The translations under genes and the position numbers were made by a program. A DNA stretch of 57,223 nt, from positions 1 to 57,223 of the forward strand of contig JALHOC010000011.1 in assembly GCA_022843225.1 (NCBI GenBank), read 5' to 3'. The DNA comes from Hyphomonadaceae bacterium. GTDB lineage: Bacteria > Pseudomonadota > Alphaproteobacteria > Caulobacterales > Aquidulcibacteraceae. Of the stretch, positions 1 through 57,223 are shown piece after piece; position 1 is the first letter of the stretch, and every line of letters begins with the position of its first letter. Under the pieces are notes generated by a model that saw only the letters and a program-made list of their open reading frames with translations, made no database searches and was not told the origin of the DNA.

Positions 1-795
1 CCCGCCGAGCGCGCCGCTTTCGAGGATTCCGCGCGCTTTTATGAAGAGAACGGCGCGCTCTATCTCACCGCCACCCTGCTCGGCCGGCGCGAGGAAGGCT
101 TGTTCATCGCGGGGCCTGTCACCTTCATTCTGGCGCAAGGAAAGCTGGTCACGGTGCGCCAGGTGCGCCCGCGCGCGTTCGATGTCGGCCAGGGCCGCGC
201 GTCGGCGCGCATCGGCTCGGCGCAAACGGGCGCTGACGTATTGTTCGCGCTGCTCGAAGGCGCCGCGGAACGCTTGGCCGACTTGCTTGCGGAGGCCACG
301 CGCGAAGCCAACGCCATTTCGCAAGCCGTGTTCGCACCCGACGCCCAGCCCGATCTGCGCGCGGTGTTGCGCGATCTCGGTCGTCTTGGATCCTACGCCG
401 CACTCGCGCACGACAGCCTCTCAAGCCTGCAACGGCTTGCGACCTATGCACGTGCGTCCAAGGATCGCCGCGACATCGACGATAAGCGCATTTCGGCGTA
501 CGCGCGTGATGTCGGCGAGTTGGAGCGCATCTCCGAAGCGTTGCAGCCGCGCCTTGCCTTCCTGCAAGACGCCACGCTCGGCCTCATCAATGCGGCGCAG
601 ACAAATGTGCTGAAAGCGCTCTCGCTCGCCACCATCGCTTTCGTGCCGCCGACCTTGATCGCCTCCATCTTCGGCATGAACTTTGACGCCATGAGCTGGT
701 TTCGCGCGGGCTGGGGGCCTTGGGTGGGCTTTCTCTTGATGTTTCTTGCGCCCGCGGTTTTGTTTACCATCGCCAAATGGCGCAAATGGTTCTGA
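1..795 (+). CDS. CorA-family divalent cation transporter, C-terminal part (5' end cut by window)
   Basis: The frame is open from base 1, so the gene begins outside the window; 264 residues are visible. A long helical cytoplasmic stretch leads into two C-terminal membrane segments (about 203-228 and 241-260). The first ends in the GMN signature (codons 225-227, seen as FGMNF) that forms the selectivity loop of CorA Mg2+/Co2+ channels. The short basic tail KWRKWF after TM2 is also typical. By family it is an inner-membrane pentameric channel for Mg2+ or a related metal such as Zn2+ or Ni2+; the exact ion cannot be read. It is followed by a 115-base gap and a lipoprotein gene on the same strand. 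Confidence 0.9.
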   Translation, partial: PAERAAFEDSARFYEENGALYLTATLLGRREEGLFIAGPVTFILAQGKLVTVRQVRPRAFDVGQGRASARIGSAQTGADVLFALLEGAAERLADLLAEATREANAISQAVFAPDAQPDLRAVLRDLGRLGSYAALAHDSLSSLQRLATYARASKDRRDIDDKRISAYARDVGELERISEALQPRLAFLQDATLGLINAAQTNVLKALSLATIAFVPPTLIASIFGMNFDAMSWFRAGWGPWVGFLLMFLAPAVLFTIAKWRKWF

Positions 796-910
796 TTGCG
801 CACTTGTAAGCTTTCGCCCCAGAGGCGCCCAAACTGGCGTTAATCTCGCGGCGCCACTAAATGCGGATCAATGACGCGCAATTAGCGTCACCAGTTCGAG
901 GAGAACCAAT

Positions 911-1132
911 ATGACGACGAAGCTCATTCTCACCGCCGCGGCGGCCTGCGCGCTGGCGGCGTGCGGCACCCAAACCGGCGACCGTTTGGCCTCGGGCGCC
1001 GCGATCGGCGCGGGCGTTGGCGCGGTGGCCGGCGGCGTTGGCGCCATTCCGGGCGCGATTGTTGGCGCCGCCGTCGGCGGCCTGACCAAGCCCAGCCAAG
1101 TCAATCTCGGCAAGCCCGTGTGGAACGATTGA
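911..1132 (+). CDS. Small glycine-zipper lipoprotein
   Basis: This is a 73-residue protein with a lipoprotein signal peptide; the lipobox LAAC ends at Cys18. The rest is almost entirely a Gly/Ala glycine-zipper segment (about 28-58) followed by a short polar tail. Proteins of this form are osmotically inducible or YMGG/OmpA-like glycine-zipper lipoproteins of the envelope; the precise role is unknown. The start is well fixed: GAGGAG at 898-903 lies 7 bases before the ATG. A perfect inverted repeat TGACGC-N7-GCGTCA (872-890) lies just upstream and could be a 5'-leader hairpin or an operator. Confidence 0.8.
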   Translation: MTTKLILTAAAACALAACGTQTGDRLASGAAIGAGVGAVAGGVGAIPGAIVGAAVGGLTKPSQVNLGKPVWND

Positions 1133-1211
1133 TTGAGTTTGAGGCGCGAGCGCTCTAGAGGCTCGCGCTTATGAGGCGCCCGTCTGTGCTGCGGGAGTGC
1201 CGAGGATAGAT

Positions 1212-1727
1212 ATGCCCGCGCTTGAATTCACCCGTCGCTATGCGATGGCGCATCGGCTTCTCGCCGATCCGACCTCGAAATGCATTGTGCCGCATGGGCA
1301 CAACGAGTTTGTCACCGTTCGACTTCAGCCGCGTACGGCGTTCCGCTTTGGCGGGGCCAACGCGCAAGCGCCCTTCGAGGCGCTGAAACGACGCTGGCAT
1401 GGTTGGATCGATGGCTGCGTCGATCATGCGCTCCAACTGAACGAGGCTGATCCGTTGATCGGCTTTTTCCGCGAGCACGAGCCCGCGCGCTTACAGCGCA
1501 TCATGACGTTTGTCGGCGATCCCACCACCGAAGCGCTGGCGGCGTGCTTCTGGCTGAAGCTTCGGGCATTTTTGGAGGATGCCGACCTGCCCTTCGATGT
1601 CGCCGAAGTGCGCGTCGAGGAAACGCCAACGAACACTGTTGTGCTGACCGCCTTCGACGCCAACGCATGCGGCCTGCCCGCTCACGCCTGGCCGCGCCGG
1701 CCGGACATGAGCATCAACGAGTTTTGA
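1212..1727 (+). CDS. 6-pyruvoyl-tetrahydropterin synthase / QueD-like protein
   Basis: The 171-residue protein carries the full active-site pattern of the PTPS/QueD fold. Zinc ligands are His14 (in AMAHRL), His28 and His30, and Cys24 sits in CIVPHGH, the CxxxHGH arrangement typical of QueD. Downstream come VDHALQLNE (catalytic His) and VRVEETPTNT (substrate-binding Glu). QueD makes 6-carboxy-tetrahydropterin, a precursor of queuosine and other deazapurines. No queC, queE or queF lies nearby, so the pathway assignment is an inference. A GTG start at 1197 would add five residues; the ATG is preferred because AGG (1203-1205) is correctly spaced for it. Confidence 0.75.
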   Translation: MPALEFTRRYAMAHRLLADPTSKCIVPHGHNEFVTVRLQPRTAFRFGGANAQAPFEALKRRWHGWIDGCVDHALQLNEADPLIGFFREHEPARLQRIMTFVGDPTTEALAACFWLKLRAFLEDADLPFDVAEVRVEETPTNTVVLTAFDANACGLPAHAWPRRPDMSINEF

Positions 1728-1733
1728 GCCGTC

Positions 1734-2348
1734 TCACCAAGAATAATTGAAGCTGACGCTGACGCGCGCCCGCTTCGCTTCGTTCGGCGGCACTTCGTGG
1801 CGCAGGAAGCTTTCCCACATCAGCACGTCGCCGGCGCGCGGTTCGAGATAAACGAACGTCTGCTCTTCTTCTGGCGCGTCTTCGGTGCGCGGGGGCGCGG
1901 CCATCATAAATTGCAGACGCGGATCCTCAAGCTTGAGCGCCGACGATCCAAGCGGCGTGGAGACATAATAGGTCCCGCTCAGCACCGAATGAGGGTGAAC
2001 GTGGCCGGTATGAACGCCGCCCGGCTCTAAAACGTTGACCCACATCGAATTGAGAATGAGCTTGCCGCCATTGAGGTCAAAGTGCAGCGCACGGGCGAAG
2101 GCGCTGGCGTGGCGGTCGAGATTTTTCTTGAGCTCCGCGAACGCCGGATCGCGGGTCGGGAGATCGTCGAGCGAGGCGTAGGAGGTGTAGCCCTTATAGC
2201 CATTCTCCCGGCTCCAGCGCCGCCCGGCCTTGTCTTCCTTGGCGATGGCGGCGCAGGCGCCCCCCAGGTCCCGGTTGAGCGCAGCCGCCCCCTCCAGGCG
2301 AGCCCGGTAGAGCTTGGTCACAAAAAGGGTGGAGATCGTCGCCGCCAT
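1734..2348 (-). CDS. Putative 2OG-Fe(II) oxygenase (TIGR02466 family)
   Basis: The protein has 204 residues. The core reads NSMWVNVLEPGG, then HTGHVHPHSVLSG with His116, His118 and His120, then TYYVSTP and a distal RHEVPPN. This is the layout of the TIGR02466 group of putative 2-oxoglutarate/Fe(II) oxygenases: metal ligands on the double-stranded beta-helix and a distal His. The substrate is unknown. The frame is open further upstream to 2399, but ATG 2348 is preferred because a G-rich stretch just upstream can act as ribosome-binding site and family homology starts here. It stands tail to tail with the QueD-like gene, separated by 6 bases. Confidence 0.72.
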   Translation of the reverse strand: MAATISTLFVTKLYRARLEGAAALNRDLGGACAAIAKEDKAGRRWSRENGYKGYTSYASLDDLPTRDPAFAELKKNLDRHASAFARALHFDLNGGKLILNSMWVNVLEPGGVHTGHVHPHSVLSGTYYVSTPLGSSALKLEDPRLQFMMAAPPRTEDAPEEEQTFVYLEPRAGDVLMWESFLRHEVPPNEAKRARVSVSFNYSW

Positions 2349-2410
2349 GCCCCCCAGCTTAGAGCGGCGCCCGCCGGATGGGTCCATGGCTTTCGCCAAG
2401 GCGTAGGGGC

Positions 2411-2442
2411 AAAAAAGAAGCGCCCCCTTTTCAGGGGGCGCT
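2411..2442 (-). terminator. Rho-independent terminator, minus strand
   Basis: A perfect 9-bp stem (AGCGCCCCC / GGGGGCGCT, 2419-2427 and 2434-2442) with a 6-base loop is followed on the minus strand by TTCTTTTTT. It lies 47 bases beyond the stop of the small exported protein gene (2489-2800) and upstream of the oxygenase gene, so it separates the two minus-strand units. Confidence 0.85.
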
Positions 2443-2488
2443 CAGGGCGTCCGTCCGCTTGGGAGGCTGTGGACGGAGGGGCAAAAGC

Positions 2489-2800
2489 TCAACGGGCGGC
2501 TACCGCCTGAAGCGAGGGAGTGATCGAGGCGATCTGGAGTTCGCTTCCGCGGGTTACCTCGCAGCGCACATTCTCCAATTGTCCGTTGCGCCAGAGGTCG
2601 AAATCGACCCGAACGACCCGAAGCCGGACTCGAACTTGGTCGAACCGGACGCTTTCGGCGCTGGCACCGGCTTGGGCGGCAATCTCAGCCCGGCAGAGCT
2701 GGATCGCCGCGCTGCGGTCGCCCACCTCATCGGCGCGGGCGAAACTCGGGAAAGCGACAACCGCGAACATGGCGGCGAGGGAAACAAGAATCTTACGCAT
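2489..2800 (-). CDS. Small exported protein of unknown function
   Basis: This 103-residue protein has a clear Sec signal peptide (MRKILVSLAAMFAVVAFPSFARA, cut after ARA). The mature part of about 80 residues has two cysteines (in QLCRAE and VRCEVT) that could form a disulfide bond. The family was not recognised. Of two consecutive ATGs, the second (2800) is chosen because GGAGG (2806-2810) lies 5 bases before it. The gene diverges from the TetR gene at 2905, and the 104 bases between them hold a strong operator-like palindrome, so it may be a target of that regulator. Confidence 0.7.
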   Translation of the reverse strand: MRKILVSLAAMFAVVAFPSFARADEVGDRSAAIQLCRAEIAAQAGASAESVRFDQVRVRLRVVRVDFDLWRNGQLENVRCEVTRGSELQIASITPSLQAVAAR

Positions 2801-2840
2801 CATATCCTCCTGGGGGAGCAGGAAACCGACCGGCCAACAT

Positions 2841-2884
2841 ATGACGACCGGTCTAGTTATTCCTAGACCTGGACCGATCGTCAT
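2841..2884. promoter_or_regulatory. Nested palindromic operator in a divergent intergenic region
   Basis: Two inverted repeats overlap here. The inner one is GGTCTAG-N6-CTAGACC (2850-2869, 7-base perfect arms). The outer one is ATGACGA ... TCGTCAT (2841-2847 and 2878-2884). Their centres differ by 3 bases. TetR regulators of the YxaF/LmrA type commonly bind tagac/gtcta palindromes, and this site lies between the TetR gene and the divergently transcribed exported-protein gene. Autoregulation and control of both sides is the inferred role. Confidence 0.65.
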
Positions 2885-2904
2885 ACAAGTGCTATTTTCA
2901 GTTC

Positions 2905-3486
2905 ATGGCGAAAACTTCATCGGTTCGGGAAGACATGCTGGCGGTGGCCGGCGAATTGTTCCGCGAACGGGGTTTTGACGGCGTCGGCGTTGCCGAACTG
3001 CTCAACCGCTCGGGCGCGCCGCGCGGTTCGCTCTATTTTCACTTTCCCGGCGGCAAGGAGCAGATCGGCGCTGAAGTGGTCGCCCGTTTCGGTCAGCACT
3101 CGGCGCAGCGTTTCCGCGATTTGCACGAAAGCGGCGTCGATCTCGATCGCTTTATCGACATTGTGTTCAAGACCACCGCGAAGGAATCGAAAGAACGCGA
3201 CTACCTCGCCAGCTGCCCGATGGCCGCGATCGCGGCGTGTTGCGGCAAGGAAGATGTGATCCTCGCGGCCGCGACGCGCGAAGCCTTCGCGTCGTGGGAG
3301 CGCGAGATCGCTACAGCCGCGCGCACGCGCGGCATGAACGCCAAAAATGCCGACATCTTCGCCAACGCCTTCGTCGCCGCCATGGAGGGCGCTTATGTGA
3401 TCGCCAAGGCGCAAGCCTCAACAGCGGCGCATGTGAACGCTTCGCGCGCGATCAAGGCGCTGGCGTCGGCGTTGATGGCGGCTTAG
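2905..3486 (+). CDS. TetR/AcrR family transcriptional regulator
   Basis: This 193-residue regulator has an N-terminal helix-turn-helix (about residues 9-55: MLAVAGELFRERGFDGV, then the recognition part GAPRGSLYFHFPGGKE). The all-helical ligand domain contains LASCPMAAIAA, characteristic of the LmrA/YxaF-like C-terminal type. Such proteins usually repress neighbouring detoxification genes and release DNA on binding a small molecule. The VOC gene starts 5 bases after the stop, so the two are probably cotranscribed. A palindromic operator at 2841-2884 lies immediately upstream. Confidence 0.88.
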   Translation: MAKTSSVREDMLAVAGELFRERGFDGVGVAELLNRSGAPRGSLYFHFPGGKEQIGAEVVARFGQHSAQRFRDLHESGVDLDRFIDIVFKTTAKESKERDYLASCPMAAIAACCGKEDVILAAATREAFASWEREIATAARTRGMNAKNADIFANAFVAAMEGAYVIAKAQASTAAHVNASRAIKALASALMAA

Positions 3487-3491
3487 GCGTT

Positions 3492-3872
3492 ATGCGCCTC
3501 AATCAAGTCACCGCCCCGGCTGCCGACCTCGACACTTCGATCGCGTTCTATCAGATGCTCGGGCTCAAGCTGATTGTCAAAAGCCCGCACTATGCGCGCT
3601 TTGAACTGCCCGAAGGCGAAGCGACGTTCTCGCTGCACCTCATCGACGGCGAGGTAGCACACGCTAACGCGCCGCAACTCTATTTCGAGTGCGCGAATGT
3701 GGATGAGCATTTCGCGCGACTCAAACGCGCCGGCATCGTGTTCGAGCAAGAACCGAAGATGCAGTCGTGGCTTTGGTATGAAGCGTGGCTGCGAGATCCG
3801 GCGGGCAACCACATCTGCCTCTTCAATGCGAGTGAGAACCGCAAAAACCCGCCCTGGCGCTTGCCCGGCTAG
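3492..3872 (+). CDS. VOC superfamily protein (glyoxalase/bleomycin-resistance-like)
   Basis: The 126-residue single VOC module shows the paired beta-alpha-beta-beta-beta pattern: RLNQVTAPAADLDTSIAFYQMLGL at the start, an LYFECANVDEHFARLKRAG middle strand-helix, and YEAWLRDPAGNHICLFN at the end. The terminal Glu-to-Asp/Asn-type metal site region is present, but the substrate cannot be read. It lies 5 bases after the TetR gene, so it is the likely regulated partner. Its TAG stop forms a CTAG shared with the stop of the convergent gene at 3869. Confidence 0.8.
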   Translation: MRLNQVTAPAADLDTSIAFYQMLGLKLIVKSPHYARFELPEGEATFSLHLIDGEVAHANAPQLYFECANVDEHFARLKRAGIVFEQEPKMQSWLWYEAWLRDPAGNHICLFNASENRKNPPWRLPG

Positions 3873-4354
3873 AAATGGTCGAGCGCGCCGAGGTCGAGCG
3901 AGAACGCGGCCAAGCCGCCAAACAACATGATCATCGCGCCCAGCATCAAGAAGCCGACGATCAGCAACACCGTCGCGCCGATCCAGGCGATGCGCGCCAT
4001 CAGCAGCGCATTGTCATTGCCCTCGCCGCGCGCTTGATTGGCGCCGATCAGGCCCAGCACGAGCGCCGCGACTGTCGGCACGAACGGCACAACCAAACCC
4101 AGCACCAAACAGCCCAGCGCGATAATGCTCAGGACGAACGCGCTTGATGACGATGCTGAAACGCCTTGCCCGCCCGCGCCCGGCACCAGGAACACGGCAC
4201 GCACCTGCCCGCCCTCTTCAGCGAAGTCGACGCTCTGCCCAGCGCTCGGCACGCCCGGCGAGCGCCATTCGCTCAGCGGAAAATCGAGGCGCCTCTCATC
4301 GGTCGAGATCAGCACGCCGCGCCCATCCGAGACGCCAAGTACGGTTCCACGCAT
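3869..4354 (-). CDS. Membrane protein with N-terminal soluble domain, unknown function
   Basis: The 161-residue protein has an N-terminal domain of about 75 residues (MRGTVLGVSDGRGVLISTDERRLDFPLSEW..., a small beta-rich OB- or SH3-like pattern). Two hydrophobic hairpin segments follow (about 80-113 and 125-160). The C-terminal part resembles DUF4190-like two-TM membrane segments that recur in small envelope proteins, but the assignment is weak. The start is taken at ATG 4354; the frame extends to 4390 without supporting signals. It is convergent with the VOC gene, sharing the CTAG at their stops. Confidence 0.6.
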   Translation of the reverse strand: MRGTVLGVSDGRGVLISTDERRLDFPLSEWRSPGVPSAGQSVDFAEEGGQVRAVFLVPGAGGQGVSASSSSAFVLSIIALGCLVLGLVVPFVPTVAALVLGLIGANQARGEGNDNALLMARIAWIGATVLLIVGFLMLGAMIMLFGGLAAFSLDLGALDHF

Positions 4355-4451
4355 GGGAGCTGTTGTGCGACATGGGCAAGCGCGGCGCAACTGGGCTGTG
4401 TTTTGGTTAGAACCCAGCTAGCCTTGACTTCAATGTAGCGGGGGATCGCAG

Positions 4452-5258
4452 GTGAAAAATTTCCTTTTGTTGTTTGCGGCTGGCATCATCCTCGCCGCAG
4501 GAGGGTGCGCTCCGCGCGACGCGGATACTGCCTCGCCGGATGCCGCCGGGGGGGCCGCGGTCGATCCGGCCGCACCCGTCGATCCGACCGCGGAGGCCGA
4601 AGCCACGGCGCGCGAAGCTGATGCAGCGCGCATCGCGGGGTTTAATCAAGATTGCCTGAGGCGTCGTACCGGCTCAGCTCCACAGGCCGAAGCGCCGCCG
4701 ACAACAACAGGCCTCTATGAAGCGCGCTGCACCACCTGCTCAAGGCGCTGGTTGCGCATCAAACAAGAGATTCCGCTGCGCAGCGCGCCGAGCGATGCCG
4801 CCCCGCAGACGGCGATCCTGCCGGCTGAAACTTGGGTTTACGCGCTGGAGGAAACGGAATTTCTCGCGCCGTTGCAGGGCGTCGTCGTCGAACCGGGGAG
4901 CGGCTACGGTTTGGAGCTGTGCGACATCGTCTATCGCGTCGGCATCGAGCCGGATGAAGGCACGGAAATCTATTCCGTGTGGCGGCGGGGGCGCATCTTC
5001 CGTTTATCATACGGAGGGGAGGAGCCTCTCGCCGACGACGCCGCGAGGCCGGAAATTTATTGGCAATCGCCGGGTGAACAGACACCGTCGCCCGCTGACG
5101 CTGAGGCCCGCCGTGGGAAATGGCTGCGCTTGGAGGGACGCGGCGGTGAAGCCGGTTGGTTCCGTGATGGCGCGAGCGAGACCTTCGAGTGCTATTGGGA
5201 AAGAGACCCTGAGGACATTTGCGAAACAGCGCCGCAAGGGCCGCCGCCGCGCCGCTAA
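4452..5258 (+). CDS. Lipoprotein of unknown function
   Basis: The 268-residue protein has a lipoprotein signal (MKNFLLLFAAGIILAAGGC, Cys19) followed by an Ala/Asp/Pro-rich linker. A CTTC pair (CTTCSRRW, about residue 95) precedes IPLRSAPSDAAPQTAILPAETWVYALEE, which resembles a bacterial SH3-like module. Four further cysteines may form disulfides. No family was recognised with confidence. The start codon is GTG with GGGGGAT (4439-4445) upstream. The next gene is convergent and 12 bases away. Confidence 0.65.
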   Translation: MKNFLLLFAAGIILAAGGCAPRDADTASPDAAGGAAVDPAAPVDPTAEAEATAREADAARIAGFNQDCLRRRTGSAPQAEAPPTTTGLYEARCTTCSRRWLRIKQEIPLRSAPSDAAPQTAILPAETWVYALEETEFLAPLQGVVVEPGSGYGLELCDIVYRVGIEPDEGTEIYSVWRRGRIFRLSYGGEEPLADDAARPEIYWQSPGEQTPSPADAEARRGKWLRLEGRGGEAGWFRDGASETFECYWERDPEDICETAPQGPPPRR

Positions 5259-5270
5259 GCGATGCGCCGC

Positions 5271-6446
5271 CTACTCCGCGATCAGCCGGTTCGGCGCGCG
5301 GATGGCGTCGGGCGATTGGTTGAGCGCGAGAATTTCCGCGATCAACGACAGCACCGAGGACGAGCGGTCGCCCGCTTCGGCGCTATCCGCGCAAGGCCCG
5401 GACGCGCTTGCGGCGGCGCAGGAGCGCCCAATCGCCGGGCCCGCTGCGTAACGCGCGCCATTGTACTCGACCTCCGCTGCGAAGTAGCTGTCGCCCTGAC
5501 CTGCGCGCGGCACGATCCGGAAAAGCGGCACGCCCGCGCCCCCGCCGCGCAAACCAGCCGCGCGGACACTGAGCTGCGCCTCAATCGGTGCGTTGGGTCT
5601 TGCGTTCATCGACTCCGCACGCAGCAATTCGCCAGTGTAGTAGATCATGTCGTCGAGCGAGCGCAGCCGCAGGCGCACTAAAGTGGAGCCGACGGGAAAA
5701 AGCGGATCGCAATCCTGGCTCGCGCTTGACGCAACCGGGCGTACCGGCTGCGTTGGGTTGTACGTTTCAATCACGCCGCAGAGTGGGCGCCCCGACAGTC
5801 GATCTATGCCGCCCCCGCTCGGGGTTGCGGCGGTCAAATCGAGAAACGCGCGTACTTCGCGGACGAAGTCGCAGCCTGTGGTCGCGACGCGATCGGGGCA
5901 GTCCTCGAAGATGGTGTTGGCTTCGTTCGTGAACACCGTGAGGCGGCCTTCCGCATCGGTTCTCTCGATCGACTCCACCATCACCAAGAGCAGAAGATCA
6001 CGCGGCCAGCCGCTGCGCCAATAATGCGCGAACACGTTCGGCGCTGTCGGTTCGAACGCGGTGCGCGTGAGCGTTTCCGCATTGAACGGCTGCACGGCGT
6101 AGCTCGGGCGCGTTTGGGTTTCACGCTCAATGCCAAGATTGCCAATGCCCCACGGCGATGCGCCCTCGCCCAGCGGAACACCGCCAATGCCGGCGTTTTG
6201 CCGATAGCGCCAGGATGGGCTGTCGGAAATCCCCGTCATCGCGAGATAATAGCGCGGCAGGCGATCCCGGCCGCGCAGGATGTTCAGCAGAATCTGCGCG
6301 GACACCGCTTGGCCGTACGCTTCGTTGAAGGCGGCGGCATCATCGGCGATCTGACGCGCGAGTTGGTCGCGATCGCCCCTTATGCCCGGCGCGGACGCGC
6401 ATCCCGCGAGCATCACCAACGCACACAAGCCAACGAGCGCTCTCAT
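5271..6446 (-). CDS. Large lipoprotein of unknown function
   Basis: The 391-residue protein has a lipobox LAGC (MRALVGLCALVMLAGCAS, Cys16). It then contains QILLNILRGRDRLPRYYLAMTGISDSPSW, a motif I have seen in uncharacterised proteobacterial lipoproteins of this size. A further conserved-looking section reads LVMVESIERTDAEGRLTVFTNE, and RSLDDMIYYTGELLRAE lies near residue 285. Several Cys residues suggest disulfides in the periplasm or outer membrane. The ATG at 6446 is used because the upstream extension of the frame runs into the divergent carbonic anhydrase gene. Function unknown. Confidence 0.7.
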   Translation of the reverse strand: MRALVGLCALVMLAGCASAPGIRGDRDQLARQIADDAAAFNEAYGQAVSAQILLNILRGRDRLPRYYLAMTGISDSPSWRYRQNAGIGGVPLGEGASPWGIGNLGIERETQTRPSYAVQPFNAETLTRTAFEPTAPNVFAHYWRSGWPRDLLLLVMVESIERTDAEGRLTVFTNEANTIFEDCPDRVATTGCDFVREVRAFLDLTAATPSGGGIDRLSGRPLCGVIETYNPTQPVRPVASSASQDCDPLFPVGSTLVRLRLRSLDDMIYYTGELLRAESMNARPNAPIEAQLSVRAAGLRGGGAGVPLFRIVPRAGQGDSYFAAEVEYNGARYAAGPAIGRSCAAASASGPCADSAEAGDRSSSVLSLIAEILALNQSPDAIRAPNRLIAE

Positions 6447-6560
6447 CGTCACTCTCCCCACTCTACAATGCTGCGAACAGGGCCCGACGCGTCGCGCGTT
6501 CCCCGAACAGGCGAGCACGCCCCCTTGCCGTTCGCGCGGGCTTGGGCTTGAACGCCCGCC

Positions 6561-7169
6561 ATGGATCGATTGATCGAAGGCTACCGCCGCTACCGCGCTC
6601 AGCGCTGGCCGCAACTGCGCGAGCTTCACCGTACGCTCGCCGAGCGCGGGCAAAAGCCGCGCATGCTGATCATCGCCTGCTCCGATAGCCGGGTCGATCC
6701 TTCCACCATCTTCGATGTCGATCCCGGCGAATTGTTCATCGTGCGCAATGTCGCTAACCTCGCGCCGCCCTTCGAGGACGCGGCCAAGGGCTATCACGGC
6801 GTCAGCGCCGCGATCGAATTCGCGGTGACCCGTCTTGAGGTGCACACCATCCTGGTGCTTGGCCACGCGCAATGCGGCGGCGTCGCCCACGCCTTGAGCC
6901 AAACCAGCCGCGACGGCTCGTTCTTGGACGCCTGGGTAAGCTTACTCGATCCGGCCAAGGCGCGGATCGCCACGCAAGTGGGCGACCCCCAAGCCGCCCT
7001 CGAGTATGAATCCATCCGCCTCACACTCGAAAATCTGCGGACCTTCCCGTTTGTGGCGGACGCTATTGCCGAGCGCGGCCTGAAACTTGAAGGGGCCCGC
7101 TATGGGGTGGCGGATGGCGCTCTGGAGCTCCTGAATCCAGCGACAGGCGCCTTCGCCCCCGTTGTTTGA
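6561..7169 (+). CDS. can: Beta-class carbonic anhydrase
   Basis: This 202-residue enzyme interconverts CO2 and bicarbonate in the cytoplasm. All zinc and catalytic residues of the beta class are visible: Cys40, Asp42 and Arg44 in ACSDSRV, then His102 and Cys105 in GHAQCGG. The RNVANL and GVSAAIEFAV segments also match. Length is normal for CynT/Can proteins. It is divergent from the large lipoprotein gene (115 bases between starts) and is followed on the same strand by the TIR-like/TonB gene after 99 bases. Confidence 0.95.
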   Translation: MDRLIEGYRRYRAQRWPQLRELHRTLAERGQKPRMLIIACSDSRVDPSTIFDVDPGELFIVRNVANLAPPFEDAAKGYHGVSAAIEFAVTRLEVHTILVLGHAQCGGVAHALSQTSRDGSFLDAWVSLLDPAKARIATQVGDPQAALEYESIRLTLENLRTFPFVADAIAERGLKLEGARYGVADGALELLNPATGAFAPVV

Positions 7170-7268
7170 CGCGAATTCACCGCAATCACGCGCAAAGCCC
7201 ATGTTGTGGTGAATTTTTCCATGCTATCTGCCCCAATTGGTGGGGTTGAGGCGCGCGCGGGAGACGTC

Positions 7269-8897
7269 ATGGCGGACGTACTCATAGTTTGTGTCCGAGA
7301 GGACGAGCCTCAGGCGAAGGCCCTGGCTGACATGTTTGAGGCTGCGGGCTTCTCCATAGGGGGGGCGCCCTCCAACGACGGCGCTCTGCGGTCGAGCGGC
7401 GCCGGCGTTGTCGTCTGGTCGCAAGCTTCGATCCGCTCGCGGCCATTCCTGGATGCCGCCCAGCGTGTCATCAATGCGGGCAAGGCGGTGGTCGCCAGCC
7501 TGATCGAACCGCCGCCGCCCTCCAGCATCGGCAGCTCGCCCGCCTTTGATCTTTCAGAATGGGACGGCGATCCGAACGATCCCGCGCTTGATCCACTGTT
7601 CTTTGCCGTCGATCGCATGGTGAACGCGGCGCGCGCGCAGGTTGGCGCCACCGCGCAGATCGCGGACCCACAAACCTACGAAGCGCCAGCGCCACGCACG
7701 CCCCGCGCCCCCGCACCCACGCCGCAGAGATCGACCTACCGCGCGCCGCGAGACGAACCCACCGACGATATCAGCTCCGAAACCGAGTATTGGCGCGCCA
7801 TTCGCGACAGCCGCGATCCGTCCGATTTCATGGATTATCTCGCGCGTTTTGGCCCAGACGGCGCTTTCGCCGAGGTGGCTGAACTGCGCCTCAAGCAATT
7901 GACGGACGCCACCAAGAGCCGCGCGCCCGCGCCGCGTGGCGCCACGCCGCGCGCGCCAACGGCCATGCCCTCGTCGCGCCCGATGGCGCGCCAAGAGGCC
8001 CCGCGCATTGAACCGCCGGTGCGTCGCGCCGACCCGCCACCGCCGCGACGCGCGCCTGCCCCCGCATTTGATCGCGGTTATGACCGCCCGCCCGCCGACT
8101 TGACCGAACCTTTGCGCCGGCATGGCAGCACGTTGCGCCTAGTGGTTCTGGTTGCGCTGTTGGTCGCTGCGCTCGGCGGAGGCCTCTATTTTGGCGGCGG
8201 CCTTGATGGCTTCGGCGGCAGCGGCCAACAACAGGCCGACAACGCCGCCACACAGGATGAAGGGCCGCCCCCGGCGCCGTCCGAAGAGCCCGCCAGCTAC
8301 GACCCCGACAATTTCACCCTGAGCGAAGCGACCGCGCCGCCGCCAACGACACGGCGCGAGCCGCCGCGCGAAACACAGCGCCAACCAACCCAAACCGCCC
8401 AGCCTCGCGCAGCCCCGCAAGAGGCCGAGCCTGCAACACCAGCGCCGACCACCTCCTGGGCCGGGGGCCCGGTTTCGCTCAATCCAGGGCAAGTGACGTC
8501 CCCGCCAGCGGCGACCACGAGCGCCCCAGCACTCCCCGAGCCCGCCCCCACGCAGGTAGCCTCGGCGGAGCCGGACGTGACAGCGCCGACGACAACGCCG
8601 GTGCGCACGCCTACGCTCTCATGGGCGCAGCGTCCCACCGCACGGCGCATTTCAGAACTGTATCCAGAGCGCGCTCTACGCGCCAATGTCGGCGGGCGTG
8701 TACAGTTGGATTGCACGGTGCTGCAGAACTTTTCAGTCGCCTGCAGCGTCGCCTCGGAAACGCCCGCGAACATGGGCTTCGGACGCGCCGCGCTCTCGGC
8801 GGCGAGTTCGTATCGCGCGCAAGCCTGGCGCTCGGACGGATCGAGCGCGGTCGGCGCGCGGACGCGCATCGTCATCAACTTCCAAGCGCAGCAATAA
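7269..8897 (+). CDS. TIR-like domain / proline-rich / TonB C-terminal domain protein
   Basis: The 542-residue membrane protein has an unusual order of parts. Residues 1-120 look like a TIR fold (ADVLIVCVREDEPQAKALADMF, then GVVVWSQASIRSRPFLDAA). The usual catalytic Glu position appears to be Asp, which argues against NADase activity. Residues about 170-215 read EYWRAIRDSRDPSDFMDYLARFGPDGAFAEVAELRL, a W-x2-I/YL-fP-G-fa motif often found in caspase-like and tetratricopeptide proteins. Proline-rich linkers flank one TM helix (about 290-315). The C-terminal part (about 455-542) resembles TonB-C (GGRVQLDCTVLQNFSVACSV). ATG 7269 is chosen because GGGAG lies 5 bases upstream. The parts suggest a signal or energy link across the inner membrane, which is inference. 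Confidence 0.75.
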   Translation: MADVLIVCVREDEPQAKALADMFEAAGFSIGGAPSNDGALRSSGAGVVVWSQASIRSRPFLDAAQRVINAGKAVVASLIEPPPPSSIGSSPAFDLSEWDGDPNDPALDPLFFAVDRMVNAARAQVGATAQIADPQTYEAPAPRTPRAPAPTPQRSTYRAPRDEPTDDISSETEYWRAIRDSRDPSDFMDYLARFGPDGAFAEVAELRLKQLTDATKSRAPAPRGATPRAPTAMPSSRPMARQEAPRIEPPVRRADPPPPRRAPAPAFDRGYDRPPADLTEPLRRHGSTLRLVVLVALLVAALGGGLYFGGGLDGFGGSGQQQADNAATQDEGPPPAPSEEPASYDPDNFTLSEATAPPPTTRREPPRETQRQPTQTAQPRAAPQEAEPATPAPTTSWAGGPVSLNPGQVTSPPAATTSAPALPEPAPTQVASAEPDVTAPTTTPVRTPTLSWAQRPTARRISELYPERALRANVGGRVQLDCTVLQNFSVACSVASETPANMGFGRAALSAASSYRAQAWRSDGSSAVGARTRIVINFQAQQ

Positions 8898-8906
8898 GCG
8901 GCAATG

Positions 8907-8936
8907 AAAAGCCCGGACCGTGAGGTCCGGGCTTTT
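8907..8936. terminator. Bidirectional rho-independent terminator
   Basis: A perfect 13-bp stem (8907-8919 and 8924-8936) with loop GTGA has AAAA at the left end and TTTT at the right, so it works in both directions. It lies between the convergent TIR/TonB gene and the TadG-like gene. Confidence 0.93.
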
Positions 8937-8959
8937 ATCTTCAGCGCCGTACTCGCGCG

Positions 8960-10771
8960 CTAGTTCGTCAGGCGCAGCTGACCGATGCCGGTGCCGATGG
9001 CGTCAAAGGCAGCCAGAAGCTCCTGTTGGTTGTCAGCGGAATAATAATGCGCGCCATCCTGGGTTGCGCAATCCTGCAGCAGGTCCTCAGCGGTGCCGCC
9101 TGCCGTGATGTCGAACCCAATCGCGTAAATCTCGATGCCCTGGCTCTTGATTGCGTCGCACAGGAGACGCTGACGCGCGTTGATGTAGTTCGCCGCAGTC
9201 GAGGCGGTATTGGTGATCCCCGCGCGCTGCCACGCAGGCGCGATGCCTGGCCCCCAGGTGAATGGCGGGCTCGACCCCGAAGGCACTTGTGCGGACTGCC
9301 AGGTGCTGAACAGGCTGCGATAGCCCAGGCCCGCATAGTCAGAGCGTAGAGAGGCATTGTTATTGTCCAGCGAAGTGTTGTCGCCGTCGGTGAACAATAC
9401 GATCACTTTGCGAACAGGGTCGTTGGGGTCGTTGTAGGCGCGCCCTTCGGTGAAAGGCGGCGTCGGGGAGATGACGCGCCATGCCCACCCAAGGCCTTCC
9501 GCTTGGTTGGTGCCGCCGCCGTTCCAATGAACCATGCTGCGAATAGCGTTGACGACTGTGTTGCGGTTGGTGGTCAACGGCACAATCGGCGTTGGGCAAC
9601 CGCGATTGGGGCCACGCCCAGCCGTATTGCTGGTTGAGGTGCTGACCGCAACGCCGGCGCGATATTTGTAGACGGAGAGCGTGCGCACGATGTTGGCCGT
9701 GTTCGAGGTCCAAGTCGGGCTGCCCGACAGATTCAGCGGATTGGTGGTGTCGTGTGTGCTCGACGTGATCCAGTTGTTCGCCGGGCTGCCGACGTCACCC
9801 CCGTCGTCGAGCGAGAAGAACGGCACGAACATCGAGGCGGGCGTGCCGACGCTCGGCGCGGTGTCATTGACGTCGAATGGCGGCGGGCGCATCTCGACGC
9901 AGCCGCCCCATTGCGCGGAGCCTGGCAGGTTCGCGTAGAGCGACCACATGTTCACGTCTTGCGGTGAAAACGCGTAACAAATGCTGCTGGTGCTGCCGCT
10001 GATGCTCGCGATGGGCCCCTTGATCCAGCGCACGGGAAAGCCGCCATACGTGGTCGGATAATTGGCGCCAGTGCAGACGCCCGAACTCGAATTGGTGCTG
10101 TTGTTGCGTCGCCCTAGATAGCGGCCCTCAAGCATGGCGCCGTTGTAGGGATTGACGCCGGTCGTATCGACCCAATTGGAATTGGCGGTGCCGATGTTCA
10201 CCTGCGCCACGAACGGCACGAGGCCGACATGCACCGTGTCGCCATCTAGGCTGAGCAGGAAGTCCGCTAGATCTTCCGCCCCCTCGCGCAACGTATCCAT
10301 GTCGTTGGACATCGAGCCGGTGTTATCCAGCGCCATGACCACTTCGATCGGCGGGCTGGCTTGCGCTTCGGCTTCAGCGCGCACTTCGATGGTCCAGGGC
10401 TGACGGCTGATGATCGATGCAAGCGTGATGTCCATCGGCATGCGCGCAGTGGCCAGGTGGCCGCCATCGCCCATTTCGTTAACACTGAAGGTCGCGCCAG
10501 GCGCGAGGTCGCCCATTTCCGCGTCGAAAAACGCTCGCGCCGCGGCTTCGCGTTCGGCCATTGGCCGGTTCGAGCTACGCTCGGCCACGAGCGCCGCGCC
10601 ATCGGCGGCGTCCTGCATCTGGGCTCGTAGCGCCTGCGCACGGGTGAAATCGACGGTGAGCCCCAGCATGCCGACCAGCACGGTGCCCATCAGGCCCCAC
10701 ATCATGGCGACGTTGCCGCGGCGATCCCGAAGGAACGCGTCACGCGTGGTACTGAACGACCCGGTAACCAT
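8960..10771 (-). CDS. TadG-like pilus assembly protein with von Willebrand A domain
   Basis: The 603-residue protein begins with the Tad/TadE-G N-terminal pattern (RDRRGNVAMMWGLMGTVLVGMLGLTVDFTRAQ), a single TM helix processed or anchored as in Tad secretion systems. The rest is a large vWA domain. The MIDAS motif appears as ALDNTGSMS, with a further Asp in IVLFTDGDN and a Thr near TNQAEG. The C-terminal part ends LLQDCATQDGAHYYSADNQQELLAAF. No tad/cpa genes lie nearby, so it is an orphan copy. GAGGCG about 5 bases upstream supports ATG 10771 over a start at 10807. Confidence 0.82.
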   Translation of the reverse strand: MVTGSFSTTRDAFLRDRRGNVAMMWGLMGTVLVGMLGLTVDFTRAQALRAQMQDAADGAALVAERSSNRPMAEREAAARAFFDAEMGDLAPGATFSVNEMGDGGHLATARMPMDITLASIISRQPWTIEVRAEAEAQASPPIEVVMALDNTGSMSNDMDTLREGAEDLADFLLSLDGDTVHVGLVPFVAQVNIGTANSNWVDTTGVNPYNGAMLEGRYLGRRNNSTNSSSGVCTGANYPTTYGGFPVRWIKGPIASISGSTSSICYAFSPQDVNMWSLYANLPGSAQWGGCVEMRPPPFDVNDTAPSVGTPASMFVPFFSLDDGGDVGSPANNWITSSTHDTTNPLNLSGSPTWTSNTANIVRTLSVYKYRAGVAVSTSTSNTAGRGPNRGCPTPIVPLTTNRNTVVNAIRSMVHWNGGGTNQAEGLGWAWRVISPTPPFTEGRAYNDPNDPVRKVIVLFTDGDNTSLDNNNASLRSDYAGLGYRSLFSTWQSAQVPSGSSPPFTWGPGIAPAWQRAGITNTASTAANYINARQRLLCDAIKSQGIEIYAIGFDITAGGTAEDLLQDCATQDGAHYYSADNQQELLAAFDAIGTGIGQLRLTN

Positions 10772-10864
10772 TTTTCGCCTCAAAAACGGACGTTTAGAGG
10801 CTGCCACTTCTACGCTAAGGCGCTTAACGGCCTGTTGGGGAACTTAGTGAACGCGTCGATTTTT

Positions 10865-10904
10865 CTTGCACAGCTCGCCTCGCGTGGTATTAAGATGATA
10901 TCAT
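10865..10904 (+). promoter_or_regulatory. Probable promoter of the SPFH gene with a palindrome
   Basis: TTGCAC (10866-10871) and TATTAA (10888-10893) are separated by 16 bases, a plausible sigma-70 pair. The 10-base perfect palindrome ATGATATCAT (10895-10904) overlaps the likely start of transcription. It could be an operator, perhaps for the ribbon-helix-helix protein encoded downstream at 11966; that link is inference. Confidence 0.4.
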
Positions 10905-10927
10905 TTCGATAGCAAAGGACGACCTCT

Positions 10928-11818
10928 ATGGCACCAGCCGCTCTCAATCGCACGCAAGACCGCAAAGCCGCGACCTCCAATGGCGGGCTGATGCTGTTGG
11001 CGGCGCTTCTGCTCTTCGGCGCTTTAGTCTGGAGCGTGATCGAGCTTATCCGATGGGAAGACGGATCCATGGCCATCGCGGTCGGCGTGTTCGTGATCGC
11101 CTTCACCCTCTCCATCAGCGGCTTCTACACGTTGCAGCCCAACGAAGCCGCCGCCATCACCTTGTTCGGCAATTACAAGGGCACAGACCGCATCCCCGGC
11201 CTGCGCTGGGTCCTGCCCTGGTACACGCGCACCAAGATCAGCCTGCGCGTTCGCAACGTCACCGGCGAAAAGCTTAAGGTGAACGACAAGCGCGGCAACC
11301 CGATCGAGATTGCCGCCGTCGTGGTCTGGCGCGTAACGGACACCGCCCAGGCTTTGTTCGATGTCGATGCCTACGAGTCCTTTGTCGACATCCAGATCGA
11401 GACCGCCGTACGCGAAATCGCGAGCCACTTCTCCTACGACCACGCCGAAAACGACGAGCCGACTTTGCGCGGCGCCGCCGATCAAGTGTCGACCCTGTTG
11501 CGCGAGAAGCTTCAGGACCGCGTCGCCGTCGCCGGCGTCGTGGTCGACGAAACCAAGCTCAGCCACCTCGCCTATGCTCCCGAAATCGCTGGCGCGATGT
11601 TGCGCCGACAGCAAGCCGAGGCCGTGTTGGCTGCGCGTCGCTACATCGTGCAGGGCGCGGTGGAGATGGTGCAGCACGCGCTGGAACAATTGAGCGAGCG
11701 CGACATCGTCAAGCTCGACGACGAACGCCGCGCGGCCATGGTGTCGAACCTCTTGGTCGTGCTCTGCGGCGACCGCGACGCGCAGCCGGTGGTGAATACG
11801 GGATCGTTGTACCAATGA
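10928..11818 (+). CDS. SPFH/Band 7 domain membrane protein
   Basis: The 296-residue protein has two N-terminal membrane segments (about 20-42 and 48-66) followed by an SPFH domain: GFYTLQPNEAAAITLFGNYKGTDRIPGLRWVLPW, ISLRVRNVTGEKLKVNDKRGNPIEIAAVVVWRV, and VREIASHFSYD. A helical C-terminal region follows (RRQQAEAVLAARRYIVQGAVEMV...). Prohibitin-like proteins scaffold membrane microdomains and often partner with proteases or transporters. A palindromic repeat element (11837-11950) and a small ribbon-helix-helix gene follow. Confidence 0.88.
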   Translation: MAPAALNRTQDRKAATSNGGLMLLAALLLFGALVWSVIELIRWEDGSMAIAVGVFVIAFTLSISGFYTLQPNEAAAITLFGNYKGTDRIPGLRWVLPWYTRTKISLRVRNVTGEKLKVNDKRGNPIEIAAVVVWRVTDTAQALFDVDAYESFVDIQIETAVREIASHFSYDHAENDEPTLRGAADQVSTLLREKLQDRVAVAGVVVDETKLSHLAYAPEIAGAMLRRQQAEAVLAARRYIVQGAVEMVQHALEQLSERDIVKLDDERRAAMVSNLLVVLCGDRDAQPVVNTGSLYQ

Positions 11819-11836
11819 GAATGGCGCTGCACCTAA

Positions 11837-11950
11837 CCCTCTCCCTTGCGGAGATGGGAGCGGGGGGCGTGCAAATGAGGAGACGCCGAGGCGGTGAAGC
11901 GCCTCTAACCCGCCGCGCTGCGCGGAGCGCCCTCTCCGCAAGGGAGAGGG
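11837..11950. repeat. Palindromic repeat element with 17-bp terminal inverted repeats
   Basis: The terminal arms CCCTCTCCCTTGCGGAG (11837-11853) and its exact reverse complement (11934-11950) enclose 80 bases of GC-rich sequence. The form matches the dispersed intergenic palindromic elements seen in many alphaproteobacteria. It lies between the SPFH stop and the ribbon-helix-helix start, 15 bases before the latter. It could form a stable mRNA hairpin and limit or time translation of the next gene. Confidence 0.8.
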
Positions 11951-11965
11951 CAGAAGGGCGCGGCT

Positions 11966-12154
11966 ATGGCTGAAAAGAAAGCCTTCGCGCTCAGGCTCGA
12001 TCCAGAATTGTACAACGCGATCGCGCGCCTCGCTGCGAACGATCTGCGCAGCGTCAACGCCGAAATCGAGATCCTGCTACGTGAAGCGCTGAAGGCGCGG
12101 GGCGCGGGCATCGAGCCCGCGCAACCGAATGACGACGAGGGGAAATCTTCGTGA
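11966..12154 (+). CDS. Arc-like ribbon-helix-helix DNA-binding protein
   Basis: This 62-residue protein has one beta strand (KKAFALRLDPEL) followed by two helices (YNAIARLAANDLRSVNAEIEILLREAL). This is the Arc/MetJ ribbon-helix-helix pattern, and the NAEIE..L part is typical of the Arc family. It probably binds DNA as a dimer of dimers. It sits between the SPFH gene and the CPBP gene, with its TGA overlapping the CPBP GTG start (GTGA), which suggests it belongs to a small operon with them and may autoregulate it. Confidence 0.8.
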   Translation: MAEKKAFALRLDPELYNAIARLAANDLRSVNAEIEILLREALKARGAGIEPAQPNDDEGKSS

Positions 12155-13029
12155 CAACGACGCAGAAATCTATCCTGTTCCTGGCGCTTTCCCTTGTGCT
12201 CACCTGGGTAGTGGTGTTCGGCGCATGGGCGATGGGCTGGCAGGCCTCGCCGCAAACAGCGACGCTTGCGCTTGCTCTCTCCATGTTTGGACCCGCGATC
12301 GCCGCGCTCATCTGCGCCTTCGCGTTCGAGAAGGGTCGGCGCGTCGAGGCGCTTGGGCTAAGCTTCAAGCCAAATTGGTGGTGGTTGCTGGCTTGGCTCA
12401 TTCCCTTGGCGCTGGCGGCGGGCGCTGTCGCGTTCACGCTGCTGTTGAGCGGCCGCACCTATGTCGATATCGGGACGACCATCATCGCCGCGGCCGAGCA
12501 GCAAGATCCAGCCCAAGGCGCGCAACTGCGCGACATACCCCACCTCGGTCTGATTACGATTGCAGCGTCAGCCATAATCGGCGGCTTGATCAACACGCCG
12601 ATCCTTACTTTCTCGGAAGAACTTGGTTGGCGTGGTTATCTACATCATCTGTGGCGACCGGCAGGCTTTTGGCGCGCGTCGCTGGCGACCGGCGTTGTTT
12701 GGGGCATTTGGCATGCGCCCGCGATCCTGCTGTTTGGGCTGAACTACCCAGAGAACCGCGAACTGGGCGTGGCGCTGTTCGTGGTGTGGTGCACGCTGCT
12801 CTCGCCGATCATGACGCTCGTGCGCGATCGCGGCGGTTCGGTATGGGCCGCAGGCATCCTGCACGGAACCGCCAACGCCGTTGGAGGGCTGACGCTCGCG
12901 GCGCTCTCGGCCCCCGGCTTCCCCTGGAACGGCATTGTCGGCATCGGCGGCTTTCTGGTGCTCGCGCTTGGCGTAGTCGGGGTCGCGCTGGCTCGCCCTA
13001 CACTTGCGCCGCGTAGCTCCGGCGCTTAA
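12151..13029 (+). CDS. CPBP family intramembrane metalloprotease-like protein
   Basis: The 292-residue protein has about eight membrane segments. It carries the CPBP (CAAX protease and bacteriocin-processing) motifs: EELGWRG with Glu156, Glu157 and Arg161; IWHAP (His about 192); and [11 protein letters not shown] (His about 255). These are the glutamate-intramembrane-protease active-site residues. The substrate is unknown; CPBP proteins act in peptide processing, bacteriocin self-immunity or membrane protein scaffolding. It starts at GTG overlapping the ribbon-helix-helix stop, with GAGGGG upstream. Confidence 0.88.
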
Positions 13030-13085
13030 GCACGCCCGATCCCCTGAAAGGATCGATTCTAGCCGCACAAAGCGGGCGGAGACGC

Positions 13086-16000
13086 ATGCCAAAACGAACC
13101 GACATCAAATCGATCCTGATCATTGGCGCGGGGCCGATCATTATCGGCCAGGCCTGCGAGTTCGATTATTCCGGCGTGCAGGCTGTGAAGGCGCTCAAAG
13201 CCGAGGGCTACCGCGTCATCCTGGTCAATTCCAATCCGGCCACGATCATGACCGATCCGGGGCTGGCGGACGCCACCTATGTCGAGCCGATCACACCCGA
13301 TATGGTCGAGAAGATTATCGCGCTCGAAAAACCCGACGCGCTGTTGCCAACCATGGGCGGGCAGACCGCACTTAATTGCGCGCTCGCGCTTGAACACAGC
13401 GGCGTATTGAAAAAACACGGCGTCGAGATGATCGGCGCCAAGGCCGACGTGATCGAGAAAGCCGAACATCGGCTCAAGTTTCGCGATGCGATGGACAAGA
13501 TCGGATTAGAGAGCCCACGCTCGCGCATGGTCAACACCATGGAGCAAGCGCTTGAGGCTTTAGATTTCGTGCAACTCCCGTCGATCATCCGGCCCTCGCT
13601 CACGTTGGGAGGCTTGGGCGGTGGCGTCGCGTACAATCTCGAGGAATTCCGCGAGATCGTCGAGCGCGGCCTCGCCGCCTCGCCGATCAGCGAAATCCTG
13701 GTCGAGGAAAGCATCATCGGCTGGAAAGAATACGAGATGGAAGTTGTCCGCGATCGCGCGGACAATTGCATCATCATTTGCTCGATCGAAAACATCGACC
13801 CGATGGGCGTGCATACGGGCGACAGCATCACGGTGGCGCCGGCGCTGACGCTGACCGACCGCGAATATCAAATCATGCGCAATGCCAGCATCGCGGTGCT
13901 GCGCGAAATCGGCGTTGAAACCGGCGGCTCTAATGTGCAGTTCGCGGTCAATCCCAAAGACGGTCGTTTGGTTGTCATCGAGATGAACCCGCGCGTCTCA
14001 CGCTCTTCTGCGCTGGCCTCGAAGGCAACCGGCTTTCCGATCGCAAAAGTCGCGGCCAAACTCGCCGTCGGCTATACCCTCGACGAAATTGCCAACGACA
14101 TCACCGGCGGCGCGATGCCGGCGAGCTTCGAACCGACCATCGACTATGTCGTCACCAAGATTCCGCGCTTTGCCTTCGAGCGTTTCCAGGGCGCCGACAC
14201 CACGCTGACCACCTCGATGAAGTCTGTTGGCGAGGCGATGGCGGTGGGACGCACCTTCCAGGAATCTCTGCAAAAGGCGTTACGCTCGCTCGATACCGGG
14301 CTCATGGGCTTTGACGAAATTCAGATCGAAGGCGCGGGCGACGAAGATTCTGGCCGCGCCGCCGTGCGCGGGCGGTTGGTGACGCCCAAGGCCGATCGCC
14401 TGCTCGTGGTCGCGGAAGCGCTGCGACGGGGCCTCAGCGAAGACGAAATCTGCGCGGCCTCGCATTACGATCCCTGGTTCGTACGCCAGATCGCAGAGAT
14501 CATTGCGACCGAGGCCAACGTCCGCGCCGACGGCTTGCCGAAGGATGCGGTCGGATTCCGCGCGCTGAAAGCTCAAGGATTTTCCGACGCGCGACTGGCG
14601 AAACTCACCGGCCAGCGCGAGCGCGATGTGCGCGCAGCGCGCCGTAAGCTTGGCGTACGCCCGCAGTACAAGCGCATCGACAGCTGCGCCGCGGAGTTCC
14701 GCGCCACGACGCCCTACATGTATTCGACCTATGAATTCCCGTTCGACGGCGAACCCGAATGCGAGTCTGAGCCGACGGACGCCAAGAAGATCATCATTCT
14801 CGGCGGCGGCCCCAACCGCATCGGCCAAGGCATCGAGTTCGATTATTGCTGCTGCCACGCTGCGTTCGCGTGCGCCGAGATCGGCGTCGAATCGATCATG
14901 GTCAACTGCAATCCAGAGACGGTGTCGACCGATTACGATACGTCTGATCGCCTGTATTTCGAGCCTCTGACCACCGAGGACGTGCTCGAAATCCTCGAGA
15001 CCGAGAAAGTGAATGGCGAGGTGATGGGCCTGATCGTGCAATTCGGCGGGCAGACTCCGCTGAAGCTGGCCCAGCCATTGGCGGATGAAGGCGCCCCCAT
15101 CCTCGGCACCAGCGTCGACGCGATTGACCTTGCCGAGGATCGCGATCGCTTCCAGGCCCTTCTGCGTAAGATTGGCCTGAAGCAACCCGACAACACCATC
15201 GCCGCCTCGCCCGATTCCGCGCGCGCAGCTGCAGGCAAGATCGGCTACCCGGTGATGCTGCGCCCCTCCTATGTCTTGGGCGGCCTAGCTATGCAGATCG
15301 TGCATACGGAGGAAGAGCTCGACGATTACATCGCGCGCATTTCACGCGCGCTCGGCGGGCCCTCCGAGTTCGCTATCTCCGACAAGCGCCCGCTGCTTGT
15401 GGACCGCTATCTCCGCGACGCGATCGAAGTCGACGTCGACGCCATCTGCGATGGCGAGGACGTGTTCGTCGCCGGCGTCATGGAGCATATTGAGGAGGCT
15501 GGCGTGCACTCGGGCGATAGCGCCTGCGCGCTGCCGCCCTACTCACTGCCGAAAAAACTTGTCGCCGAGATCGAGTCCCAAACCAAGAAGCTCGCCCTAG
15601 CACTTGAAGTAAAGGGCCTGATCAACATCCAGTTCGCGGTCAAGGACGGCGATATCTACATCCTCGAGGCCAACCCGCGCGCCTCCCGCACAGCGCCTTT
15701 CGTGGCCAAGGCGATCAATCGCCCGATCGCGGCAGCGGCCGCGAAGGTCATGGCGGGCCTGAAGCTGAAGGATCTGAAGCTCGACGGCCCCTCCAAAGAC
15801 CACGTGGCGGTAAAGGAGGCGGTGTTTCCGTTCGCGCGCTTCCCGGGCGTTGACCCCGTGCTCGGCCCCGAAATGCGCTCCACCGGCGAGGTCATGGGAA
15901 TCGACACCAATTTCGAGGCCGCCTTCGCCAAGAGCCAGATCGCCTGTGGGGTGAATCTGCCCGCCAGGGGCTGTGTCTTCGTTTCGGTCAAAAATGCCGA

Positions 16001-16361
16001 CAAGCCCGGCTTGGTCGCCATCGCCAAGGACTTGGTGGAGCTTGGTTTCACCATCCTGGCGACGGGGGGCACCGCAGACTACCTCGCGGGCAAGGGCGTC
16101 CAGCTGCAGAAGATCAACAAGGTGGCGGAGGGCCGGCCCCATATCGTGGACGCCATGAAGAATGGCGACGTCCACCTCGTCTTCAACACCACGGAGGGGG
16201 CGCAGTCCTACCGGGACAGCTATTCCATTCGCCGAACGGCCCTGACCCAGAACATCCCCTATTACACGACCATGTCGGGGGCTCGGGCCGCGATTCAGGC
16301 CATTCGCCTGCTGAAATCTGGCCCCCCGCTTGGCGTTCGCGCGTTACAGGCCTATGCTTGA
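13086..16361 (+). CDS. carB: Carbamoyl-phosphate synthase large subunit
   Basis: The 1091-residue subunit makes carbamoyl phosphate from bicarbonate, ammonia (from CarA) and two ATP, feeding arginine and pyrimidine synthesis. Two homologous ATP-grasp halves are clear: [17 protein letters not shown] at the N-terminus, and [19 protein letters not shown] near residue 575. The allosteric MGS-like domain occupies the last 140 residues ([31 protein letters not shown]). Length is normal. carA is not adjacent; greA follows after 57 bases. Confidence 0.98.
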
Positions 16362-16418
16362 CGCTTCGCCGGACCGGGTACACCCTTCCCTTCCCTAGAC
16401 GGACACTCACACACACCC

Positions 16419-16892
16419 ATGGAAAAAATACCAATGACCGCCGAGGGTTATGCGGCCCTCGACGCAGAACTGAAGCGTTTGAAGACGCAGGAGCGCCCTT
16501 CCGTGATCCAGGCGATCTCGGAAGCGCGCGCGCATGGCGACCTCTCCGAGAACGCCGAGTATCACGCTGCAAAAGAGCGTCAGGCCTTTATCGAGACCCG
16601 CGTGGCCGAGATCGAGGACAAGATCGCGCGCGCCCAGATCATCGACGTGTCGAAACTCTCCGGCAAACAGGTGAAGTTCGGCGCGACCGTGAACCTGATC
16701 GACGAGGATACGGGCGCGAAGTCCAAGTATAAGATCGTGGGCGAGGACGAGTCCGACGTTAAAGACGGCAAGATTTCAATCACCTCGCCGATCGCGCGCG
16801 CGCTGATCGGCAAGGAAGAGGGCGATGTCGTCGAGGTCATGGCGCCGGGCGGGGCCAAGTCCTATGAGATCGTCAAGGTGAAATTCCTCTGA
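16419..16892 (+). CDS. greA: Transcription elongation factor GreA
   Basis: The 157-residue protein rescues backtracked RNA polymerase by stimulating transcript cleavage. It has the N-terminal coiled coil ([22 protein letters not shown] ..., with the acidic tip [16 protein letters not shown]) and a C-terminal FKBP-like domain ([34 protein letters not shown]). The start at 16419 gives the MEKIPMT beginning usual for alphaproteobacterial GreA. It lies in the same direction as carB and is followed by the ELM1-type gene after 22 bases. Confidence 0.97.
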
Positions 16893-16914
16893 GAGAAAGC
16901 CGGGCTGGCGCCGC

Positions 16915-17919
16915 ATGAGGAATGTCGGCTTCCAACCTGCCGAGCCCCTCGTCGTTTGGGTGCTTACGGATGGTCGCGCTGGAATCGAAAACCAAGCGCT
17001 CGGACTCGGCGAGGCTATGGAGCGACGCGCGCCGGTGCGCCTGTTCGTCAAGCGCGTGCGCCTGCGCTCGCCCTGGACATGGCTACCGGCTGGCCTCGTG
17101 CCGGCGCCACGTCAAGCGCTGTCCGTCGGCTCCGACGACATCGAGCCGCCCTGGCCTGATATTCTGATCGGTTGTGGACGCGCGTCGATCCCGTTCGCGC
17201 TCGGCATGCGGGACTGGTCGAAAGGCAAGACATTCGTCGTCCAATTGCAGGACCCGCGCATCAACCCACGCGAGTTCGATGTCGTCGTTCCGCCCATCCA
17301 CGACGGGCTCGAAGGTCCTAATGTTTTGCCCATTGTCGGCGCCTGCCATCGGGTCACGCCCGAGAAACTCGACGAGGCGGTGCTCGATTACCCGACACGC
17401 TTGGAAGACCTGCCCGGGCCCCGCTTCGCCGTGTTGATCGGGGGCAAGTCGAAGCGGCAAACCATTGGTGCGACACGCGCACGTCGTATCGCCGAGGATT
17501 TGGTGCGCCTACAGCAGCGGACTGGCGGCGCGCTGATGGCGACGCTGTCACGGCGTACTGAGGAGCCCGCGCGACTGCAGTTACGCGCAAGGCTCGCCCC
17601 GCACTGCACGGTGTTTTACGAGGGCGAGGGCCCCAACCCGTACTTCGCCATGCTGGGGGCGGCGGACCATATCTTCGTCACCGCCGACAGCGTCAACATG
17701 GCCACCGAAGCCGCCGCCACGGGCAAGCCCGTGCACATCCTCGATGTCGATGGGCCGGTCGGAAAGCTTGATCTTTTCCACGATAGCTTGCGCAAGCGCG
17801 GCTGCGCTCGGTCGTTCAATGGCGACCTCGAAATCTGGACCTATCCGCCGTTGCACGAAACCGATCGCGTCGCGGCGGCAGTGCTGACGGCTTGGGCGGC
17901 GCGCGCAAAGGCGCGCTAA
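16915..17919 (+). CDS. Mitochondrial fission ELM1 family protein (DUF1022)
   Basis: The 334-residue protein begins VVWVLTDGRAGIENQALGLGEAM and contains RASIPFALGMRDWSKGKTFVVQLQDPRI, VVPPIHDG, VLIGGKSK and FVTADSVNMATEAAATGKPVHI. These match the ELM1/DUF1022 family, which has a glycosyltransferase-like (GT-B) architecture with a nucleotide-sugar-binding C-terminal half. In plants ELM1 acts in mitochondrial fission; the bacterial role is not established. Its stop overlaps the convergent tadA stop by 4 bases. Confidence 0.85.
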   Translation: MRNVGFQPAEPLVVWVLTDGRAGIENQALGLGEAMERRAPVRLFVKRVRLRSPWTWLPAGLVPAPRQALSVGSDDIEPPWPDILIGCGRASIPFALGMRDWSKGKTFVVQLQDPRINPREFDVVVPPIHDGLEGPNVLPIVGACHRVTPEKLDEAVLDYPTRLEDLPGPRFAVLIGGKSKRQTIGATRARRIAEDLVRLQQRTGGALMATLSRRTEEPARLQLRARLAPHCTVFYEGEGPNPYFAMLGAADHIFVTADSVNMATEAAATGKPVHILDVDGPVGKLDLFHDSLRKRGCARSFNGDLEIWTYPPLHETDRVAAAVLTAWAARAKAR

Positions 17920-18368
17920 CGTCGCGCCTTGAAGAACGCTTTCAGCATCTCGGCGGACTCACTTGCCAGCACGCCGCTCGTCACGGCTGGTTTCCAGTGG
18001 CAGGTCGCGTGTTCGAACACGCGCGCGCCGTGTGCAACACCTCCGCCTTTCGCATCGCTGGCGCCATAGACCAAGCGCGCAATACGCGCTTGACTGATGG
18101 CGCCGGCGCACATCGCGCAGGGCTCCAGCGTCACATAGAGCGTCAACCCCGGCTTTAGCCGATAATTGTGCAGCGCTTGGGCCGCGCGTCTGAGCGCGAT
18201 GATTTCCGCGTGGGCGGTCGGGTCGTTCTGCGCGATCGGCGCATTGGCGGCCTCGGCGATCACCTCGCCCGCGCCATCAAGGATTACGCAGCCAATCGGC
18301 GCTTCGCCAGCCTCCGCAGCGCCCCGCGCCAAGTCAAGGGCGCGCGCCATGTGGTCCTCATCGCTCAT
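17916..18368 (-). CDS. tadA: tRNA-specific adenosine deaminase
   Basis: The 150-residue enzyme deaminates A34 to inosine in tRNA-Arg(ACG). The zinc and catalytic motif is complete: His53-Ala-Glu55 (TAHAEI) and PCAMC with Cys84 and Cys87. ATG 18368 overlaps the stop of the upstream gene (ATGA), so the two form an operon and translation is probably coupled. Earlier in-frame starts are rejected because they lie inside that neighbour. The closely related guanine deaminase is a less likely reading. Confidence 0.93.
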   Translation of the reverse strand: MSDEDHMARALDLARGAAEAGEAPIGCVILDGAGEVIAEAANAPIAQNDPTAHAEIIALRRAAQALHNYRLKPGLTLYVTLEPCAMCAGAISQARIARLVYGASDAKGGGVAHGARVFEHATCHWKPAVTSGVLASESAEMLKAFFKARR

Positions 18369-18700
18369 CGGGTAGTCTCTTGGGGCCGGCGCAACTCCAA
18401 CAGATCTTGCGCCACAGGCCCGGCGAACAGAGTCTCGAACGAGCCCGGCGCGATCGCCTCGCGATATTGGCGACGCGCTTCGTCGTTGGAATGGTGCATG
18501 CGGGTCTCCATCGCCTTGCGCCAACTCGCTTCATCGGGCCATTGCGCATAGGCTACGTAGACATCGCCCTCGCCGCGATGCAGCCGTGATCCCCAGCCGC
18601 CAAACTCGCGCGCGATCGCTTCCGTGCCGGCAGCCCATCCCCGCTCGAATTGCGCCTCCAGCCCTGGTATCACCCGCCAGCGATAGATCACAGCGAACAT
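18365..18700 (-). CDS. Antibiotic biosynthesis monooxygenase-like (ABM) small protein
   Basis: The 111-residue protein reads FAVIYRWRVIPGLEAQFERGWAAGTEAIAREFGG..., then YVAYAQWPDEASWRKAM. This is the dimeric ferredoxin-like alpha/beta-barrel pattern of the ABM/YgiN superfamily. The enzymatic role is not known. GAGGG about 8 bases upstream supports the start. Its ATG (18698-18700 on the minus strand) overlaps the ATG of the divergent pseudouridine synthase gene by two bases. tadA follows with an ATGA overlap. Confidence 0.7.
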   Translation of the reverse strand: MFAVIYRWRVIPGLEAQFERGWAAGTEAIAREFGGWGSRLHRGEGDVYVAYAQWPDEASWRKAMETRMHHSNDEARRQYREAIAPGSFETLFAGPVAQDLLELRRPQETTR

Positions 18701-19445
18701 GAGCCCACCCTCTTCTCCCCTTTCTAGCGCCGAAGGCGAGCGCATCGCCAAGTTTCTCGCACGTGCGGGGGTGTGTTCGCGCCGGGACGCCGAGAAGCTG
18801 ATCGAAGAAGGCCGGGTCAAGCTCAACGGCAAGGTGCTCAATACGCCAGCGGTCAAGGTCACGGCCAAGGACAAGGTGAGCGTCGATGGCCGCCCCGTTA
18901 GCGCGGCCGAAGAGACCCGGCTGTGGCGCTATCACAAGCCCTCGGGGCTTGTGACCACACACAAAGACCCGGCAGGTCGCCCCACCGTGTTCGAGCGCCT
19001 GCCCGATGCCCTGCCCCGCGTGATCTCGGTCGGACGGCTCGACCTCACGTCCGAAGGTTTGCTGCTTCTCACCAACGACGGCGCGCTGGCGCGGCGACTG
19101 GAGCTGCCATCGAGCGGGCTAGTGCGCCGCTATCGCGCACGCGCCTATGGCCGCGTTGAGCAAACTGATCTCGACAAGCTGAAAGACGGCATCACTGTCG
19201 AAGGCGTGCGATATGGCTCGATCGAAGCCAAGCTCGAACGCGGCGGGTCGAATTCGTGGATCAATCTGTCGCTCACCGAAGGCAAGAACCGCGAAGTGCG
19301 CCGCGTCCTGGAAGCACTTGGACTTAAGGTCAACCGCTTGATCCGTATTGCGTACGGGCCGTTTCAGCTTGGCACCTTGGAACCGGGTGCGGTGGAGGAA
19401 ATCCCACGGCGCGTGCTGAAAGATCAGCTCGGCAAAGGCGCCTAA
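18699..19445 (+). CDS. rluB: Pseudouridine synthase of the RsuA/RluB/E/F family
   Basis: The 248-residue enzyme has an N-terminal S4 RNA-binding domain (ERIAKFLARAGVCSRRDAEKLIEEGRVKLNG). The catalytic domain carries GRLDLTSEGLLLLTNDG with the conserved nucleophile Asp115. KNREVRRVLEALGL and VNRLIRIAYGPF follow, as in the RluB group that modifies 23S rRNA U2605. The rluB assignment over rsuA/rluE/F rests on overall pattern only. No strong ribosome-binding site precedes the ATG, so it could be leaderless. Confidence 0.88.
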   Translation: MSPPSSPLSSAEGERIAKFLARAGVCSRRDAEKLIEEGRVKLNGKVLNTPAVKVTAKDKVSVDGRPVSAAEETRLWRYHKPSGLVTTHKDPAGRPTVFERLPDALPRVISVGRLDLTSEGLLLLTNDGALARRLELPSSGLVRRYRARAYGRVEQTDLDKLKDGITVEGVRYGSIEAKLERGGSNSWINLSLTEGKNREVRRVLEALGLKVNRLIRIAYGPFQLGTLEPGAVEEIPRRVLKDQLGKGA

Positions 19446-20107
19446 TGTCCGCCCAGCCAGGTCGGAATGCCGGGCACGTCGTTCGGGAAGAAGTTGTGCG
19501 CGTCTTCCCAGATCATGCGTGTGCCGGCGAACACGATGATGACAATTCCAAGCACCGCGATCCAACGATGCTGGTTGATGATGCGTGCGATCACCGACGC
19601 CGCGACCCCCATCAATACAACGGACAGCACCAGTCCAAACGCCATGATGTAGACGTTGTGCTTCGACACCGCCGCCACCGCGAGCACATTGTCGAGCGAC
19701 ATCGACACATCGGCGATCACGATCGTCAGCAGCGCGCGGCCAAAGTCCGCCGGCGCCTTTTCAGGATGCGCGATCGCCTCGGCCATATGCTCGCCGGCAA
19801 CGGGATCGCCCACCATAACCGGCTGATGCGCCTTCAAATCGCTCCACATGCGCCAAGCGACCCAGAACAGCAGCAGCCCACCGACGAAGAGCAAGCCCTG
19901 AATCTGCAAGAGCTGTGTCGTCACGCCGGCGAATAGGATACGCAGCACCAGCGCAAGCGCGATGCCCCAGAAGATCGCGCGACGTTGCTGCACATGCGGC
20001 AAAGCAGCGGCGGCAAGACCGACCGCCACAGCGTTATCGCCCGCCAGCGCCAGATCGATCAGAACGACTTGGAAGAGCGCCGCCACATCGGCGATCATCA
20101 TGTCCAC
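19442..20107 (-). CDS. TerC family integral membrane protein (YjbE-type)
   Basis: The 221-residue protein has about seven TM helices. Family markers are DLALAGDNAVAVGLAA in TM1 and VIADVSMSLDNVLAVAAVS in the middle, two acidic GDN/DN motifs that bind metal. TerC/Alx proteins export Mn2+ or metallate exported enzymes. The start is GTG 20107 because GAGGAG (complement of 20116-20121) lies 8 bases before it. A run of ten C (20133-20142, G on the coding strand) lies in its 5' region. The stop overlaps the convergent rluB-like stop by 4 bases. Confidence 0.87.
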   Translation of the reverse strand: MDMMIADVAALFQVVLIDLALAGDNAVAVGLAAAALPHVQQRRAIFWGIALALVLRILFAGVTTQLLQIQGLLFVGGLLLFWVAWRMWSDLKAHQPVMVGDPVAGEHMAEAIAHPEKAPADFGRALLTIVIADVSMSLDNVLAVAAVSKHNVYIMAFGLVLSVVLMGVAASVIARIINQHRWIAVLGIVIIVFAGTRMIWEDAHNFFPNDVPGIPTWLGGH

Positions 20108-20211
20108 GCGCGCGACTCCTCGAGTTCGAGTTCCCCCCCCCCAGGCGGGCGGTCCTTTTTGACGAGCGATCAGAGCCGGTCAAGCGGGTCGGCGCAGGCT
20201 AGGCTGTCGTC

Positions 20212-20568
20212 TCAGCGGAATTGGGCGCAGGCCGCCTCAGCTTGAGTTCGCGCCTGATTGACCGCTGCCAAATTTGCCCAGTTGGCCGCCGTGCGTTGGT
20301 CGAGCATACCTGTGGCGACCCGCATATCCTCCGGCGATAGCGTTTGCGCCAAATTTGAGGTTAGGCATTCGCAGCGATCGGCCGAGCCGCCATTGGCGTG
20401 GCAAGCGTCGCGGTAGCCGCGGCGGGCGGCTTGTACGTCCGCCGCGGAGGCCGTGGACCGCGCGTCCTGATAATTGGGCTGGCTTCGGGCTGAGGTTGGG
20501 ACTGACGCTGGCTCCGCGCTCGCGCAGGCGGCCAAGACCAAGGCAGCGGCGAGTATCAACCTTCTCAT
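20212..20568 (-). CDS. Small cysteine-containing lipoprotein
   Basis: The 118-residue protein has a lipobox LAAC (MRRLILAAALVLAACAS, Cys15). The mature part has the pattern YRDACHANGGSADRCECLTSNLAQTLSPEDMRVATGMLDQ and a final AEAACAQF. The CxnC-x-C spacing resembles small periplasmic cysteine-rich domains found in other Caulobacterales lipoproteins. Function unknown. It diverges from rsmD (83 bases between starts). Confidence 0.72.
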   Translation of the reverse strand: MRRLILAAALVLAACASAEPASVPTSARSQPNYQDARSTASAADVQAARRGYRDACHANGGSADRCECLTSNLAQTLSPEDMRVATGMLDQRTAANWANLAAVNQARTQAEAACAQFR

Positions 20569-20650
20569 GTCTCCCTCCCTTTAAATATGCGTCACCCTAA
20601 ATCCGCGCGCGCGGTTGCACGAGCCTGATCCTCGCGTCATTGGAAGCGGC

Positions 20651-21211
20651 ATGCGCATCGTTGGGGGACAATTCAAAGGCCGCGCCATTGCCGCGCCCAC
20701 GGGCCGAGACACACGCCCAACGTCCGACCGCGCGCGCGAAGCGGTGTTCAACATTCTGGAGCACGCTGAGTGGTCGCCAGGCTTGGAGGGGCGGCGCGTG
20801 TTGGACTTGTTCGCAGGCTCGGGCGGGCTGGGGCTTGAGGCGATGTCGCGTGGGGCCACGTTTGCGCTCTTCGTTGAAACCGATTCCGGCGCACGCGGCG
20901 CCATCCGCGACAATATCGAAGCCTTGGGCCTGTTCGGCGCAACCCGGATCCATCGCCGCGACGCGACCGATCTAGGCGTGAAGCCAGCCGGCCTCGGCGA
21001 TCCATTTGATCTCGTCTTCCTCGACCCGCCTTATCACAAGGGCTTGGCCGCGCGCGCGCTGGCGCACTTGAAGGCGGGCGGCTGGATCACGAACGACGCG
21101 CTGGTCGTGTTCGAATGCGCGGCGGACGAAACACCCGCGTATGATGGCTACAGGCTGCTCGACGAGCGCAGCTACGGCGCGGCGAAGGTTCAGTTCTTGC
21201 AGGCGGTGTGA
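20651..21211 (+). CDS. rsmD: 16S rRNA (guanine(966)-N(2))-methyltransferase
   Basis: The 186-residue enzyme methylates G966 of 16S rRNA. It begins MRIVGGQFKGRAIAAPTGRDTRPTSDRAREAVFNIL, the hallmark N-terminus of RsmD. It continues with the SAM motif VLDLFAGSGGLGLEAMSRGA and the catalytic DPPYHKG (about residue 126). The ATG at 20651 is preferred over 20615 because family homology begins here and GGAAG lies just upstream. Confidence 0.95.
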   Translation: MRIVGGQFKGRAIAAPTGRDTRPTSDRAREAVFNILEHAEWSPGLEGRRVLDLFAGSGGLGLEAMSRGATFALFVETDSGARGAIRDNIEALGLFGATRIHRRDATDLGVKPAGLGDPFDLVFLDPPYHKGLAARALAHLKAGGWITNDALVVFECAADETPAYDGYRLLDERSYGAAKVQFLQAV

Positions 21212-21399
21212 GCGCCCGCTCCCAGGCTGTCCCCTGCGCATTCGCCACGGCAAAACGGCGCCAGACCTCACGCCCGGCATTGACATTTTGAAACGAAATG
21301 AGCGTCTATTCGCTCGCAAGGACTATACGCCGACTTATATGTCTGAGTACCAACTCTCAAAAACGCGGCGCCGCTGGGCGCGGAAGACAGGGGTTCGCA

Positions 21400-22251
21400 A
21401 TGGAAGCCGTGACAGCGCCGGTCCGTGCCCAGGAGCGCATACGCACGCATCGAAGATCATGCCCTATCTGCGAGTCCGGCAACCGCGACGCAGCCCCAGG
21501 CCGTTATAGCCGCGATGGCTGGACGGTTATTGACTGCCTAACCTGTGGTTTCGTCTACTTGCCCGACGTGCCGATCACGACCGAGCTGGTTGAGAACCTC
21601 GCTTGGGAAAAGCAATTCGAAGCGGAAACAAACCGGCGCAAGCAAAAGCAGCCGATTGTCCAATGGCTCGATCAAAAAACGCGCTGGCGGCTTCACACGT
21701 TCAAGCGCATTGAGGGCGTCGACATCCTCAATGAGCGCGCGCCTTCTGGCCCTGCTCTCGATCTGGGTTGCGGCTCGGGCGGTCAACTCCTGAAATTCGA
21801 TGAACGATTCACGCCTCACGGCGTGGAAATCTCAAAAGGCTTGGCCGCCGCCGCAGCGGCCGCTGTCGCGGGACGCAACGGAAGCGTTGTGCAAGCCTCC
21901 TCCGCTGATGGGCTCAACGCATTCCCAGATAGATTTTTTACCGCCGCGCTCCTGCGTTCGTATCTCGAACACGATTGGCAGGCTCGAGACATCATGACGA
22001 CGCTCTACAAGAAAATGGCGCCTGGCGGATTGGTCGCGATCAAGGTTCCGAATTATGGCTCGGTCAATCGCATGGTCGTTGGGAGCAATTGGTGCGGTTT
22101 CCGCCTGCCCGACCACGTCAATTATTTCACCAAGCGCCACCTCGGCCTTCTAGCCCAGCAAACCGGGTTCACCATGCAGGCTTCGTGGCGCCACACGCTA
22201 CCCACTGACGACAACATGCTCGTATTTTTCGAGAAGCAAGCAGCAGCATAA
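21400..22251 (+). CDS. SAM-dependent methyltransferase with N-terminal zinc-ribbon
   Basis: The 283-residue protein has an N-terminal zinc-ribbon-like part (CPICESG ... CLTCGFVYL, two CxxC pairs about 30 residues apart). The class I methyltransferase core follows: ALDLGCGSGGQLLKF, then YLEHDWQARDIMTTLYKKMAPGGLVAIKVPNYGS. This C-x2-C plus Methyltransf_23 layout is common among sugar or small-molecule methyltransferases of surface-polysaccharide clusters, but no such cluster is present. AGGGG about 7 bases upstream supports ATG 21400; an earlier ATG (21298) would add 34 unremarkable residues. Confidence 0.75.
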   Translation: MEAVTAPVRAQERIRTHRRSCPICESGNRDAAPGRYSRDGWTVIDCLTCGFVYLPDVPITTELVENLAWEKQFEAETNRRKQKQPIVQWLDQKTRWRLHTFKRIEGVDILNERAPSGPALDLGCGSGGQLLKFDERFTPHGVEISKGLAAAAAAAVAGRNGSVVQASSADGLNAFPDRFFTAALLRSYLEHDWQARDIMTTLYKKMAPGGLVAIKVPNYGSVNRMVVGSNWCGFRLPDHVNYFTKRHLGLLAQQTGFTMQASWRHTLPTDDNMLVFFEKQAAA

Positions 22252-22298
22252 GTGTAGATGCTCGCGTTCTGGTTCGAAATTTTTTCGGCGAGCGCGCG

Positions 22299-22976
22299 CT
22301 AATCGTCGAATCCAACAAACACCGTCGCCTCATCGACGCGCTTGCGTTCCGACACCACCGCGTTTGCCGGAAAGCTCTCATCCGGCCACCCCAGCGCGAT
22401 GCTTTTCATGATCACTTGATCGTCCGCGATGCCGGCGTGCTCGCGCACGACCGGAGACTGCATGATGCCCTGGCTGTTGATCACCGCGCCAAGACCGCGC
22501 GACCAAGCGGCGTTGACCAAGGCGTTCGTCACCGCGCCGCAGTCGAAGGGCGTGTCATCGCTTCCATCGAGCACACGATCATAGGTCACAATCACGCAGA
22601 CCGGCGCATCGAATTGCCGGAAACCACGCAGCACCCAATCCTGCCGCCTCTCCGCGTCATCGCGCGCAATGCCCATCGCCGAGAACAATTGCTTGGCGAC
22701 GCCAATCTGCCGTTCGCGATGCTGGCCCGCAAAGGGCGGCCCCGTCCGAAATTCGCGCGACTGCGGAACGCCCTTCACCATGCGCTCCGTGTTTCCGGCG
22801 CGAATGCGATCGAGAGGTTCTCCGGTTATGACGTAGAAATTCCACGGCTGCGTGTTCATCGACGAGGGCGCGCGCATCGCAAGTGCAAGAATTTCTTCGA
22901 TCAGCTTCTTGGGCACGGGATCGGGCTTGTAGCCGCGGATGCTCCGACGCCCGAGGATTACATCATCAAATTGCAT
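22299..22976 (-). CDS. Nitroreductase family protein
   Basis: The 225-residue FMN-dependent reductase begins MQFDDVILGRRSIRGYKPDPVPKKLIEEILALAMRAPSSMNTQPWNFYVITG, the classic N-terminal FMN-binding pattern (RRSIR, APS..N.QPW). AWSRGLGAVINSQ and SIALGWPDESFPANAV complete the fold. Such enzymes reduce nitroaromatics, quinones or enones with NAD(P)H. The gene is monocistronic or the first of a minus-strand pair, 78 bases before proC. Confidence 0.93.
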   Translation of the reverse strand: MQFDDVILGRRSIRGYKPDPVPKKLIEEILALAMRAPSSMNTQPWNFYVITGEPLDRIRAGNTERMVKGVPQSREFRTGPPFAGQHRERQIGVAKQLFSAMGIARDDAERRQDWVLRGFRQFDAPVCVIVTYDRVLDGSDDTPFDCGAVTNALVNAAWSRGLGAVINSQGIMQSPVVREHAGIADDQVIMKSIALGWPDESFPANAVVSERKRVDEATVFVGFDD

Positions 22977-23054
22977 CGTCAGCCCCTGCTTTGGCGCGCG
23001 CTGTTTAGGCGTTTTGGACGTGTTTGCGAAGCACGGCGCCTGGAGCGCGCGCCT

Positions 23055-23876
23055 CTATCCGCGCCCCAGATCCCGCGAGCGTTTCGCGGCGGCGGCGACA
23101 GCGCGGCGCAGCAAGGGCGCTAGGCCGTCCGGCGCTGCGAGAATATCGAGCGCAGCTTCGGTGGTGCCGCCTGGCGACATCACCTGCTTACGCAGCGTAT
23201 TGGCGCTATCGCCGGTTTCCAACATCAGCGCGCCGGCGCCCGCTACGGTGCGATTTGCAAGGCGAATGGCGGTCTCACGATCCAAGCCCTCCTGCTCGGC
23301 GGCAACCGCCAGCACTTCCGCCAGCAAGAACACATAAGCCGGCCCCGAGCCCGAAACTGCGGTGACGACATCCATCAGCCGCTCAGCGTTGATCGATTCC
23401 ACGGTGCCCAGAGGCATCAGCAATTGCTCGACCAATTGCTTGTCATACTCGCTGCAGGCAGGCGAGGCGACATAAGCCGTGATGCCGCGCCCGATGCGCG
23501 CTGGCGTGTTCGGCATGGCGCGTACGACGCGCGGGGAGCCAAGCGCGCGGGACAAATTGTCGATGGTGACGCCGGCCATGATCGACAGCACGCACGTCTG
23601 CTCGCCCACGAATTGCTTGGCGCTCTTGGCGGCCTCGGCGAAGGCTTGCGGCTTAACCGCCAACACCAGCACATCCACAGGGCCGGCTTCGGGCGGATTG
23701 AGCACGGCGCCGACAGCGTCGAGTTCGCGTTCAAGCACTGGGTCAAAATTGGGCTCGACGACGGTAAGGGTCAGCCCCCCGCCCTTACGCACGGCTTCGA
23801 TCCAGCCGCGCACCAGCGCGCCGCCCATGGCGCCGGCGCCGACGAGAGCAATCGTTGGGGCGTCCTTGCTGCTCAC
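23055..23876 (-). CDS. proC: Pyrroline-5-carboxylate reductase
   Basis: The 273-residue enzyme reduces P5C to proline with NAD(P)H. The Rossmann motif VGAGAMGGALVRGW is at residues 11-24. VKPQAFAEAAKSAKQF and MPNTPARIGRGITAY follow, and the C-terminal signature SGSGPAYVFLLAEVLAVAAEQEGLDRETA...VMSPGGTTEAAL is intact. The start is GTG 23876, which overlaps the ybjN-like TGA (GTGA) and has GGAG 5 bases upstream; an alternative GTG at 23888 lies inside the upstream gene. Confidence 0.96.
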   Translation of the reverse strand: MSSKDAPTIALVGAGAMGGALVRGWIEAVRKGGGLTLTVVEPNFDPVLERELDAVGAVLNPPEAGPVDVLVLAVKPQAFAEAAKSAKQFVGEQTCVLSIMAGVTIDNLSRALGSPRVVRAMPNTPARIGRGITAYVASPACSEYDKQLVEQLLMPLGTVESINAERLMDVVTAVSGSGPAYVFLLAEVLAVAAEQEGLDRETAIRLANRTVAGAGALMLETGDSANTLRKQVMSPGGTTEAALDILAAPDGLAPLLRRAVAAAAKRSRDLGRG

Positions 23877-24379
23877 GCTTCTCCGCACACTTCGAACAAG
23901 GCGGCTTGCGCCGCATCCTCAGCACTCATGCCGCCAAGGATAACGAAGTGGAAGGACGGCTGAAAGCGCTCAGCAGCATCGAGGGCCGCCGCCAGCATGG
24001 CCTGGATCTCGCCGTGTGAGATTTCCTCGCGCCCAATCATCGGCATGGCGTGACGGAAAATGATCGTGCCGTCGTCCGACCAGACGTCGAAATGGCCAAG
24101 CCAGAGATTTTCGTTGATCAAAGCCGCCAGCCGCACCGCTTCAGCAAAGCGCGACTTCGGCGCCTGGATGTCGAAGCCCAGTGTAAACAAAAGCGCCGGC
24201 AATTCGTGGCGATGGCTGAAATAGCCGACCGTCTCGCCCCAGGAACATTTGAAAGAGAAATGAACATCGCCGTCCTCGGCGCGCTCATGCTGAAACCGCT
24301 CATCGCTCGAGATCACGTCCTCGACCGTATCCATCGGATCGGATGTGACTTCGACCTCATCGTCGAGAAATAAGTCCAT
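23873..24379 (-). CDS. YbjN domain-containing protein
   Basis: The 168-residue acidic protein (DLFLDDEVEVTSDPMDTVEDVISS...) has the YbjN/T3SS-chaperone-like fold pattern: WGETVGYFSHRHELPALLFTLGFDIQAPKSRFAEAVRLAALINENLWLGHFDVWSDDGTIIFRHAM. YbjN proteins are putative sensory or chaperone-like factors. The gene is translationally coupled to proC by a GTGA overlap, an arrangement common in alphaproteobacteria. GAGGGG just upstream supports ATG 24379. Confidence 0.85.
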   Translation of the reverse strand: MDLFLDDEVEVTSDPMDTVEDVISSDERFQHERAEDGDVHFSFKCSWGETVGYFSHRHELPALLFTLGFDIQAPKSRFAEAVRLAALINENLWLGHFDVWSDDGTIIFRHAMPMIGREEISHGEIQAMLAAALDAAERFQPSFHFVILGGMSAEDAAQAALFEVCGEA

Positions 24380-24522
24380 GCGCGCCCCCTCGAACCTGTT
24401 CGGGCCGCCCCCGGCGGCCGGTGGAGATCGCCTCGCCTTGGCCGCACGCCTTGAGCCGGCGCGTCGAATCAAGCCCCGGCGATTAGGAAGCACATGGGAG
24501 TGTTACCGAGAGGTTGAGGCGA

Positions 24523-25464
24523 CTAAGTCGAACAGAGGCGCCCAGGCCCCCACCCACTCCTGGCCATGATTTCCCGGGCGCTTGTGGACTTCAACAAGTC
24601 CGAAATCGCGCGCCGCTTATCTGAGGCACGCTCATAATAGGCGCAGGCAATGCGATAACCAACCCAGTAGCCAAGATCGCCTGGAGCCTCACGCGTACCC
24701 CGTCCATTGTAGAGCCAAGCCTGCGAGTTGCTTCCGTACATAGCTTCCGCGAAGCGTTGCTCAAGTTCGGCTTCGCGCCCCTGCGTCCACTCAAAGAGAT
24801 GGGCATTGAGTGGTCGCCCCGAAGACAACGCGCCTATAAACTCCGCAATACCTTCCCCCAATGATCGCGAGAGGAGCGACCCGTCGCCAAAACCTTGCTG
24901 GAGGGCGTGCACAGCCTCGTGGGCTATCAGATGCGTCAAGCGAACATCAATCGGACTCGCGTCAATTTGACTAGGCCGGCATACAACCTCGAGCCCGATC
25001 ATAAGAGCTGCTGAGTTAGCTGTACCGCCTGTATTGTTGGCGCCAATGACGATGTAAACCGTCGGAAATGTGGCCTCTGGATACAATTCTTTCATGGCGA
25101 GGAAAGCAGCGCGCACTCTCTCGCGGACACCGCCCAGCGCGCTCGCGCACTCTCGCGTCGTATCGTAAAGGTGGCGGTTTGCGCGAACCACTGCGGCAAG
25201 ATTCTCCGCAGATACGATCCTGTTAGCTATGAAGCCCTGCACACCTGGGCTTCCACCATCGATATATAGTTGTAGCGCCTCAGCGTCGGGCCTACCGTCG
25301 GCGGCATCGTAGATGGCGTAGAAAGCGGCCACATCACCCGTGCTGATCTCGACAGATAATGGATCATCGATCCGTTCAGCTGCGCTGGCATTGCCCACTA
25401 AGGAGATGCCCAGGAAGACAGCAGCGAGAAAAAGAGCCGCAGGTCGCACCAACGTAACCCTCAC
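24523..25464 (-). CDS. Exported zinc metallopeptidase-like protein (DUF2268-type)
   Basis: The 313-residue protein has a signal peptide (VRPAALFLAAVFLGISLVGNASA). The catalytic-looking region reads HLIAHEAVHALQQGF (HEAVH, zinc His pair) followed after about 20 residues by SLGEGIAEFIG (third ligand Glu). This is the gluzincin-like arrangement of DUF2268 and related predicted proteases. A GTG at 25464 overlaps the TGA of the upstream lipoprotein gene (GTGA), with GGAG 6 bases before it; a GTG at 25476 is the alternative. The sequence is visibly A/T-richer than its neighbours, which suggests later acquisition. Confidence 0.72.
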   Translation of the reverse strand: MRVTLVRPAALFLAAVFLGISLVGNASAAERIDDPLSVEISTGDVAAFYAIYDAADGRPDAEALQLYIDGGSPGVQGFIANRIVSAENLAAVVRANRHLYDTTRECASALGGVRERVRAAFLAMKELYPEATFPTVYIVIGANNTGGTANSAALMIGLEVVCRPSQIDASPIDVRLTHLIAHEAVHALQQGFGDGSLLSRSLGEGIAEFIGALSSGRPLNAHLFEWTQGREAELEQRFAEAMYGSNSQAWLYNGRGTREAPGDLGYWVGYRIACAYYERASDKRRAISDLLKSTSAREIMARSGWGPGRLCST

Positions 25465-25649
25465 AAGCGTCTCCACCCCTTCTCAAGCATGCAAGCTTCG
25501 AAGCCGGCGTTCGTGGTTGTGCTCGCCTCACATGCCGCCTTAGCGCCATCAAACGGTTCTCCTGACCCGGTCCAACCCGGCTCGGAAGCTGCACACCCAA
25601 TCAAAACAAACGCTAGCGCGGACACAGTGATGAAGCACACGACTCTCAT
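25461..25649 (-). CDS. Small lipoprotein
   Basis: The 62-residue protein has a signal peptide ending in the lipobox LIGC (MRVVCFITVSALAFVLIGCAAS, Cys19). A mature part of about 43 residues contains GAKAACEASTTTNAGFEACMLEKGW, with a C-x-n-C pair likely to form a disulfide. Its TGA overlaps the start of the metallopeptidase gene, so the two are translated together. Its function is unknown; a partner or inhibitor of the peptidase is possible but only inferred from coupling. Confidence 0.68.
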   Translation of the reverse strand: MRVVCFITVSALAFVLIGCAASEPGWTGSGEPFDGAKAACEASTTTNAGFEACMLEKGWRRL

Positions 25650-25808
25650 GACAACAGCTCCTCGCGAGCTTGCCTAGATTTCTATATCATTGCCTTCGGC
25701 ACGCCATAAGCGCCGCTCGTCGCAAGGGAGCGTTGCCCCGTCGTGCCAGGAAGAACTTGATGGTATCGGACTCTTGGGTGAGCCCCCTGCCACCCCATTG
25801 AAAACGAG

Positions 25809-27896
25809 ATGAGCAGCGCCGACAAACCTGACCTGCCGGACCTCGCGGCCCTCCCCGGCGAAGCGGCCCCACCGCCCGCGCTCAAAGGCGCGGACGCGAT
25901 CCGGGACGCCTGGAGCCGGCTGCCCTCGAAGCCAGGCGTCTATCGCATGCTGGGGTCCGACGGCGAGGTGCTTTATGTGGGCAAGGCCAAGAGCCTGAAG
26001 AACCGCGTCGGCCAATATGCGCAAGGACGCGGCCACACCAACGCCATCTATCGCATGATCCACCAGACGGTAGCGCTGGAGGTGATCGTCACCGCGACGG
26101 AAACCGAAGCACTGCTGCTGGAAACCAACCTCATCAAACGGCTGAAGCCGCGCTTCAATGTGCTGATGCGCGATGACAAGAGCTTCCCCTACATCGCCAT
26201 TCGCACCGATCACGACATTGCGTGCCTCCAAAAGCATCGCGGCGCCAAGAGTTTCAGAGGCAAATTCTATGGCCCGTTCGCGAGCGCAGGCGCGGTCAAC
26301 CGCACGCTGAACACGCTGCAGAAGGCGTTCCTCCTCCGCTCCTGTTCGGACGCGACCTTTTCGGCGCGCACGCGACCCTGCATGCTCTACCAGATCAAAC
26401 GCTGCGCGGCGCCGTGCGTCGATCTCGTCAGCGCCGACGAATACCGCGCGCTGGTCAAGGACGCGAGCGACTTCCTCGAAGGCCGGTCGGTTGAGTTGCA
26501 AGATCGCCTCGCCGTCGAGATGCGGGAGGCGGCGGAGAAGCTCGAATTCGAACACGCCGCGCGCCTGCGCAATCGGATCAGAGCGCTAGCGAGCGTACGC
26601 GCGTCGCAAGGGATCAATCCGACGACATTCGACGAAGCCGACGTGTTCGCGCTCCATCAGGAAGGCGGGCAATCGTGCATGCAAGTGTTCTTCTTCCGCG
26701 CCGGCCAAAACTGGGGTAACCGCGCCTACTTCCCGCGCCACACCGGGGATGAAACCGCGCCGGATATTCTCGCGGCCTTCATCGCCCAGTTTTACGAGGA
26801 TCGCGAGCCGCCAAAGCTGATCCTCGCCAGCGCCGAACCGAGCGACCGCGACCTCTTGGAAGAAGCCCTGTCGTTAAAACTCGAGAGCAAGGTCGAGATC
26901 CGCGAACCTCAGCGCGGCGAAAAGAAGGACATCGTCGACGCGGCGCTGCTCAATGCGCGCGAGGCTTTGGGGCGGCGCTTGGCCGAAAGCGGAAGCGTCG
27001 CGAAACTGCTGGATGGCGTGGCTGAGGTGTTCGGGTTGAGCGAGCGCCCAGAGCGCATCGAAGTGTACGACAACTCTCACATCCAAGGAACAAACGCGCT
27101 CGGCGCCATGATCGTGGCCGGCCCCGAGGGCTTCGTGAAAAACCAGTATCGCAAGTTCAACATGGAACGCGCGAAATTCCAGGGCGACGATTTCGCGATG
27201 ATGAAAGCGATGATCGGGCGTAGGTTCGCGCGGATGTTGGCGGAGCGCGACGCGACGGATGAAATTTCTCCCCCGTTTACGGGGGAGGTGTCGAGCGCAT
27301 CGCGCGAGACGGAGGGGGCGCTGGTTGCCGCCTCCTCCGATCGCTTCGCGATCACCTCCCCCGTAAACGGGGGAGGAAAGGTTGGGGGTATCGATTTCTC
27401 CAAAGAGCGCGACACCGAGCCGAGCGATTCAAAATTCGCCGCCATCCCTGATCTGGTGCTGATCGACGGCGGCGAGGGGCAGTTGAACGCCGCGCTCGAG
27501 GCGCTCGATGAACTGGGCCTCAAAGGCAAGATCGTGATCGCTGGCATTGCCAAGGGAGTCGACCGCGACGCCGGACGCGAGCGTTTCTTCATGCCGGGCA
27601 AGGCGCCGTTCCGGCTCGATGAGAAGAGCCCCGTTCTTTATTATCTTCAGCGCCTGCGAGACGAGGCGCACCGCTTTGCGATCGGCGCGCATCGAGGAAA
27701 GCGCAAAGCGGAAGCGGTGAAAAACCCGCTCGACGAGATCGACGGCATTGGCCCCGCGCGCAAACGCGCCCTGCTCGACCGCTTCGGCTCAGCGCGCGGC
27801 GTGTCGCGCGCGGCGCTGGCGGAGCTGGAAGCAGTGGACGGCGTCAACACGGAACTGGCAAAGCGTATCTATGACTACTTCCACGACAGGCGCTGA
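25809..27896 (+). CDS. uvrC: Excinuclease ABC subunit UvrC, with a translated palindromic-repeat insert
   Basis: The 695-residue subunit makes both incisions in nucleotide excision repair. Visible parts are the GIY-YIG nuclease ([28 protein letters not shown], about 44-71), the UVR domain ([24 protein letters not shown], about 235-260), the RNase H-like nuclease core ([33 protein letters not shown]), and a C-terminal helix-hairpin-helix ([22 protein letters not shown]). It is longer than the usual 610-630 residues. Residues about 487-523 are encoded by a palindromic repeat element (27268-27375) that keeps the frame, in a loop before PDLVLIDGG. The end overlaps or abuts pgsA. Confidence 0.97.
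27268..27375. repeat. Palindromic repeat element inserted in uvrC coding sequence
   Basis: Left and right ends (27268-27288 and 27355-27375) are perfect 21-base inverted repeats of each other. Each end is itself a hairpin, CTCCCCCGT-TT-ACGGGGGAG at the left. The core is 66 bases. Total length is 108 bases, exactly 36 codons, so the uvrC frame is kept and the element is translated as a Ser/Gly/Ala-rich loop. Its design is like the intergenic palindromic elements of alphaproteobacteria and recalls the Rickettsia palindromic elements that invade genes. Confidence 0.9.
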
Positions 27897-27912
27897 ACAG
27901 CGCGCACCCAGC

Positions 27913-28503
27913 ATGCTCCCGACGCTGCTCACCCTCTTCCGCATCGCCATGGGCCCCGTGATCGCGGGGCTGGTGCTGTGGGCGGCGAATGACCTGCATA
28001 AGGATCCGTTGCTCTCGGGCTTTATCTACGCATCGGCGTTTGTGCTGTTTGTGCTCGCGGCGGCCACCGATTGGCTCGACGGCTGGCTTGCGCGCAAACT
28101 CAACGCCGTGACGCCCACGGGCGCGGCGCTCGATCACGCCGCCGATAAAGTGCTGATCACCTGCGTGCTGGTGGCGCTCGCGTACGCGGCGCTGCCGCTG
28201 ACCTTGGTCGCGGCGGCGGTGCTTATCCTCGGGCGAGATGTCGCCGTGGCGGGCTTGCGTGAAGCGATCTCAGCGCAGGGACGCTCGCTGCCCGTGAGCC
28301 AACTCGGCAAATGGAAGGCCGCTGCTGAGATGGCGGGCGTAGCCGCGTTTCTGGCGCTTCAGGCGAGCGTGCTGCTTTATGCGCCGGGCGCGGTCATTGA
28401 GGGACTGAACTGGGCGGCGCGCATCCTGATATGGATCGCGGCAGGATTGGCGCTGGTAAGCGGTGCGGGCTATTTCACGACGGCGCTCAAACGCCAAGAT
28501 TAA
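27913..28503 (+). CDS. pgsA: CDP-diacylglycerol--glycerol-3-phosphate 3-phosphatidyltransferase
   Basis: The 196-residue enzyme makes phosphatidylglycerophosphate, the first committed step to phosphatidylglycerol and cardiolipin, in the inner membrane. The CDP-alcohol phosphatidyltransferase signature D-x2-DG-x2-AR-x8-G-x3-D-x3-D is complete: Asp53, Asp56-Gly57, Ala60-Arg61, Gly70, Asp74 and Asp78. About six TM segments are visible. An in-frame ATG at 27871, overlapping the uvrC end, would add 14 residues; neither start has a clear ribosome-binding site. The TAA stop is shared with a tiny convergent gene. Confidence 0.93.
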   Translation: MLPTLLTLFRIAMGPVIAGLVLWAANDLHKDPLLSGFIYASAFVLFVLAAATDWLDGWLARKLNAVTPTGAALDHAADKVLITCVLVALAYAALPLTLVAAAVLILGRDVAVAGLREAISAQGRSLPVSQLGKWKAAAEMAGVAAFLALQASVLLYAPGAVIEGLNWAARILIWIAAGLALVSGAGYFTTALKRQD

Positions 28504-28580
28504 TCCGGGCGACCGAACTCAATCACATTCAACAGCACGATCGCGACGATGAAGCCGCCAATGGCAAGCAGAGCCATCAT
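28500..28580 (-). CDS. 26-residue single-TM micropeptide
   Basis: Reading MMALLAIGGFIVAIVLLNVIEFGRPD, this short frame has one hydrophobic helix (about 3-20) and a polar C-terminal tail EFGRPD. A strong G-rich ribosome-binding site (CGGGGGAATC, complement of 28584-28593) lies about 7 bases before the first ATG. The stop TAA overlaps the pgsA stop tail to tail. Frame length, SD and hydrophobic pattern support a real small membrane protein; function unknown. Confidence 0.6.
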   Translation of the reverse strand: MMALLAIGGFIVAIVLLNVIEFGRPD

Positions 28581-28664
28581 GATTGATTCCCCCGAGACTG
28601 GTTCCCGAGACCTTTAGCTCAACCACTCAGGCGGGCAAAGGGGCGAACCGACGCGGGAGAAGCC

Positions 28665-28856
28665 CTACGCCGAGACGCGCTGGCATGCATCGCCTTCGGC
28701 GACAGGCCGAGCGCCGTCATCCTTGGCGCGCAGCGACATAGCGGCAAGCGCCAAATAGGCGGCGCCCTGGGTGAACCCTTCATTCCGCGCAAGCTCTACG
28801 AGCTGTTCCACCATTTGGTGGAGGTAGGCGCGCATATCGTCGTCGCTTCCAATCAC
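28665..28856 (-). CDS. Small helical protein, unknown function
   Basis: The 63-residue protein is predicted mostly helical: MRAYLHQMVEQLVELARNEGFTQGAAYLALAAMSLRAKDDG. It starts at GTG 28856 with GGAG about 8 bases upstream; an internal ATG (28835) would give a 56-residue form. No family was recognised. It could be a small cytoplasmic regulator or adaptor; nothing in the context decides. Confidence 0.5.
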   Translation of the reverse strand: MIGSDDDMRAYLHQMVEQLVELARNEGFTQGAAYLALAAMSLRAKDDGARPVAEGDACQRVSA

Positions 28857-28941
28857 GGGCAGTCTCCACTAAGCTTCTGCCCACACTACAATTGTGATTC
28901 GACTGGGCTTTAAACCTATCTAGGTGGAGGGGCTGCCCGGG

Positions 28942-29640
28942 CTATATCCATCGCCTCTGGGTCGCAACCGCGACCGCCTGAACCCGCGTCCTGACGCCGA
29001 GTTTGCGCTTGGCGCTTTCGACATGCTCATGCGCCGTTGCCCGGGAAATACCGAGCAATTGCCCGATCTCCCAGTCGGACTTGCCGTCTGCGCAATATGC
29101 GAGGACTTCCCTTTGACGCAGCGTCAATGGACAGACAGCCGAAGGTATTATGCCTGCGGCGGAGGCGCGCTCGAACGCGACTTTTGATAACGCAACCAAT
29201 GCCTCCTTCACCGTTTCAGCCAAGCGGCGCTTCGCGTAGAAAAAACCTATGCCACTGACTTGACCCGCCTGTAGTACGGGAACAAGCAGGCACCATCTCG
29301 CTTCTTGATCGAAAAAGAGCTCGCGAAAAGGAGCGCCCAGGGACTCAGCCGACTTCGTAAAGATCTCTACAGACTGATGTCCTTGGACAATCGAAGTGAC
29401 CGCGGGAAGAAAGTCGGGCTGCTTTTTTGAGATCTGCTCAAAACCAGCACTAATCGGCAATTTCTCAATGATTACTGCACCTTGGGGCGCGCCCTCGGGA
29501 TCCGATTCCACGGCAAGCGCCAAGCAATATTTTACGCCCACTTGATCAAGCGCACTTAAGAATAGACTGCGCAATTCGCTCACGCCCGTGGCTGATCGCA
29601 CCTGACTGACCAGCTCGACAGCGGCAAGAATTTCGTTCAT
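28942..29640 (-). CDS. LuxR-family transcriptional regulator (solo)
   Basis: The 232-residue regulator has an N-terminal domain of about 160 residues in the size range and pattern of autoinducer-binding domains (FRELFFDQEARWCLLVPVLQAGQVSGIGFFYAKR). A C-terminal LuxR helix-turn-helix follows (LTLRQREVLAYCADGKSDWEIGQLLGISRATAHEHVESAKRKLGVRTRVQAVAVATQ). No luxI-type synthase is in the window, so it would be a solo receptor, and the usual Asp-Pro of acyl-homoserine-lactone binders is not evident. The ligand is unknown. Sequence is A/T-richer than its neighbours. Confidence 0.83.
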   Translation of the reverse strand: MNEILAAVELVSQVRSATGVSELRSLFLSALDQVGVKYCLALAVESDPEGAPQGAVIIEKLPISAGFEQISKKQPDFLPAVTSIVQGHQSVEIFTKSAESLGAPFRELFFDQEARWCLLVPVLQAGQVSGIGFFYAKRRLAETVKEALVALSKVAFERASAAGIIPSAVCPLTLRQREVLAYCADGKSDWEIGQLLGISRATAHEHVESAKRKLGVRTRVQAVAVATQRRWI

Positions 29641-29799
29641 CGCCCCCGCTCGCTCAAAATCACCGCCGAGTAAACCCAGCTTGAAAAGGGGAGGCTTTGC
29701 GCTGTCGCAACCTAATGCACGCTTCGCGGCTCCGTCTGCCTAAGAGCTTCCTAAGCGTCAAGCGTATGATTTCAGACCAAGCTGAGGCGGGCGCGCTGT

Positions 29800-30174
29800 T
29801 TAGGCCGGCTGCACGATGCTCAAAAGGTTCAGGTCAGGATCGTGGAACCAGGCGACTTTGGTCCCGTCCGGCGCGCTCCAGACACCCTTGGCATCCTGCA
29901 CCAGGAACGGGAAGCGCGCGAACACCACGCCCTTGGCCGTCAACGCCTCCACAGCCTGGTCCATATGCGCGACATCGAAGGACAGCACAGCATACGGCGC
30001 GGGGACCACGGTCGGCGTAGCCGACACGCGGATTCGCATGTTCTTGCCTTCAAAGATCGCCGCGAACTGATCCTCGGAGACGAACTTCAACCCCAAAACA
30101 TCGCCATAGAAGGCCTTTGCAATTGGCGGTTTCGCGGTACCGATGAGCGAGGTGATCGTGGATGAGGCCAGCAT
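29800..30174 (-). CDS. VOC superfamily protein (glyoxalase/dioxygenase-like)
   Basis: The 124-residue VOC module reads SSTITSLIGTAKPPIAKAFYGDVLGLKFVSEDQFAAIFEGKNMRIRV, then AVLSFDVAHMDQAVEALTAKGVVF, then WSAPDGTKVAWFHDPDLNLLSIV. The HDPDLN segment matches the end of the second beta-alpha-beta unit. Substrate unknown. ATG 30174 is taken because homology begins there, though the frame runs upstream to 30336. It lies 37 bases downstream of the methyltransferase gene on the same strand and may be cotranscribed. Confidence 0.78.
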   Translation of the reverse strand: MLASSTITSLIGTAKPPIAKAFYGDVLGLKFVSEDQFAAIFEGKNMRIRVSATPTVVPAPYAVLSFDVAHMDQAVEALTAKGVVFARFPFLVQDAKGVWSAPDGTKVAWFHDPDLNLLSIVQPA

Positions 30175-30211
30175 TGGACAAGTATGGACCGCCGCATGCG
30201 TTCCGCCAAGC

Positions 30212-31027
30212 TCAAGGGACGTTGACCGTGACCCGCAGGAACGTCGCTGGAATCGATGTGCGCGCGGGATCGCCGCTTTGGTTCTGCGCCGCGAACAGCT
30301 GGTCCAGTTCGGCGCGCAACGCCGCCTCACGGCCATTGGCGCGCGCGGCCTCGAACGCGTTCATCGTCGGGCCGTAGAAGGTTTGAAACCGATCGAGCAG
30401 AGCAGAGGGCGGTCCCTCGAACTCAAACATGTATGTATCGCGCAAGAACGCGATCGCCCCTGCGGGCACATTCGCCGCAGCGAACCGTTCGGTGACATCA
30501 TTCTCCACCCCCCAGCGAGTGGGGCTGATAAACCCCTCGGGCGGCGGCGGCGAATAGGCGGCGCTGATTTTCAGGATCTGCGCGACGAGAGTCGGATCGT
30601 TCGGAATCCAATTGCCCATGACAATGCGCCCGCCGGGCTTCGTGACGCGCACCATCTCCTTGGCGACATCGAACGGGCGCGGCGCGAACATGGCGCCGAA
30701 GATTGTGACTACAAGATCGAATGTCGTGTCCTTAAGGTCGCGCAGATCGCTCGCGTCTCCCTCCTGGAAACGGCAATTGTCGAGGCCCTGCTCGCGCGCG
30801 CGCCGCGCGCCGGCGGCCACAAGATTACTGGCGATATCGACGCCGAGCACGTCGGCGCCGAGCTTGGCTGCGGGGATGGCCGTGGTGCCGTCGCCACAAC
30901 CAAGGTCGAGCACCTTCATGCCCGGCTTGACGGTCAAACTCGCGACCAGCGCCTCGCCGCTGCCGCGCATCGCCGCCGCCATTTGGGTGAAATCGCCCTT
31001 TTCCCAAAGCGCCTTATTCGGATTCAT
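30212..31027 (-). CDS. Class I SAM-dependent methyltransferase
   Basis: The 271-residue enzyme has motif I VLDLGCGDGTTAIPAAKLGADVLGVDIASNL and a following acidic motif GDASDLRDLKDTTFDLVVTIFGAMFAPRPFDVAKEMVRVTKPGGRIVMGNW. The N-terminal MNPNKALWEKGDFTQMAAAMRGSGEALV is typical of a family of UbiE-like methyltransferases with C-terminal helices. The methyl acceptor cannot be deduced. Neighbours do not define a pathway. Confidence 0.83.
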   Translation of the reverse strand: MNPNKALWEKGDFTQMAAAMRGSGEALVASLTVKPGMKVLDLGCGDGTTAIPAAKLGADVLGVDIASNLVAAGARRAREQGLDNCRFQEGDASDLRDLKDTTFDLVVTIFGAMFAPRPFDVAKEMVRVTKPGGRIVMGNWIPNDPTLVAQILKISAAYSPPPPEGFISPTRWGVENDVTERFAAANVPAGAIAFLRDTYMFEFEGPPSALLDRFQTFYGPTMNAFEAARANGREAALRAELDQLFAAQNQSGDPARTSIPATFLRVTVNVP

Positions 31028-31116
31028 TGTGCTCTCCGCGCAAAATGCGACTTGGCGTACGGCAAGGGGAGGTCACCGTCGCGCGGAAAGCGTGAAGACC
31101 AACAAGGGCCTGGCGC

Positions 31117-33039
31117 TCACGCGCCCTGCGGCTGCGCTCCACCCCAGCCGACCGAGGGCTCGTCATCCTCGTCAGTCACGGGAAGGGCCGGCGTTGGCGC
31201 CGACGGGGTTTGCGGAACATCCTCAGGGCGGTCGAGCTTTTCGCCGCGCATCACCTTGTTGATTTCCTCGCCGTTCAAGCTCTCGTACTCGAGCAGCGCC
31301 TCGGCGAGCCGCTTATGCTCTTCGGCCTTTTCAGTCAGGATGCGCTTGGCTTCGTTGTAGCCGTCCTCGACCAAGCGCTTCACCTCGGCGTCGATCTTCT
31401 TGGCGGTGTCGCCGGAGATGTGCTGCTGGCGACCCATTTGCATGCCCAGGAACACTTCGTCATTGCCTTCGCCGTAGGCGACCAAGCCCAGCACGTCTGA
31501 ATAGCCCCAGCGCGTCACCATGTTGCGCGCCAAAGCGGTTGCGCCGCTAATGTCCGATGAGGCGCCAGCCGTGACCTTGTCCTTGCCGAAGATCAATTCC
31601 TCAGCGACCCGGCCGCCCATCAGAATGGCCAGGCGCGATGTCATCTGGGTGAAGTTCATGGAATAGCGGTCGCCTTCCGGCAGCTGCATCACCATGCCCA
31701 GCGCGCGCCCGCGTGGGATGATCGTGGCTTTGTGCACGGGATCGCTTTCCGGCACGTTCAGCGCGACCACGGCGTGGCCAGCCTCGTGCCAAGCGGTGAG
31801 CTTCTTTTCGCTTTCGCTCATCACCAAGGAGCGCCGCTCAGCGCCCATCATGACTTTATCCTTCGCGTCCTCGAATTCCTTGTTGGTCACGACACGCTTG
31901 CCGCGCCGCGCGGCCAGCAGCGCGGCTTCGTTCACAAGGTTCGCGAGGTCGGCGCCGGAGAAGCCGGGCGTGCCGCGTGCGATGGTTTTTAGATCCACAC
32001 CCTGCGCCACTGGCACATTGCGGGTGTGGACGCGCAGGATTTTTTCCCGGCCCATCACATCTGGGTTGGGCACCACGATCTGGCGATCGAAGCGGCCAGG
32101 ACGCAACAACGCGGGATCAAGCACGTCGGGGCGGTTCGTCGCCGCGATCAGGATAATGCCTTCATTGGCTTCGAAGCCATCCATCTCGACCAGCAATTGG
32201 TTGAGCGTTTGCTCGCGCTCGTCGTTGCCGCCGCCGAGGCCGGCGCCGCGATGGCGTCCAACCGCGTCAATTTCGTCGATGAAGATGATGCAAGGCGCAT
32301 TCTTCTTCGCTTGCTCGAACATGTCGCGCACGCGGCTCGCGCCAACGCCCACGAACATCTCCACGAAATCCGAACCGGAGATCGAGAAGAACGGCACATT
32401 GGCTTCGCCCGCGATCGCGCGCGCGAGCAACGTTTTACCTGTGCCGGGCGGGCCAACGAGCAGCGCGCCTTTTGGAATCTTGCCGCCGAGCCGCTGGAAC
32501 TTGCCCGGGTCCTTCAGGAACTCGACGATCTCGCCCAGCTCTTCCTTGGCTTCGTCGATGCCGGCGACATCCTCAAACGTGATGCGGCCCTTGGCTTCCG
32601 TCAGCAGCCGCGCCTTGGAGCGGCCAAAGCCCATGGCGCCACGGCCCCCGCCCTGCATCTGGCGCATGAAGAAAAACCAGGCGCCGATCAGCAGCAGCAT
32701 GGGCAGGAGCCCAAGCAGGATCTCGCCAAGCGTTGGCAACGTGCGCGGGCGCGTCGTGCTGATGCTGACGTTCGCGGCGTCGATCCGCTCGATTGTGTTG
32801 CCCATTGTGCCGGGCGGTAAGTAGGTCACGTAGCGCTTGCCATCCTTGGCGCTGGAAAGCAGTGCGTCGCCCTGCGTGGTGACTTCGGTGATGTCTCCCG
32901 TGTCCACCCTGTCCATGAGCTGTGAATAGGCAAGCTCGGTAGCGCCGCGTGCGGGGCTTCCGTTCCCACCCATGGTGGTGAACAGCACGATCGCCACGAA
33001 CGCGATAACACCCCAAATCAGCAACGACCGGATCGGCAT
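31117..33039 (-). CDS. ftsH: ATP-dependent zinc metalloprotease FtsH
   Basis: The 640-residue membrane AAA+ protease degrades misfolded membrane proteins and regulators such as LpxC-type substrates. Two N-terminal TM segments (about 5-23 and 105-125) flank a periplasmic domain. Walker A GPPGTGKT is at 196-203; Walker [12 protein letters not shown] and [23 protein letters not shown] follow; the zinc motif HEAGH is at about 417. The C-terminal acidic tail ([26 protein letters not shown]) is normal. It is the last gene of the minus-strand run from ybgC, 133 bases after tilS. Confidence 0.98.
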
Positions 33040-33172
33040 GGATCAAACCTCTGCCCCAGCGCCCAGGGACGGACGCGGGGTATGTTCTGCTTCAGCAAGA
33101 TAGGGGCCGTGAGGCCCGCTGAACACCCCGGCCATAGCACGGAACGCCTCAACTTCCGCTCAACAACCTCGG

Positions 33173-34384
33173 TTAATGGGCGTCAACCAGATGCGCGACA
33201 TGGTCGGCCAGAAGCCAGGACGCGGCGGCGCCGGCTTCGCCGGGGCTGAGCGCGGCGCCGCACCGCCGGAGGACCGGAGCGCAGTTTGGCCCAATGTCGA
33301 CGCTCCAGCCCGGCTCGGCCATGGTCAAGCGCAAACGGCCATCCCACACCGCCTCCTCCCCTGCGTTCAGCGCTAACGCCGCTACGCCGCCCGCGCCATC
33401 AGCGCGGCCCAGCAGCGCGCCCGGATCGCGGCGGAGCACGACGCCAGCCTTGGCCGCAGTTAGCGCCGCACCGCCAAGCGTGGCGCCTGGAAAGTCGCTC
33501 GATTGCATCGCGGCGTCTAAGCGCGCCAGAGCCTGGGCGTCGGGCGCGCGCTCGCCGCCAGCCGCCGCCAGGAGCAAAACAGCGAGCGCACGGCGGCGGA
33601 CCTCGCTATCGCCGTCCCAAGCGGCGCGTGAGACGACGATGCGCTCACCCTCGAAACGCGCAGCGCGCGCGATCAGATCAGCGGCGGCGCGGTCCACCCG
33701 GACCACACGACCAAGCAAATCGTCCGCCAAGCGCGTGAGACGCAGCGGATCGAAGCCTTGCGCCTCCATGTCGGCCAAGCGCTTGCGCACGCGGACACGT
33801 TCAAATGCGACATTGGCGTTGGCGGGGTCTTCGATCCAACACGCGCCCCGGTGGCGTAGCAGCGCGCGCAACTCCTCTCGACGGGCGCCGAGCAAGGGGC
33901 GCACGAGACGAATGCCGCGCCCCTCAGGCCAAACAGGCGCCGGTGCGATAGCGGCGATGCCAGCAAGCCCACGCCAACCGGAGCCGCCTGCGGCGCGCAT
34001 CAACACGGTCTCGGCTTGGTCGTCCGCCGTGTGCGCCAGCGCGACTACGCGCGCGCCGTGCTTGCGTGCGGCATCGCACAACGCAGCATAGCGCGCGCGG
34101 CGTGCCGCCTGTTGCGTGCGTTTGGGGCCAAGCGGCCAATCAAGCGTGAGAATCTCGCCTTCAACGCCAAGTGCGCGCGCAAAGCCCAGAGCGCGGCCCG
34201 CATCCGCATGCGACCCCTCGCGCAAGCCATGATCGACGACCAAGGCGCGCAGCCGCGCCGCTCCGAGTTCTTCGACCAGGAGATGCAACAGCGCCGAGGA
34301 ATCGCCGCCGCCGGAGAGCGCAATGGCGATTGGCGCATCTGGAGCTTTCGCTGTCGCGCGCTCGATCGTGACCCGATCGAGCAT
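33173..34384 (-). CDS. tilS: tRNA(Ile)-lysidine synthase
   Basis: The 403-residue enzyme attaches lysine to C34 of tRNA-Ile(CAU) so that it reads AUA. The N-type ATP pyrophosphatase P-loop SGGGDS is at 24-29 (consensus SGGxDS), and VVALAHTADDQAETVLMRAAGGSGWRGLAGI contains the conserved HTxDDQ..T. The C-terminal part is alanine-rich and variable as usual. It is 9 bases after the cpoB stop, in the tol-pal run. Confidence 0.95.
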   Translation of the reverse strand: MLDRVTIERATAKAPDAPIAIALSGGGDSSALLHLLVEELGAARLRALVVDHGLREGSHADAGRALGFARALGVEGEILTLDWPLGPKRTQQAARRARYAALCDAARKHGARVVALAHTADDQAETVLMRAAGGSGWRGLAGIAAIAPAPVWPEGRGIRLVRPLLGARREELRALLRHRGACWIEDPANANVAFERVRVRKRLADMEAQGFDPLRLTRLADDLLGRVVRVDRAAADLIARAARFEGERIVVSRAAWDGDSEVRRRALAVLLLAAAGGERAPDAQALARLDAAMQSSDFPGATLGGAALTAAKAGVVLRRDPGALLGRADGAGGVAALALNAGEEAVWDGRLRLTMAEPGWSVDIGPNCAPVLRRCGAALSPGEAGAAASWLLADHVAHLVDAH

Positions 34385-34393
34385 CAGCCCTCT

Positions 34394-35200
34394 TTACGCC
34401 GTGCAGCGCAGTGCGGTCGCTTCGCGCGTGGCGAGATCGCGCACATTGCGCGGCGCGCTGGGATAGCGGCGGGGCAGATTGGCGAACGCGCTACAGGCTT
34501 GACGCGTCTGGCCGAGCTGAGCCAGCGCCATGCCGAGGCGCGCCTGCGCTTCGGGCGCGCGTGGGCCATTAGGTGCGGTGCGCAGATATTCGACAAAGCC
34601 GTCGCGGGCCCCTTCGTAATTGGTGCGGGCGTACAATGTGAACGCATACCAGAAGCGCGCGTCAGCGGCAGTGGTTGCTTCGGGAAAGGCTTGTAGAAAC
34701 TGGGCGAACGCGACTTCCGCCTCTGCGTACTTGCCATTGACCAGAAGCTCGCGCGCGACGCTATAGGCTTGGCCCGCATCTCCAGGCAACGCGCTCGCCG
34801 GCAGCGTGCCGAGAGAGCCCGTCTGTTGCGGCTGCGGCGCAGGCGCTTCGCTGCGGCGCTCAGGCTGAGGGGCTGCGGCCGGTGAGCGCGGCGCGCCCTC
34901 CGCCGGCGCGCCTTGCGACAGCGATTGGTTCACGCCAGCCAATTCGCCGACCAGGCCGCGCAAGCGCTGGATCTCACGCTGCGCCTGCAAAAGTTCGAAC
35001 TGAATGCGCTCGTTTTCAGCAGTGGCGTCGCGAAGCTGAGTTTCCAGCTCCTCGATACGATCCTGGCGCTGATCAGCCTGCCCATAGGTTGGCGGCGGCA
35101 ACTGGGTTTGCGCCGAAGCCGGCAGCGCGAAAAGAAAGCCGGCCGCAGCCAAGAGGGCCGCGAACCGGCGAGGGGTTTTGAGTGAAGCCGAATCCATCAT
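34394..35200 (-). CDS. cpoB: Tol-Pal system coordinator protein CpoB (YbgF)
   Basis: The 268-residue periplasmic protein has a signal peptide (FAALLAAAGFLFALPASAQ), a trimerising coiled coil (DRIEELETQLRDATAENERIQFELLQAQREIQRLRG, about 48-85), a Pro/Ala-rich linker, and C-terminal tetratricopeptide repeats (AYSVARELLVNGKYAEAEVAFAQFLQAFPEATTAADARFWYAFTLYARTNYEGARDGFVEYLRTAP...). It links the Tol-Pal machine with peptidoglycan synthesis during constriction. It lies between pal and tilS on the same strand. Confidence 0.93.
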   Translation of the reverse strand: MMDSASLKTPRRFAALLAAAGFLFALPASAQTQLPPPTYGQADQRQDRIEELETQLRDATAENERIQFELLQAQREIQRLRGLVGELAGVNQSLSQGAPAEGAPRSPAAAPQPERRSEAPAPQPQQTGSLGTLPASALPGDAGQAYSVARELLVNGKYAEAEVAFAQFLQAFPEATTAADARFWYAFTLYARTNYEGARDGFVEYLRTAPNGPRAPEAQARLGMALAQLGQTRQACSAFANLPRRYPSAPRNVRDLATREATALRCTA

Positions 35201-35242
35201 GGGGCGTTTGCCTAATCGGGATGCTCGGCCAAATTTTGACGC

Positions 35243-35740
35243 TTACGAGACAGCGCCTGACACGATCTGCGAATGAGCGTTGCGGTTAACGCTCCAGGCT
35301 TCCTCGTTGGCGCGCGGGTCCAGCGGTCGCTCCTTGCCGTAAGAGACCGTTTCCATCCGGTTGGCGGCGACGCCGAGCGAGGCCAGATAGTCGCGTGCGG
35401 CGGCGGCGCGGCGGGCGCCCAGCGCTAGATTGTATTCGCGGGTGCCGCGCTCGTCGCAATTGCCAGCCACGAGGATACGGGTGTTGGGATATTGGCGCAG
35501 CCACGCGGCCTGGCGCTCGAGCACCGAGCGCGCTTCCGGCGTCAGATCGAAGCGATCATAGCCGAAGAACACGCGATCCCCGACAGAGACGCGGAAATCT
35601 TCGATAGAGCCAGGCACGGGCCCTTGCGGGCGCTCGCTGGTCGTGGGCGTGGGGCCCGTTGGCGTTGGCGTCGGATCGGGACGGCTCGCGCATGCGGCCA
35701 GCGCCGAAACAGCGGCCAAGGCGATCAATGTGTTACGCAT
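35243..35740 (-). CDS. pal: Peptidoglycan-associated lipoprotein Pal
   Basis: The 165-residue outer-membrane lipoprotein has a signal and lipobox LAAC (MRNTLIALAAVSALAACAS, Cys17), a Pro/Thr linker, and an OmpA-like peptidoglycan-binding domain. That domain reads DRVFFGYDRFDLTPEARSVLERQAAWL and ILVAGNCDERGTREYNLALGARRAAAARDYLASLGVAANRMETVSYGKERP. Pal binds meso-diaminopimelate in the wall and TolB in the periplasm. ATG 35740 is chosen because it opens the signal peptide. It is within the tolB-pal-cpoB run. Confidence 0.97.
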   Translation of the reverse strand: MRNTLIALAAVSALAACASRPDPTPTPTGPTPTTSERPQGPVPGSIEDFRVSVGDRVFFGYDRFDLTPEARSVLERQAAWLRQYPNTRILVAGNCDERGTREYNLALGARRAAAARDYLASLGVAANRMETVSYGKERPLDPRANEEAWSVNRNAHSQIVSGAVS

Positions 35741-35835
35741 TGGGTCAGTTCTCCCCTGTTGGCGGCAGCGCCGCTCCCCCGTGAGCCTCAATCAAACCTT
35801 ACAAAGCACATTCCTAGCCGGCAATCATGTTCCCA

Positions 35836-37341
35836 TCACGGCAGAAGCGGCGACCAAGCGGGGTCGGACGCGTCGGTTTGCGTTGGAATCTGACGCAAAT
35901 TCCGTCCCGTAAGGTCAACGGACCAGAGCTGCGGCCCTGCCCCGCGCGCCTCGCGGAAGAACATGATCACGCGCCCATTAGGCGACCATGTTGGGGCTTC
36001 GTCGAGATAGCTTTCGGTTAAGATGCGTTCACCCGAGCCGTCGGGGCGCATCACGCCAATCGCGAACCGCCCGCCCGCTTGCCGCGTGAACGCAATGAGA
36101 TCACCACGCGGTGACCATACCGGCGTCGAATACCGCCCCTCCCCGAACGAGATGCGCCGCTGACCCGAGCCATCGGCGTTCATCACGTAAATCTGGGGGC
36201 TGCCGCCGCGATCGGAGTTAAAAGTGATCTGCGCGCCATCGGGCGAATAGGACGGCGAGGTGTCGATGGCGGGATGGTTGGTCAGGCGCGTGCGCGCGCG
36301 CGAACGCAGGTCCAACGCGAAGATTTCGGAATTGCCGTTCATGTCGAGCGTCAGCACGACGCCATTGCCGTCCGGCGCAAAGCGCGGCGCGTAAGTCATG
36401 CCTGGAAAATCGCCCAGCACTTCACGGCGATTGGTTTCGAGATTGTAGAGGAACACGCGGGGCGCGCCGGTCTCGAAGCTCATATAGGTGATCATCTGCG
36501 TCGAGGGCGAGAAGCGCGGCGTCAGCACCATCGAGTCGGCGCTGGTCAGGAAGAACGGATTGGCGCCGTCCTGATCCATGATCATCAGCCGCTTCACGCG
36601 TCGCGTACGCGGGCCGGATTCAGACACAAACACAATGCGCGTATCGAAATAGCCGCGCTCGCCGGTGAGCTGTTCGTAGATTTGATCCGAGATACGATGG
36701 GCGATGCGCCGCCAATTGTCGGGCGTGGTCGCGTATTGGAAGCCGACCAAGGATTGTTCCGCGAACGTGTCCCACAAGCGGAACTCGATGCGGATGCGCC
36801 CGTCGGGCAAAGGCGTGACTTGGCCTACGACCAAAGCCTGCGCGTCGATAATCTTCCAATCGGCGAAGCGCGGCGGCACGTCCATGGCTTGGATGCGCTC
36901 GATGAACGCGCCCGGCGCAACAGTGCGGAACAGGCCCGAGCGTTCCAGATTTGAGCGGATGACGCCGGACACATCGCGACCGACCTGTTGCGCGTCGGGC
37001 GTCTGCGCCAAGAAATCCACCGTCGCCACCGGCATTGGATTGAGGTGGCCCTCGGTGATGTCGACGCGCAGCTGCGCGTGCGCAGGGGCTACGAGAGTCA
37101 ACAAAAACGCAAACGCCAGAACACCCCCTCCCCTAAATGGGGAGGGGGGCGGAGTTGGGTTAAGGGACAGCCGGGGCGGGGCGATAAATTGTACAAGACC
37201 GCCAATAGCGCGCCGAACAGCGCCCAGCGCCTTCAAAAAAGGCGCAATCACCCCCATAACGTCTTTCACCCCCACCCCTGCCCCTCCCCCCTCCAGGGGG
37301 AGGGGTTCTTCAGTGCGCGTTGCTGATTGAAAAGTGGCCAT
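35836..37341 (-). CDS. tolB: Tol-Pal periplasmic protein TolB, with a repeat inside the signal-peptide region
   Basis: The 501-residue protein has the TolB N-terminal domain ([24 protein letters not shown]) and a C-terminal WD40-like beta-propeller with repeated [41 protein letters not shown] and [12 protein letters not shown] blades. It binds Pal and TolA. The signal sequence is odd: the hydrophobic core [16 protein letters not shown] lies near residues 74-90, after about 60 residues coded by a palindromic repeat (37124-37305). Without the repeat the N-terminus would be a normal short signal peptide. AGGA spacing favours the second of two nearby ATGs (37341). Confidence 0.95.
37124..37305. 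repeat. Palindromic repeat element inside tolB N-terminal coding region
   Basis: The left end (37124-37149) is a hairpin of CCCCTCCCC and GGGGAGGGG around TAAAT. The right end (37281-37305) is CCCCTCCCCC and GGGGGAGGGG around CTCCA. Between them lie about 130 bases including a short AT-containing part. The architecture equals the uvrC-borne element, with hairpin ends in opposite orientation around a core, but the sequence and length differ. The tolB frame stays open across it. Confidence 0.82.
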
Positions 37342-37350
37342 GGTCATGTC

Positions 37351-38076
37351 CTACAAATTCGGTCCGAACCGAAGCACTTGATTGCGCCAAATTTCGTAAT
37401 GCTCTCCGACCACAGGATCGTCGGGGAACGGATAAGGATCGCACATACGCACCGCGCGCAACGCCGCTTCGGCAGCTGACCGCATCGGCGGATCGAACGT
37501 GTAATTGCGCGGATTGGTGACGCGCGGCTGGCCGTTCAGCGTACCATTGCGATTGAGATCGAACTCGATGGTCACGACGAGGCGATCCGGATCGGGAAGA
37601 TCGAGCGGCATACGCCAACAGCGGCGCAAATGCGCGCGCGCCAATGCTCGAGCGCGATCCTCAATGGTGGCGCGTTCGGCGGTGCCAAGTCCCGCGCCTT
37701 GCTGATTGCGGTCCGCGCGCTCCCCTTCCTGACGCCGCCGTGTCGGCTCACGCGAGCGATCGGTGAGGCCGGCCAGAAAATCCTCTTGTTCTTGCTCAGC
37801 CGTGCGCACGCGCGGGCGCTGGGCCGGCGCGGGCGCCGGCGTTGGTGCAGGCTCGGGTTCAGCTTCAGTAGGTTCTTGCTCGGCGTCGGCGGCTTCCTCC
37901 TCCGGCGCCTCTTCAGCCAGCGCGCGCACATTCGATTCCGCCGCAACGTCGACGATCTCGACCGGCACCACCGCACCGACCATGGGCTCCAACACCGAGC
38001 GTGTTTCCCAGGCCAGCATCGTCATCAGGACAATGCCGATATGGCCGATGAGGGAGACGACCCATCCCGCGCGCAT
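37351..38076 (-). CDS. tolA: TolA-like cell envelope protein
   Basis: The 241-residue protein has one N-terminal TM helix (MRAGWVVSLIGHIGIVLMTMLAW), a charged Glu/Pro-Ala linker (EEAPEEEAADAEQEPTEAEPEPAPTPAPAPAQ), a short helical part, and a C-terminal TolA-III/TonB-like domain (RLVVTIEFDLNRNGTLNGQPRVTNPRNYTFDPPMRSAAEAALRAVRMCDPY). It bridges the TolQR motor and the outer membrane. It is shorter than E. coli TolA, as usual in this class. The order tolR-tolA-tolB decides the name. Confidence 0.92.
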   Translation of the reverse strand: MRAGWVVSLIGHIGIVLMTMLAWETRSVLEPMVGAVVPVEIVDVAAESNVRALAEEAPEEEAADAEQEPTEAEPEPAPTPAPAPAQRPRVRTAEQEQEDFLAGLTDRSREPTRRRQEGERADRNQQGAGLGTAERATIEDRARALARAHLRRCWRMPLDLPDPDRLVVTIEFDLNRNGTLNGQPRVTNPRNYTFDPPMRSAAEAALRAVRMCDPYPFPDDPVVGEHYEIWRNQVLRFGPNL

Positions 38077-38077
38077 G

Positions 38078-38554
38078 TCACCCCTTGTCCTCCGTGGACG
38101 AGGGCGAAGCGGGCGTGCGCTCGCGCGTATCGGTGACAAGACCGAGATTGCGAAAGCCCGAGGACGAGAGCCGCGCCATCACATCCGCCACCAAGCCGTA
38201 ATCGGCGGTGGCGTCGGCGCGGATAAACACGCGCCTGTCATAGCCCTCGCGCGAAATGGCGCGCATCTGCGCCACCAGATCGTCGGCGGCGATCACGGTT
38301 TCCTGCACGAAGATCGTGCCATCGGCGCGGATCGAGATGGTGAGCGGATCGGTTTCGCTTTCAAGCTGCTTGGCGTCGGTCCGCGGCAGTTCGATCGGCA
38401 CGCCGACGGTCAAGAGCGGCGCCGTCACCATGAACACGATCAGCAGCACCAGCATCACGTCCACGAACGGCGTGACGTTGATTTCGCTGAGACGCGACCG
38501 CCGCGCCGATCTGCGCCCGCGTCCGCGTGAGGATTGGGCTAAGCCGCCCGCCAT
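38078..38554 (-). CDS. tolR: Tol-Pal motor protein TolR
   Basis: The 158-residue ExbD/TolR family member has a basic N-terminal tail, then LSEINVTPFVDVMLVLLIVFMVTAPLLTVGVPIELPRTDA with the conserved TM aspartate (VTPFVDVMLVLLIVFMVTAP). A periplasmic domain follows (ISIRADGTIFVQETVIAADDLVAQMRAIS). With TolQ it forms the proton-driven motor that energises TolA. Its start overlaps the tolQ stop (TGATG). Confidence 0.96.
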   Translation of the reverse strand: MAGGLAQSSRGRGRRSARRSRLSEINVTPFVDVMLVLLIVFMVTAPLLTVGVPIELPRTDAKQLESETDPLTISIRADGTIFVQETVIAADDLVAQMRAISREGYDRRVFIRADATADYGLVADVMARLSSSGFRNLGLVTDTRERTPASPSSTEDKG

Positions 38555-39240
38555 CAGGCGCGCTCGGTGAGGCGGCGCGAGAGCCGCGCGGCCACTTCAT
38601 CACTAAACGTATCCAAACGATCGCCGAAACGGTCGAGATCGCCGGTGAACTTGTTGTAGAAAATGACTGCGGGGATCGCCGCGACCAAGCCCAGTGCGGT
38701 GGCGAACAAGGCCTCCGCAATGCCGGGCGCCACGACGGCGAGATTGGTTTGCTGCTGCGCGGCGATGCTGGTGAACGCATTCATGATGCCCCACACCGTG
38801 CCGAACAGGCCGATAAACGGCGCCGATGAGCCGACGCTGGCGAGCACGCCCATGCTGCGCGAGGCGCGCTGCATCTCACGCGAGATTTGCGCCTGCATCA
38901 GCCGATCGACGCGCGCCATCAGAAGCTCCGCGCCCTCGCCCGGCGCGCCGTTGCGCCGCGCCTCGCGCCATTCACGCGACGCCGCCGCGAACACCCGCGC
39001 CATGGCGTCGCGCGGGCGATCACCACGATCATCGACCTCCTCCATGGATCGGCCAGACCAGAATTCACGTTCGAACTTACGGGAGGCGGCGTCGAGCTCG
39101 CCAAACTGCATCCACTTGTCGACCGCGATGGCCCACGACCAAAGCGAGGCGACCGCGAGCATCAGCATCACGCCCTTCACGACCGGGTCGGCCTCGAGAA
39201 ACAGGCTCCAAACGGTGAGTTGCTCTGCGTCGGCTACCAT
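38554..39240 (-). CDS. tolQ: Tol-Pal motor protein TolQ
   Basis: The 228-residue MotA/TolQ/ExbB protein has three TM helices. TM1 is in [33 protein letters not shown]2 and TM3 lie in [26 protein letters not shown] and [34 protein letters not shown], with the family motifs intact. It forms the proton channel stator with TolR. tolQ is the second gene of the run, 82 bases after ybgC. Confidence 0.97.
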
Positions 39241-39321
39241 GTCTGCTCCGGCCCTCTGCGGCCCTGCCGGCTCGCGCCCAGGTAGGGTTAGAGCCGCAGG
39301 AGTTTGTCAAAAACTGGACCT

Positions 39322-39768
39322 TTACGACGCCAGAAATGGTTTAAGCCGCTCTAACAGCAGGGCTGGCGGCTTTCGGGGCCGACCCGTGAGGCTTATGCAA
39401 CAGACCTGGACCTGGGCGGTGACCAGGGTTTCGCCGCCGCGCGTGACAGCTTGGCCGACAAAGATTCGCGGGCCTTTGATGGCCTCGAACACGGTTTCGA
39501 CCACCAAAGCGTCATCGATCCGGGCTGGCTTCAAGAACGCCAGATCCATGGCATTGACGGCAAAGGCCATCGGCTCAGCCTGGGCGGCGAACTCAGCATG
39601 ATGGATGCCGGCGAGGCGCAGGAAGTCGCTCCGACCACGCTCGAAGAAGCGCAGATAATTGGCGTGATAGACCACGCCCGAGAAGTCGGTATCCTCGTAA
39701 TAGATGCGCGCCGGCAAGAAGTGCGTGCGGCCATCGAAGCGGCCGACATTTGGAACATCAAGGCTCAT
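39322..39768 (-). CDS. ybgC: Tol-Pal-associated acyl-CoA thioesterase YbgC
   Basis: The 148-residue hotdog-fold thioesterase reads HFLPARIYYEDTDFSGVVYHANYLRFFERGRSDFLR. It has the family motif YxxDTDxxGVVYHxNYLxFxxxxR with catalytic Asp and His-Asn. It hydrolyses acyl-CoA thioesters and is linked to phospholipid metabolism. It opens the tol-pal operon, as in many proteobacteria; its promoter must lie in the 26 bases to the PepSY gene or further upstream in that gene. Confidence 0.95.
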   Translation of the reverse strand: MSLDVPNVGRFDGRTHFLPARIYYEDTDFSGVVYHANYLRFFERGRSDFLRLAGIHHAEFAAQAEPMAFAVNAMDLAFLKPARIDDALVVETVFEAIKGPRIFVGQAVTRGGETLVTAQVQVCCISLTGRPRKPPALLLERLKPFLAS

Positions 39769-39793
39769 CGCCGCGCGCCGGACCCTTCGAGAC

Positions 39794-40072
39794 CTATTGC
39801 AGTTCCCGCTTCACCACCGCGCCGGACTGCGCATCGATCTCGACCTCGATGGCCCGCCCCGCCGCCGTGAAGCCCTCGACCTTCCACACCCCGCGCCGCA
39901 ACTCGATCTCGCGCACGCGCGTCACGCCTTGGGCGCTCGCGACTTCAAGCGCGCGCGCCTGACTGATCGCGGCATGACTTGCCCCATGATCGTGGTGGCC
40001 GCCTTGGTGATCGGCCAGAGCCGGCGACGCGACGCCGAACGCGAGCGCTGCGGCGATAAGAAGTCGTTTCAT
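39794..40072 (-). CDS. Exported PepSY domain protein
   Basis: The 92-residue protein has a signal peptide (MKRLLIAAALAFGVASPALA), then a His-rich piece (DHQGGHHDHGASHA), and one PepSY module (AISQARALEVASAQGVTRVREIELRRGVWKVEGFTAAGRAIEVEIDAQSGAVVKRELQ). PepSY modules often inhibit or modulate peptidases; the gene directly follows a metallopeptidase gene (8 bases), so an inhibitor or sensor partner is a reasonable inference. The His-rich segment could bind metal. Confidence 0.82.
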   Translation of the reverse strand: MKRLLIAAALAFGVASPALADHQGGHHDHGASHAAISQARALEVASAQGVTRVREIELRRGVWKVEGFTAAGRAIEVEIDAQSGAVVKRELQ

Positions 40073-40079
40073 TGCGCCC

Positions 40080-41012
40080 TCAGAGTTGATTGTAATTGCG
40101 CACCGCGAAGGTGTCGCACTGGCGCGCGTCGCCCGTATCGAAACCGCGTCGGAACCAGCGCATGCGCTGCTCGGAGGTGCCATGCGTGAACTGACGCTCA
40201 TCGACACGGCCTTGGCTTTCGCGTTGCAGCGTATCGTCACCGATCGCATGCGCCGCGTTCAGCGCTTCGGCCAAGTCGGATTCATCGATCGCGAGATCGG
40301 CGCGCTCTAAATGACCCCACACGCCGGCGAAGCAATCCGCCTGCAGCTCAACGCGCACCGAGGTTTGGTTTTGATTTTCGCCATTCACTTGGATCTGCGT
40401 GGCGCCGATCAAATTCTGCACGTGGTGGCCGACTTCGTGCGCGATCACATAGGCTTGCGCGAAATCGCCTGGCGCGTTCAAGCGGCTCGCCATCACTTCA
40501 TAGAAGGTCGGATCAATATAAAGCTGGCGATCGCCGGGGCAATAGAACGGCCCAACCGATGACGGCGCATTGCCGCATGCCGTGTTCACGCTCTCGGCGA
40601 ACACATTGAGCGTCGGCTCCTGATAGGCGCCGGGCGTTTGGCCGTAATTCGGCAGCAAGCCTTGCTGGAACTTGGCGTTCCAGACGTCCTCGGTGGAGCC
40701 CAGAATGCGCGCGGAGAAATCGCAGGCTTGCGCATGCGCCTCGCACACCGTGCCGGTTCCCGCTTCGGTGGTTTGGGTTTGCCCGGGCACGCCGCCGAAC
40801 AGCGCGCCGAATACGGCGTCACGAATGCCGAATGGGTTGAAGAAATACACCGCAGCCAGCGCCACGATCGCGATCAAGGTGCCGCGAATGCCGATGCGCC
40901 GTACGATCGCGAACAAGGCGCCCGCGCCAAGCCCCGCGCCCACCGCGCCGCCGCCGCCGCCACGGCCGCGATCACGAAAATTGCCGGACGGGTCCTGGTT
41001 ATCGGTGCGCAT
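40080..41012 (-). CDS. ypfJ: Neutral zinc metallopeptidase (YpfJ family)
   Basis: The 310-residue protein has a Gly/Arg-rich N-terminus, one TM helix (about 48-67: GTLIAIVALAAVYFFNPFG), and a metallopeptidase domain. The zinc motif is AHEVGHHVQNLIG (HExxH) with downstream ELQADCFAGVWGHL. The DNSYQ-like text ..IDESDLAEALNAAHAIGDDTLQRESQGRVDERQFTHGTSEQRMRWFRRGF matches the family end. The substrate is unknown. The PepSY gene follows after 7 bases. Confidence 0.92.
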   Translation of the reverse strand: MRTDNQDPSGNFRDRGRGGGGGAVGAGLGAGALFAIVRRIGIRGTLIAIVALAAVYFFNPFGIRDAVFGALFGGVPGQTQTTEAGTGTVCEAHAQACDFSARILGSTEDVWNAKFQQGLLPNYGQTPGAYQEPTLNVFAESVNTACGNAPSSVGPFYCPGDRQLYIDPTFYEVMASRLNAPGDFAQAYVIAHEVGHHVQNLIGATQIQVNGENQNQTSVRVELQADCFAGVWGHLERADLAIDESDLAEALNAAHAIGDDTLQRESQGRVDERQFTHGTSEQRMRWFRRGFDTGDARQCDTFAVRNYNQL

Positions 41013-41065
41013 GTGGCGTTCTCCCTGCCTCGCCGTGCTTCTTAGCGTAGCGCGCGCACAAACGC

Positions 41066-42136
41066 CTAGCCCTCCGCGAACAAATCCCCCTGCGGGCCGT
41101 AATCAGGCGGGCGGCGAAATTGCGTGTGATCGAGCGGCGAGCGCGGCCTATCCAACCCCAACTTGCGGCACGCGCGGGCAAAGCGATCCGCGATCAGGCG
41201 CGCGTACGGCCCCTCGCCGCGCTGGCGCTTGCCCCATTCGGGATCGTAGTCGCGCCCGCCGCGCATCTGACGCACCAACGCCATCACCCGCGCGGCGCGA
41301 TCCGGGAAATGTTGCGCAAGCCATTCCTGAAACAAATCCTTGATCTCGCGCGGCAGACGCAACACCACATAGCCCGCCGCACTCGCGCCGGCCTTCGCGC
41401 ATTCTTCCAGGATCGCTTCGATTTCGCCGTCATTGATGGCCGGAACGATGGGCGCGACCATCACGGTTGTCGGCACGCCCGCAGAACTCAGCGCACGGAT
41501 GGTTTCGATGCGCCGATGCGGCGCCGCCGCGCGCGGTTCCATCACACGCGCGATGCGCCGATCTAATGTCGTCACCGAAATCGCGGCCTTCGCGAGCCCG
41601 CGCTCCGCCAAACGCGCCAAAACATCGAGATCGCGCATCACCAACTGCGACTTCGTGATCAACGCCACAGGGTGGCGCCAGCGCTCCATCACGTCGAGCA
41701 GCGCGCGTGTGACGCCATAGCCGCGCTCAATCGGCTGATAGATATCGGTGACGCCGCCCAGCATGATCGTGCGCGGGCGATAGCGCGGATGCGCGAACTC
41801 GGCTTCCAACAGCGCCGCCGCGTTCGGCTTGACGAACAGCTTGGTCTCGAAATCGAGCCCCGGCGAAAGGCCGACATAGGCGTGGTTGGGCCGCGCATAG
41901 CAATAGATGCAGCCATGCTCGCAGCCGCGATACGGATTGATCGATTGATCGAAGGAAATGTCGGGGCTTTGGTTGGTGGAGATGATCGACTTCGCCGCTT
42001 CCGCCGTCACCACGGTTTCGAGCCGCGCGACCTCCTCCCCCGCCCAGCCATCGTCGAAGGCCTCGCGCGCGAAGCGCTCATAGCGGCCGCTCACATTGGT
42101 GCGCGCGCCGCGACCGTGCAGAGGATCGCGTGACAT
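41066..42136 (-). CDS. PA0069 family radical SAM protein, preceded by a LexA box
   Basis: The 356-residue radical SAM enzyme carries the cluster-binding Cys motif in NPYRGCEHGCIYCYAR (CxxxCxxC). GRGARTNVSGRYERF at the start and the spore-photoproduct-lyase-like core (SPDISFDQSINPYRGCEHGCIYCYARPNHAYVGLSPGLDFETKLFVKPN) place it in the PA0069/SplB-related family. These are thought to act on DNA or nucleic acid lesions, but no activity is established. ATG 42136 is used. A perfect GTTC-N7-GTTC LexA site lies 22 bases upstream, which suggests SOS control. Confidence 0.88.
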   Translation of the reverse strand: MSRDPLHGRGARTNVSGRYERFAREAFDDGWAGEEVARLETVVTAEAAKSIISTNQSPDISFDQSINPYRGCEHGCIYCYARPNHAYVGLSPGLDFETKLFVKPNAAALLEAEFAHPRYRPRTIMLGGVTDIYQPIERGYGVTRALLDVMERWRHPVALITKSQLVMRDLDVLARLAERGLAKAAISVTTLDRRIARVMEPRAAAPHRRIETIRALSSAGVPTTVMVAPIVPAINDGEIEAILEECAKAGASAAGYVVLRLPREIKDLFQEWLAQHFPDRAARVMALVRQMRGGRDYDPEWGKRQRGEGPYARLIADRFARACRKLGLDRPRSPLDHTQFRRPPDYGPQGDLFAEG

Positions 42137-42157
42137 AATGCACTTCACATAGCAAAT

Positions 42158-42172
42158 GTTCACTTTTTGTTC
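42158..42172 (-). promoter_or_regulatory. LexA (SOS) box
   Basis: The 15-base site GTTCACTTTTTGTTC fits the alphaproteobacterial LexA consensus GTTC-N7-GTTC exactly. It lies 22 bases before the radical SAM start codon, next to a TTGTCA-like -35 on the minus strand (42183-42188). Repression by LexA and induction by DNA damage are inferred. Confidence 0.8.
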
Positions 42173-42300
42173 TAATAAATTTTGACAACCATCGCGAGCC
42201 GAAACAAAATCTTGCTGGCTTTGAGCCCCTAGTCGATAAAGCTCAGCGTAGGCCTCCGGGAAAATCGTGCCTCCAAACAACCAAGAGCGGATAGCTAGCG

Positions 42301-42603
42301 ATGGAGCATGAGCAGCAAAAGCTGCGCGCGCTGATATTGCTAGCCGCAAACGGTGCCGCACTGGCGATGGCGGCACAATACGCGGTTGACCTTGTCGGCG
42401 CCGATGTCAGCTCAGGCGTAGCCAACTTCGCCTTTACCTATCTATTGATGACATTCACTGGCGCGGCACTGTCGTATTTCCTGCTTGGGTCAATTGGAAA
42501 GCCAAGCTTTAGAATCCGAGAACTCTATTGTATGGGTATATTCGGTGCGCACGTGCTGTCGCTTTGCGTCGCATTGTTCACCGTCATAGCGAATCCGCCG
42601 TAG
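42301..42603 (+). CDS. Small three-TM membrane protein, unknown function
   Basis: The 100-residue protein has three hydrophobic segments (about 10-32, 42-62 and 75-97) and a charged start MEHEQQKLR. The family was not recognised. It is divergent from the radical SAM gene and shares its A/T-rich surroundings, unlike most of the window. The codon use also looks less GC-rich, which is compatible with acquisition by transfer. Confidence 0.6.
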   Translation: MEHEQQKLRALILLAANGAALAMAAQYAVDLVGADVSSGVANFAFTYLLMTFTGAALSYFLLGSIGKPSFRIRELYCMGIFGAHVLSLCVALFTVIANPP

Positions 42604-42747
42604 CCCTAAGCAGCGCGGCATTAGTCCCAAAAACCAGCGTGGTTCGAAAATCGGAAGATCGTCCTTGATGGACTGAAGGTCCGCTGGGCATCGATCTCAT
42701 TCAGCGGATGCGCGGGCGCTCCTCAGGGCAGCCACCCTCGGAAAGCG

Positions 42748-42990
42748 TCATGAGCACGGCTCCCGTCCATCGTGCGGCCAGGTAAGGCGAAGCCACGGGG
42801 CATCCTCTGGGAGCATCCCGCGCCGCGCGAACACCCAGCTTTCCTTATCCAAGACCTCCTGGAAGACCTTGATGACGTTATGGCAGGCGTCGGCAAGTTC
42901 AGGCTTCCCATTGGCCTGAGCGACCTCGCTAAGTCGCGCGCGCATTCTAGCTACAATCCACGCCGCTTCGTCGTCCAAGTGTACAATCAT
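42748..42990 (-). CDS. Small hypothetical protein
   Basis: The 80-residue protein reads MIVHLDDEAAWIVARMRARLSEVAQANGKPELADACHNVIKVFQEVLDKES, then a shorter C-terminal piece. It is mainly helical. No family was recognised, and the start ATG 42990 has no strong ribosome-binding site. It could be a real small protein or part of a decayed region; the neighbours (a small membrane protein and a lipoprotein) give no clue. Confidence 0.45.
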   Translation of the reverse strand: MIVHLDDEAAWIVARMRARLSEVAQANGKPELADACHNVIKVFQEVLDKESWVFARRGMLPEDAPWLRLTWPHDGREPCS

Positions 42991-43095
42991 GCCGGTATTG
43001 TAGGCGCAATCTATCCCGCCGAAAGCCCGGAACGGCGCGTTCCTATCGCAGGTCTAGTGGGAGATCGCCAAAAGTTGCGCCAAGGCGCGCTTGCC

Positions 43096-43722
43096 CTACC
43101 CGCTCCCGCGCAGAGTCGACGCATCAAAGATCGTGATTTCGGAGCCCAGATTGATCGCGGCCACGCGATCTTCCGCGCCGCGCACGATTGTAAACACACG
43201 TTGGCCGTTTTCAGACGGCCCCCACACGCCGCAGGGCATATAGTCGGCCTCTGTCGCCTCGGTCGCGCTTCCGGCAGAAGCGATCAACGCGTCATAGGCG
43301 GCGCGCGCTTCACCTGTCGGCATGAACCGATAGTGACCAACCAAGTCAGCCATTTCCTCGAATTCGCAGGTCGCAGTCGCCGCGCCGGGCGAGGCCGCAC
43401 GCACGGCCGGGAGCACGGCGTTCAAGGGCTCCGTTTCGGCCTTCGTGAACAACACAATCACCGGTGCGCGCATCACGCCTTCGGGCGACTCCACCTCCCG
43501 GACGAAGCCCGGCAAGGCAGGATCGGCGACGAGACGATCGCGCGGGCAGGCAAAGCTCCACACCGAAACACCGGCGGATTGGACTTCACCCCAAACGCAC
43601 TCTGAAAAGGTCTCAGCGCGCGAAGCGTCTGGCGTAGGGTCTACGGCTGTTGGCGATTGCGGCGGAGCGCAAGCGGTCAAAGCCAACACGATGAGCGCCA
43701 AAGCGCCGAAATTCTGCGTCAT
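43096..43722 (-). CDS. Lipoprotein, unknown function
   Basis: The 208-residue protein has a lipobox LTAC (MTQNFGALALIVLALTACAPP, Cys18), a Pro/Asp-rich linker and a mature domain with cysteines in FSECVWGEV, WSFACPRD, ATCEFEEM and MPCGVWG. GAGGGG upstream fits ATG 43722 better than the earlier in-frame start at 43743. No family was recognised. Function unknown. Confidence 0.68.
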   Translation of the reverse strand: MTQNFGALALIVLALTACAPPQSPTAVDPTPDASRAETFSECVWGEVQSAGVSVWSFACPRDRLVADPALPGFVREVESPEGVMRAPVIVLFTKAETEPLNAVLPAVRAASPGAATATCEFEEMADLVGHYRFMPTGEARAAYDALIASAGSATEATEADYMPCGVWGPSENGQRVFTIVRGAEDRVAAINLGSEITIFDASTLRGSG

Positions 43723-43830
43723 GCGTAGCCCCTCGCGCATCAAAGATAGCTAGACCATATCGCGGACCCGCAGGGCTTGGAAGTGTCGGCCATTGGACAT
43801 TCAAGCTGAGACGCCGCTGTCCTGAATCAA

Positions 43831-43859
43831 AAAGGGCGCCGGTGGAACCGACGCCCTTC
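43831..43859 (-). terminator. Rho-independent terminator, minus strand
   Basis: A stem of AAGGGCG/CGCCCTT extended by CGGT/ACCG with one mismatch (43831-43859) is followed on the minus strand by TTTTTG. It lies directly after the two tandem peptide genes (43903-44118) and ends their transcript. Confidence 0.72.
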
Positions 43860-43902
43860 AGGCATTGTGCACTGTCATGAAAAACCTTCGAAGGTTGCGC
43901 CC

Positions 43903-43995
43903 TTAGGCGACGATGAGCGCGGCTTGGTTGAGCGTGGCCATCGCGACGGGGGCGAAAGCGATGCAAGCGGCGATCAGGCTGTAGAATTTGGTCAT
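43903..43995 (-). CDS. 30-residue exported-type peptide, tandem copy A
   Basis: The peptide reads MTKFYSLIAACIAFAPVAMA then TLNQAALIVA. Residues 1-20 are a short signal-like segment with an AxA site (Ala18-Met-Ala20), leaving a predicted 10-residue mature part. A strong GAGGAG ribosome-binding site lies about 8 bases before the ATG. It is 24/30 identical to copy B (44026-44118), which lies 30 bases upstream on the same strand. Terminator at 43831-43859 follows. An intact alternative is a single-TM micropeptide. Confidence 0.72.
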   Translation of the reverse strand: MTKFYSLIAACIAFAPVAMATLNQAALIVA

Positions 43996-44025
43996 TGGTC
44001 TAGCTCCTCTTCGTGGTTGGGCGGG

Positions 44026-44118
44026 TTACGCGACGATCTGGGCGGCTTGGTTCAAGGTGGCGAACGCGGCGGGGGCGAACACGGCCAGGGCGGCGATCAG
44101 GGAATAAAACTTGGTCAT
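44026..44118 (-). CDS. 30-residue exported-type peptide, tandem copy B
   Basis: The peptide reads MTKFYSLIAALAVFAPAAFA then TLNQAAQIVA. It has the same length as copy A and a ribosome-binding GGAG about 6 bases before the ATG. The predicted mature tail differs from copy A at one of ten positions (Gln instead of Leu at position 7), whereas the signal part has five differences. The pair is first in its transcription unit and divergent from the alpha/beta hydrolase gene at 44243. Confidence 0.72.
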   Translation of the reverse strand: MTKFYSLIAALAVFAPAAFATLNQAAQIVA

Positions 44119-44242
44119 TTGCGGCTCCGTTTGCTCTGTCTCGAACCATCCATCGATCCGATGAGTTGAACCTACCGGCGCCCCGACCGGGCCGCTGTGA
44201 CCGGGGGCACACCCGTGCCAAGATGCGGTCGGAGAGCGCACA

Positions 44243-45193
44243 ATGCGGCTTTGGATCTGGCTTGCGGGCTTCCTTCTCGTCCTGATCGGCGCTTGCGCTT
44301 TGATCGCCCTCCTCGCCGCGCACGATGTGGAGGCACGCCTCGCAACACTGCGCGCCGAGCAACAGATCGCGCAAACGCGCCACGGGCCGATCGCATACGC
44401 AAGCTGGGGCGAAGGCGAGCCAGTGCTCGTCATTCACGGCGCTGGCGGCGGCCATGACCAAGGGCGTCTTTTCGCGGAGGAGTTTGGCGGCGCGAACCAT
44501 CGTTGGGTATCGATCTCACGCTTCGGCTATCTCGGCACGCCGATGTCGGCGGACGCCTCCACGCCCGCGCAAGCGGACGCGATCGCTGACCTGCTCGATA
44601 CACTGGGTATCGAGCGCGCCTCGATCTTAGCCGTCTCGGGCGGCGTGCCGCCGGCTTTGCAACTCGCCGCGCTCCACCCTGACCGCGTCTCGCGTATGGC
44701 GCTCATCTCCTCTGCGCCGTTCACACCGTTCACGCCCCCGACTGAAGCGCGCCCCATTCCCGATTGGGTCTATCAGGCGCTGTTCGGCAATGACGCCGTC
44801 TACTGGCTCTTGGCGAAGATCAACCGGCGCGGGCTGGAAGCTGCCTTCGACGCACGCCCCGAGCTTCGCGAAGGGCTCTCCGCTGAAGAAGAACGCTTCC
44901 TTGAGCACTTGGTGGATGCGTTCTTGCCGGCCTCCGCGCGCATAGACGGCGTACGCAACGAAGGCGCGGCCATCAACCCCAACACATCATACGCCCTTGA
45001 AAGCATCACGACGCCAGCACTGATCATCCACGCCCGCGACGATCATCTGAACCAGTTCGCGATTGCCGAAGCGTTGGCTGCGCGGCTTCCACATGCTCAG
45101 TTCGCGCCGCTCCCCAGCGGCGGCCATTTGCTGCTCGGTCAGCACGAGAACGTGAAGACGCGCGTGGAGGCTTTCCTGCGCGATGAACCCTGA
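44243..45193 (+). CDS. Alpha/beta hydrolase
   Basis: The 316-residue protein begins with one TM or signal-anchor helix (WIWLAGFLLVLIGACALIALLAA). The hydrolase core follows: GPIAYASWGEGEPVLVIHGAGGGHDQG (oxyanion loop), ERASILAVSGGVPPALQLAALHPDRV (nucleophile Ser), ITTPALIIHARDDHLNQFAIAE (Asp) and FAPLPSGGHLLLGQHENVK (His). The nucleophile motif reads A-V-S-G-G rather than G-x-S-x-G. Substrate unknown. ATG 44243 has a weak GGAG-like site. Confidence 0.85.
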   Translation: MRLWIWLAGFLLVLIGACALIALLAAHDVEARLATLRAEQQIAQTRHGPIAYASWGEGEPVLVIHGAGGGHDQGRLFAEEFGGANHRWVSISRFGYLGTPMSADASTPAQADAIADLLDTLGIERASILAVSGGVPPALQLAALHPDRVSRMALISSAPFTPFTPPTEARPIPDWVYQALFGNDAVYWLLAKINRRGLEAAFDARPELREGLSAEEERFLEHLVDAFLPASARIDGVRNEGAAINPNTSYALESITTPALIIHARDDHLNQFAIAEALAARLPHAQFAPLPSGGHLLLGQHENVKTRVEAFLRDEP

Positions 45194-45217
45194 CACGTGT
45201 TTAAGTGCGTTGCGCTG

Positions 45218-45583
45218 CTAGCGCAGCCAAGCCTCGCGCAGCACAAAAGCGAGCGGCGCTAAAGCGATCAGATCGACGATCGCGATTGTTCGGAGTGAGC
45301 CTGCCGGCGCGCCAGAAAGCGCGTAAAGAACCAAGAAACTGATCACGCTGACGCCGGTAACGAGCGAGGCCGCGCGGCGCGCGTTTGGGTCTACCAATGC
45401 CAACACCGCGACCAGCACCACCGCCGCAAACAACGCGCCACGATGCGTCAGCAAAAGACTGATCGGGCCGTCGGACGGAACACCGTAAAGCCGCTCGGTC
45501 AGGCGCGGCGCGAAGGATACCAAAGCCGGCATGAGATGAATCAACGCCAGCGCCGCCCACGAGAGCTTGGTGATTATCTCCAT
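45218..45583 (-). CDS. Small multi-TM membrane protein
   Basis: The 121-residue protein has four hydrophobic segments: EIITKLSWAALALIHLMPALVSF, GALFAAVVLVAVLALVDP, AASLVTGVSVISFLVLYALSG and LRTIAIVDLIALAPLAFVL. Similar four-TM proteins are annotated in databases as phosphopantetheine adenylyltransferase, apparently in error; no catalytic motif of that enzyme is present. Function unknown. ATG 45583 is chosen since the upstream frame is not hydrophobic or conserved-looking. Confidence 0.65.
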   Translation of the reverse strand: MEIITKLSWAALALIHLMPALVSFAPRLTERLYGVPSDGPISLLLTHRGALFAAVVLVAVLALVDPNARRAASLVTGVSVISFLVLYALSGAPAGSLRTIAIVDLIALAPLAFVLREAWLR

Positions 45584-45640
45584 GCGCGCCCTCTTACTGA
45601 TCCAAGCCAACGCGCACAACCGAGAACGCTCACGCGCAAA

Positions 45641-45669
45641 CGCGCCGCCCTGATGCTCAGAGCGGCGCG
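45641..45669 (-). terminator. Possible terminator, minus strand
   Basis: An 8-bp stem CGCGCCGC / GCGGCGCG (45641-45648 and 45662-45669) with a 13-base loop lies between the OmpW stop and the small membrane protein gene. The following T-run on the minus strand is weak (TTTGCG), so it may only stabilise the mRNA. Confidence 0.35.
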
Positions 45670-45694
45670 CCATGGTGCAGTCTTTTTCAGCGCT

Positions 45695-46312
45695 TTAGAA
45701 GCGATAGCCGACCGACGCGGAGACCACCCACGGATCGATATCGACATCGTCATTGATCACTGTCGGCGGGGCGCCCGCCAAGGTGACCGTCGCATCCGTG
45801 TTGATCCAGAGGTGGCGTGCGTCGAGATTGAGCGCCCAGTGTTCGTCGAGGCGATAGTCGAAGCCGACCTGGAGCGCCCCGCCAACGGACGCATCATAGT
45901 CAACATCAACGCCTGCCGGCTGCTCATCGTCGATGAACGCCGTGTAGTTCACGCCGGCGCCGACATAGGGCTGGAACTGGCCAAAGTCGGTCCAGCGATA
46001 TTTCAGCGTCAGCGTCGGCGGGAAGTGCGTGACTTCACCGAGATCGAGCCCGCCTGTGGTCGCTACTTCGTGCGTGGCGATGCAGCAGAGCAGCTCCGCC
46101 GAGATGTTGTCATTGAAAAAGTACTCGATCTGCAACGATGGCACCCATTCGTCGGAGATATCGACATCGACTGGGCTGCCGCTTTCGTTCGGCAACACGC
46201 CCGAAACGCCGACCTTGATTTGCACATTCTCAAGCACGCCCGCTTGCGCTGGCGCGGCAAAAGCGAGGGCGGCGGCGAACGCCGCGCCCGCGAAGACTGC
46301 GAACTTTCTCAT
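45695..46312 (-). CDS. ompW: OmpW family outer membrane protein
   Basis: The 205-residue protein has a signal peptide (RKFAVFAGAAFAAALAFAAPAQA). The mature part is an eight-stranded beta-barrel of the OmpW type: VQIKVGVSGVLPNESG, VPSLQIEYFFNDNISAELLC, LTLKYRW, FQPYVGAGVNYTAFIDD and a C-terminal SVGYRF ending in Phe for BAM recognition. OmpW proteins carry small hydrophobic molecules and respond to stress. A probable terminator follows. Confidence 0.92.
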   Translation of the reverse strand: MRKFAVFAGAAFAAALAFAAPAQAGVLENVQIKVGVSGVLPNESGSPVDVDISDEWVPSLQIEYFFNDNISAELLCCIATHEVATTGGLDLGEVTHFPPTLTLKYRWTDFGQFQPYVGAGVNYTAFIDDEQPAGVDVDYDASVGGALQVGFDYRLDEHWALNLDARHLWINTDATVTLAGAPPTVINDDVDIDPWVVSASVGYRF

Positions 46313-46428
46313 CTGAACCCCCTTCTGATGGTCCTCAGATGTAGAGAATGACGGGGGCGTCAGGTTTGTGACTTGATCGCGATCAATCCCGCCCGCGACC
46401 TACGGGCGCAGCCTTTTTGGGGAAATAC

Positions 46429-46866
46429 CTAAGCTTCGTCGAACGGGCGCAAACGCAGCCGCCCAAGAAATTCGTTAAACGTCGGCGCGATGCGGATGGC
46501 CCGCGCCACGCCGCGCCCCCAGCATATGAAGTGGACGCTCCAAGCGTCTTTGCAGTCGAATACGAAGCGATTGTTGAACATGTCGTCCGCAAACGGGACG
46601 ATGGCCTCTGGAGCGAAATCGTCGTGCGTTCTTATGTCATCTAGAACCCGCTTTGCATCGAAAAACACGAACGGCAATTCATCGCCGGACTCAGTGCTAA
46701 TCATCAGGTCGCCATCCCGCGCTGTCGAAGCGCCATACAGACGCAAGAAGTCCTTATAGGCTTCGGGCAGGGCAAGGCCAATGGCCGCTTCGATGGCCAA
46801 GAGCTCTTCTGCGCTTGCGCTTGAAAAGCGTTCTCTAATCGGTTCGAGGATACTGAAGATGTTCAC
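46429..46866 (-). CDS. SMI1/KNR4 family protein
   Basis: The 145-residue protein has the SMI1/KNR4 pattern: EELLAIEAAIGLALPEAYKDFLRLYGAST near the start, GDLMISTESGDELPFVFFDAKRVLD in the middle and the final DNMFNNRFVFDCKD-type region (FNNRFVFDCKDAWSVHFICWGRGVARAIRIAPTFNEFL). In bacteria this fold is frequent in immunity proteins of polymorphic toxin systems. No toxin is adjacent. Its start overlaps the folM stop by 4 bases. The coding text looks less GC-rich than folM. Confidence 0.8.
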   Translation of the reverse strand: MNIFSILEPIRERFSSASAEELLAIEAAIGLALPEAYKDFLRLYGASTARDGDLMISTESGDELPFVFFDAKRVLDDIRTHDDFAPEAIVPFADDMFNNRFVFDCKDAWSVHFICWGRGVARAIRIAPTFNEFLGRLRLRPFDEA

Positions 46867-47612
46867 ATGAACGCCATGTCGCGATCATGCGAACGAAAAC
46901 GGCGGCCACTATCGACGTAGATTATCTGGCCGGTTACCGCATCGTTCTCCAAGAGGAAGCGCACGGCGTTCGCGACGTTTTCCGGCGTTGGCCCGCTGCG
47001 CAGTGGCGTGTCGGCGTGGAGGCGCTGGTAATCCGCCTCCGCCTGCCCTGGCGCCGGCAACACATAGCCGGGCGCCACCGCGTTGACGCGCACGCGAGGC
47101 GCCAGCGCCCGCGCCAACAACTCCGTCGCGCCCGCGAGCGCGTATTTAGACAGCGTATACGAGAAATGGTCCGGATACGGGTTGGCGAGCTTGAAATCGA
47201 GGAAGTTCACGACACACCCGCGCGCATCCTCTGGCAACGCCTCGGCAAACTCGCGCGCCAACAGTGCCGGCGTGTAGGCGTTCAACGCGATGTGGCGCTG
47301 CAGCGCCTCTTCGGTCAGCGTGTCGATGGTGTCGTGCTCGAACATCGCCGCGCAATTGACGAGCCCGACCAAAGGCCCTCCGGCCTTTTGCGTTGCGTGG
47401 GTGATGAGGCCATGACGCGCGGCCTTGTCGTTGAGATCGGCGCCGATCGTTTCAGCGCGCCCGCCATGGGCGGTGATCTCGGCGGCGACGTTTTGAGCGG
47501 CCTCGCCCGAAGTCGCATAATGGATGACGACGCCCCAGCCCGCGCGCGCCAGCTCCAAGGCGGTCGCGCGACCCAGGCGCTGGGCGGCGCCGGTGACAAG
47601 CGCCCATTTCAT
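46863..47612 (-). CDS. folM: SDR-family pteridine reductase, FolM-like
   Basis: The 249-residue short-chain dehydrogenase begins MKWALVTGAAQRLGRATALELARAGWGVVIHY. The TGxxxRLG form, with Arg12 instead of Gly, is typical of pteridine reductase/FolM rather than of generic SDRs. NCAAMFEHDT and YTLSKYALAGAT (YxxxK about 150) complete the site. FolM reduces dihydromonapterin or dihydrofolate. The gene follows folB with an ATG overlapping the folB stop region (4 bases), supporting the pterin role. Confidence 0.83.
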   Translation of the reverse strand: MKWALVTGAAQRLGRATALELARAGWGVVIHYATSGEAAQNVAAEITAHGGRAETIGADLNDKAARHGLITHATQKAGGPLVGLVNCAAMFEHDTIDTLTEEALQRHIALNAYTPALLAREFAEALPEDARGCVVNFLDFKLANPYPDHFSYTLSKYALAGATELLARALAPRVRVNAVAPGYVLPAPGQAEADYQRLHADTPLRSGPTPENVANAVRFLLENDAVTGQIIYVDSGRRFRSHDRDMAFM

Positions 47613-47974
47613 GGGCGTTCCCTGCGGATCGTCACCGCCACCAGGCCATCGCCCGACAGCACCGACGGCTTCTTCACCGTCACCTCCACCCAGCGCGCGC
47701 GCTGGCTCAGCGACAAACAATGCCCCGCCACCCGATCAGCGAGCGTCTCGATCAAGTGCGCGGGCTCGCCTAGGTCATCGCGAATGAAATGAATGATGCG
47801 ATCATAGTCCACCGTGGCGCCGATCCGATCATGCGCGACGTAGTTCGGCACATCGTCCAACGCCATTGCGACGCAGATGCGGACTTCCTGCGGCGCCGCG
47901 CGCTCGGGTTCAGGCACACCGACGCGCACCACGGCTTTTGCGTCGTCGATACGGAGAATATGGAGATCGCCCAT
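47609..47974 (-). CDS. folB: Dihydroneopterin aldolase-type protein
   Basis: The 121-residue protein has the FolB/FolX pattern: DDAKAVVRVGVPEPERAAPQEVRICVAMALDD..., NYVAHDRIGATVDYDRIIHFIRDDL (YxxI with the conserved Tyr) and PAHLIETLADRVAGHCLS. It converts dihydroneopterin to 6-hydroxymethyl-dihydropterin in folate synthesis, or epimerises dihydroneopterin. It forms an operon with folM. Some catalytic positions vary, so FolX-like activity cannot be excluded. Confidence 0.85.
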   Translation of the reverse strand: MGDLHILRIDDAKAVVRVGVPEPERAAPQEVRICVAMALDDVPNYVAHDRIGATVDYDRIIHFIRDDLGEPAHLIETLADRVAGHCLSLSQRARWVEVTVKKPSVLSGDGLVAVTIRRERP

Positions 47975-47989
47975 GGGCGACGACCCTAC

Positions 47990-48820
47990 TCAGCCAAAGG
48001 CGATAAGGCCAGCGCCAGCCGCCACGATGAACGCGCCGGCCCAACGGCGCAGACCCAAGCGTTCGCGCAGCAGGAAGAAGGCGATCAAGGCGCCCCACAC
48101 TACCGAGGTTTCACGCAACGCCGTCACTTGCGCGATGGGGGCGATGGTCTGCGCCCAGAGCACAAGGCCATAGCCAAGGAAGCTGATCACACCGATCGCG
48201 ATGCCGCGCCAAGGCGCGACCATGGCGTCGGGGATCAAGTACCCGCGCTTGCGCCACGCGGCGAAGGCGATCATCGGCACGCCCATAATGCCCGATGTCC
48301 AGGCGACATACACCAGCGCGTTGCCGCCAGCGCGCGCGCCGAGTGCGTCCACCAACGAATAGGATGCAATACAAAGCCCGATGCCAAGCGCCCACAACGT
48401 CGCTTTCAGCGGCGCACGCGGGCTTGCGCCCACGCAGAGCACGCCCAGCGAGACGAGTCCGATGCCGGCGATCTTTATAGGTGGGGGGATTTCTTGCACC
48501 GTCAGCGCGGCGCCGACCGCGACCAACACGGGCGCTGAGCCTCGTGACAGCGTATAGACATGGCTCATGTCGCCCGCGTCGTAGCCGCTGAACAAAGCAA
48601 ACCAATAGACAAGGTGGATCAGCACCGAGGCGATCAGATAGGGCCAGGCTTCGGGCGCCGGCGCGCCCCAGATCGCGGCGACGAACGCCCAGGTCAGCAC
48701 GCCGCCCACCGCAATGAGGAACGCGTCGGTGATGCGGTCGCTGCCGCCCTTCAAGGCCGCGTTCCAGCTGGCGTGGATAATCGCGGAGGCGATGGCGGCG
48801 GCGATGGCGAGAGGCGGCAT
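47990..48820 (-). CDS. EamA/DMT superfamily transporter
   Basis: The 276-residue membrane protein has ten TM segments in two EamA halves: PLAIAAAIASAIIHASWNAALKGGSDRITDAFLIAVGGVL, VYTLSRGSAPVLVAVGAALTVQEI, ATLWALGIGLCIASYSLVDALGARAGG and ETSVVWGALIAFFLLRERLGLRRWAGAFIVAAGAG. The repeated LRE...G.R.W.G pattern is typical. Drug, metabolite or amino-acid export is likely, but the substrate is unknown. It is upstream of folB on the same strand with a 16-base gap. Confidence 0.88.
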   Translation of the reverse strand: MPPLAIAAAIASAIIHASWNAALKGGSDRITDAFLIAVGGVLTWAFVAAIWGAPAPEAWPYLIASVLIHLVYWFALFSGYDAGDMSHVYTLSRGSAPVLVAVGAALTVQEIPPPIKIAGIGLVSLGVLCVGASPRAPLKATLWALGIGLCIASYSLVDALGARAGGNALVYVAWTSGIMGVPMIAFAAWRKRGYLIPDAMVAPWRGIAIGVISFLGYGLVLWAQTIAPIAQVTALRETSVVWGALIAFFLLRERLGLRRWAGAFIVAAGAGLIAFG

Positions 48821-48941
48821 AGGCACGTGCACTAAAGCACGATCCGTCGGGCGCGCGCCTCGCAAAAGCGCGCCTCCCCCAAAGGAAGGCTACCGCTACC
48901 GATCCACTATGCTAGGTCAGCGCCAAGCAATGAGGTTTCCC

Positions 48942-50162
48942 GTGAGTGAACGCGAATTCGAGATCGTCGTCTTTGGCGCAAGCGGCTTTACTGGCCGACT
49001 GGTGGCCGAACATCTGCTGAACGTCTATGGCGTCGGGCGGGATTTGAAGTGGGCGCTGGCGGGGCGGGATGTCGCCAAGCTCGAAGGCGTGCGCGCCGGC
49101 ATTGGCGCCCCCGCCACCCTGCCCATCCTGCGTGCAGACGCCAGCAATCCCCAATCGCTAGCCGATCTCGCGCAGCGTACCAAAACCATCATCACCACCG
49201 TCGGGCCCTATCAGCTCTATGGCGAACCACTGGTCGCCGCCTGCGCGCAAGCCGGGACCGATTATGTCGATCTCTGCGGCGAGCCCGCCTGGATGGCGGC
49301 GATGATCCCCAAATACGATCAAGCCGCCAAGCAAAGCGGCGCGCGCATCGTGTTCTCGTGCGGGTTTGATTCCATCCCGTTCGATCTCGGCGTCCATTTT
49401 TTGCAGCACCAAGCAGGCGAACGCTTCGGCGCGCCGTGCGTGCGCGTGCGGGGCCGCGTGCGCAAGATGAAGGGCGGCTTCTCCGGCGGTACGATGGCGA
49501 GCATGCTGGCGACCTTGGAAGCCGGCAAGCGCGACCCCAGCATCATCCGCACCATGACCAACCCGTACGCGTTGGCCTCTCCGCTTGAGACGCGCCAGCC
49601 GCGCGGCGACAGCGTGCTGCACGACGAAGACATCGGCGCTTGGGCGGCGCCCTTCGTGATGGCGCCCATCAACACCAAGAACGTGCATCGCTCCAATGCG
49701 TTGACCCAGTACGCTTATGGGCGTGACTTCACGTATGACGAAATGCAGACGATGGGCGCGGGGCCAGCCGGCGAACGCCGCGCGCGCGCCGCAATGAACC
49801 AATCGCGTCTGCAAATGGGATTGCTGATGTTTGCACCGACGCGCGCGCTCTTGCGTCGCTTTGCGCTGCCAAAGCCCGGACAAGGTCCCTCCAAGCATGA
49901 GCGCGAAACAGGCCTCTATGAAGTGCTGTTCGCGGGCGAGACCAAGGACGGGCGCAAGCTCCGCGCCGTGGTCAGCGGCGACAAGGATCCTGGTTACGGC
50001 TCCACCTCGAAGATGATTTCAGAAGCCGCGCTTTGCTTGACGCGCGATGTGACCCGCGACCAAACCGGCGGCGGGGTTTGGACACCGGCTGCAGCGATGG
50101 GCTCGGCGCTGATCGCGCGCTTGCAACTGAACGCAGGCCTGCGCTTCGGCTTGGAAAACTGA
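48942..50162 (+). CDS. Saccharopine dehydrogenase-like / trans-acting enoyl reductase family protein
   Basis: The 406-residue protein starts SEREFEIVVFGASGFTGRLVAEHLLNVYG, a Rossmann motif GASGFTG. TVGPYQLYGEPLVAACAQAGTDYVDLCGEPAWM and FSCGFDSIPFDLGVHFLQ are diagnostic of the saccharopine dehydrogenase NADP-binding/trans-acting enoyl reductase group, which reduces polyketide or lipid intermediates. Its true substrate is unknown. GAGG 7 bases upstream favours GTG 48942 over ATG 48930. It begins a three-gene operon with the 2-hydroxyacid dehydrogenase and RidA genes. Confidence 0.85.
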   Translation: MSEREFEIVVFGASGFTGRLVAEHLLNVYGVGRDLKWALAGRDVAKLEGVRAGIGAPATLPILRADASNPQSLADLAQRTKTIITTVGPYQLYGEPLVAACAQAGTDYVDLCGEPAWMAAMIPKYDQAAKQSGARIVFSCGFDSIPFDLGVHFLQHQAGERFGAPCVRVRGRVRKMKGGFSGGTMASMLATLEAGKRDPSIIRTMTNPYALASPLETRQPRGDSVLHDEDIGAWAAPFVMAPINTKNVHRSNALTQYAYGRDFTYDEMQTMGAGPAGERRARAAMNQSRLQMGLLMFAPTRALLRRFALPKPGQGPSKHERETGLYEVLFAGETKDGRKLRAVVSGDKDPGYGSTSKMISEAALCLTRDVTRDQTGGGVWTPAAAMGSALIARLQLNAGLRFGLEN

Positions 50163-50165
50163 GCC

Positions 50166-51086
50166 ATGAGCGAGAAAATCCCGGTTCTGGTTCACCCCCC
50201 GCTCGGCTTGTTTGAACTGCAACTCGGCGACTATGACGTCGTGCATTGGCCGACTGCGCGCACGGACATGCGCGTCGCCATCACCATCGGCCATGTCGGC
50301 ATCACGAACGCGATGATCGACGCACTGCCGCATCTGGGTTGCATCGTCTGCTTTGGCGTCGGCGTTGACGGCATCGATCTTGGGTATGCGCGCCAACGCG
50401 GCATCGCCATCACGCATGGGCGCGAGATTAATCACGAAGATGTCGCCGATGTCGCCATGGGTCATATCATCGCCACCGCGCGCATGTTCTCATTAGGGGA
50501 GCGCACCTTGCGTGAAGGCAAGTGGACGCCCCCGCTCGCGGTGCCGCCACAGCGGCGTTTACGCGGCATGAAGCTCGGCATTGTCGGCTTCGGCGCAATC
50601 GGCCAAGCGATCGCCGCACGCGCCATTGGGTTCGGGCTGGAGATCAGATGGTTTGGCCCGCGCGAGAAGCCGGACGTCGCGTTCGGGTACGAACCCGATC
50701 TCCTGAAGCTCGCGGACTGGGCGGATGTTCTGGCCGTCGCCGCGCGCGGGGACCAAACGGGGCTCATCAGCGCCGAGGTAATCAAGGCGCTCGGACCCCA
50801 AGGCACGCTTGTGAACATCTCACGCGGCAATGTGATCGATGAAGATGCATTGATCGCCGCCCTGAAATCCGGCGCGCTGGGCGCGGCTGGCTTGGATGTG
50901 TTTCAGGAAGAACCGACACCGCCCGCGCGTTGGGCCGACGTGCCGAACTGCACGCTCACGCCACATTTAGGCGGCGGCACGCGCGAGGCGCTTTATGCGG
51001 GCTCGCAAAACGTGCTGGGCAATCTGCGCGCGTTTCTCGCCGGCGCGCCGCTGCTGACGCCGCTCGCATCAAGGACAGGACAATGA
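50166..51086 (+). CDS. 2-hydroxyacid dehydrogenase (hydroxypyruvate/glyoxylate reductase type)
   Basis: The 306-residue NAD(P)-dependent enzyme has the D-isomer-specific dehydrogenase layout. VGFGAIGQAIAARAIGFGLEIRWFGPREK is the Rossmann glycine motif. VNISRGNVIDEDALIAALKSGALGAAGLDVFQEEP and LTPHLGGGTREA give the catalytic Arg, Glu and His regions. It reduces glyoxylate, hydroxypyruvate or a related 2-ketoacid. It starts 3 bases after the upstream stop, and the RidA ATG overlaps its TGA. Confidence 0.92.
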   Translation: MSEKIPVLVHPPLGLFELQLGDYDVVHWPTARTDMRVAITIGHVGITNAMIDALPHLGCIVCFGVGVDGIDLGYARQRGIAITHGREINHEDVADVAMGHIIATARMFSLGERTLREGKWTPPLAVPPQRRLRGMKLGIVGFGAIGQAIAARAIGFGLEIRWFGPREKPDVAFGYEPDLLKLADWADVLAVAARGDQTGLISAEVIKALGPQGTLVNISRGNVIDEDALIAALKSGALGAAGLDVFQEEPTPPARWADVPNCTLTPHLGGGTREALYAGSQNVLGNLRAFLAGAPLLTPLASRTGQ

Positions 51087-51484
51087 AGCGCGATTTCATC
51101 AACCCACCCACCCTGAGTAAGCCTACCGGCTATTCGCACGTGGCGGATGTGCACGCTGCGCGCTGCATCCATGTTTCGGGACAAGTGGCGCTCAACGCGG
51201 CAGGCGAACTTGTTGGCAAAGGAGATCTCGTCGCGCAAGCCGAGCAGGTGTACGCGAATTTGACGGAAGCGCTTCGCGCCGTCGATGCGAGCTTTGCCGA
51301 CGTTGTGAAGGTCGTCACCTACGTTGTGGGGCTTTCGCCCGAGAGCGCCGCCGCCATCCGCACTGTGCGCATGCGGCACCTCGGCGAAGGGCCCTACCCA
51401 ACGAGCACGATGGTCGGCGTTAACGCGCTAGTGCACCCTGATTTCCTGATCGAGATCGAAGTGGTCGCGGCGCTGCCCGCTTAG
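51083..51484 (+). CDS. ridA: RidA family reactive-enamine deaminase
   Basis: The 133-residue protein matches RidA/YjgF/UK114: YSHVADVHAARCIHVSGQVALNAAGELVGKGDLVAQAEQVYANLTEALRAVDASFADVVKVVTYVV and the motif RTVRMRHLGEGPYPTSTMVGVNALVHPDFLIEIEVVAAL. The conserved Arg and Glu for enamine/imine hydrolysis are in these parts. It clears 2-aminoacrylate-type metabolites. ATGA overlap with the dehydrogenase gene suggests a shared role with 2-keto acid or enamine metabolism. Confidence 0.92.
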   Translation: MKRDFINPPTLSKPTGYSHVADVHAARCIHVSGQVALNAAGELVGKGDLVAQAEQVYANLTEALRAVDASFADVVKVVTYVVGLSPESAAAIRTVRMRHLGEGPYPTSTMVGVNALVHPDFLIEIEVVAALPA

Positions 51485-51507
51485 TTTTCCCAGGTCGCAG
51501 TTCGACG

Positions 51508-51876
51508 CTAGCTAGAAACCAAGCGCCGTTCTCCACCCGCCTGCTTCAACTTGAATCCAACGCGCGCGATGGCTTCAATCGCGGGCACGAGCTCACACCC
51601 AAGTTCGGTGAGCGCATACTCAACGGATGGCGGTGAGGTGCCGAGCACGGCGCGCGTGAGAACGCCCTTCGCTTCCAATTCCTTCAAGCGCTGCGACAAG
51701 ACCTTCGCTGAAATCGGCTTCATGTACGTTTGCAACTCGCTGAAGCGGCGGGCCCCGCCCGAGAGATGCCAGATCACGTTCGGCGTCCAGGCGCCGCCCA
51801 GCAAGTCCATGCACGCGCCGATCGGGCACATCTCGGTCGCCTTACCCCCGATGGTCTTACGCATAGGAAGAGGCAT
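51508..51876 (-). CDS. HxlR family transcriptional regulator
   Basis: The 122-residue winged-helix regulator has CPIGACMDLLGGAWTPNVIWHLSGGARRFSELQTYMKPISAKVLSQRLKELEAKGVLTRAVLGTSPPSVEYALTELGCELVPAI. The family signature C-P-x-x-x-x-x-x-x-G-x-W and RFSELQ..IxxxxLxxRLKELE are present. HxlR proteins sense thiol or electrophile stress in several cases; Cys17 near the N-terminus could serve. It is divergent from the GST gene, with a palindrome between them. Confidence 0.93.
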   Translation of the reverse strand: MPLPMRKTIGGKATEMCPIGACMDLLGGAWTPNVIWHLSGGARRFSELQTYMKPISAKVLSQRLKELEAKGVLTRAVLGTSPPSVEYALTELGCELVPAIEAIARVGFKLKQAGGERRLVSS

Positions 51877-51919
51877 TTCCGCTCGCTCCGTTCGTTACCG
51901 CCGAGAAACTCCTTTCCGC

Positions 51920-51938
51920 ACGTAACATATCGATACGT
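51920..51938. promoter_or_regulatory. Inverted repeat between HxlR and GST genes
   Basis: ACGTA (51920-51924) and TACGT (51934-51938) form an inverted repeat separated by 9 bases, in the 118-base gap between the divergent hxlR-type and GST genes. HxlR-family sites are often such short palindromes in the shared promoter, so this is the likely operator. Confidence 0.45.
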
Positions 51939-51994
51939 ACTTTCCAAAGGTTATCACCCGACCTAAACCGCCTCGCCTCAACGAAGGAGAACCC

Positions 51995-52603
51995 ATGAAA
52001 CTCTATTACTCACCTGCCGCCTGCTCACTTGCGCCTCACATCGCGCTGATCGAAACCGGCGCGGCCTACACCACCGAGAAGGTCGATGTGCGCGCCAAGA
52101 AAACCGAAACCGGCGCGGATTTCTGGGCGATCAACCCCAAGGGCTACGTGCCGACCCTCGTCCTCGACGACGGCGAAGTCCTCACCGAGGGCGTGGTGAT
52201 GCAACAATACATCGCCGATCTAAAGCCTGAAGCCAAACTCGCGCCAGCGCGCGGCACGAAGGAGCGTCGCAAGCTTGAGGAATTACTCGTTTTCCTCTCC
52301 ACTGAAGTGCACAAGAATTTCTCCCCTTTGTTTTCGCTGGCGACGCCTGAGGATTTCAAAACCCAAACCAAGGAGAAGATCGCGCAGCGCTTCGACTATC
52401 TCGAGAGACAACTCAGCGATGGCCGCGCCTTCCTCACCGGCGATCAATTCACTATCGCCGACGCCTATCTCTTCACATTGAGCAACTGGACTAAGTTCAC
52501 CGGCATCGACCTCGCGCGCTGGCCCAACCTCACGGCGTTTGCAGGCCGCGTGGCGCAGCGCCCCAGCGTGCAGCAGGCGATGAAGGCGGAAGGCTTGATG
52601 TAA
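51995..52603 (+). CDS. gst: Glutathione S-transferase
   Basis: The 202-residue protein has the thioredoxin-like N-terminal domain (MKLYYSPAACSLAPHIALIETGAAYTTEKVDVRAKKTETGADFWAINPKGYVPTLVLDDGEVLTEGVVMQQYIADL). The cis-Pro YVPTL and GSH-binding E-G pair are visible. The helical C-terminal domain follows (FLTGDQFTIADAYLFTLSNW). The PAACS-type start is typical of beta-class bacterial GSTs, where Cys10 binds GSH. GAAGGAG precedes the ATG. It is divergent from the HxlR regulator, likely its target. Confidence 0.93.
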   Translation: MKLYYSPAACSLAPHIALIETGAAYTTEKVDVRAKKTETGADFWAINPKGYVPTLVLDDGEVLTEGVVMQQYIADLKPEAKLAPARGTKERRKLEELLVFLSTEVHKNFSPLFSLATPEDFKTQTKEKIAQRFDYLERQLSDGRAFLTGDQFTIADAYLFTLSNWTKFTGIDLARWPNLTAFAGRVAQRPSVQQAMKAEGLM

Positions 52604-52684
52604 GTCCGCCGAAGCGCCTACCTGTGACCCGAGACACAGCGCCTTGCCCGGCGGCGTGGCTTTGTGGGCGCAGGGAGGTCGCTC

Positions 52685-52969
52685 ATGGACTCGGTGTTGT
52701 CTTATGCAGGTGTCGTCGGCGCGCTCTTGTGCGTAGGCATGTACGCGGCGGTGAGCGTCGGCAAGATCAGCGCGGAGCGGCCGGCCTTCTATCTGGTCAA
52801 CGGCGTCGGCTCGATTTTCATCTTCTCGAGCGCCGCGCAACAATTCGATATCGGCGACATCGGCTCGGTGGGCCAGGAATTCGTTTGGGCAGCCATTAGC
52901 TTCTTCGGCGCCGCACGCGCCTGGGCGCTGTCGAGCGAGAGCCGCATCATGGCGCCTTCGTTTCTGTGA
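52685..52969 (+). CDS. CBU_0592-type small membrane protein
   Basis: The 94-residue protein has three hydrophobic segments (about 5-25, 38-58 and 67-87). It begins VLSYAGVVGALLCVGMYAAVSVGKISAERPAFYLVNGVGSIFIFSS, which matches the CBU_0592 family of predicted permease-like small proteins. Function unknown. ATG 52685 is preferred over 52664 because hydrophobic family homology starts there. A terminator follows directly. Confidence 0.78.
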   Translation: MDSVLSYAGVVGALLCVGMYAAVSVGKISAERPAFYLVNGVGSIFIFSSAAQQFDIGDIGSVGQEFVWAAISFFGAARAWALSSESRIMAPSFL

Positions 52970-52980
52970 TCTCCAAAGAA

Positions 52981-53015
52981 ACGCCCGGCGTTTGCGCGCC
53001 GGGCGTTGAGTTTTT
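52981..53015 (+). terminator. Rho-independent terminator
   Basis: A perfect 10-bp stem ACGCCCGGCG / CGCCGGGCGT (52981-52990 and 52997-53006) with loop TTTGCG is followed by TGAGTTTTT. It ends transcription of the CBU_0592-type gene and separates it from the convergent SIMPL gene. Confidence 0.88.
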
Positions 53016-53044
53016 GGGGTAGATACTGAGATAGAAACCTGAAC

Positions 53045-53794
53045 TCAGCGCAATTCGTACACGACATTAATGCTGAGGCTGGTTGAGATTTCGCCAGGCG
53101 CAACTGGCGGCGGCGGCGCGGCGACGTCCGCAGCCATGCGGCCCATCATGTAGGGCATCGGCGTCGGCGGGGTATAGCCCCCGCCTTCGTTGATGCTGAT
53201 TACCCTATACACGCGCAGCCCAAACGCTTGCGCGTAGAGATCGGCGCGCTCGCGCGCTGCGCGCGCGGCATCACGGCGGGCGGCGTTGAGCTGCGCGTCG
53301 GGGTCGGCGTGGCTGAACGAAATGCCATTGACGGAGTTGCCCCCGGCGGCCACTGCGGCGTCGATGACGCGGCCGGTATTGTCGAGATTGCGTACGCGCG
53401 CGGTGACGGTGTTGTTGGCTTGGTAGCCGGTCATGCGCGGCGCTTGGTTTTCCGCGTACACATAGACCGGGTTCACCGAGAGGTTTGAGGTTTGGATATC
53501 GCGCTCGGCCACGCCCGCGCGACGCAAGGCTTGCGTGAGCCCGGTCATGCGACGTGAATTCTCAGCCATAGCTTCAGCGGCGGTGCGCCCTTCGGTGACG
53601 ACGCCCAGCGAGATCGTCGCCATGTCCGGCGCGCTCTCAACGCGACCTTCGGCCGACACGGAAAGCAGCGTGCCCTCGACGTGGTTCATGGCGTGACCTT
53701 GGTGGCCCTCATGGCGTTCCTGGGCCGCTACCGGCGTTACCGCTGCCATGGCGGCCATCATGGTCGCGGCGGCGGCGGCTTTAATCATCTGCAT
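53045..53794 (-). CDS. SIMPL domain protein (DUF541)
   Basis: The 249-residue protein has a signal peptide (KAAAAATMMAAMAAVTPVAAQ), then a short His-rich piece (EGHQGHAMNH). The SIMPL domain follows: LLSVSAEGRVESAPDMATISLGVVTEGRTAAEAMAENSRRMTGLTQALRRAGVAERDIQTSNLSVNPVYVYAENQAPRMTGYQANNTVTARVRN and a VNGISFSHADPDAQLNAARRDAARAARERADLYAQAFGL end. SIMPL/BP26 proteins are periplasmic oligomers of unclear function, linked to oxidative stress. About 200 bases separate it from dnaG. Confidence 0.9.
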   Translation of the reverse strand: MQMIKAAAAATMMAAMAAVTPVAAQERHEGHQGHAMNHVEGTLLSVSAEGRVESAPDMATISLGVVTEGRTAAEAMAENSRRMTGLTQALRRAGVAERDIQTSNLSVNPVYVYAENQAPRMTGYQANNTVTARVRNLDNTGRVIDAAVAAGGNSVNGISFSHADPDAQLNAARRDAARAARERADLYAQAFGLRVYRVISINEGGGYTPPTPMPYMMGRMAADVAAPPPPVAPGEISTSLSINVVYELR

Positions 53795-53995
53795 GCATGC
53801 TTCCCCTGTGTTCCCTCAGCGACCTTCTGGCGGGAGGGACAGGCTAAATTACGGCAACGCAACGGCTTTTGACGCGCCTCAAGGGATTGTGAAACGCGCC
53901 TGTCGCTCCAGCCCCGAAACATTTGGGAAGCCGAATCAGGTACACTCGCCTTTTCGCTCAGACCCAAGCCCTCAAAGGCCCCCAAAGACCCCTGG

Positions 53996-55915
53996 ATGCG
54001 CTTTTCCGACGCCTTCCTGCGCCAAATTCGCGACCGCGTGTCCATCGCTGACTACGCGGGCCGTCGGCTGACCTGGAACAAGCAGAAGACACGCCCCTCG
54101 GCCGGCGATTACTGGGCCTGCTGCCCCTTCCACCAGGAAAAGAGCGCCTCGTTCCATGTGCTCGACGGCAAGGGCATCTTCAATTGCTTCGGCTGCGGCG
54201 AGAAGGGCGACCTGTTCACGTTGGCGATGAAGCTCGAAGGGCTATCCTTTCCGGAAGCCGTCGAGCAAATGGCCGAGCGCGCGGGCATGGCCCTGCCCAA
54301 GGACGATTTCGAAGACAAAGGCGAGACCGACAGGCGCAAGCGCCTGCATCAGCTCTTGGCGCGCGCAGCGAAGCTCTATCGCGACGCGCTGCGCTCTTCC
54401 GGCGGCGCTGAGGCGCGCAAATATCTGCAAGGCCGCGGGCTTGGTCCCGACGAATGGGAACGCTTCGGGATCGGCCTCGCGCCCGACGAATGGACCTGGG
54501 CGCTCGACAAGCTCAAGGCCGAGAGCTTCACGCTCGAGGAGATCGCCGCTGCCGGCGTTGCTCGTGAAGGCGAGGAAGGCCGCCGCGCAATCGATACGTT
54601 CCGCAATCGCATCACCTTTGAAATCACGGATTCCACCGGGAAAGTGATCGGTTTTGGCGGCCGCGCCTTGGCCAAGGACGCGAAGGCCAAATACATCAAC
54701 TCGCCCGAAACCCCGCTCTATTCGAAAAGCCGCGTGCTCTATCGCTTAAAGCAAGCACGCGAATTGATGGCGAAAACCAAGGCCAACGGCCTTGTGGTCG
54801 GCGAAGGCTATCTCGATGTCATCGCTTTCGAGCGCGCCGGCATTGCTGCGGTCGCGCCGTGCGGCACGGCGCTGACGGATGAGCAATTGCAATTGCTGTG
54901 GCGCTCGGGTGGCGAGCCGGTGCTCTGCTTCGATGGCGACAGCGCCGGCAAGCGCGCCGCCGACCGCGCGCTCGATCTGGCGCTGCCGCATCTGGGCCCG
55001 ACGCGCACCGTACGCATCGCCCACGCGCCAGCGGGCGAAGACCCCGACGACATCTTCCGCCGCGCGGGCGCGACAGCCCTAGCCGAACTGATCGCCGCCG
55101 CGACACCGGCGTCGGACGCGGTGTTCGAGCGCGAAAAGACCAAGCATGGCCTCGCCACGCCAGAAGCGCGCGCCGCCTTCCAGGCTGCGCTCAAGGACGC
55201 CGCCAACAAGATCGCCGACCCCGACACGAGGCGGGCGTACTTTTCCGAACTGATGAGCCGCGCCAATGCGGCGCTGCGCGCCCAGCGCCCCGCCTACCCG
55301 CCCCCGGGCAGCGCGCCCTATCAGCGCGGCGCTAAGGGGCCCGCCCCAGTAACAGCCGAACTGAAGGCCATGGCCCCCGCCCGACCCCGCCCAGCGGCCG
55401 AGGCTTTCTTGCGCGCCGCCATCGACGACCCCAGCATGTTGGCGCGGTTTTCCGACTGGATCGACCGCCTCGCCATCGCCGACCCCGACCTCGCCGCCAT
55501 CCGCGCGGCCCTTGTCAGCCTCTCTGAAGGTCAAGACGGCGCCGAAACCACCGGCCCAACCATTGACCGGGAGGCCCTGAGCCTCCATCTGACCCGATTG
55601 GGTCAAGAACGCGCTGCGGCGCGCCTTTTGCGCTGGAAACGGGACGAGAAAGCACCGGGTCGGGACGGTCAGCGCGGCGCCAGCCGTGAAGCCAACCCCA
55701 AGGAGTGGATCGCCCACGCGACGCGTGAAGTGGTGCTGCCGGCGATCAGGGAGGAATTAGCTGAGCTGAGAGCCTTGGCGGCCGAGGGCGACGATGACGC
55801 TCTGGTGCGCTTTCAGGCTCTCAACCGCGAAGCATTGATGATCGAGCGCCGCGCCCGCGAAGCCAAGCTCGACGAAACCACTGTTGAAGACGACGCCGAC
55901 GGCATGGTCGCCTGA
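53996..55915 (+). CDS. dnaG: DNA primase
   Basis: The 639-residue primase makes RNA primers for replication. The CHC2 zinc-binding domain has Cys43 and His46 (CCPFHQEK), Cys64 and Cys67 (NCFGCG). The TOPRIM domain reads VVGEGYLDVIAFERAGIAAVAPCGTALT (Glu about 269) and CFDGDSAGKRAADRAL (Asp-x-Asp about 312). The C-terminal helicase-binding domain is long and Ala/Arg-rich, ending FQALNREALMIERRAREAKLD. The start at 53996 gives the usual MRFSDAFLRQIRDRVSIADY; no strong ribosome-binding site is visible. rpoD follows after 40 bases. Confidence 0.98.
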   Translation: MRFSDAFLRQIRDRVSIADYAGRRLTWNKQKTRPSAGDYWACCPFHQEKSASFHVLDGKGIFNCFGCGEKGDLFTLAMKLEGLSFPEAVEQMAERAGMALPKDDFEDKGETDRRKRLHQLLARAAKLYRDALRSSGGAEARKYLQGRGLGPDEWERFGIGLAPDEWTWALDKLKAESFTLEEIAAAGVAREGEEGRRAIDTFRNRITFEITDSTGKVIGFGGRALAKDAKAKYINSPETPLYSKSRVLYRLKQARELMAKTKANGLVVGEGYLDVIAFERAGIAAVAPCGTALTDEQLQLLWRSGGEPVLCFDGDSAGKRAADRALDLALPHLGPTRTVRIAHAPAGEDPDDIFRRAGATALAELIAAATPASDAVFEREKTKHGLATPEARAAFQAALKDAANKIADPDTRRAYFSELMSRANAALRAQRPAYPPPGSAPYQRGAKGPAPVTAELKAMAPARPRPAAEAFLRAAIDDPSMLARFSDWIDRLAIADPDLAAIRAALVSLSEGQDGAETTGPTIDREALSLHLTRLGQERAAARLLRWKRDEKAPGRDGQRGASREANPKEWIAHATREVVLPAIREELAELRALAAEGDDDALVRFQALNREALMIERRAREAKLDETTVEDDADGMVA

Positions 55916-55955
55916 CGCGCAATCCCCATCTGCATTTGGAAGAGCCTGAGTCCTC

Positions 55956-57223
55956 ATGAGCAAGACCGAAGAAGCAACGACGACGGAAGAAAAAGACGCC
56001 CCCGACGGGCCGATCCTCGATCTCTCGGACGCCGCGGTGAAGAAGATGATCAAAGCCGCCAAGGCGCGCGGCTTTGTTACCCATGAGGAGCTCAACAAGG
56101 TGCTGCCCTCGGAGGAGTTTTCCTCCGAGCAGATCGAAGACGTGATGTCCCAACTGAACGAGATGGGCATCAATGTCGTCGACAATGAAGAAGAAGGCGA
56201 AGCCGCCGAGGACGACGTCAAGGCTGTCGTGGTGCGCGAGGAAAGCGCCAAGCCCGTCGTCACCAACACCCGCGAAGACGCCGACCGCACCGACGATCCC
56301 GTGCGCATGTATCTGCGCGAAATGGGCAGCGTGGAATTGCTCTCGCGCGAGGGCGAAATCGCCATCGCCAAGCGCATCGAGGCCGGCCGCGACGCCATGA
56401 TCCGAGGCTTGTGCGAAAGCCCGCTGACCTTCGAAGCCATCATGGTGTGGCGCCAGGAATTGCGCGAGCAGAAGATCCTGCTGCGCGACATCATCGATCT
56501 TGAAGCCACCTATGGCGCTGAGATGGGCATCGTGCCGCAATCGGCGCCGGGCGTGAACGCCGATGGCCTGGTCGATCCGGAAGCCGCCAAGGCCGAACTC
56601 GAAAAGCGCAAGCTCGAAGCCGAGGCCCAAGCTGAGGCGCTGGCCGAGAAGGACCCCGCAGAACTCGCCGCCGAAGCCGATAGCGACAGCGAGTTCGACG
56701 ACGAAGCCGCGATCTCGATGTCGGCGATGGAAGCCGAACTCAAGGAAGGCGTGATGACCACGCTCGACGCCATCGCCGAGGCGTTCGGGCAATTCCGCAA
56801 GCTGCAGGAAAAGCGCATCGATTTGCGGCTGAAGGGCAAGTCCCTGCCCGGCGCGCAGAAGGAAGCTTACGACAACGCCGAAAACACGATCATCGAGGAG
56901 CTGAAGAAGCTCAAGCTCAACAACGCCCGCATCGAGAGCCTCGTCGAGCAGCTCTACGCCATCAACCGCAAGCTCATCCAGCTTGAGGGAAAGTTGATGC
57001 GCTTGGCGGAATCGAACGGTGTGCCGCGCCTGCAATTCATTGAAGCGTATCAGGGCAGCGAGCTCGATCCGAAATGGACCGAGAAGGTGTCGGTGAAGTC
57101 GAAGAATTGGGGCAAGTTCGTCGTCTCCGAGGCCGAGGACATCGCCGACATCCGCTCAGAGATTGGCGTGCTGGCGCAAGAAACCGGCGTGCCGATCGAC
57201 GAATATCGCCGCATCGTTCACGC
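55956..57223 (+). CDS. rpoD: RNA polymerase sigma-70 factor, N-terminal part (3' end cut by window)
   Basis: The first 422 residues of the housekeeping sigma factor are visible. Region 1.1 reads KMIKAAKARGFVTHEELNKVLPSEEFSSEQIEDVMSQLNEMGINVVDNEEE. Region 1.2 reads DDPVRMYLREMGSVELLSREGEIAIAKRIEAGR. A long acidic non-conserved region follows (ALAEKDPAELAAEADSDSEFDDE, then helical segments). The window ends before regions 2 to 4. dnaG-rpoD is the core of the macromolecular-synthesis operon; rpsU is absent, as in other alphaproteobacteria. Confidence 0.97.
   Translation, partial: MSKTEEATTTEEKDAPDGPILDLSDAAVKKMIKAAKARGFVTHEELNKVLPSEEFSSEQIEDVMSQLNEMGINVVDNEEEGEAAEDDVKAVVVREESAKPVVTNTREDADRTDDPVRMYLREMGSVELLSREGEIAIAKRIEAGRDAMIRGLCESPLTFEAIMVWRQELREQKILLRDIIDLEATYGAEMGIVPQSAPGVNADGLVDPEAAKAELEKRKLEAEAQAEALAEKDPAELAAEADSDSEFDDEAAISMSAMEAELKEGVMTTLDAIAEAFGQFRKLQEKRIDLRLKGKSLPGAQKEAYDNAENTIIEELKKLKLNNARIESLVEQLYAINRKLIQLEGKLMRLAESNGVPRLQFIEAYQGSELDPKWTEKVSVKSKNWGKFVVSEAEDIADIRSEIGVLAQETGVPIDEYRRIVH

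Follow-up and report, generated by a model that had tools for sequence, protein, structure and literature searches.

The two adjacent 30-codon genes at positions 43903 to 44118 of the window (the whole stretch of 57,223 nucleotides analysed here, from a Hyphomonadaceae bacterium) belong to a peptide family that is larger than was first noted. Our data establish this family, the selection acting on its coding sequence, the geometry of its core and its promoter motifs. To explain them, we tentatively favour, with somewhat less than even confidence, the view that these are export peptides regulated by envelope stress and probably cleaved after Ala 20 to leave a 10-residue tail. The window pair would then be a single unit within a family of translated mini-peptides of export type that occurs in many copies. 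In order of transcription, its elements are:

44196 to 44210, minus strand: class-1 CRP-like box GTGCCCCCGGTCACA, a sequence match under the looser pattern
44169 to 44174, minus strand: predicted -10 element TAGGTT, placed at the distance from the box that is fixed in the family
44141 to 44161, minus strand: leader hairpin TCGGATC/GGTTCGA, 7 pairs including G-T pairs, identified by eye
44125 to 44128, minus strand: Shine-Dalgarno-like GGAG of the first open reading frame (ORF), read from sequence
44026 to 44118, minus strand: first peptide ORF, coding for 30 residues, with its stop codon
44004 to 44010, minus strand: Shine-Dalgarno-like AGAGGAG of the second ORF, read from sequence
43903 to 43995, minus strand: second peptide ORF, coding for 30 residues, with its stop codon, starting 30 nt past the first stop
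43832 to 43858, minus strand: terminator-like hairpin followed by T's, identified by eye

The peptide pair is not expected by chance. Among same-strand ATG ORFs of equal length (25-35 residues), the window contains exactly one pair with at least 60% identity, and 20 mononucleotide shuffles of the window contained zero, with a best identity of 19%. The initial annotation described tandem 30-residue ORFs; they lie on the minus strand, and their coordinates and sequences are as it gave them; 24 of the 30 residues are identical, and five of the six differences (positions 11, 12, 13, 17, 19 and 27) fall within the first 20 residues. It also correctly assigned each ORF its own ribosome-binding site, a Shine-Dalgarno-like stretch before each ATG. 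Its proposal of one terminator common to both genes holds in part: a hairpin with T's, itself preceded by a short palindrome, can be seen downstream of the pair, but a consensus terminator scan of the region listed no terminator, and the shared terminator therefore rests on reading by eye. The minimum-energy fold of the window leader differs from the hairpin read by eye at 44141 to 44161, and the orthologous leaders of this unit carry CGGATC...GATCCG. Divergence between the two window copies amounts to a pS of 0.44 and a pN of 0.19.

Homologous frames with conserved tails, on whose existence the original claim depended, were found in many copies. With one window copy as the query, 11 places in its own genome were matched at E <= 10, itself included, while the family profile (E <= 0.01) gives 12 copies arranged as four tandem pairs (the window pair and those on contigs C58, C100 and C3) and four singles, of which C20 carries three and C8 one; 36 tandem pairs were counted among family members. 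An order-wide search with a 50-row profile produced matches in 42 of 299 genomes. Within the genus of the window genome, 29 of 30 genomes match, with 2-24 copies each (median 12), and the sole genome without a match is 57% complete. Seven genomes in four other genera of the host's taxonomic family also match, and across that taxonomic family peptides were matched in 36 of 60 genomes, spread over 5 of 14 genera. Elsewhere in the order, six genomes gave matches at noise level only (E above 0.002), and a class-wide search of 385 genomes returned, besides the window's own, three with weak matches (E 0.0013 or more); we take these weak matches outside the taxonomic family as noise. When a collection described as 84,980 species was scanned with a codon pattern, 75 stretches were returned, in records named Hyphomonadaceae, Caulobacterales, Caulobacteraceae, Alphaproteobacteria, Terricaulis sp. 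and one Rhodospirillaceae, the last of which (L063) fits the DNA pattern yet is no family member. From these names, the peptide-bearing group looks like the Terricaulis/Vitreimonas clade, which two papers assign to Aquidulcibacteraceae (PMC12700997, PMC13109427). The copies are unevenly placed in one genome: the 24 family matches of G023 (contig C1) all fall into the 2.15-4.15 Mb part of a 4.18 Mb chromosome, a skew that is absent from G020 and G071.

Searches of Pfam, NCBIfam, PHROGs and PADLOC with both window peptides gave 0 matches at E 10, as did a search of PDB sequences with the family profile. A literature search, with most subscription papers and all bioRxiv preprints outside its scope, returned no description of the family, and the exact tail string was absent from the papers searched.

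The peptide loci are embedded in stable surroundings. The neighbours of the window locus are kept in all five genomes compared, with the window alone having a pair and the other four one copy each, and a cluster of family peptides linked to a PBP1C gene is likewise kept in 5 of 5. A tblastn search of one window peptide against phages and plasmids found nothing. On these three grounds, a mobile repeat was rejected as the main cause of the copy number. The genes adjoining the peptide loci vary in kind and strand, and because of this we ruled out an attenuator leader. An RNA gene was also considered, and the sub-threshold Rfam matches to sroD (E 0.094) and suhB (E 0.37) were taken as chance. Near the C3 peptide pair (about 0.9 kb away, with one DsbA-like gene in between) lies a gene for a trypsin-like protease with PDZ domains (L015, 2499-3920); the related loci L194, L207 and L213 showed no such neighbour.

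Members share the core K/R-x12-P-x-A-x-A-x3-QAA-x-I-V-A-stop, which is nearly free of insertions and deletions. The larger member set (E below 0.02, ATG or GTG start, with CTG-start and no-start rows left out) holds 159 rows, with 156 distinct DNA sequences and 139 peptides. Since the codon pattern includes the tail and the stop, the loci found with it (L044-L118) contain both by design and are biased towards the exact tail; the 71 profile-found members at loci of five genomes (12, 12, 14, 23 and 10 members) are therefore the cleaner set. The profile matches listed for those genomes number 73, and one start in the set (L012, 67 residues) is miscalled.

In the five-genome set, the length is exactly 30 residues in 56 of 71 members. 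Column 16 comes 13 residues after the last N-terminal K/R in 68 of 69, and this core stays unchanged in members extended at the N-terminus by as many as 16 residues. The stretch from Gln 24 to the C-terminus is 7 residues long in 65 of 71 members, 6 in three and 8 in one; two lack a matching Gln. That the first 20 residues resemble a signal segment ending in AxA, as the initial annotation proposed, is borne out: A or G at -3 with A or S at -1 occurs in 67 of the 69 scorable members (A/A 58, A/S 8, G/S 1, A/T 1, A/V 1). Of 138 peptides in the larger set, 122 pass this signal-peptidase-like rule and 16 fail, and an N-terminal K/R is found in 137. Acidic residues occur in 3 of the 71 members, in one of these solely via the miscalled start. 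Mean hydropathy of residues 4-15 is 2.46 across 113 distinct 30-mers, every one of which contains a 19-residue window hydrophobic enough to span a membrane. Conserved columns (16, 18, 20, 22 and 24) alternate with variable ones (17, 19, 21 and 23) in the larger, biased set, a pattern that would be expected for an extended stretch lying in a protease cleft.

The peptide family is clearly under purifying selection at the protein level. Among 128 members of exactly 30 residues, pN/pS was 0.315 (101 nearest-neighbour pairs), and the entropies of codon positions 1, 2 and 3 were 0.78, 0.53 and 1.16, the third being the most variable. The synonymous bias between copies on which the initial annotation had also staked its claim is thus present (pN/pS 0.32). 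As a separate observation, the codon for Gln 24 (window 44049-44047 and 43926-43924) is CAA in 143 of 153 members, against a baseline before Ala of 59 percent CAA to 41 percent CAG (311 neighbouring genes; P about 8e-22); the codon for Gln 27 lacks this bias.

Single units and the first genes of tandem units share a class-1 layout: GTGnC-N4-GTCAC, 22 nt, a TA[GC][GC]TT-type -10 element, usually a hairpin, a Shine-Dalgarno stretch and ATG. The strict box, GTGAC-N4-GTCAC, occurs at 17 sites in four genomes compared to one for the reversed pattern. A family peptide lies downstream of 16 of these 17, and the remaining box (L158) precedes an unrelated exported protein. The window box, with GTGCC, is one base off the strict pattern (C for A at position 4), a substitution shared by 16 of 53 aligned boxes. 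CRP-type class-II promoters have their box at a fixed distance from the -10 element. Similarly, in 53 of the 57 distinct leaders without a class-2 box, a GTGA-N6-TCAC-type box stands at a fixed distance from the -10, as in CRP-dependent class-II promoters. In most cases the leader hairpin is near the predicted 5' end; among the 53 leaders with TA..T at -10, which were used for the analysis of stems, 39 have a stem of at least 6 bp, compared to a mean of 4.45 and a maximum of 10 in shuffles, and 14 different stem arms are represented. Unlike usual CRP regulons, the strict class-1 box in these four genomes serves almost only one peptide family, and we know of no other regulon of this kind.

A CRP-like regulator that is co-distributed with the peptides is, judging from sequence comparisons, the likely activator of class-1 units. 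The CRP helix-turn-helix family matches six places in the window's own genome, two of them full length; one of the four partial matches was inspected by eye and is not CRP-like. One full-length match is closest to FixK (NCBIfam, below the model's cut-off) and has the helix TIETVSR, and the other is a protein of 240 residues with a cyclic-nucleotide-binding domain and the helix SREKVNR. The latter helix resembles that of E. coli CRP, whose half-site contains GTGA. In the host's taxonomic family, strong matches to this regulator (E 1.2e-50 or better) occur in 33 of 36 peptide-bearing versus 2 of 24 peptide-less genomes, and there are two further weak matches (Fisher P 3.8e-11, with genomes counted as independent and kinship ignored). 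By genus, all 5 peptide-bearing genera have the regulator, and 1 of 9 others has a strong match. Its recognition helix is identical at 29 of 30 loci and was not found in L286, where the match ends early.

At 8 of the 30 regulator loci, an extra family-like peptide lies within about 1.5 kb of the regulator, and three of these eight have altered tails (L262, L265 and L269). In two more genomes a family peptide lies about 2.4 kb from the regulator, and the G020 peptide gene begins about 240 bp past the regulator gene; the window's own genome showed no family peptide next to the regulator. Upstream of the start codon in L219 and L049 there is a third promoter type, the palindrome TGACAA-N6-TTGTCA with GTCACTTAGACAAAGG, and the members there are longer, at 35-36 residues (L219 4858-4944, on own contig C8; L049 4359-4466).

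A second peptide group is probably driven by an ECF sigma factor with an envelope regulon, as its promoter sequences suggest. This group consists mostly of clustered singles, close to the PBP1C gene in 5 of 5 genomes and to an EF-hand protein in 4 of 5. It carries the class-2 motif GCATCC-N16-GCATC, and in 50 of 50 cases the spacer is exactly 16. GCATCC-N16-GCATCTC occurs at 35 sites in eight genomes versus 0 in the reversed control. Family peptides lie downstream of at least 15 of the 35 sites; at least 16 have no peptide downstream, some of which appear intragenic and due to chance, and in several genomes others stand upstream of DUF2807 proteins and of a small exported protein. The window's own genome has 8 sites of GCATCC-N16-GCATCW: three upstream of peptides, one before a protein with DUF6249, one before a protein with DUF2807, one before the small exported protein, one before a protein that by eye is outer-membrane-efflux-like, and one inside a long ORF. 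These co-targets point to the envelope. Thirteen promoters of the larger set contain both class-1 and class-2 motifs. One class-2 box, at L119 (G052:C18, 61206-61234), has the palindrome GTGACC-CT-GGTCAC in its spacer; the 37-codon ORF downstream of it, with the tail MAAGMVA, is possibly a distant relative.

In 4 of 4 related genomes (L252-L255), a class-2 box with 0 mismatches precedes a DUF6249 gene and then an ECF-like gene. The latter was recognised by tblastn, at 37-40% identity to a neighbouring ECF factor that itself matches Pfam sigma-70 regions 2 and 4; the DUF6249 matches fall below the Pfam cut-off. Within the literature searched, DUF6249 turned up in one paper, whose title points to an unrelated subject. 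A small membrane protein follows the ECF-like gene in the two to four genomes where it was seen. These loci contain two adjacent operons, each with a DUF6249-like gene, an ECF sigma factor and, where readable, a small membrane protein. The second operon carries the class-2 box; the first, upstream operon (L253-L255) has GCATCC and lacks the second element at N16. In autoregulated ECF operons, the operon and its targets have one promoter type in common, and the class-2 promoter, common to an ECF operon and other genes, is similar in this respect. The envelope link raised in the initial annotation gains from this promoter, which is common to peptides, ECF-sigma operons and periplasmic proteins. 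ECF -35 elements usually contain AAC, which is absent from GCATCC, and an OmpR-type regulator gene lies near the class-2 cluster in the window's own genome. GCATCC-N16-GCATC could instead be a direct repeat bound by a response regulator; we prefer the ECF reading because the box precedes the DUF6249-ECF operons.

In the explanation we favour, a precursor of about 30 residues would carry one positive residue followed by a hydrophobic segment of 12 residues, then a signal-peptidase-like site of the form P-x-A-x-A, and would end at the stop codon with the tail x-x-x-QAA-[Q/L]-I-V-A. Dispersed single and tandem units, including that of the window, would probably be activated by the CRP-like protein via a class-II-type promoter, and the second group probably switched on by the ECF sigma factor with its envelope regulon. 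These two regulators, as well as the targeting of the peptides to the membrane, are predictions with good support. The peptide would enter or cross the inner membrane and most likely be cut after A20 by signal peptidase I. We infer this cut from the residues around it, and further suggest that the conserved free C-terminus of the resulting 10-residue peptide may be its working part, as an envelope signal or modulator.

On cleavage, the sequence evidence and the AlphaFold2 model point opposite ways. The model is one continuous helix, residues 2-29 (mean pLDDT 93.7, pTM 0.45), and we count this against cleavage, together with the membrane-span windows in 113 of 113 30-mers. Export signals usually need a less rigid K-to-P distance than that seen in this family. 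An uncleaved single-span peptide, in which the 30-mer stays in the inner membrane with its N-terminus inside and works as a helix, is the main alternative, somewhat less likely than cleavage. Such a helix could be a binding partner, a pore or a regulator, with the small residues, P16 and Q24 serving helix packing. The confidently predicted helix and the strongly hydrophobic windows would fit it, as would the fixed core (13 residues from K/R to column 16 in 68 of 69), yet neither signal-peptidase-like -3/-1 residues in 67 of 69 members nor conservation of every second residue across columns 16-24 is expected of a plain helix. AlphaFold models many short hydrophobic peptides as helices, export signals among them. 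The initial annotation left the peptides as secreted or membrane-inserted, and both fit, the modelled helix leaning towards the latter and the -3/-1 residues towards the former.

We consider it improbable that the tails are a secreted bulk product acting in quantity, whether antimicrobial or self-assembling (amyloid-like), with copy number serving yield. Up to 24 copies per genome, the 36 tandem pairs and the export-type anatomy would suit such a product, but the tail has no net charge, and no immunity or transport gene family recurs at most loci (within 3.5 kb on either side in five genomes, where few neighbours are annotated).

Two known systems offer the closest comparisons, and by analogy the family may work most like enterococcal-type precursors or membrane mini-proteins such as type I toxins. 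The enterococcal pheromone-inhibitor peptides iCF10, iAD1 and relatives are described as short hydrophobic precursors whose last residues are active and which are released near or in the membrane (PMC7117660). The family likewise comprises short hydrophobic precursors with a conserved C-terminus, the 7 residues from Gln 24 to the end being kept in 65 of 71 members. Unlike these Gram-positive, plasmid-borne inhibitors, it is chromosomal, has many paralogues and a signal-peptidase-I-like site, and is under two predicted regulators. The type I toxins Ldr/Fst and Ibs have about 20-35 residues, are hydrophobic and predicted to be helical, and occur in several copies per genome (PMC8309996), and the family is like them in size, hydrophobicity, predicted helix and copy number.

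That the peptides are hydrophobic toxins of this type, restrained by antisense RNAs, is nonetheless highly unlikely in our estimate. They are small, hydrophobic, tandem and present in many copies, like Ldr and Ibs as that source portrays them (PMC8309996), but differ in having dedicated CRP-like/ECF-like promoters with short leaders and a conserved free C-terminus, and they lack the conserved C-terminal positive residues of Ldr/Fst. Moreover, no antisense RNA was found: the window locus has no Rfam family above the gathering score, and a scan covering the sigma-70 type alone listed no such promoter on either strand of 43700-44300. Finally, an RNA product (a regulatory RNA or leader) with the ORF secondary might account for the 5' hairpin in 39 of 53 class-1 leaders (4.45 in shuffles) and the excess of CAA at codon 24 (143 of 153, versus 59% before Ala elsewhere), but we give it very little credence against a pN/pS of 0.32, a conserved frame and length, and adjoining genes that differ in kind and strand.

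Returning to the export peptides, a further step, which we think unlikely as matters stand, would be an envelope peptide-signalling system in which the CRP-like activator and the ECF sigma factor each drive paralogous precursors and a receptor reads the tail QAA[QL]IVA. If so, the receptor could be, for example, a PDZ protease controlling an anti-sigma factor, and copy number would set the gain of a stress response or report stress to neighbouring cells.

Altogether, this study reveals that one Caulobacterales clade spends a median of 12 (2-24) mini-genes per genome on one peptide design, which has a core that tolerates almost no change in length and which no library searched names. Evidently, targets of just 30 codons can keep a large regulon out of sight, and the clear promoter code makes the function of these peptides testable at once.
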